NCBI GenBank assembly: GCA_945865415.1
Contig: CAMBFY010000004.1
Location: 1 to 32,573, forward strand
Reading direction: 5' to 3'
Length of the DNA: 32,573 nucleotides
DNA from: Sphingobacterium thalpophilum
Lineage (GTDB): Bacteria; Bacteroidota; Bacteroidia; Sphingobacteriales; Sphingobacteriaceae
Part shown: positions 1 to 32,573 of the stretch, piece by piece
Layout: each line of letters starts with the position of its first letter
Position numbering within the stretch: position 1 is the stretch's first letter
The notes under the pieces: model-generated
Seen by the model: the letters and a program-made list of their open reading frames with translations, nothing else
Told to the model about the DNA's origin: nothing
Databases searched by the model: none
Program-made: the position numbers and the translations under genes

Positions 1-39
1 CTGTAGTAGTTCTACACCACTTACATCAACACACCTTTT

Positions 40-354
40 ATGAATCACAAGCAACAATCAAATCTGGAAGGAAACAATGATGTTTTTTTTCCTCAGCCAC
101 ATACATTCAATGTTTCAAAGAAATTAACATCAGATTCCATGATGATTTATAGCATTAATGGCAAAAAGGTGTTTGAAAAAGTGAGCCATTTGATTAACAA
201 TGACCCACTGTATGTTTGGAATAAGCTCTATGGCGTTGGAAACAAGCTTTCTTTAACTAAATGTGCTCATAGTAAACTAATGCGAATTATCCAACAGGCT
301 CATCCAGATCTGTATAAAGCAAAGGAGAGAAGGAAACTGTTGCATAATTCTTGA
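40..354 (+). CDS. hypothetical protein (104 aa), likely cargo of an integrated element
   Basis: Supplied ORF; in-frame TAG TAG just upstream of the ATG; adjacent to integrase; no recognised domain. Confidence 0.5.
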   Translation: MNHKQQSNLEGNNDVFFPQPHTFNVSKKLTSDSMMIYSINGKKVFEKVSHLINNDPLYVWNKLYGVGNKLSLTKCAHSKLMRIIQQAHPDLYKAKERRKLLHNS

Positions 355-461
355 ATGAATAGGTATACAGATGTAGATGAATTACTAAAACATCAGGCAC
401 TCAATTAATTGATGTCATCTGGATGATAATTTTCTCATGCATTTCATCTATAATATTTCTG

Positions 462-1595
462 TCAAAACTCTAACCTAGGAGCAGCATCCTTCAATATCTC
501 CTCGTTATATTCACCTAAACCACGCAGATACTTAAGTGTGACCAGAATGCTTGAATGACCTAATAGGCTTTTTAACAAGTTCACATCTTTACTTCGATTG
601 TAAACATTCACAGCAGCAGTGTGTCTGAAAGAATAAACAGTATGATTCTTCTGAACTATTCCTAGCTTGAACATTTTCTTCCAGCATCTAGTCCAGGCAG
701 TATTAAAATATGCCTCATTGTAAGCATTAACATTCTTTGAAAAAATATTATCAGTAGCTTTTAAAGAGGGTAGAAGTAGTACTAATTCATTCCTGACATA
801 ATCAGGAACATAAACAACTCTAACCTTCTTTCCTTTATTTTCACTTCCAGATAGATGAATTTCAGTGATGTTTTTCTTGAAGTGACCAACAGTGAGCTTT
901 CTCACTTCCTTATGTGGCCTCAGGAAGCATCCGTAAGTAATTAAACAGCATAAGTATAGATGTTGGTGATGTGCCTTTAAATAAGCTAAAACAGCCTTTA
1001 ATTGCTCTGGTTCGTAAATCTTATGGAGTTTACTTTTCGTTTTCCTAGTGCTGGTATTTTTAACTAAGGGTAGAGGCTGTTGAAGAAGCTTGCTGACTGC
1101 TGAAAACATTACGCTCAAATCCCTACGTTTATTCATGTAGTAAGTGCCTGAAGAATTATATTTGCTTAAAAACGCCTCAATTCTAGATACTTTTAATTGA
1201 TGCACTTCTGCTTGCTTTTCAGCAGGTGTTAAAAAGTTCATTAAATCACTATGAATATACTTTAGGTTTCGTTTATACTCTAAACTGATATCAGTGTCCA
1301 GTTTATTATTCAGTGCAATGGTAAAGATCTCTTCAGTCATGTAGCTTCTCTCGACATGCTGAGGTATATCTAGTTCTAGTTTGAATGTGTTATTCCTTAA
1401 AGCAGTTTTTAATTCAAACAATAACTCATTAAGTGATTTACTTCGATCATTTAGGTTAATAGCCCTATTAGGGTGAATATCCTTGTCCAATAAATTACCA
1501 TTGTAAATACGTACTCTTTTACCATTTAAATAAAATAGAATATAGGTTCTCTTTTTTAAATCTTCAGAACTAAAGATTTTGGGTTCAGTATACAT
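462..1595 (-). CDS. tyrosine-type site-specific recombinase/integrase
   Basis: C-terminal catalytic motifs: YGCFLRPHKEVRKL, SFRHTAAVNVYNRSKDVNLLKSLLGHSSILVTLKYLRG (RH..., LLGHSS, catalytic Tyr); starts ~55 bp from a tRNA sequence. Confidence 0.93.
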   Translation of the reverse strand: MYTEPKIFSSEDLKKRTYILFYLNGKRVRIYNGNLLDKDIHPNRAINLNDRSKSLNELLFELKTALRNNTFKLELDIPQHVERSYMTEEIFTIALNNKLDTDISLEYKRNLKYIHSDLMNFLTPAEKQAEVHQLKVSRIEAFLSKYNSSGTYYMNKRRDLSVMFSAVSKLLQQPLPLVKNTSTRKTKSKLHKIYEPEQLKAVLAYLKAHHQHLYLCCLITYGCFLRPHKEVRKLTVGHFKKNITEIHLSGSENKGKKVRVVYVPDYVRNELVLLLPSLKATDNIFSKNVNAYNEAYFNTAWTRCWKKMFKLGIVQKNHTVYSFRHTAAVNVYNRSKDVNLLKSLLGHSSILVTLKYLRGLGEYNEEILKDAAPRLEF

Positions 1596-1648
1596 CGAAT
1601 TGACTCATTTACTGACTCACTTCGAGGGGATTGGGTTAAAATCTGGGT

Positions 1649-1722
1649 TTAATCATAGCTCAGTTGGTTAGAGTAGAAGACTCATAATCTTTTGGTCCCT
1701 GGTTCGAGCCCAGGTGGGCGCA
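1649..1722 (+). tRNA. tRNA(CAT)-like sequence with non-pairing 5' acceptor arm (probable attachment-site remnant)
   Basis: D arm gctc/gagt, anticodon stem gaaga/tcttt with loop CTCATAA, T arm cctgg-ttcgagc-ccagg, 3' acceptor tgggcgc plus A; the 5' 7 nt are ttaatca instead of the expected ~gcgccca. Confidence 0.75.
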
Positions 1723-1723
1723 C

Positions 1724-1758
1724 GAAAAAAAGCAAACTCACGTTTGCTTTTTTTATGC
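1724..1758 (+). terminator. Rho-independent-type terminator after tRNA sequence
   Basis: aaaaaaagcaaac-tca-c-gtttgctttttttat hairpin with A/T tracts. Confidence 0.75.
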
Positions 1759-1945
1759 CCACTTGGGTGAGCATAATTGCCTTAGCTTTCGAATATCAAA
1801 TAATGCTACGCCAGAGCATTTTAGGATTAATCAAAAGGGTGTTTTTTATTCTTTCTGATTCTGAACGCTATTTAAATTAACAATTTTATAATCATTAAGA
1901 CACATAATTTTAACCGGAGCAAAATAATTTTATGGAAAAAACTTT

Positions 1946-3478
1946 ATGAAAAGAGTCCTACTCTCAATTTTAATTATCTCTGCTTTTTTAGGCTGTAAAA
2001 AGAATACTTCCGAAGAACCTGAATTTTTTGTTAACGAAGATCCAGCAACATTTTCTGAGGTTGGATCAATCGATATCGGCCAAACAGGTGCAGCCGAAAT
2101 TTCAGCATATGACCCTGAAACGAATAAATTATTTGTCGTAAGAAATGAAGGTGAAGGCACCGCCAATCCAATTAATCGGATAGAAATTCTTGACCTTAAG
2201 GATCCGGCTTCTATTAAGGTTATCGGAAATATCAACATCGCTCCTTTTGGAGGAGGTGTAAATAGCGTGTCTGTTTCTGGCGGAAAATTAGCAGCAGCTA
2301 TTCAAGCTACAGATAAAACTGCCAATGGTAAGGTTGGTGTTTTTAAAACTTCTGATAACAGTAAGATCGCTGAGATTAATGTTGGGGCATTGCCTGATAT
2401 GGTCACGTTTTCTCCCGACGGAAAATTCATACTTACCGCTAACGAAGGCGAGCCGAATGACACTTATACCAATGATCCATCAGGATCGGTTTCCATTATT
2501 TCTGTCAATGATAATTATGCCGTTACAACCATTGATTTTTCTTCTATGGCTTCGCAGGAATCGGCTTTAAAATTGAAAGGATTGCGAATTTTTGGTCCGT
2601 CCAAAAGTTTTGTAAAAGATATCGAGCCAGAATATATCACAGTTTCTGCCGATTCAAAGACGGCATGGGTCACACTGCAGGAAAATAATGGGATCGCCAA
2701 AATCGATATTGCTACAAAAAGTATCACAAACATCTTCCCTTTAGGGTTTAAGGATTATAATGTTGATGGAAACGAGATCGACCCAACCGACACTGATGCT
2801 TCATACAAGGCTGCAAAATGGAACGTAAAGGGTGTTTACATGCCCGATGCGATTGCTGTTATTGAAAGTAACAATATTCCCTACTTGTTTACTGCAAATG
2901 AGGGTGATGCACGTGAATATGCTGGTTACAGCGAAATACTTCGGATAAAGAGTAATAGCGTAATTCTTGACGCAGCAAAATTCCCTACGGCTACTACTCT
3001 TAAACAAGATCTCAACCTTGGAAGGCTTAACATCACCACTGCACTTGGGGATACTGACGGAGACGGAGATTTTGATGAGCTGTACTCCTATGGATCGCGC
3101 TCTTTCAGCGTATGGAACGGTCTGGATGGCTCACAAGTGTTTGATAGCAAAAATGAGCTCGATATTAAAGCTCAATCAATTGGCGTTTATGATGATGCCA
3201 GAAGTGATGATAAAAGTGTAGAACCTGAAGGGATTGCAATAGGCACCGTTGGTAGCAAAAAAGTTGTATTTGTTGCTATGGAGCGGGTTGATGCAGTTGC
3301 GATATATGACATTACTTCGCCTTCTAAGCCAGTATTCTTAAAAATTATTAAATGCGGCGATGCTCCTGAGGGTGTACTTTTTGTCCCTGCTAAAGATAGC
3401 CCAACCAAAAGAAGCCTTTTAATTGTCAGCAGTGAAGGCGACGGCGTAGTTAAAGTGTTTAGTCCGAATACCATTTAA
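1946..3478 (+). CDS. choice-of-anchor I family lipoprotein (beta-propeller, alkaline-phosphatase-associated type)
   Basis: Lipobox-like LIISAFLGCKK; repeated propeller motifs including MVTFSPDGKFILTANEGEPND and EPEGIAIGTVGSKKVVFVAMER. Confidence 0.8.
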   Translation: MKRVLLSILIISAFLGCKKNTSEEPEFFVNEDPATFSEVGSIDIGQTGAAEISAYDPETNKLFVVRNEGEGTANPINRIEILDLKDPASIKVIGNINIAPFGGGVNSVSVSGGKLAAAIQATDKTANGKVGVFKTSDNSKIAEINVGALPDMVTFSPDGKFILTANEGEPNDTYTNDPSGSVSIISVNDNYAVTTIDFSSMASQESALKLKGLRIFGPSKSFVKDIEPEYITVSADSKTAWVTLQENNGIAKIDIATKSITNIFPLGFKDYNVDGNEIDPTDTDASYKAAKWNVKGVYMPDAIAVIESNNIPYLFTANEGDAREYAGYSEILRIKSNSVILDAAKFPTATTLKQDLNLGRLNITTALGDTDGDGDFDELYSYGSRSFSVWNGLDGSQVFDSKNELDIKAQSIGVYDDARSDDKSVEPEGIAIGTVGSKKVVFVAMERVDAVAIYDITSPSKPVFLKIIKCGDAPEGVLFVPAKDSPTKRSLLIVSSEGDGVVKVFSPNTI

Positions 3479-3481
3479 ATC

Positions 3482-3524
3482 AATGACCTCCCCATAAAGA
3501 TTGTGGGGAGGTCATTTTTATTTT
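3482..3524 (+). terminator. Rho-independent terminator
   Basis: aatgacctcccc / ggggaggtcatt perfect 12-bp stem followed by tttattttcc, 3 nt after the stop codon. Confidence 0.9.
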
Positions 3525-3881
3525 CCTTGAGCAAGGCATACGTCTTGCAAACGTCTTTCCCTTCAATGATCCCAGGAAACTTGATAATCCTTTTGAGAAT
3601 CGAACAGACTTCGACAGGAGGTATTTCGATTTCTTTTTTAGAATTTGCCCACATCAGAATTGAGCTTCCTTTTTAGTACAATTTATATTATTTCTAGGGC
3701 TTATTTACCAGCGCAACTTTAAATCTGATCGTTATTCCTTAATATCAGGCCAAGTCTATTTACCAGTTTAAATCGTCATGCGTAGAATAAACGGCTTATT
3801 CTAAGCATATTTTGCATAAATTATTTCATTTTGTGAGAAATACATCTTATATTTGACGCATAATTTGCGGAGAATAAAATT

Positions 3882-5000
3882 GTGTATATACATCAACTTT
3901 CTAGATGGCCTAAGTTTACCTGGGATAATGACGCTCTAGCTGGGGTTTTGGCAGAAGTGCGTCATCGTCAAGGCCGGTTATTAGGTAAGATGGAGGGTAT
4001 AGGCTTTTCTCTTCGGGATGAAGCTAATCTGCAAACTTTAACTCAAGACGTTATAAAATCGAGTGAAATTGAAGGAGAAATCCTCAATCCTGACCAAGTA
4101 AGATCATCCATTGCCAGGCGCCTTGGAATGGATTTAGCCGGACTTATACCTTCTGACAGGAATGTGGATGGCGTTGTTGAAATGATGTTAGACGCTACTC
4201 AGGGCTATAAAGCGGAAATTACTGACGATCGCTTATTCGGATGGCATGCCGCATTATTCCCTACAGGTTGGAGTGGCATAACTAAGATCGTTGTAGGAGG
4301 GTGGCGTGATAATGGGAAAGAGGATCCAATGCAAGTTGTTTCCGGGCCGATGGGTCAAGGAATAGTACATTATCAAGCTCCTGATTCTGAAATCCTAAAT
4401 CATGAAATGCAGCAGTTTATAGCTTGGTTTAATTCTTTTAAGAGTATTGACCCCGTGTTAAAAGCAGGGATAGCGCATTTATGGTTTGTAACCATTCACC
4501 CATTTGAAGATGGGAATGGTCGCATAGCGCGTGCTATAACTGATATGCAACTCGCACGTGCTGATGGTAGCGCACAACGATTCTATAGTATGTCGGCCCA
4601 AATCCAGGCAGAAAGAAATTCGTATTATGATATTTTAGAAAAAACCCAAAAAAACTCACTGGATATAACTGAATGGTTGCTTTGGTTCCTTTTATGCTTT
4701 GAACGAGCAATACACAAGACAGACGAAACTTTGGCTGTAGTGATGCGAAAAGCGAAGCTTTGGAAAAATCCGGCTACTAACAATTTGAATGATAGGCAAA
4801 AATATATGTTGAATAAGTTGTTCGACGGATTTTTTGGCGTACTTCATTCATCTAAATGGGCTAAAATGACCAAATGCTCTCAAGATACGGCTATACGCGA
4901 TATACAAGATTTAATAGAGCGGGGAATATTGGTTAAAGAAGCTGCAGGCGGCAGAAGTACCAGCTATACATTTAGTGAGGAATTTTATTTAATTGACTGA
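3882..5000 (+). CDS. Fic family protein with N-terminal DUF4172-like region
   Basis: Fic motif HPFEDGNGRIAR; N-terminal SSEIEGE matches the class II inhibitory-helix motif [S/T]xxxE[G/N]; GTG start. Confidence 0.92.
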   Translation: MYIHQLSRWPKFTWDNDALAGVLAEVRHRQGRLLGKMEGIGFSLRDEANLQTLTQDVIKSSEIEGEILNPDQVRSSIARRLGMDLAGLIPSDRNVDGVVEMMLDATQGYKAEITDDRLFGWHAALFPTGWSGITKIVVGGWRDNGKEDPMQVVSGPMGQGIVHYQAPDSEILNHEMQQFIAWFNSFKSIDPVLKAGIAHLWFVTIHPFEDGNGRIARAITDMQLARADGSAQRFYSMSAQIQAERNSYYDILEKTQKNSLDITEWLLWFLLCFERAIHKTDETLAVVMRKAKLWKNPATNNLNDRQKYMLNKLFDGFFGVLHSSKWAKMTKCSQDTAIRDIQDLIERGILVKEAAGGRSTSYTFSEEFYLID

Positions 5001-5156
5001 ATTTTAGACATCTTAAACTATTTTATTCGCTCATATTTGCGATTGAGTGGTAGTGGGAATCATATTTGATTAGAAATATTCAGAATAATATAAATTACAA
5101 GTTTTACAGCAACATAATAAAAAACAGAATCTTGCGATTACCTCGATTATAAAACA

Positions 5157-6050
5157 ATGAACACAATAAATTTACCCCCAAAACATCTTCTCCTGGTTCT
5201 TCTTATCGTATTGATTTGGGGTGTTAATTTCGTTGCTGTCTTTATTGCTCTTGAGACTTTTCCGCCCTTCTTATTATATGCCCTGAGGTTCGGACTTTCC
5301 GCCCTGCCCTGGGTGTTTTTCATGCCAAGACCCAAAGGTTCTGTAAAGCTGATTGTGTATTATGGCCTCTTTAATTTTGCACTACAGTTTGGGTTCATTT
5401 TTACCGGAATTCAACTTGGGATATCACCGGGACTTGCCTCTCTTGTTCTCCAGATTCAGGTATTCTTTTCAATGGGCCTTGCTTTCTTGTTCTTTCAGGA
5501 CCGTCCAAGCCCTTTTAAAATAGCTGGTTCTCTGATTTCTTTCATTGGAATTGGTATTGTGGCATATCATTTGAATGGAGGGAGTACTTTATTAGGTCTG
5601 ATTTTGATGTTGCTTGCCGCCATTTCATGGTCTGCGGGGAATATATGTACAAAGAAAATCCATTCCGAATCTCCACTTGCGTTGGTAGTCTGGGGTAATC
5701 TGGCAGCCTTTCCGGTGATGATTCTTGTCTCTTATGTTTTTGAAGGACCCAGTGTTATCCAGAGCTCAATTCAAAATATGTCATGGCCGGGTATTGGAGC
5801 TGTGCTTTATATTGTTTACTTCTCAACAATTATTGGGTATGGTGCCTGGGCATTTCTGATGAAGTCTTATTCAACATCTGTTGTTGTACCTTTTACTCTG
5901 TTGGTACCACTTGTAGGATTTATGAGTTCGGCATTGTATCTGGGCGAGGAGCTTCAACCCTGGAAGCTCTTAGCTGCGGTTTTCATTCTGGGCGGATTAA
6001 TCTTTGGTTTGCTTGAAAAGCAGATTAGGTCCTGGCTTTCGCCACGATGA
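5157..6050 (+). CDS. EamA/DMT-superfamily transporter
   Basis: ~10 hydrophobic segments; two EamA-like repeats (LIWGVNFVAVFIALETFPPFLLYALRF; IIGYGAWAFLMKSYSTSVVVPFTLLVPLVGFMSSALYLGEEL). Confidence 0.9.
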   Translation: MNTINLPPKHLLLVLLIVLIWGVNFVAVFIALETFPPFLLYALRFGLSALPWVFFMPRPKGSVKLIVYYGLFNFALQFGFIFTGIQLGISPGLASLVLQIQVFFSMGLAFLFFQDRPSPFKIAGSLISFIGIGIVAYHLNGGSTLLGLILMLLAAISWSAGNICTKKIHSESPLALVVWGNLAAFPVMILVSYVFEGPSVIQSSIQNMSWPGIGAVLYIVYFSTIIGYGAWAFLMKSYSTSVVVPFTLLVPLVGFMSSALYLGEELQPWKLLAAVFILGGLIFGLLEKQIRSWLSPR

Positions 6051-6166
6051 CAAACCGATTTCAATAAAACCGGTGATTCAGGTTCGGAGACTGGAATCGG
6101 ATTATTCCCTCAAATTGTCAAATTATTCTATTTGCTACTTAGCTCATTCCCAAATTTGCTAATTTG

Positions 6167-7435
6167 CTAATTTCCCGTCACCTCCTTAATCACCCTCAGC
6201 CAGTTTAAGCCCAGAATCTTTTTAATCCGCTGATCACTGTATCCCAGCCTTTGCATGGCCATAGTGATTTGGGGATAATCACTGATGTCTTTGATTTCGC
6301 GGGGCAGTTCCGGACCCCCATCTAAATCAGAACCCAGAGCCATATGGTCTTCGCCAACTAGTTGTACCCCATAGTCGATTACCTTTGCCAATTGATCTAC
6401 TTTCATCCAGTATTCCTCAGGAATTGTACCTCTGAAACTCAATGGAACATCTTTAAGAACCTCCTTATCCACTTCTTCAATGGTCTTGAGCGGTGCTGCC
6501 TGTACTGTTCCAGGTTTTGTTTCGTTTGATTTTTTCTGCCCTTGCTGCCATTTCCAGTATACCGGGTTGTTAAACAAGCTTCCAAAGTGGATACCAATCA
6601 CTCCCCCTTTCGCTGCAAGCGCTTTTGCCGCCTCATCCGTAATGCAGCGTGGATGAGGTACGATGCCGTAAAATCCACCGTGACTGTAAATTAAAGGATG
6701 TCTGCTTTCTTGTACCGATTGCAGTATCGCATCATTGGAGGCATGAGCAATATTAATCACCATTCCAAGGTCATTCATTTCCCGTATGATCTTTTTCCCC
6801 AGATCGTTAATGCCACCCCAGCGACTCACATCATTGCAGGTGTCAATAAATGCATTAGTAGTGTTGTGCGCAGGAAGCTGAATTGATCTGAGACCTAAGC
6901 GATAGAGCGCCCGGAGCAGGTTGATGTCTCCATCCATATCCCACGGTCCCTCCAGATCCAGAAATGCAGCCATTTTACCCTTCTTATTAATTCGCTGGAT
7001 ATCATTCGCATTTAGCGCAAGTTCAATCTGAGAATGATTATTTCTAATCTGGTCTAATGCCAGATTTACCACACGAAACGTATTTTTAATTTCAAACCTT
7101 CCGGGGTAATAATGTTCAGAAGTATAGACCGAAAAGAACATCGCATCAATTCCACCTTCTTTGGCTCTTGGAAGGTCAACAGTCCCGTCTGTATAGCGCT
7201 GGCCAATATCCGTTCCCTTTAATAGTTCACGTGTCATCACATGGGTATGCCCATCCATTAGAAATGCTTTGCGATGTAAATCAGGCATAGGTTTATTCTG
7301 CATTGTCGTCGGCAAGCTACTGGCGATATAAGGCACGCTACTTCCTGCGACCGGTAAAGCAAAAAGTGAATCTATTGGAAAACTTCCGGTCAGCGGAAGC
7401 AGTGTTAAAGTCTTTATCAGGTCTCTTCTTTTCAT
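6167..7435 (-). CDS. membrane dipeptidase, peptidase family M19 (Tat-like signal)
   Basis: DGHTHV, HNTTNAFIDTCND, INIAHASNDAI, YSHGG, IGIHFG, LGSDLDGG motifs; N-terminal MKRRDLIK. Confidence 0.9.
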   Translation of the reverse strand: MKRRDLIKTLTLLPLTGSFPIDSLFALPVAGSSVPYIASSLPTTMQNKPMPDLHRKAFLMDGHTHVMTRELLKGTDIGQRYTDGTVDLPRAKEGGIDAMFFSVYTSEHYYPGRFEIKNTFRVVNLALDQIRNNHSQIELALNANDIQRINKKGKMAAFLDLEGPWDMDGDINLLRALYRLGLRSIQLPAHNTTNAFIDTCNDVSRWGGINDLGKKIIREMNDLGMVINIAHASNDAILQSVQESRHPLIYSHGGFYGIVPHPRCITDEAAKALAAKGGVIGIHFGSLFNNPVYWKWQQGQKKSNETKPGTVQAAPLKTIEEVDKEVLKDVPLSFRGTIPEEYWMKVDQLAKVIDYGVQLVGEDHMALGSDLDGGPELPREIKDISDYPQITMAMQRLGYSDQRIKKILGLNWLRVIKEVTGN

Positions 7436-7472
7436 TCAGTAATTAAATAATACTATCTGTTGGATAAAAGAG

Positions 7473-7620
7473 CAAAGAACAAGGAATAAAGACAAATTCT
7501 TGTCCTTTTTATATTTATTGCTCTTTGATCCTTATTCTTTGTTATTTTTCTATGGGTCTTTTCAGAAAATGGGTGCTAATTTCAAACTAATAGCCCATAG
7601 TCTTTGCTCCTTATTCTTTG
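7473..7620. repeat. three copies of a degenerate 20-bp motif (two direct, one inverted)
   Basis: CAAAGAACAAGGAATAAAGA at 7473-7492 (+); reverse-strand CAAAGAATAAGGATCAAAGA at 7522-7541 and CAAAGAATAAGGAGCAAAGA at 7601-7620. Confidence 0.75.
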
Positions 7621-7629
7621 CTCCTTACT

Positions 7630-8967
7630 CTATTGACTAAACCCCCTAATATACGGCCTTGCCGGTGGACGCTCTCCCTTGTTGAATTGCGCTTCACGCG
7701 TTGTTTTGTAGGTCATATTTAGGAATGGAGTTTCAATCCGACGCCCTACTGCAGCGTATTTACTTCCCTGCCAGTTTGATTCCATATAAAGGTTTGTAAT
7801 CCCGGTTGTGAGAAGTAAGCGCTCTGCATGGAATGGTTCTTTTTTGCTCAGCATCATTTCTACGATCCAGTGCGGTTGTGCGTTGGATGCATGATACTGA
7901 TCGAATGGTCCGGGGAATCCAAGTAAAGATACGATTGCAGGTTCCTCCCTGCCTTCAATCTCACCGGCGTAAGTCCATCCGGATAAGGGAACACCAATAA
8001 TCGCCGCCTTCGTTCCATCATTGTATTCAATTACACAAATATTGGTTCTTGGATTTGCCCGATAGGTCTCCGCCTTTAATTCCAGTCTTTGGGCTACCGC
8101 TTCCAGTAGATTAGCTGCCCAGTTGTTGCGCTCCACCCACTTCCATGATTCAGGTCCGCGGATGGATTGAATGGATTTCACACCAGTCTCACCACCTTTT
8201 CTACGTTCTACAAATGCATGAAGCAATTCAATACAATGAAATATAGCTCCCTCATCCGGTGCAGCTCCAACCACAATTGAATGCTTTATTGGGGTATCTA
8301 TTTCCAGTTCTATCTCGGGCTTACGATAATAGACCGGGAGTAATGACCCCCCGGTAAGTGGAAAACCAAGTTCACGTGATTTATCAAACATCCATTTCGC
8401 ATCATCCCAGTTATAGGAAAAGTGTTTGTCGTTGAAAACCGGTACTGAGCGCTTACTCTGTTCAAAAATACGGATTACCTGATTGTACATCCACCAGCGT
8501 GGCAGGAGCCAATGTCCCTTAAGATCGGTAGCATAGTCACCATGTTCACCAACTATAACCACGCCATCCACCGCAAGTTCCTTACCCCCCAATGTTAAAG
8601 CTTCAGCTATTGTTTTAAAGACCGGGAAACCTTTGGCTCTGGCAACTTTTTGTCCGAGCTGGCTGCTATCATGCTGGTGCAGGTAAAGTGATACTACCTC
8701 TACTCGAGATTCCACATAAGCTCCCTGCCACCAATAACCATCAATTAGTTTATTTACCAGCCAGTCGGCATGTGATCTGGTTGCTCCCCAAAACGTTGCC
8801 AAAACAGCAATGCGAGGTTTTTTATCTTGTGTCTGTCCGATAGCCTCACCTGAGAAGCCAGTTAGTGCCGCTAAACCTGCTATTCCGCCTATTCCCAGCA
8901 TTTCACGACGGGTAAAGTTTGGGTTTGACTCTATAATTTCATTGATTGGGAATGAATCTTGTTGCAT
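7630..8967 (-). CDS. uncharacterised Tat-exported protein, paralog 1 of a tandem pair
   Basis: Twin-arginine signal FTRREMLGIGGIAGLAALTGFSG; very similar along its length to the ORF at 9021-10391. Confidence 0.85.
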   Translation of the reverse strand: MQQDSFPINEIIESNPNFTRREMLGIGGIAGLAALTGFSGEAIGQTQDKKPRIAVLATFWGATRSHADWLVNKLIDGYWWQGAYVESRVEVVSLYLHQHDSSQLGQKVARAKGFPVFKTIAEALTLGGKELAVDGVVIVGEHGDYATDLKGHWLLPRWWMYNQVIRIFEQSKRSVPVFNDKHFSYNWDDAKWMFDKSRELGFPLTGGSLLPVYYRKPEIELEIDTPIKHSIVVGAAPDEGAIFHCIELLHAFVERRKGGETGVKSIQSIRGPESWKWVERNNWAANLLEAVAQRLELKAETYRANPRTNICVIEYNDGTKAAIIGVPLSGWTYAGEIEGREEPAIVSLLGFPGPFDQYHASNAQPHWIVEMMLSKKEPFHAERLLLTTGITNLYMESNWQGSKYAAVGRRIETPFLNMTYKTTREAQFNKGERPPARPYIRGFSQ

Positions 8968-9020
8968 GGGTATAAATTTTGTTTTTCTTATTCTTTTTCT
9001 AATTCGTCCAGTCTTGGTTC

Positions 9021-10391
9021 TTATTGATCAAACCCCCGGATATACGGCCTTGCAGGGGGTCTTTCTCCCTTGCTGAACTGTGCGCCTCTGGTTGAACGGT
9101 ATTTTATATTCAGGGCAGGGGTTTCGAGGCGGCGCCCCAGGGCAGAGTACTTACTGCCCTCCCAGTTTGATTCCATGTAGTGGTTTGTAATACCGGTCGA
9201 CAGAAGCAGACGTTCAGCATTGAACGGTTCCTTCTTAGTCAGCATCATTTCTACGATCCAATGCGGTTGTGCATTGGAGGCGTGATATTGATCGTAAGGA
9301 CCAGCCCAGCCGAGCATCGAGATAATGGTAGGTTCATTTCTTCCTTCAATCTCACCGGCATAAGTCCAACCCACACCCCGGCCACCGATTACCGCTGCTT
9401 TTGTTCCATCATTATACTCTATGACACATATATTGGTTTGGGGCTCTTCCTGAAAATGTCCGGCCTTGAAGTCAAAGCTTTTGGCAACGGCATCAAGCAG
9501 CTTGGCCGCCCATGGATTATTTGCGACCCATTTCCAGGCCTCTGATCCGCGGATGGATTGTATGGTCTTAACACCCGACTCACCACCTTTGCGGCGCTCA
9601 ACAAATCCCTGAAGCACGTCAATAGCATGGAAAATGCCCCCTTCATCTCCGGCGCCTCCTACTACAATTGAATTTTTTATTGGCGTATCGATGTCAATCT
9701 CGATCTCAGGCTTACGGAAGTAAATTGGAATTGAAGAACCTCCTGTTAGAGGAAAATTCAGCTCTCGTGATTTGTCAAACATCCACTTTGCATCATCCCA
9801 ATTGTAGGAGAGGTGCTTGTCGTTAAAAACCGGCACTGAACGTTTACTCTGTTCAAAAACTTTTATCACTTGCTGGTAGATCCACCAACGTGGCAGTAGC
9901 CAGTGCCCCCGGAGGTCGGTTGCATATTCTCCGTGTTCTGCTACGATCACAACGCCATCCACAGCCAATTCCTTACCGCCTAGCGTTAGGGCTTGAGCTA
10001 CAGTCTCAAAAACCGGAATACCTTTCGCTTTGGCTACTTTTTGACCAAGCAAACTTGCATCATGCTGGTGTATGTAAACAGAAACAACATCCACCCGCGA
10101 AGGCATGTAGGCACCATCCCACCAATAACCATCAATCAGCTTGTTTACAATCCAGTCTGCATGTGATCTCGTGTAAGCCCAATAACTGGCCAGAACGGCG
10201 ATACGAGGCCGGCTTTGCTGAGTACTCGGAAAAGTAGCAGCTGCAGCATTCCCCGCAAAGGCCGTTAAACCTGCTATACCCGCAATTCCAAGCATTTGTC
10301 GTCTGGAAAACATCGGATTTGTATCCATTAGTTCAGTGATCGGGAAGGAATCTGGAGCACTTGTTACAATTTCAGATTGTTTCTTTGCCAT
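9021..10391 (-). CDS. uncharacterised Tat-exported protein, paralog 2 of a tandem pair
   Basis: Twin-arginine signal FSRRQMLGIAGIAGLTAFAGNAAA; shared blocks such as RSHADW(I/L)VNKLIDGYWW and SVPVFNDKH(L/F)SYNWDDAKWMFDKSREL. Confidence 0.85.
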   Translation of the reverse strand: MAKKQSEIVTSAPDSFPITELMDTNPMFSRRQMLGIAGIAGLTAFAGNAAAATFPSTQQSRPRIAVLASYWAYTRSHADWIVNKLIDGYWWDGAYMPSRVDVVSVYIHQHDASLLGQKVAKAKGIPVFETVAQALTLGGKELAVDGVVIVAEHGEYATDLRGHWLLPRWWIYQQVIKVFEQSKRSVPVFNDKHLSYNWDDAKWMFDKSRELNFPLTGGSSIPIYFRKPEIEIDIDTPIKNSIVVGGAGDEGGIFHAIDVLQGFVERRKGGESGVKTIQSIRGSEAWKWVANNPWAAKLLDAVAKSFDFKAGHFQEEPQTNICVIEYNDGTKAAVIGGRGVGWTYAGEIEGRNEPTIISMLGWAGPYDQYHASNAQPHWIVEMMLTKKEPFNAERLLLSTGITNHYMESNWEGSKYSALGRRLETPALNIKYRSTRGAQFSKGERPPARPYIRGFDQ

Positions 10392-10659
10392 AAGGTTTTA
10401 TTTCTTGATTGGGATTAGGATATTTTGTCTTTTGATTTAATCTATATCCTTGAACTAAATTAATAATAATTCAATGATTAGTATTGAATAAATGCCTTGT
10501 TATGTAACAAAACTGTAGATGGATATTTGAGTTTTAAAATTACAGATGCAATCTTTCCAGTGTTGCTTATTGATTAACCGTCTGTATAGTTTTAGCGCAG
10601 CATCTCTGCGGATTGTAAAATTATTATGAGTCTGCAGACTCTACACACAATGATTAGAT

Positions 10660-10852
10660 TTTGGAAAGCAATACCTGTGTGCTATCGGCTCGTTCAGCCC
10701 TTTCCTCCGGAGTATTTCCGGCAAGAAATTGCGTTCAATTTCAAATTACCATTGGCCGGAAGATAATCCTCCGGCAAGGTTTATTTTACCTGCTGCTGTT
10801 TTTCATCGGGACGCACCGGCAAGAGGCCATATGCGATTTTAAATCAGCGGGT
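10660..10852 (+). repeat. dispersed structured repeat, copy A
   Basis: Shares CAATACCTGYGT, TTCAGCCCTTTCCTYCGG, TTCCGGC...GCCGGAAG and CGGCAAGGTTTATTTTACC...CTGTTTTTCATCGG with 29764-29950. Confidence 0.8.
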
Positions 10853-10919
10853 TACAAACCCGACTTATCTGGAATTCGATATGCCTTTCAGAACATATCG
10901 AATAGTGTAGAGACGATTC

Positions 10920-11579
10920 TTATGGTTTAAACAATTGTTCGTACTCTTCGGTATCACCGACCTTATTCACCAGTGCTTTTTCCATTAATTGATCAGGGAT
11001 TGCACCTAATACTTGCATCCTCTCACTCAAAGGTAAATCCCGGTTTATCCAAAGTTTTGCCGATTTTTCAGTCAATAGGCAGGGCATACGATCATGAATG
11101 CTCTTCATAAATTCATTCGGACTGCGGGTAATAATCGTACAGCTGTTGATGATCTCGCCGGTAGATTGATTCGTCCACGAATCCCACAATCCTGCCATCA
11201 GAGTAAATTGTTGTTCTTTCATTCGGATCAGAAAAGGCTGTTTCAACTTCCCCTTTTCATCCAGCTTTTTCCATTCATAGAATCCATCTGTTATGACTAT
11301 ACAATGGCGTTTACCAAGTAGATTTCTCCAGGCACCTGATTCATGCAGATTTTCAAGGCGGGCATTAAAGCTGCTGAATTTTGGTTTTTCTTTGGCCCAG
11401 AATGGGATTAAGCTCCAATAAAAGTATTGTAGTATCTTAGGCTTGTCATCAGTTATTACCGGCAACTCTACCGTGGGAGGCAGATTGATCCCTCCCGGTT
11501 TGATCAATGCATCCGCATGTTTAAGCTGAAGTTTTCGTGCTATAAATTCCTGATCTGGTGTTGATACCCTGCCACACAT
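10920..11579 (-). CDS. SOS response-associated peptidase (SRAP/YedK/HMCES family)
   Basis: MCGRVSTPDQE N-terminus (catalytic Cys2), SSFNARLENL, RHCIVITDGFYEWKK, HDRMPCLL; the supplied ORF start at 11615 is 12 codons too far upstream. Confidence 0.93.
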   Translation of the reverse strand: MCGRVSTPDQEFIARKLQLKHADALIKPGGINLPPTVELPVITDDKPKILQYFYWSLIPFWAKEKPKFSSFNARLENLHESGAWRNLLGKRHCIVITDGFYEWKKLDEKGKLKQPFLIRMKEQQFTLMAGLWDSWTNQSTGEIINSCTIITRSPNEFMKSIHDRMPCLLTEKSAKLWINRDLPLSERMQVLGAIPDQLMEKALVNKVGDTEEYEQLFKP

Positions 11580-11602
11580 GTGTTGGATTTTGTTATTATT
11601 TT

Positions 11603-11758
11603 TTATCCCAAGCACAGAAAAAGCATAAAGCCGTGTCCTGCTTTTGTATTGTTTCTTCCATTATCTTCATTCCCGTATTTCAGAATATTACCAGGTTGAC
11701 AATCCAGAGCTTTACAAATTGCCTCCAGAGTGCTGAAACGAATTGCCTGAGCTTTTAG
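11603..11758 (-). pseudogene. 5'-truncated XRE/Cro-type HTH regulator remnant
   Basis: Reverse-strand open frame LKAQAIRFSTLEAICKALDCQPGNILKYGNEDN... preceded in frame by TGA TGA TGA inside the MFS gene end; only the C-terminal half of an HTH is present. Confidence 0.75.
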
Positions 11759-11759
11759 C

Positions 11760-13049
11760 TTAAAGTTTCATCATCATTTTCCTGGATCCCAGCAAAGCCA
11801 GCAAGGTAAGTCCTGCGGCAATGGTCAAGTAATATCCCACATAGGCGAGTCCGTAATTCTGTGCAAGCGTAGTGGCTAAATAAGGCGTTAGAGAGGCACC
11901 CAAAATCCCTGCGAGGGTAAAGGCCAGTGAAGCTCCGGTATAACGTACCGGTGCAGGAAAGATTCCTGCCAGTGCAGTGCCGATTGGTCCGTAACTAAGT
12001 CCCATCAGGAACATGCCCAGTGATAAGAATACCCCCGTCAGAAACAAATTGTCTGAGATAAATATAAATGCGAATATCAGTCCGAATAACATGATCCCAA
12101 TAGTTGCCCCAAGCAGCATTTGATTGCGTCCGTATTTATCCGCTAGCCATGCAGACAGTGGTATTCCTAATCCGAAGAACAGCATCGAGATCATTTGCAG
12201 GATTAGGAAATCGCTTTTGGTATAATTTAGCGCAGTTGTACCCCAGCTCAGTGTAAAAACAGTCATTAAGTAAAAGAGCAGGAATGTAGTAATGGTAGCC
12301 AGTGTACCAAGTGTAATAGCTTTGGTATGTTTTACAAATACATCCTTAACCGGCATTTTGGATTGCTGCTTACTGTCAACTACCTTCATAAAATCAGGAG
12401 TTTCGGTAATTTTTAAACGGACATACAATCCAACAAATACGAGCAATGCGCTGGCTATAAAGGGTATGCGCCAGCCATAATTAATAAAATCGCTATCATT
12501 CATCGTTCTGCTCAGGATAAAAAATGAACCTGTTGATAAGAGGAAACCGATAGGTGCACCTAATTGCGGGAACATACCATACCAGGCTTTTTTATGCGGA
12601 GGGGCATTTTCTGTCGCGAGTAAAACTGCGCCTCCCCATTCTCCACCCAGACCTAATCCCTGGCCGAAACGAAATACCGCCAGTAATATCGGGGCAGCAA
12701 TACCTATTGATGCATAACCCGGCAGGAGTCCGATGGCTACAGTAGATGGCCCCATAGTCATGAGTGCTGCAACGAGTGTGGCTTTACGACCTTTCCGGTC
12801 GCCGAAATGTCCGAATAATGCAGCGCCCAATGGCCTTGCAAAAAAAGCAAGTGCAAAAGTAGCCAGCGATTCGAGTGTGGCCATAGCTGGATCTGAAGCT
12901 GAGAAAAACAATTTAGGAAAGACCAACACTGCTGCAGTGGCATAAATGTAAAAATCAAAAAACTCAATGGTGGTACCGATAAGACTTGCTGCTAATATGC
13001 GGCGTACCGGATTTGCTTGAAGAGGTGGCTGAGACATAGACTCAAACAT
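11760..13049 (-). CDS. MFS transporter, metabolite:H+ symporter (MHS/ProP/ShiA-like) family
   Basis: GTTIEFFDFYIYATAAVLVFPKLFF, GHFGDRKGRK, GLGLGGEWGGAVLLATENAP. Confidence 0.93.
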   Translation of the reverse strand: MFESMSQPPLQANPVRRILAASLIGTTIEFFDFYIYATAAVLVFPKLFFSASDPAMATLESLATFALAFFARPLGAALFGHFGDRKGRKATLVAALMTMGPSTVAIGLLPGYASIGIAAPILLAVFRFGQGLGLGGEWGGAVLLATENAPPHKKAWYGMFPQLGAPIGFLLSTGSFFILSRTMNDSDFINYGWRIPFIASALLVFVGLYVRLKITETPDFMKVVDSKQQSKMPVKDVFVKHTKAITLGTLATITTFLLFYLMTVFTLSWGTTALNYTKSDFLILQMISMLFFGLGIPLSAWLADKYGRNQMLLGATIGIMLFGLIFAFIFISDNLFLTGVFLSLGMFLMGLSYGPIGTALAGIFPAPVRYTGASLAFTLAGILGASLTPYLATTLAQNYGLAYVGYYLTIAAGLTLLALLGSRKMMMKL

Positions 13050-13139
13050 AGGAAATTTGAGGCTATTTTTAGCTGCTTGTCATGGGGAAAATGTGATAAC
13101 TTAAATTAAATCTGTTACAGATGTATGGGATTTTATTGA

Positions 13140-13238
13140 CTAATCCGTAGAGAAGGCGCTGCGCTGAACTGTACAACAGCTAATTTCTGTTGTACTCGAA
13201 AATCAATTTTTGTAATCGCTGGAAACTCTACGGACTAG
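13140..13238. repeat. nested inverted repeat
   Basis: Outer CTAATCCGTAGAG (13140-13152) / CTCTACGGACTAG (13226-13238), one mismatch; inner GTACAACAG (13171-13179) / CTGTTGTAC (13187-13195), perfect. Confidence 0.75.
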
Positions 13239-13262
13239 ATTCAGCAATAACTATTTCATGAA

Positions 13263-15608
13263 TTACCTCACCACAACCTGATCAGCATAAACCGAAAGCG
13301 GCTGCCCCGAACGGATATGCCAGGATGGGGTTATCAATAAACTTTCTGCATGGACTTTTATAAACCTGGCTTTCGTTCCTGCTTTCATTTCCGCAAGAAA
13401 TGGAAGATATGAAATTTTGATGATTTCAGGGTTTTCAAGTGGGTTTGGATTGTTAGAATTAGTAATTGTGATGGCTTCACTGTATTCCTTACCATCTAAA
13501 GAAAGTGAATAGCTTACAAATTTGGGCAAGGCAAACAAATGCCAGTCGGCTTGTGCCTGCGGGTTCAGGAAATCCATGTTCACAGAGTTGACAGGCATGA
13601 CTTCACCCAGATCAAGAATGAAATCCATATGCTCTGCGGTACAATATATCCAGTTCTGATCGGCTTCCTGCCAGGATTCATAGGAGGCAAAAATGCCGTC
13701 GGTCAGACTTTCTAAAGCTTTCGACTTAGGGTTCGCTTTGCTAACTGGGATGATTTTTTTCCGGAATGATTTAGCAGTGCTGATTCCTTCCATATTATTG
13801 AATAGCCGCATATAGGATGCACGATAATGTTCAGGTGTTCCGCTTCTTTCCCGCACCAGTTTGACATTATTTTGGGTGCATCCATCCGCAAAACTATTGA
13901 CCAGGGTTTTAAATTCGGGTTTCGGTAAAACCTTTCCGACACTATCCCTGCTGAACATACTTCTTTCGGTATTGATTTCCGTGCGTCCTATTTGTATTTC
14001 GGCATACATCACAGGTAAACGGGCAACTTTAACACGCCTTACCAGTTCAGGATGTGCAGCTACAGCCTTTTCTGCTTTATCGAAAAGCTGCTTGTATTGC
14101 TGCATCATTTCTGCTGACAGATAAGTGTTTTTAGCATGGATGGGATCCCCAAAAATGCTAAGCACCATGCCGCTCTTTATAAGCGATTCCTGCATACTAT
14201 CAATATATTGCCGTATAAACGGAGCCGCAGTGACGAAATATCCTTTTAAAAATTCATTGATAATGGCTTTATCATCTGCATCAGGATTCCACATTAACTT
14301 GCTGATCAGGTAGGAGCGGAGCAGGGCCATTTCGGCTGCGGCTTCGTTGTTTGCCTGCATGAATAAAGCATTGACGCGATTATCTGTATAGAATTTAATA
14401 TTAGGTTTTAAGGTATACAGATTTGGGAACGGGGATACATAATTGGTGAACTGTATATTATAATCCCAGATAATGATGTCTTTTGAAAGGGCACCCCAGT
14501 CTTTCAGATCCTGAGAAAAGGCGGGGTCTGTGACATAAACCGGAGCCTGACGCGAACTTTCAATGTTACAGAGCATAATATTGACATTGGGCTCAATCTG
14601 GATATTTTTCGGAGCCTTACGTGAATACCAGTAAGCAAGTGTTGAGATGATCTTATCAGGAATTTCCCTCGCAACCTGATTCACAAAATGTATGATTGAA
14701 CCACTTGGAACATTACCGTATTTTTCATTCAATGCTTTACATCCATCACATTGGCAATACCTGTCGTTATCATCTTGACTTACAGACCAATAGCTGGAAT
14801 TTGGTTTTTCCTTTATTTTAATTTTCAGGCTGGCAACCAGAAGCCTTAAAACCTCGGGGTTCGACAGACATAACTGTGTTCCTGGCCGTCTTATGCCATC
14901 AATCAATGAATAATATTCGGGATGACTTTTAGCATATTCCTGTTGTGGAACCAGCGTATTAAAAGTATGTACAAACAATCCCCAATCATCCCTTGATGAA
15001 AGCTTATGCCAGTCGGAATACTCCTGATCAGCCATTTGACTGTAAGAAGTGGTTCTGTATTTGATCTTTGGTTCAATTACCTGATCAGTCTTTGTAGGTT
15101 TAAAGCTGGTATCGCCCGGACTATCTGCAGTTTCGGGTGAGTATTTTCTAAAGCCCAATCCTTCTAGCAGGTCGTAAACACCAAACAGCAATCCTCTTTT
15201 TGCACCTCCGGCTATGATGAAATTTTCACCTTCAATTTTCCGGATAAACCCTGCCTCCGGGATCTTACCACTATTGATTTGTCGGGCCTTGGCATAATCG
15301 GTTTCGCCGAGATAAATCCCGTTTATAACTTTTGATTCTCCTTCTGCTACAATTTGAATCGCTTTTTTTGATAGTTTGGATAGATATAATTGTAAAGCAA
15401 GACCAGCTTCCTTTTCGATCAACGCGGCTCTCATTGGAAGGATAATCTGATAATCTAAAATACCATCATCTGTCACTTGCCTGCCCAAAAGACTATTCTT
15501 CAATTCCGCACTCAGTAAATCCGGCAGAAAAGTCAATCCCGCTGCTACAATGCCTGTGTTCTTTAAAAAATTTAGTCTTGATATCTTCTTATTTGTATTA
15601 GTGCCCAT
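13263..15608 (-). CDS. DUF4838 domain protein (carbohydrate-active-enzyme-like) with C-terminal discoidin-like region
   Basis: QDDNDRYCQCDGCKALNEKYG...HFVNQVAREIPDKIISTLAYWYSRKAP...NIMLCNIE motif block; signal-like N-terminus. Confidence 0.82.
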   Translation of the reverse strand: MGTNTNKKISRLNFLKNTGIVAAGLTFLPDLLSAELKNSLLGRQVTDDGILDYQIILPMRAALIEKEAGLALQLYLSKLSKKAIQIVAEGESKVINGIYLGETDYAKARQINSGKIPEAGFIRKIEGENFIIAGGAKRGLLFGVYDLLEGLGFRKYSPETADSPGDTSFKPTKTDQVIEPKIKYRTTSYSQMADQEYSDWHKLSSRDDWGLFVHTFNTLVPQQEYAKSHPEYYSLIDGIRRPGTQLCLSNPEVLRLLVASLKIKIKEKPNSSYWSVSQDDNDRYCQCDGCKALNEKYGNVPSGSIIHFVNQVAREIPDKIISTLAYWYSRKAPKNIQIEPNVNIMLCNIESSRQAPVYVTDPAFSQDLKDWGALSKDIIIWDYNIQFTNYVSPFPNLYTLKPNIKFYTDNRVNALFMQANNEAAAEMALLRSYLISKLMWNPDADDKAIINEFLKGYFVTAAPFIRQYIDSMQESLIKSGMVLSIFGDPIHAKNTYLSAEMMQQYKQLFDKAEKAVAAHPELVRRVKVARLPVMYAEIQIGRTEINTERSMFSRDSVGKVLPKPEFKTLVNSFADGCTQNNVKLVRERSGTPEHYRASYMRLFNNMEGISTAKSFRKKIIPVSKANPKSKALESLTDGIFASYESWQEADQNWIYCTAEHMDFILDLGEVMPVNSVNMDFLNPQAQADWHLFALPKFVSYSLSLDGKEYSEAITITNSNNPNPLENPEIIKISYLPFLAEMKAGTKARFIKVHAESLLITPSWHIRSGQPLSVYADQVVVR

Positions 15609-15673
15609 TTAAAAATTCTTTGTTTATTTACTATTCCAAACTATATTCTTGAGCTACGAAATGTCCGTACTCA

Positions 15674-16195
15674 CTACTCAATACTCTCTAATTCAATCTT
15701 AAACTCCGGATTGTCAAACACATTCTTTGAAAATTTATAATTACTGTAGCTGTCAATATCAATAAAACCATCTTTGTCAATAAAAAATCCGCTGATTTTT
15801 ACATCAGTCCCAATTTTTAACCCCTTAACCATTGCTTTTTTATTTTTATATAATAAAGTGCTCAAAACAATAGATTTTTCTGCTGATTTATTGGAGGAAT
15901 CGAGAGGGATACTGAAATTTACTTCTATATATGTTGGTTTTTCGATAATTTCAACCAGTTTGGCCTGCCAGGAATCAAATTTTAAGGACAGACTATCTTT
16001 TACATAAGTTTTGGTTAAAAGTATTCCATTATTGAGCTGGACACTCCGATTAGCCTCATCCGATGAGTTAACTGCATTCCGGATGAATTTCACATAATTT
16101 ACAAAATTGATCTGATTCTTCGGACCTTGTTGTTCTGTATTTTGTCCGCAAGAAGCCAAAAGGAACAAGGTGCCTATGATAATGAAATTTCTCAT
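15674..16195 (-). CDS. small lipoprotein, OB-fold-like, unknown function
   Basis: Lipobox MRNFIIIGTLFLLASCGQ; start moved from 16297 to the Met before the signal peptide. Confidence 0.6.
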   Translation of the reverse strand: MRNFIIIGTLFLLASCGQNTEQQGPKNQINFVNYVKFIRNAVNSSDEANRSVQLNNGILLTKTYVKDSLSLKFDSWQAKLVEIIEKPTYIEVNFSIPLDSSNKSAEKSIVLSTLLYKNKKAMVKGLKIGTDVKISGFFIDKDGFIDIDSYSNYKFSKNVFDNPEFKIELESIE

Positions 16196-16253
16196 ATTGT
16201 TTTTATTGTTGAGTATCCTCATGATTAGATGTATCAAATTACTCCAGATTTCA

Positions 16254-16508
16254 TTAAATGTAGCCAATGGCTCTGAAAATTCCAATAATTCCAACAATTA
16301 TCCAAAACACATTGAGCAGGCTATAGGCACGGTCCTTTTTTAGAACTGCGCACCACGAAAGCAGAATAGCATCAATAGTATTGAAAATCCATACAAAAAG
16401 AAATGGACTATCAGGACCAAGCCAGCTGACCAGGCTGAAGCTGAAAATCCGCATAATGACTCCAATCATTTCAAAAGCCTTTATATTTCGTAGTATAAAT
16501 TGATTCAT
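16254..16508 (-). CDS. small integral membrane protein (84 aa)
   Basis: Three hydrophobic segments; compact ORF with ATG. Confidence 0.6.
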   Translation of the reverse strand: MNQFILRNIKAFEMIGVIMRIFSFSLVSWLGPDSPFLFVWIFNTIDAILLSWCAVLKKDRAYSLLNVFWIIVGIIGIFRAIGYI

Positions 16509-16658
16509 TGGATTCTGAAATTAAGTATTTGCTGCCTAAATGGTAAAGACATTATTTAGATTTTAAAGTAATGATTGTTTCCCAGGATATCCATTGGTCA
16601 TTAATTGAATTCAGTTGCCAAATTACACATCTCTAATTAAATGGCCTTGATTTCATTA

Positions 16659-16696
16659 AAAAAAGGACAAGCTCAGGGTCTGAGAACTTGTCCTTT
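16659..16696 (-). terminator. Rho-independent terminator of the penicillin acylase gene
   Basis: aaaggacaag (16662-16671) / cttgtccttt (16687-16696); T tract on the minus strand. Confidence 0.85.
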
Positions 16697-16715
16697 GAAG
16701 ATGTATAAGATTTGA

Positions 16716-19142
16716 TTACTCTGGTTTTAGCAGAGTCTTACTTACACTTACCTTCTCAATTTTATCTCTGGAATAATAGATTGGGAAGTGTTGATCTTTA
16801 GCCCAGGGCTCAAATAGATTTCTGTAAAATGGACTCGCAGGATCACCGGATTGCCCGGGACCATTGCTTGCAACTGCGGCATCCCAATCGCCGGTGTTAA
16901 CGATTATACGGAAAGAGGCTCCGGCATTTTGACGTAAATTCCCGCTGGTTGATCCCGGTGTATCGCCATAGCCCCCACGAGGTAACGGACCCAGATCAAG
17001 CTGAGCTTTTATACTGTCCTTTACGAGATGACCCAGTGCATGAGCTATGTATGTATGCTTATATTTTTCCTGTCCGTATTGCCATTTACTCTGATCCGGA
17101 CCAAGTTTTTCCTCGATATCTTTTAGTCCCGCACTAAATGCTTCAGCCAGAAAGCGATCTCTTCCTGCAATGGGATTTGTGCCGAATTTTTTATCCGGAT
17201 TCAAGATCCAGTCGATTATTCTGCTGGTCTGTAGAGAAAGTAAGTCTTTAACTGATTCAGGAATAAACCGCTCGGAAGCCATTTTTTTGATCTGAGTTTC
17301 CCATGCAGCATAAATCGTAGCTTCAATGGAATTCGGGTTTAACTTAAAATCCCAGGCTTTGAGTTGTTCTCTTGCTGCTGCCTCTTTTGCTGAAAGTGAT
17401 AAATTATTGAGCAGGGGACTTAATGTTCTGGCGGGTATAGACAGATAATCAACCTGCAGGGCTTTCATATCATTCATGCTTAACTTTTTATTTGTACCTA
17501 AAACCTCGTTAATGCGGTTTCCGCGGAAAGGATCTGCCCAGGAGAATCCTGTTGCATCCCAGCGATTAAAGTTTTCAGGTGTCAGATTCTGATTGGCAGT
17601 TGCAAAAAATCCTTTTGCGGGGTTAAAGCTGTGCGGACGTTCTTTAATTGGTAAACGGCCCTCCCATTCAAAACGACCATCACCCGGGACAGGTACTAGT
17701 CCGCTAGATTTTTTCCGAATAGGCTGATAGCCAACCACCTGCCAGCCGATATTTCCTTTCTTATCAGCCCATATCATATTCAGACTTGGGATATGACTAT
17801 ATGAGCATGCTTCGCGGAATTCTTCCCATGTTTTGGCCTGATCCATCCTCAAGGAGGCAAGATAGGGTGCTGCACCCGGTTCTAGCCATCCGCAGCGGAC
17901 TGCATAGGCCTTTTTATTCAGACTGTCTACATAGCTGACCGGACCATGCCTGGTATAAAGCAAATCAACTATTCTATCAGATTTCCCTTTTACTTTAATT
18001 CTTTCCTTGATAACTTTCATGTCCTCCCATTTTCCCTGGTATTTATATTGATACAGATTATTGGGGTTTAAATCATAAACGTACAAGTCCTCGCTATCGG
18101 TCCCGAAAATGGTTAAACCCCAGGCCCCATATTCATTATGGCCTATTGAAATCCCAGGAATTTCCGGCTCACCACCGCCCAGCACATTCCAGCCCGGTGC
18201 AACCAGATGACTCATGTAACGCAGGGAAGGAACAGATATCGTACGATGCGGATCATTGGCCATAAAGGCGGCACCCTCGGCCATTTTATCTCCGCGAACT
18301 ACCCAGTTATTGCTGCCTATGGATAGCTTATCTTCTTTAGATTCATCTGCAGGTAACATGTCCAGATTTAAGGTAAGTTTCTTATCTCCCCGATATTCAG
18401 CCTGAATATCTTCTGGTTCAAATTTTAATGTAGCACGAAAGGCATCATATAATTCCAAGATGTCATCAAATAATAATTCTTTATTAATTGTCGGATCAAG
18501 TTCTATATCAGGTACTTGCGGATGAAAGGAGGAAAGCTCTTTCACTTTTTCTGAACCCAGACGGGCTACTGCGCGGCCGGTTTTCAATTCAACACCAATA
18601 TTTCCTAGTAAACCCTGGTGCCGGGAGATCACGACCTCAGGGGTCCATTTACCGGGTTTTATGTTTAGGATTTTAAATTCTATGGGTAGTTTTTCGGGTG
18701 TTTTAAGGATTTCCTCGATATACGCATTTACCCCATCACTGTAAGCGCTGATGATCTCTTCACCATCTTTGTGATAATGATTCATTTCCTGTTTCATGTC
18801 CCCTCTGAATTTGAATAAACGGGAACCTATATCCCGCTTTACTTCACGTTCACCAAGTATTTCAGCGACAGTTCCTGTTGCCTGTCTTCTCCAAATTTCA
18901 AACTGAAACAGGCGGTCTTTAGCAGCGGCATAACCCTGTGCAAAAAACAGATCATGTTGGTTTTTTGCATAAATATGGTTTACTCCCCATTCATCTCGAA
19001 TAATTTCAACAGGTTCTTTCAAGCCTTTGACGGATAAATCATCAAAGCCAGATTTGTCGCAGGAAATTAGAAAAGTTCCGAATAGGATGAATAGGCCAAA
19101 CTTCAAAGACTTTTGATTAATTTGAATGGTTGAATTTTGCAT
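16716..19142 (-). CDS. penicillin acylase family (Ntn hydrolase) lipoprotein
   Basis: IRDEWGVNHIYAKNQHDLFFAQGYAAAKDRLFQFEIWRR; SNNWVVRGDKMAEGAAFMANDPHR (nucleophile Ser); lipobox FGTFLISCDK. Confidence 0.95.
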   Translation of the reverse strand: MQNSTIQINQKSLKFGLFILFGTFLISCDKSGFDDLSVKGLKEPVEIIRDEWGVNHIYAKNQHDLFFAQGYAAAKDRLFQFEIWRRQATGTVAEILGEREVKRDIGSRLFKFRGDMKQEMNHYHKDGEEIISAYSDGVNAYIEEILKTPEKLPIEFKILNIKPGKWTPEVVISRHQGLLGNIGVELKTGRAVARLGSEKVKELSSFHPQVPDIELDPTINKELLFDDILELYDAFRATLKFEPEDIQAEYRGDKKLTLNLDMLPADESKEDKLSIGSNNWVVRGDKMAEGAAFMANDPHRTISVPSLRYMSHLVAPGWNVLGGGEPEIPGISIGHNEYGAWGLTIFGTDSEDLYVYDLNPNNLYQYKYQGKWEDMKVIKERIKVKGKSDRIVDLLYTRHGPVSYVDSLNKKAYAVRCGWLEPGAAPYLASLRMDQAKTWEEFREACSYSHIPSLNMIWADKKGNIGWQVVGYQPIRKKSSGLVPVPGDGRFEWEGRLPIKERPHSFNPAKGFFATANQNLTPENFNRWDATGFSWADPFRGNRINEVLGTNKKLSMNDMKALQVDYLSIPARTLSPLLNNLSLSAKEAAAREQLKAWDFKLNPNSIEATIYAAWETQIKKMASERFIPESVKDLLSLQTSRIIDWILNPDKKFGTNPIAGRDRFLAEAFSAGLKDIEEKLGPDQSKWQYGQEKYKHTYIAHALGHLVKDSIKAQLDLGPLPRGGYGDTPGSTSGNLRQNAGASFRIIVNTGDWDAAVASNGPGQSGDPASPFYRNLFEPWAKDQHFPIYYSRDKIEKVSVSKTLLKPE

Positions 19143-19286
19143 GTGAACTGGTATAGATTTTTTAGGTATTGAATTATGTTTTAGTAATCTTTTCTGAATA
19201 TCCGTATTTTAGTAAATAGAAACAAGCAGGGAATTGTTTTGTTACTTAAGGGATATTAGTAGAATTTGTTTAAGCAAGGGGCGACC

Positions 19287-19487
19287 ATGAATGATTTCAA
19301 CAATAAGCATGATGAATTTTGGAAATGGGGGATTATGTATAATAATCCCAATGATCCTGCGATATGGGTTGATAAGCGTATAGGTATCGGCTGGACTTTA
19401 AATTTTGCACGTAAAGAATCATGGCTCATCATTTTTATGATTCTTGGTATTCCTGTGGCTTTTTTGGTGTTTACGATTTTTGGATAG
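19287..19487 (+). CDS. DUF5808-like small membrane protein
   Basis: FWKWGIMYNNPNDPAIWVDKRIGIGWTLNFARKESW plus one TM segment; start trimmed to MNDF. Confidence 0.75.
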   Translation: MNDFNNKHDEFWKWGIMYNNPNDPAIWVDKRIGIGWTLNFARKESWLIIFMILGIPVAFLVFTIFG

Positions 19488-19509
19488 TTGGTTTAAGTTT
19501 TCATTCTGA

Positions 19510-19739
19510 GTACAGCGATATGTCATTGCTTAGTACAGCGATATGTCATTGCTTAGTACAGCGTTATGTCATTGCTTAGTATAGCGTTATGTCATTGCTG
19601 AGTACAGCGTTATGTCATTGCTTAGTATAGCGTTATGTCATTGCTTAGTATAGCGTTATGTCATTGCTGAGTATAGCGTTATGTCATTGCTGAGTACAGC
19701 GTTATGTCATTGCTGAGTATAGCGTTATGTCATTGCGAG
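19510..19739. repeat. 23-bp tandem repeat array, 10 units
   Basis: Unit GTAYAGCGWTATGTCATTGCTKA repeated contiguously; the last unit runs into cattgcgagcgcagcgaagcaatctcc. Confidence 0.97.
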
Positions 19740-19885
19740 CGCAGCGAAGCAATCTCCTTGCTATTATTTTCAGTGCCTGGAATTAGTAGTTGTTTTCACC
19801 AATCTTTTTTTTAATTTGTTCTCTGTAGAAATTATAGCTCCTTGAAATGGCCTTTGAAGATAGTTTACTTTTACAATCCTTTTTT

Positions 19886-21082
19886 ATGAAGAAATTAAGA
19901 TTATTGACGGCATTTGCAGTTTGTATTATTGGTATGGGCTTTGTGAACATTAGCAAAGCGAATTTCCCAGATCAAGCATTCAGGACGGATAGCCTCCCAG
20001 GAGTTAAAAAGATAAAGGACATCATGATCTATGAAGACGCTCAATTCTATTCTTCCTTTCCTTCCATAGTAAAACGGCCGAACGGAGAGTTGCTTCTGGC
20101 ATTCAGAAGGGCGCCTGATCGAAAGGTATTTGGGGAAAGTCATACGGATCATGTTGATCCGAACAGTTATCTTGTTTCATTGAGATCAAAGGATGGGGCG
20201 AACTGGTCAAAGAATCCTGAACTGATTTATGCACACCCTTTTGGTGGTTCCCAGGATCCTTGTTTACTACAATTACGAGATGGAACCTTATTGTGTACCA
20301 GTTATGGCTGGGCATTTGTCAGGCCCGATGGCATGAAAAATCTTAAAAAGCCTTATTTTCTGGCCGCGGGTGCAGTATTTCTAGGAGGGTATCTTGTCAG
20401 GTCAAAAGATGGAGGTAAGAGCTGGGACCAGCCAATCTATCCTACACCTATTGAGCCCGAAATAAATATTACTCCTATGGGAGATCCTGTCCCGGCCTAT
20501 AACCGTGGTGCCTTATATGAAAGCAAGAGCGGCAGAATTTTCTGGGCGGTGGCAGCAAGCCATGCTCCAGGTAAAACATCGGTACATTTAATCAATTCAG
20601 ACGATAAGGGACAGACCTGGCACTATTCAGCTCCGGTGGCCCTTGATGATAAAATTTCATTCAATGAGACTTCGGTTTATGAAACACCCAAAGGGGATGT
20701 TCTTGCTTTTCTCAGGACTGCTGGCTACGAAGATCAGGCTTGTATTGCCCGTTCAACTGATGGTGGCAAAACTTTTAGCAAATGGGAGGGAATGGGGTTT
20801 AAAGGTCATCCTTTGAATGCACTCCGGCTTCCGGACAAGCGGGTGCTGATCACCTATGGTTATCGTCATAAGCCCTATGGTATCCGTGCCCGCATTCTGA
20901 ATGCAGAGTGTACCGACTTTAAAACTGCTCCAGAGATTATTCTGCGTGAGGATGGCGGAACTGGCGATCTCGGCTATACTTGGCCGGTTCAGTTAGACAA
21001 GAAGCGGGTTCTGGTTACCTATTATTTTAATAAGGATAATGGTACAAGATCGATACAGGGAACAATCTTAAAGGTGGATTGA
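19886..21082 (+). CDS. sialidase / BNR-repeat glycosidase-like secreted protein
   Basis: Asp-box motifs SKDGGKSWDQ, SDDKGQTWHY, STDGGKTFSKW; FPSIVKRPNGELLLAFRR; signal peptide from MKKLRLL. Confidence 0.85.
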   Translation: MKKLRLLTAFAVCIIGMGFVNISKANFPDQAFRTDSLPGVKKIKDIMIYEDAQFYSSFPSIVKRPNGELLLAFRRAPDRKVFGESHTDHVDPNSYLVSLRSKDGANWSKNPELIYAHPFGGSQDPCLLQLRDGTLLCTSYGWAFVRPDGMKNLKKPYFLAAGAVFLGGYLVRSKDGGKSWDQPIYPTPIEPEINITPMGDPVPAYNRGALYESKSGRIFWAVAASHAPGKTSVHLINSDDKGQTWHYSAPVALDDKISFNETSVYETPKGDVLAFLRTAGYEDQACIARSTDGGKTFSKWEGMGFKGHPLNALRLPDKRVLITYGYRHKPYGIRARILNAECTDFKTAPEIILREDGGTGDLGYTWPVQLDKKRVLVTYYFNKDNGTRSIQGTILKVD

Positions 21083-21120
21083 TTGTTAGCTTGACCTGTC
21101 ATTCCGGGCTTGACCTGAAA

Positions 21121-22485
21121 CTATCCCGACATGCTAAACAACTGTGTTTCCGGCTGACTGGCCCAAAGGTGAGTATCAAATGCCATACAAATATTTCTAA
21201 GGAATCGTTTACCCAATGGCGTTACTGTTACACTATTATCCCTGATGATGAGCAATCCATCATGCCGAAGTGTTTTAGCACGTTCCAAACCTGATATCAT
21301 TGCGGCAATCAAGGGCTTGCTAATATCCCAATCTGTTCGACCCCTACACATCAGATCTAAGATATGTTTACGGATAATTAGATCTTCATGCGTTAATTGG
21401 TGTCCTTTGAATACAGGCAACTTGCCATTATTCACCAGTTTAGTATAATCTTCTACCTTTTTAACATTTTGGGCAAAAGCAAACCAACTATCACTTATTG
21501 ATGAAACCCCAAGGCCTATCATCAATTGAGTATATTGGTGAGTATAACCCATGAAATTACGGTGCAACTCTCCTGAGTGTTCCGCTTTACTAAGACTATC
21601 GGAACTCAAGGAGAAGTGATCCATTCCAATCTCTTCATAACCCATTGAAGTAAACATCTGGCGGCCTAACTCATATAATTTCTGTTTTTCAATCACAGAA
21701 GGCAGATCTGCTTCAGTAAAACTCCTCTGACCCGGTTTTATCCAGGGCACATGTGCATAACTGTAAAATGCAATCCTATCGGGCATTAGCTTCTCAACCT
21801 GAAATATAGTATCTCCAAGTCCTTCATAAGTTTGAAGCGGCAATCCATAGATCAGATCAAAATTGACAGAAGTGTACCCAATCATTCTTGCCAGTTCAGT
21901 TACAGTTTTTACCTGTTCAAAGCTTTGCATTCGGTTGATAATCCGCTGCACTTTAAAATCAAAATCCTGAATACCAAGGCTGAGTCTTCTAAATCCCAAA
22001 TCATATAAGGTTCTAAGATGATCTTCTGTGGTATTTTTAGGATGAGCTTCAAAACTAAACTCGGCATCAGGGTGTAAATCTGCATCAGCAGTCAGACCAT
22101 TAATCAGAGTTTTCAGGTTCTTTACAGCAAAAAAAGTTGGTGTACCTCCGCCCAAATGGATTTCTCTGATCTTCGGCTTATCAGCAAAAACTTCCCTGTA
22201 CAAGGCCCATTCTTTCAAAACCGTTTGAATATAAGGATGTTCTACCAGATGATTACGGGTAATTCGTGTATTACATCCACAATAAGTACAAAGGCTTTCA
22301 CAAAATGGCAAGTGTACATATAGGCTGATTCCATTATCCGAGTTACTTTGGTCAAAAGAAAATTTAACAGATTCTGTCCATTTATTGAGATCCGGCATTT
22401 CAGGATTCCAGTAAGGAACTGTTGGATAGCTGGTATAACGAGGAGCTGGTACGTGATATTTACTTATTAAATCAGGGGTATTCAT
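21121..22485 (-). CDS. hemN: oxygen-independent coproporphyrinogen III oxidase
   Basis: Radical SAM motif CESLCTYCGCNT, APRYTSYPTVPYW, EIHLGGGTPTF; start trimmed from 22533 to MNTPDL. Confidence 0.93.
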   Translation of the reverse strand: MNTPDLISKYHVPAPRYTSYPTVPYWNPEMPDLNKWTESVKFSFDQSNSDNGISLYVHLPFCESLCTYCGCNTRITRNHLVEHPYIQTVLKEWALYREVFADKPKIREIHLGGGTPTFFAVKNLKTLINGLTADADLHPDAEFSFEAHPKNTTEDHLRTLYDLGFRRLSLGIQDFDFKVQRIINRMQSFEQVKTVTELARMIGYTSVNFDLIYGLPLQTYEGLGDTIFQVEKLMPDRIAFYSYAHVPWIKPGQRSFTEADLPSVIEKQKLYELGRQMFTSMGYEEIGMDHFSLSSDSLSKAEHSGELHRNFMGYTHQYTQLMIGLGVSSISDSWFAFAQNVKKVEDYTKLVNNGKLPVFKGHQLTHEDLIIRKHILDLMCRGRTDWDISKPLIAAMISGLERAKTLRHDGLLIIRDNSVTVTPLGKRFLRNICMAFDTHLWASQPETQLFSMSG

Positions 22486-22507
22486 ATTTGGTTTTTGAAT
22501 CAAATAT

Positions 22508-23512
22508 TTAGCGCTTTGAGCATCCATCAGCACATATACAAGCTTTTCCTGAACATTTTCCGGCTTGCCAGTTATCCAAATTCCTGATTACCAAATTTGC
22601 AATTTCCTGAAGTGATTCTTTAGTGAGGAATGCCTGATGAGGTGAAATAATTACATTTGGGAATGACAAAAGTTCTGCCATGATCGGATCCTTGACAAGA
22701 TCATGGCGATGGTCAGAATAAAACATATCCTTTTCAAATTCATATCCATCCAAACCGAGCCAGCCAATCTGCCCACTATGCAATGCCCTGAGTAAATCAG
22801 CAGATTTGATCAATCCACCTCTGCTGGTATTAATAAGCATCACTTCGGTCTTCATTTTAGAAATACTTTGCCTATTAATAATATGTTTTGTGACGGAAGT
22901 AAGCGGGATATGCAGAGATATTATATCCGATTCTTCTAATAGCTTGCCGAAGCTAACTTGCTCTATACCATCAAGGTTAGGATATTCAATAATATCATGT
23001 CCAAGAATCTTACAGCCCAGGCTGCTGAAGACTGAGGCTGTAGCTTTTCCAATTGCACCGAGGCCAACAATTCCAACGGTTTTCCCTCTGAAATTGAATC
23101 CAATATGCTGATCAATTCTAAAATCAAACTCCTTACTGCTGTTAGCCGTAGGGATAATTCTCCTGCCTAAAGAAAGTGCAAGCATGAGAGCGTATTCAGA
23201 AACTGCTGCAGGGGAATAAGAAGGTACATTCGCCAACTTGATATTCCTTCTTCCGGCTGCTAAGCGGTCTATGTGATCCGTTGAAACCGACCGGGTGGTA
23301 ATGTACTTAATTCCAAAATCGGCTAGTTTTTCAATTACTTCCTCCGTGAGATAGTCCTGGCTAGATACAACTACGGCTTCTTTACCTTGTGCATATAAAG
23401 CAGTTTCAAGATTTAACGTATTAGAAATTAATGTAATATCATGCTGTTTGTGATTTGCACGGGCTACAAATTCCTTTTCAAACTCTCTGACACTATAGGC
23501 AACAACTTTCAT
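22508..23512 (-). CDS. D-lactate dehydrogenase-like 2-hydroxyacid dehydrogenase
   Basis: VGIVGLGAIGKATASVFSSLGCKILGHD NAD site; RSVSTDHID, NTSRGGLI, ISPHQAFLT. Confidence 0.9.
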   Translation of the reverse strand: MKVVAYSVREFEKEFVARANHKQHDITLISNTLNLETALYAQGKEAVVVSSQDYLTEEVIEKLADFGIKYITTRSVSTDHIDRLAAGRRNIKLANVPSYSPAAVSEYALMLALSLGRRIIPTANSSKEFDFRIDQHIGFNFRGKTVGIVGLGAIGKATASVFSSLGCKILGHDIIEYPNLDGIEQVSFGKLLEESDIISLHIPLTSVTKHIINRQSISKMKTEVMLINTSRGGLIKSADLLRALHSGQIGWLGLDGYEFEKDMFYSDHRHDLVKDPIMAELLSFPNVIISPHQAFLTKESLQEIANLVIRNLDNWQAGKCSGKACICADGCSKR

Positions 23513-23529
23513 TCATTAAACATTTATTC

Positions 23530-23537
23530 CAAAAGTA
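23530..23537 (-). promoter_or_regulatory. putative Bacteroidota -7 element (TAnnTTTG) upstream of ldh-hemN
   Basis: Minus-strand TACTTTTG, 18 bp upstream of the ldh ATG. Confidence 0.45.
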
Positions 23538-23581
23538 CCTTTAGGAATAAAGTTCTGTAATGAGTGATGTCATAAAGAAAA

Positions 23582-23595
23582 ATGATCTTTATCAA
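23582..23595 (-). promoter_or_regulatory. FNR-box-like palindrome upstream of ldh-hemN
   Basis: Minus strand TTGATAAAGATCAT versus TTGATnnnnATCAA (9/10 consensus positions); overlaps the stop of the upstream regulator gene. Confidence 0.5.
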
Positions 23596-24653
23596 TTTTT
23601 CATTTTATGCAGCTTGGTAAAATCAACAATATCAATCACACTTCCCTTCTTTTCGATGATTCCTTCGTCCTTGAAATCGCTTAATGTCCGGCTAACTGTT
23701 TCGGTGGCCATACCTGCCATTGATGCTAAATCCTCCCTGGAAATTCTGATCTGAACCTCCGAGCTTTCGGAAGCATTTTGTTGCTTTGCCAGACGAATCA
23801 GAACCTCTGCCATGCGTTTCCTCACAGAGTGATAAGCCAACTGAAGTAATTGCTCCTCCTTTTCTATCAGGTTACTGGATAATAGTCCAATAAACTTCTG
23901 ACCAATATCTGTATAACTATCAAGTAACTGCTTTACAATGTCTTTAGGAAGAAGACATATCATAGTATCATCTACAGCCTCCGCTGTTTCATTGTAATGA
24001 TCACCGGAGAGCATGGCCTGTATGCCGAGGTATTCTTCAGGCCCATACATGCCGGTGACTAATTCTCTGCCATCTTCACTCATTTTAATCGCCTTTACCC
24101 TTCCGCTAAGTATGAGGTATATACCTGTCACATTATCACTTTCATAGTAAATGATTTGTTTTTTTCTTACTTGCTTAACCTTTCGGTCAGCAATAATTTT
24201 CTTCAATTCATTTAGACCCTGATTTTGATTAGTCAGCAATTGAAGACTTTCGAACGATTTACTATAAAAGGCCTCAATTTTATCCTTTTTATGAAAACGC
24301 GACTCAATGGTATTCAGTAACTCCATATCGTCGAAAGGCTTGGTTAGATAATCATCTGCACCCATTTCCATACCCTTTCTCATATCAGCCCTTTCGGCTT
24401 TTGCCGTCAGGAAAATAAAAGGAATGTTGGAAGTTTCACGATTCTTAGACAAAAGATATAAAACGCCATAACCATCCAGTTCAGGCATCATTATATCGCA
24501 AAGTATCATATCCGGTAAATGTTGCTGTGCCAATTCTACACCAATCTTACCATTATCTGCCTCCAAAACATCATAACCTGCAAGTACAAGAATTTCAACA
24601 GAACTTTCCCTGATATCCTTGTTGTCTTCAATTATTAGAATCTTCTTTTTCAT
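23592..24653 (-). CDS. response regulator: receiver domain fused to CRP/FNR cNMP-binding-like and HTH_Crp domains
   Basis: REC motifs (EDN, CDIMMPELDG, FLTAKA, KPF); CAP-like GIYLILSGRVKAIKMSEDGRELV; HTH REDLASMAGMATETVSRTLSDFKDEGII. Confidence 0.93.
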   Translation of the reverse strand: MKKKILIIEDNKDIRESSVEILVLAGYDVLEADNGKIGVELAQQHLPDMILCDIMMPELDGYGVLYLLSKNRETSNIPFIFLTAKAERADMRKGMEMGADDYLTKPFDDMELLNTIESRFHKKDKIEAFYSKSFESLQLLTNQNQGLNELKKIIADRKVKQVRKKQIIYYESDNVTGIYLILSGRVKAIKMSEDGRELVTGMYGPEEYLGIQAMLSGDHYNETAEAVDDTMICLLPKDIVKQLLDSYTDIGQKFIGLLSSNLIEKEEQLLQLAYHSVRKRMAEVLIRLAKQQNASESSEVQIRISREDLASMAGMATETVSRTLSDFKDEGIIEKKGSVIDIVDFTKLHKMKN

Positions 24654-25846
24654 AGATTTTTTTGCCGGAATTTTAGGGAAAATATAGTTTTCTGATTTGG
24701 TAGACTTATAAAATTAACGTTTCCTCCCATCAAATTAACATAACGCATGATGATATTAAGACCTAAGCCTGTTCCGGGGATATTTCCAATATTATTAGCC
24801 CGAAAAAATGGCTCAAATAAATGTTTGTGATCTGTTTCAGGTATTCCTATACCATTATCACTTACGGTTACAATACACTCCTTATCAGAAAGTTCAGTAT
24901 TAAACTCGATGAATGTATTCTCGCCGGAATACTTTATGGCATTAGAAATTAGGTTGATTATACAATTTCGCAGTAAATTCTGATCCAATAGAACTTTGCT
25001 ATGCAGGCCGGTATGCTGATAAATGATATGCTGATCTTTTTTAGCCATCATTTGCATCTCCTCGGTGATTTCTTCAGATAGTTTGACAATATCGAACTCA
25101 GTAAAAGTAGTTTCAATTTTACCCGCCTCAAGTCGCTCAAGAGATAGAAAATCATCCAGAATAGTGGTTAGATTACCAACAGAATTTTTTATTTTAATTA
25201 CATGCTTTGAAATATTAGTACCATCATCCTGTAATTGATATTTTTCTATCAATGATGCAGATAATTGTATTGAACTAAGAGGCGTGCGGAATTCATGTGA
25301 GGCCATAGAAACAAACCGGCTTTTTAGCTGATTCAGTTCTTTTTCCTTTTCAAGAGATTTGCTGACAATTTCTTTCGCTACCTGAAGTTCTGTAACAGAC
25401 TTCTGCAAAGAATTTGTACGATCCTCTACCAGCTTTTCAAGTTGTGAAGCATAATGTAATATTTGAGCCTCTGCATTTTTTTCCCTGCTTAAATCATGGA
25501 TAAAGCCTGTATAGATTATCCTTCCAGAGTAATTAACTTCACTAACTGCAAGTCGGAATGGAAATAAGGTACCATTCTTCTTCAATCCCTGAACATCCCG
25601 CCCTTGACCGATAACATGAGGGGAAGCTGTCCTTTGATAACGGGCGAGGTATTCATCATGCTGACCCTTATCCGGCTGAGGCATTAACATTGAAATATTT
25701 TGACCAGTGACTTCTTTAGCTGAATATCCAAACAAAGCACAGGCCGAAGGGTTTATCGACTCAATTAAGCCCCGTTGATCAATCGTTATGATTCCATCAA
25801 TAGCATTTTCAATAATTGCATGTAACAATGCGCCTTTATCAGTCAT
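24650..25846 (-). CDS. soluble FixL-like PAS sensor histidine kinase
   Basis: PAS segment MPQPDKGQHDEYLARYQRTASPHVIGQGRDVQG resembles the FixL heme-PAS; H-box SHEFRTPLSS; N, G boxes; no TM segment; 4-nt ATGA overlap with the next gene. Confidence 0.92.
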   Translation of the reverse strand: MTDKGALLHAIIENAIDGIITIDQRGLIESINPSACALFGYSAKEVTGQNISMLMPQPDKGQHDEYLARYQRTASPHVIGQGRDVQGLKKNGTLFPFRLAVSEVNYSGRIIYTGFIHDLSREKNAEAQILHYASQLEKLVEDRTNSLQKSVTELQVAKEIVSKSLEKEKELNQLKSRFVSMASHEFRTPLSSIQLSASLIEKYQLQDDGTNISKHVIKIKNSVGNLTTILDDFLSLERLEAGKIETTFTEFDIVKLSEEITEEMQMMAKKDQHIIYQHTGLHSKVLLDQNLLRNCIINLISNAIKYSGENTFIEFNTELSDKECIVTVSDNGIGIPETDHKHLFEPFFRANNIGNIPGTGLGLNIIMRYVNLMGGNVNFISLPNQKTIFSLKFRQKNL

Positions 25847-25964
25847 ACAACAAAAATTGTCTTTTGAATTTAAAAATGAAGATTTGCCCTTGAAAGAACT
25901 GTTTAAAATTCAGAAGCTCTCATTGCTCATTTTGTAAAATTCGTGATGTGGATTAATGGATAGA

Positions 25965-26693
25965 TTAATTCAAAGTCAGATAGAGCAGAGCGGCCAGACC
26001 AGCCCCAATCATAGGCCCCAGAACCGGTATCCACGCGTACGACCAGTCGCTGTTTCCCTTACCGGCTACCGGAAGTATAGCATGCATTATCCTTGGACCG
26101 AGATCACGAACCGGGTTAATTGCATACCCGGTTGTCCCTCCCAGGCAAAGTCCGATAGCCCAAACAGTAAACATTACTGGAATTGCTCCCAAGGATCCAA
26201 GACCTACAGGTGTTTTAGAATCTACAATTTCTGCGCTGGTAATATGAAATATCACAAATAAGAGGACAAATGACCCAATAATTTCGCTTGTAAGATTAGA
26301 AAAGGTATTTCTTATTGCAGGCCCGGTACAAAATGCAGCAAGCTTTAATCCTATATCATCAGTTACTGCAAAATGATCTTTATACTTGAACCAAGCCAGA
26401 GAAGAACCAAGCATTGCTCCCAACATCTGAGCAAGCATATAGACCGGAACTTGTGCCCATTCAAACTTCCCTGCGATGGCAAGCGCGAAGGTAACTGCAG
26501 GATTAAGATGTGCACCGCTGTACGGGGCCGATACAACTACCCCTAAAAAAACGGCTAATGCCCAGGCTGTGGTGATTACTATCAATCCTCCACCGTTTCC
26601 TTTAGTTCCTGTTAAAACAACGTTGGCAACAACTCCGTTACCCAATAAAATTACAAGTGCAGTCCCTAAAAATTCTGCTGTAAACGGTGCCAT
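25965..26693 (-). CDS. glpF: MIP family glycerol facilitator/aquaporin
   Basis: GAHLNPAVTFALA and GYAINPVRDLGPRI; immediately downstream of glpK. Confidence 0.92.
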   Translation of the reverse strand: MAPFTAEFLGTALVILLGNGVVANVVLTGTKGNGGGLIVITTAWALAVFLGVVVSAPYSGAHLNPAVTFALAIAGKFEWAQVPVYMLAQMLGAMLGSSLAWFKYKDHFAVTDDIGLKLAAFCTGPAIRNTFSNLTSEIIGSFVLLFVIFHITSAEIVDSKTPVGLGSLGAIPVMFTVWAIGLCLGGTTGYAINPVRDLGPRIMHAILPVAGKGNSDWSYAWIPVLGPMIGAGLAALLYLTLN

Positions 26694-26703
26694 ATTTGAA
26701 AAT

Positions 26704-28197
26704 TTACTTTAAATGGTTAACATTAGCTTTTGCGGCTCTCACAGCCCTGTTCCAACCATCAACAAGATCATCATAATTTTCGATATCCTCCGGTTCAAAA
26801 TTCCGTTCAACCTGCCATTGTTCTGAAATTTCATCAACAGTTCCCCAGAAACCGGTTGCAAGTCCGGCAAGATAGGCTGCCCCAAGCGCAGTAACCTCTG
26901 TTACTTTTGGCCTGATAACCCTGCATTTCATAACATCTGCTTGAAATTGCATTAATAAATTATTTGCAGTAGCACCCCCATCTACACGCAACTCGCTGAT
27001 TGGGGTGCCGGCATCTGCTTCCATCGCCTTCAACACATCCATTGTTTGAAAAGCAATACTTTCAAGGGCAGCCCGTGCAAAATGACACGAATTTGTACCA
27101 CGGGTAATGCCTGTAATTGTTCCCCTAGCATGCTGATCCCAATGCGGGGCTCCTAATCCGGCAAAAGCAGGAACCATATATACACCACCTGTATCCGTCA
27201 CTTTTGCGGCCAGATCCTCAACTTCTCCTGATGTTTTGATTAGTCCTAACTCGTCTCTCAACCATTGAACCACAGCTCCTCCGATAAAAATCCCTCCTTC
27301 CATAGCATAGGTCACTTCTCCATTGATCTTCCAGGCAATTGTTGTAAGCAGATTATTTGAGGATATTCTTGGCTGTTTACCTATGTTCATAAGCATAAAG
27401 CATCCGGTTCCATAGGTATTTTTTACCATACCAACCTTGGTACACATTTGTCCGAAAAGTGCTGCCTGCTGATCACCGGCGATTCCCGCAATTGGAATTT
27501 TAGCCGCAAGAATATCTCCTGCAGTTTCGCAAAATACTTCGCTGGATGATTTCACCTGAGGTAACATTAGCTCCGGAATATCAAATAGTGCAAGCAATTC
27601 ACTATCCCATTCAAGGGAATTTATATTAAAAAGCATGGTTCGGGAGGCATTACTCACATCAGTAACATGGCATTTACCTCCTGACAATTTCCAGATCAAC
27701 CAGCTATCTACTGTTCCAAAAAGGAGTTTTCCCTGTAAAGCCCTTGCTCTGGCTCCTTTTACATTTTCAAGAATCCACCTTACTTTAGTTGCAGAAAAGT
27801 ATGAATCAATGATCAGACCAGTCTTCTTCTGGATTTTAATGCCATGTTCCTTCCGGATGGAATCACAATAATCTGAAGTTCTACGATCCTGCCAAACTAT
27901 TGCATTATAAACCGGCAGCCCGGTTTCCTTATCCCAAACTATGGTTGTTTCTCTTTGGTTAGTAATTCCGATAGCATGAATATCCCTTGGGTTCAGTCCG
28001 GCTTTAACCATGGCCTCTGTAGCTACAGCAACCTGCGTAGACCAGATCTCTACCGGATCATGTTCCACCCATCCCGGCCTGGGGTAAATCTGTTCAAATT
28101 CCTTTTGTGAAACAGCAACTATTTCGCCCAAACGATTAAATAAAATAGCTCTGGAACTCGTTGTTCCCTGATCGAGTGATAAAATATAATCTGGCAT
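26704..28197 (-). CDS. glpK: glycerol kinase
   Basis: [66 protein letters not shown]. Confidence 0.98.
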
Positions 28198-28399
28198 ATT
28201 GATGTTAAATTATTCTAAAGGATGTCTCTGACATATTTAAATATGAGAAAAATATGTAATATTACGATAATATTCAGCATTTAAAAGATGAAGCGGCTTA
28301 CGGGAATATTTAACTAGCATAAATTTTATTGATTTTTAATTGAAATAAACCTGATCGATAATGCACTCATTTTTCATCCTAAAATTTTAGCATAAAATC

Positions 28400-29659
28400 A
28401 TGAATATAGGAATAATCGGTCTTGGGGATATGGGATGTATCTATGCTAAATCTTTCGCCAGGGCAGGATACAGGGTTTATGGATGTGACCTTCCATTTCG
28501 CAGAGAGATCCTGGAAAATGAATTAAGTCCATACGGAATCGAAATTCTGGATGATGGTAAAGCGGTATCGAGAATTTCTGATGTGATCATTTACTCTGTT
28601 GAGGCCGAACGAATCGCTGAAGTTCTGAGCTTGTATGGTTCATACACAAAATACGGCGCAATTGTAGCAGGACAAACATCAGTTAAACATCCAGAAATAG
28701 AAGCATTTGAAAAATATCTTCCCAAGGATGTTCATATTATTACCTGCCATTCCCTGCATGGTCCGGGATTTGATCCCAAGGGCCAAAAGATGATCGTTAT
28801 TCCACACAGAACCAGCAAAGAGGCATACCAGCGAATGACAGATCTTTTATCTGCATTGGGTTCTGTTTTAGTAGAGATAGCAGATTTTCATGAGCATGAC
28901 AAAATTGTAGCTGATACGCAGGCGGTAACACATATGGGTTTCGAAAGTATGGGAACTGCCTGGAAAGAAGCCGGTTTCTTCCCTTGGGAGAACGCCTCTT
29001 ACCTCGGAGGTATTGACAATGTTAAAATACTGATTACACTTAGAATATTTAGTTACAAGGCACACATTTACGGCGGACTTGCAATTCTAAATCCCTATGC
29101 AAGACATCAGATCAAACGTTATGCCATTTCAGAATCCGAGTTATTCAAACTCATGATAAAAGAGGAGGAATCATCCTTACGAAAACGCTTATATCAGGCC
29201 AGAGACTTTATTTTTGGTCAGGATCATCAAGGGGTAATGTTGGATGAAAAAGTAATGCAGGAATTCTCCTTATCTGCTGGATCAGAAAGTCGAAAGCCAA
29301 ATTCCCACCTCAGTCTGTTAAGTATGGTTGATGCCTGGTACCACCTTGGTATTAATCCTTATGACAACTTAATTTGTCAGACTCCCCCATTCAGATTACG
29401 ATTGGGAATCGCTGAATACCTTTTCAAGAACGAAGAATTACTCGAAGAGTCTATCAATACCGCATTATTTGATAAAACCATTAGGGGCGATGATTTGGAA
29501 TTCCATTCAGCAGTTAGAGAATGGTCTTCCCTGATTGTTTATGGTGATATGGAAGGTTATAAACAACATTTTGATCAGGTGAAAACATTCTTTGCTGGAA
29601 GATTAGATCAGGGAAGAGCCCAAAGTGCTGAACTGATCAGAAAACTTGAAATGGAATAG
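28400..29659 (+). CDS. prephenate dehydrogenase, fungal TYR1-like
   Basis: IGIIGLGDMGCIYAKSFARAGYRVYGCD; IIYSVEAERIAEVL; QTSVKHPEIEAFEKYLPKD; HSLHGPGFD; ADTQAVTHMGFESMGTAW; matches remembered yeast Tyr1p motifs along its length. Confidence 0.82.
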   Translation: MNIGIIGLGDMGCIYAKSFARAGYRVYGCDLPFRREILENELSPYGIEILDDGKAVSRISDVIIYSVEAERIAEVLSLYGSYTKYGAIVAGQTSVKHPEIEAFEKYLPKDVHIITCHSLHGPGFDPKGQKMIVIPHRTSKEAYQRMTDLLSALGSVLVEIADFHEHDKIVADTQAVTHMGFESMGTAWKEAGFFPWENASYLGGIDNVKILITLRIFSYKAHIYGGLAILNPYARHQIKRYAISESELFKLMIKEEESSLRKRLYQARDFIFGQDHQGVMLDEKVMQEFSLSAGSESRKPNSHLSLLSMVDAWYHLGINPYDNLICQTPPFRLRLGIAEYLFKNEELLEESINTALFDKTIRGDDLEFHSAVREWSSLIVYGDMEGYKQHFDQVKTFFAGRLDQGRAQSAELIRKLEME

Positions 29660-29763
29660 TAATGATTTCTTGAATTATCTAATTACCCTCATCTTGATTT
29701 AAGGAAGGATAAAAGATAGGGTTATACTTAAACAGGTAAGGCTCTGGAGTATAATGGTTAAAT

Positions 29764-29950
29764 TTTTGAAACCAATACCTGCGTATTATAGGTTTTTTCA
29801 GCCCTTTCCTTCGGGGTAGTTCCGGCTTTAACTGGTGTTCCTTATCAAATTTTTAAGAGCCGGAAGCTACCACCTGCGGCAAGGTTTATTTTACCCGGAT
29901 CTGTTTTTCATCGGTACGGGCAGCCCTTCGCTGCTGGTTCGCGCGTTACA
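29764..29950 (+). repeat. dispersed structured repeat, copy B
   Basis: See copy A at 10660-10852; same orientation. Confidence 0.8.
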
Positions 29951-30190
29951 TGAATTTAATAAAGAAAGACAGGCGACAACTACGTCAACCGTTATTATTT
30001 GATGATTAAGTGCTAACGAATTCAGGATCTACTCAATTCTCAAAAATCTCAGGTTAATTAAAGGACTGTAGCCAATTGGCACCTATACTATTACAATAAT
30101 ATAACTTTAATAAGTGACCGCCATCATATTTTAAGAACACTTTAATACCCTAATTTGTACTCGTGGATTAACCCTAATTAATTCTTTTTC

Positions 30191-31978
30191 ATGAGTCATA
30201 CATTTCATATTCCTGTTTTAGGGCTTGCCTATTCAGTAGACACCCCAATCAAAGTAGCCCGTTATGGTATCAGCTCGGTTGTGTCAATTGTTGATGATAT
30301 ATTAATTGAACGTATGCGGCAATTATACAGTCAAAAAAACAATGAGGAATTTATTGCTATTGATCCCAAAGAAACTGATTTCCGCAGTAAAAGAATTAAA
30401 GCTTATCTTAATTTGGTTAAAAAAATTGTCGACAATCAGTTTGAATCACTACGTCTCCAGTCATTTGAAGATGGAACTGATTTGACAAGATATTTCAGTC
30501 TTTTGCCTGAAAGCTCTCCACTCAAGATTAAATACCAGCAAATGCTAAACGAGCAGGATGCTGAAAAGTGTTTTAGCCTGCAAAGTGAGTTACGTAGTGA
30601 AATTGAGAAAGGAGAAATCCAGGTTAATATCATGGCCAAGGTCGACCGAATGAACCCAAATACCAGCGGTGAGCAGATTTCGGATGCATTATCAGCACTT
30701 AAGGGATTTGCTGAGAGTGAATTAAATACTCCAGTAGTCCTTTCAGCAGGAATGAACCCACGACTGTACAGTTATCTGGAAAATTTTGCAGAATTTTTAC
30801 CTGATCAGTTTAGCAATTTCAGAAAAAGTATCATTCTTAAGGTAAGTGATTTCAGGTCGGCATTGATACAGGCCAAATTTTTAGCTAAAAAAGGGCTTTG
30901 GGTTTCAGAATTCAGAGTTGAATCCGGACTGAATTGTGGTGGTCATGCGTTTGCGACTGAAGGATATCTTTTGGGACCGATTTTGGAAGAATTCAAAACC
31001 AAGAGGCAGGAGATGATTGAAGAACTGTATCAGATTTATAGTAAAGCAATAGAAGAAAAAGGTATTCAGCTTTCTACTGTTCCTAAATTAAAGATCAGTG
31101 TTCAGGGAGGGATTGGAACTTCAGATGAAAACAATTTTCTGATTAATCATTATCAGCTTGACGCAACCGGTTGGGGAAGTCCCTTTTTATTGGTGCCTGA
31201 AGCAACAAATGTGGATGCCGAAACACTTGAACTACTTGCAAGCGCCAGCCATGATGATTTTTATATCAGCGGTTCTTCTCCACTGGGAATACCTTTCAAT
31301 AATTTCAGAAAGAGCACAGCCGAGAAACAACGTTTGGAACGCATTGCAAAAGGAAGACCGGGCAGCCCCTGTGTTAAAAAATTCTTATCCTCAAATACCG
31401 AATTTACTGAACTACCGATCTGCACCGCATCCAGAGAATATCAGAATCTTAAAATAAAACAACTTGAATCAGAGGGCTTAGCAGCGGATGAATTCCAGAC
31501 AAAATTCGAGGAGATCACTGAGAAGCTATGCTTGTGCGAAGGACTTGCTGCATCGGCATACTTAAAAAATAATATTCTTAAACCCAAAGAGAGTCGGGTC
31601 ACAGTGATCTGTCCTGGCCCCAATATTGCCTATTTCAGCGGCAAATTTTCATTGGATGAGATGGTCAGCCATATTTATGGTAAGCTCAACTTGTTGAATG
31701 ACCCCAATCGACCTAATCTCTTTGTCAATGAACTCAATCTTTATGTAGAATACCTTAAAAAGGAAATCAGCAAACAGATTCAGGAAATGAATGATAAAAA
31801 AGCCAAGTATATTATCAAATTTAAAGAGCAGCTGGAAAACGGAATAGAATATTACAAAAAACTGATTCCCCAAATTAAAGACCAGACTGAGGTTTACAGA
31901 AAGAAGATGATGAATGAACTACTGGAATTAGAAGAAAAATTACAGCATTTAAAACCTGTTGTTGAGCAGAAGGTCTAA
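30191..31978 (+). CDS. conserved uncharacterised protein (595 aa), possible TIM-barrel/flavoprotein-like core plus C-terminal coiled coil
   Basis: Long intact ORF with its own terminator; FHIPVLGLAYSVDTPIKVARYGISSVVSIVDD; VQGGIGTSDE; Cys motifs SPCVKKF, PICTASREY, CLCEGLAAS, ICPGPN. Confidence 0.8.
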   Translation: MSHTFHIPVLGLAYSVDTPIKVARYGISSVVSIVDDILIERMRQLYSQKNNEEFIAIDPKETDFRSKRIKAYLNLVKKIVDNQFESLRLQSFEDGTDLTRYFSLLPESSPLKIKYQQMLNEQDAEKCFSLQSELRSEIEKGEIQVNIMAKVDRMNPNTSGEQISDALSALKGFAESELNTPVVLSAGMNPRLYSYLENFAEFLPDQFSNFRKSIILKVSDFRSALIQAKFLAKKGLWVSEFRVESGLNCGGHAFATEGYLLGPILEEFKTKRQEMIEELYQIYSKAIEEKGIQLSTVPKLKISVQGGIGTSDENNFLINHYQLDATGWGSPFLLVPEATNVDAETLELLASASHDDFYISGSSPLGIPFNNFRKSTAEKQRLERIAKGRPGSPCVKKFLSSNTEFTELPICTASREYQNLKIKQLESEGLAADEFQTKFEEITEKLCLCEGLAASAYLKNNILKPKESRVTVICPGPNIAYFSGKFSLDEMVSHIYGKLNLLNDPNRPNLFVNELNLYVEYLKKEISKQIQEMNDKKAKYIIKFKEQLENGIEYYKKLIPQIKDQTEVYRKKMMNELLELEEKLQHLKPVVEQKV

Positions 31979-31993
31979 ACGACCAAACACCCG

Positions 31994-32024
31994 ACCGGCT
32001 CTAAACTTCAGAGCCGGTTTTTTT
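31994..32024 (+). terminator. Rho-independent terminator
   Basis: accggctct / agagccggt stem followed by tttttttat. Confidence 0.93.
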
Positions 32025-32273
32025 ATGCACTCAACTTTGTAATCTATCAATTTGGAGATTCAATTTTACAACTGAAATAAAAAAGCAGAACAAATCTCTG
32101 ATCAATTCTAACTGAAGATAATCTGATCTGAAATAATTTTAGTTTTAAAAATCAATATCAGCAAGCGACTGACGAATTTAACCGCCATGATGCCTAGGTA
32201 AATCGGTAAGTCTGAAATTAAATTTCAAATGAAAAAGTACATGTCTTGATTCTTGGTTCTTGATACTCCCTAC

Positions 32274-32573
32274 TCACCTCAATATCGTCACCGCACCGGA
32301 AATAGCTTTCCGCCCCTTAGTTTTGGGGTCAATAATATAATAATAGGTGCCTATCGGTAAATCTATTCCATTAAATTGTCCGTTCCATGGTATAGAATAT
32401 CCTTTATTGCTCTGATAAACTATGCCCCCATACCGGCTGAAAACCTTGACACTTGCATTTACGTAACTTTCAAGATATTTTACATTCCACAGATCATTCA
32501 CTCCATCATTATTGGGACTAAATGCGCTGGGTACTTCAGGCTGTTTCAATACCTTAATCCGGATATTATCCAT
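32274..32573 (-). CDS. C-terminal part of a gliding motility-associated / T9SS type B sorting domain protein (truncated by window edge)
   Basis: PSAFSPNNDGVNDLWNVKYLESYVNASVKVFSRYGGIVYQSNKGYSIPWNGQFNGIDLPIGTYYYII is typical of the CHU_C family. Confidence 0.92.
   Translation of the reverse strand: MDNIRIKVLKQPEVPSAFSPNNDGVNDLWNVKYLESYVNASVKVFSRYGGIVYQSNKGYSIPWNGQFNGIDLPIGTYYYIIDPKTKGRKAISGAVTILR

Follow-up and report, generated by a model that had tools for sequence, protein, structure and literature searches.

The two overlapping genes on the minus strand at 23592–25846 of the window (the whole stretch of 32,573 nucleotides that was analysed) most likely encode a cytoplasmic oxygen-sensing two-component system, in which a heme-PAS kinase passes phosphate to a receiver–FNR protein that induces the neighbouring ldh-hemN genes at low oxygen; the probability of this reading is estimated at about three in four. 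It is carried by the domain make-up of both proteins, the conserved pocket and phosphorylation residues, the pairing of the genes, and the rigid tandem-site architecture of the ldh-hemN promoter, which is a new finding of this analysis. Little is understood about oxygen control in the aerobic and facultative Bacteroidota, and the system, if true, would be a compact switch with phosphorylation in place of the FNR iron-sulfur cluster.

The steps that we infer are heme and O2 binding, the sign of the response, phosphotransfer, and occupancy of the sites by the regulator. The kinase PAS would bind heme via His63, and the O2-bound kinase would be off or would work as a phosphatase. A drop in O2 would leave the kinase in its deoxy form, which would autophosphorylate at His184 and hand the phosphate on to the regulator's Asp53. 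This phosphorylation, not an iron-sulfur cluster or cAMP, would turn on the FNR-type DNA-binding module, and the phospho-regulator on tandem TGA-N6-TCA sites would then activate ldh-hemN, whose output is a fermentation enzyme together with heme synthesis that needs no oxygen.

The kinase and its FixL-type PAS domain

The source assembly is a 2.84-Mb draft (92.5% complete), and the nearest relatives of the source genome are Daejeonella of the Sphingobacteriaceae. The kinase gene (24650–25846, minus strand) and the regulator gene (23592–24653, minus strand) share an ATGA overlap of stop and start at 24650–24653, with the coordinates and frames that had been given in the first-pass annotation. 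The glpF and glpK genes (MIP and FGGY kinase) lie upstream of the kinase, and ldh and hemN lie downstream of the regulator, all on the same strand. The kinase is a soluble protein of 398 aa with the order PAS–coiled-coil–HisKA (His184)–HATPase_c, as assigned by Pfam and the structure model, where the PAS, HisKA, and HATPase_c matches are all far above cut-off. The earlier statement that it has no transmembrane segment agrees with a maximum 19-residue Kyte-Doolittle mean of 1.12.

The PAS domain with its putative heme pocket occupies residues 7–120 (25487–25828, minus strand; Pfam PAS 7–118), as defined by Pfam, the match to Bradyrhizobium japonicum FixL (BjFixL), and the model. In a PDB sequence search, kinase residues 8–129 align with BjFixL without gaps (E 4.7e-30), and the PAS domain alone, searched against all PDB sequences, finds BjFixL at 2.3e-30, S. 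meliloti FixL at 6e-25, and DosP at 3e-15. FixL and DosP are heme O2 sensors. All PDB PAS chains with E < 1e-9 are FixL or DosP, except one kinase PAS (10jx/10jy, 6e-10), and generic PAS domains start at 1e-4; this near-exclusive set of matches indicates that the block quoted in the first-pass annotation (residues 62–83) is not a chance motif. The alignment pairs His63 with His200, Arg69 with Arg206, His77 with His214, Val78 with Ile215, Arg83 with Arg220, and Leu99 with Leu236 of BjFixL, so that the earlier alignment of His200, Arg206, and Arg220 holds at all three residues. The codon of His63, the residue aligned with the heme-ligand His200 in the ungapped alignment, lies at 25658–25660 (minus strand).

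A substitution of this His in close orthologs, which had been named earlier as evidence against heme binding, was not found: His63 is kept in 81 of 81 kinases, and the proximal His is also invariant across 36 diverse kinases. Arg83 is kept in 79 of 81, and the hydrophobic distal positions are nearly constant as well (Ile or Val at 78 in 77/81; Leu99 in 79/81); Arg69 is found in only 61/81 and His77 in only 49/81. The position of BjFixL Arg206 corresponds to R200 of S. meliloti FixL. S. meliloti FixL has its Soret band at about 418 nm in the oxy and 434 nm in the deoxy form, and its R200A, Q, E, and H variants retain near-normal heme spectra (PMC10765370); by analogy, heme may still be bound where the Arg206 position varies. 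The kinase model built from 36 relatives has a pLDDT of 81.8, and its PAS superposes on FixL 8js5 with an rmsd of 1.2 Å over 133 columns. At the family level the assignment as a FixL-type heme PAS is thus upheld, BjFixL being the nearest PDB PAS and the pocket residues being kept.

A second PAS type (HVxxR...RxMGxGRDL...FPVEVSLS) was found in the kinases of related REC-CRP pairs, and it has a His at the aligned place too. Such second-class pairs, whose kinase PAS is not of the FixL type, were observed at loci L067, L070, L111, L113, L116–L122, L124, and L125. The argument that the His alone proves heme was rejected, as the other PAS type has it as well; the heme claim rests on the whole pocket and the subfamily, because the aligned His alone is not diagnostic. 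The same observation favours the alternative that the PAS carries no heme, or another cofactor, and senses for example a metabolite, its likeness to FixL being shared PAS ancestry. The FixL/DosP cluster indeed includes likely non-heme members, about 40% of it being without the His (PMC10468136). In the kinases described here, however, the His is always present, nearly always together with the Arg220 equivalent, and the best PDB matches are all heme sensors, which makes this alternative very improbable.

The likeness to FixL is a property of the PAS domain, which is closest to FixL and has the equivalents of His200 and Arg220. For the transmitter the nearest kinases are those of the HK853 type, and the FixL kinase part was matched only weakly, in chimeras, in the PDB search; the whole kinase scores 152.6 bits against the NCBIfam FixL equivalog NF041777, below its cut-off of 850.

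The regulator and the conservation of the pair

The regulator of 353 aa is a REC–cNMP-fold–HTH_Crp protein with the Pfam matches Response_reg at 5–116, cNMP_binding at 160–247, and HTH_Crp_2 at 280–350, all far above cut-off. The fusion of these domains is as described in the first-pass annotation, except that the receiver is not directly joined to the CAP-like sensor, about 43 residues lying between them. The receiver possesses the acidic pocket, phospho-acceptor, Thr/Ser, and Lys of two-component receivers: E9, Asp53, and Lys105 are each present in 81 of 81 regulators, and position 83 is Thr or Ser in all 81. The recognition helix E318-T-V-S321-R322 is FNR-like (E318 and R322 in 81/81, S321 in 79/81), and the cNMP-fold with an HTH_Crp of the E..SR type places the protein in the CRP-FNR superfamily; its best NCBIfam match is Fnr, at 99.9 bits below the cut-off of 228.

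The FNR-type [4Fe-4S] Cys ligands are absent from the regulator, which has only Cys52 (in REC) and Cys233, and the CRP-type cAMP motif (Glu72, Arg82/Ser83) is absent too, the aligned stretch being GIQAMLSGDHYNETAEA with the R/S pair that contacts cAMP in CRP replaced by E222/T223. With both the FNR cysteines and the cAMP R/S pair missing, no input other than phosphorylation is apparent. PleD heads the 60 best PDB matches of the receiver, PhoB/CheY-type receivers are close as well, and FixJ does not occur among these 60; the HTH is of the Crp type, where FixJ combines its receiver with a LuxR/FixJ HTH. The earlier idea that the FixJ and FixK steps are collapsed into one protein may therefore stand as a statement of function and does not stand as one of descent: with a receiver that is PleD/PhoB/CheY-like and not FixJ-like the protein is not a fusion of FixJ with FixK, and the transmitter of its kinase is not FixL-like either.

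In the best 80 regulator loci on genome contigs the kinase stands immediately before the regulator in 80 of 80, the two most distant loci (L067 and L070) having a kinase with the other PAS type. A survey of 297 Bacteroidota genomes gave 49 matches, from which five covering the receiver only were excluded, leaving a full-length regulator in 44 genomes. Among 30 inspected REC-CRP loci a FixL-type PAS kinase was present at 12, the window's own included, and four of these (L108–L110 and L114) belong to other families of the phylum; at the remaining loci the kinase has a different PAS type or no PAS that could be detected, or the short flank holds no kinase. Thus the regulator family reaches beyond the pairs with FixL-type input, and of the conserved pairing raised in the first-pass annotation the adjacency of kinase and REC-CRP is borne out, the FixL-type input throughout is not. 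The pair is probably a conserved two-protein switch carried by soil and freshwater Bacteroidota.

The ldh-hemN promoter

The first predicted target, ldh (22508–23512, minus strand), encodes a full-length D-lactate-dehydrogenase-like 2-hydroxyacid dehydrogenase with the Cys tail KCSGKACICADGC, and the second, hemN, encodes an oxygen-independent coproporphyrinogen III oxidase (TIGR00538, 429.8 bits; cut-off 325). The hemN reading frame is listed from a GTG (21121–22533, minus strand); translation probably begins instead at the ATG near 22485, since alignments with its relatives set in only at residue 17.

All promoter elements lie on the minus strand. Site 1, TGATAAAGATCA (23583–23594), is an FNR-type palindrome that includes the TGA stop codon of the regulator, site 2, TGACATCACTCA (23561–23572), lies 22 bp downstream of site 1, and TACTTTTG (23530–23537), a match to TAnnTTTG, follows at 35 bp, counted from where site 2 starts. 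If TAnnTTTG is the -7 element, as in Bacteroidota promoters, the two palindromes are placed near -41 and -63, which are classic activator positions. The predicted transcription start is about 4 nt past TACTTTTG.

Across the loci, site 1 has the consensus TGAYN4RTCA. TGA-N6-TCA was found at the stop in 59 of 60 loci with a TGA stop codon (TGATN4ATCA in 33 of these), site 2 is again TGA-N6-TCA and starts 22 bp (52 pairs) or 23 bp (7 pairs) after site 1, and in 54 the distance from the start of site 2 to that of TAnnTTTG is 35 bp. Among the 74 loci followed by ldh, both palindromes occur at the regulator stop in 56, and 51 of these have an exact TAnnTTTG as well; sequences shuffled with the TGA fixed, a control that ignores the relatedness of the loci, gave 1.5 loci for site 1 and 0.0 for both, and the central bases of the palindrome vary freely between loci. 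An explanation of site 1 as a by-product of the stop codon was rejected, since conservation extends past the TGA and some copies of the module are found clear of the stop codon. In the displaced modules (L034, L059, L065, L066, and most of L071–L080) the spacing to TAnnTTTG is kept, often with TAA for TGA, which assigns the module to the ldh-hemN promoter. Autoregulation through TGATN4ATCA before the kinase was considered as well and set aside: such sites were found at 16 of 80 loci in varying positions, and none in the window.

The module persists where ldh-hemN sits 150–900 bp away, and the sites are retained when ldh-hemN and the pair are apart, as might be expected if the pair controlled something else and the tandem sites belonged to another CRP/FNR protein; one genome that lacks REC-CRP indeed encodes a stand-alone FNR-like protein next to a site of this kind. 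Against this, the sites are absent at those of the 80 pair loci that have no adjoining ldh-hemN, and the regulator is the only CRP-family protein found in the source assembly with an FNR-like E..SR helix, the helix of the other clear member (TSRVVISR) being without Glu. Control by another protein is accordingly considered unlikely, and the tandem sites before ldh-hemN, as predicted from sequence, accord with the link of an FNR-type output to low-oxygen genes suggested in the first-pass annotation.

A DUF1275 membrane protein gene (L046:7073–7825; also L177) directly follows the regulator in L046, and in genome G313 it is found downstream of a TGATN4ATCA/TAnnTTTG promoter.

Wider distribution of the sites, related systems, and the short ldh

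In 26 Sphingobacteriaceae genomes the strict pattern TGATN4ATCA-N22-24-TAnnTTTG occurs 47 times, as compared with 3 for the reversed pattern, and the genes after strict sites include those for a pyruvate formate-lyase-like protein, a formate/nitrite transporter, a bacterial globin, a copper ATPase, cytochrome c, and PPDK. Thirteen strict sites were found in G300, the Sphingobacteriaceae genome without REC-CRP mentioned above, where the FNR-like protein is encoded at C31:308418–309100; this type of site is therefore shared beyond the fused regulator, and sites do not prove the regulator. In the source genome the relaxed pattern TGAN6TCA-N20-26-TAnnTTTG gave 17 matches (4 in the reversed control). 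A wider regulon of its own was nevertheless rejected, as the neighbours besides ldh-hemN are degP-like, purN-like, or queD-like, or the matches lie within reading frames, with no clear O2 theme. The strict site before TAnnTTTG was found in only three further places, none of them at a gene clearly tied to O2, and a search of the source assembly (92.5% complete) for cbb3 and bd oxidases turned up neither, only one COX1 of the aa3/caa3 type; a wide O2 regulon is thus not visible in this genome.

Heme-PAS domains bind several gases and ligands, and the adjacent target hemN makes heme, so the PAS might bind heme and respond to NO, CO, or the heme/redox state, for instance as heme-sufficiency feedback on hemN. 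The distal equivalents of FixL I215, R220, and L236 are kept, however, and the fermentative-type dehydrogenase partner together with the sites before pyruvate formate-lyase-like and formate-transporter genes fits O2 better, so that such a signal is distinctly unlikely.

The predicted oxygen switch resembles FixL-FixJ-FixK of rhizobia in the (here predicted) heme-PAS kinase input, the CRP/FNR-type output, and the low-oxygen targets; it differs in having no separate FixJ, the phosphorylation being proposed on the FNR-type protein itself, in the PleD/PhoB-like receiver, the HK853-like transmitter, and the soluble one-PAS kinase, in its occurrence in Bacteroidota, and in its predicted target, ldh-hemN instead of nif/fix. 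The hFixL-FxkR-FixKf system of Rhizobium etli/leguminosarum is likewise an alternative wiring from a FixL-type sensor to CRP/FNR, while its kinase is a hybrid, the fixKf gene is the target of a distinct FxkR regulator, and there is no REC-CRP fusion (PMC4999443). E. coli FNR and FnrN share with the regulator the E..SR helix and the TGAT-N4-ATCA type of site, whereas the regulator lacks their N-terminal FeS cysteines and has an N-terminal receiver in place of the O2-labile cluster. DosP (EcDOS) belongs to the same PAS cluster with the His ligand, its output being a c-di-GMP phosphodiesterase and not a histidine kinase. NmpRSTU of Myxococcus xanthus, too, is a kinase system with heme-based sensing and has a regulator that binds the promoter of hemN (PMC11841059), with the difference of a globin sensor, an NtrC-like regulator, and a multi-step phosphorelay. 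The kinase/REC-CRP pairing was not described in the open-access literature searched, which is not proof of absence. The promoter with two sites at fixed class I/class II-like positions would be a ready test bed that lets one ask how a phospho-receiver activates a CRP/FNR module, and the predicted site may be used for low-oxygen regulon mapping across many genomes.

At 52 of the 81 loci compared, ldh is without the NAD-binding domain (for example L012:7137–7595 and L071:7674–8099), about 100 N-terminal residues running straight into the C-terminal helix. The tail C-x4-C-x-C-x3-C is present in 43 of the 52 short forms and in the full-length ldh of the window; the other full-length D-LDHs with readable tails in the phylum sample are without this motif, and the short form was seen there only in genomes with the operon. 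The model of the short protein (pLDDT 86.6, pTM 0.80) superposes on the E. coli D-LDH substrate domain (1.0 Å over 99 columns), and its gene is under purifying selection (median dN/dS 0.10). On the kinase and regulator tree the short form requires five changes, at least four of them forced by well-supported branches, so several separate losses of the NAD domain are probable. Such a protein can hardly be a dehydrogenase. It is possible, if still doubtful, that the FixL-type kinase/REC-FNR pair replaces iron-sulfur FNR in part of the Bacteroidota and that its conserved direct target in many genomes is this non-enzyme NAD-less ldh, a substrate-domain protein of 130–160 aa with a Cys tail beside hemN, perhaps serving in metal, Fe-S, or heme handling or sensing in low-oxygen heme synthesis.

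Elsewhere in the window, a 595-aa protein with no Pfam match is encoded at 30191–31978; L008 has a clear homolog close to the pair (1383–3173), so the neighbourhood is partly syntenic.
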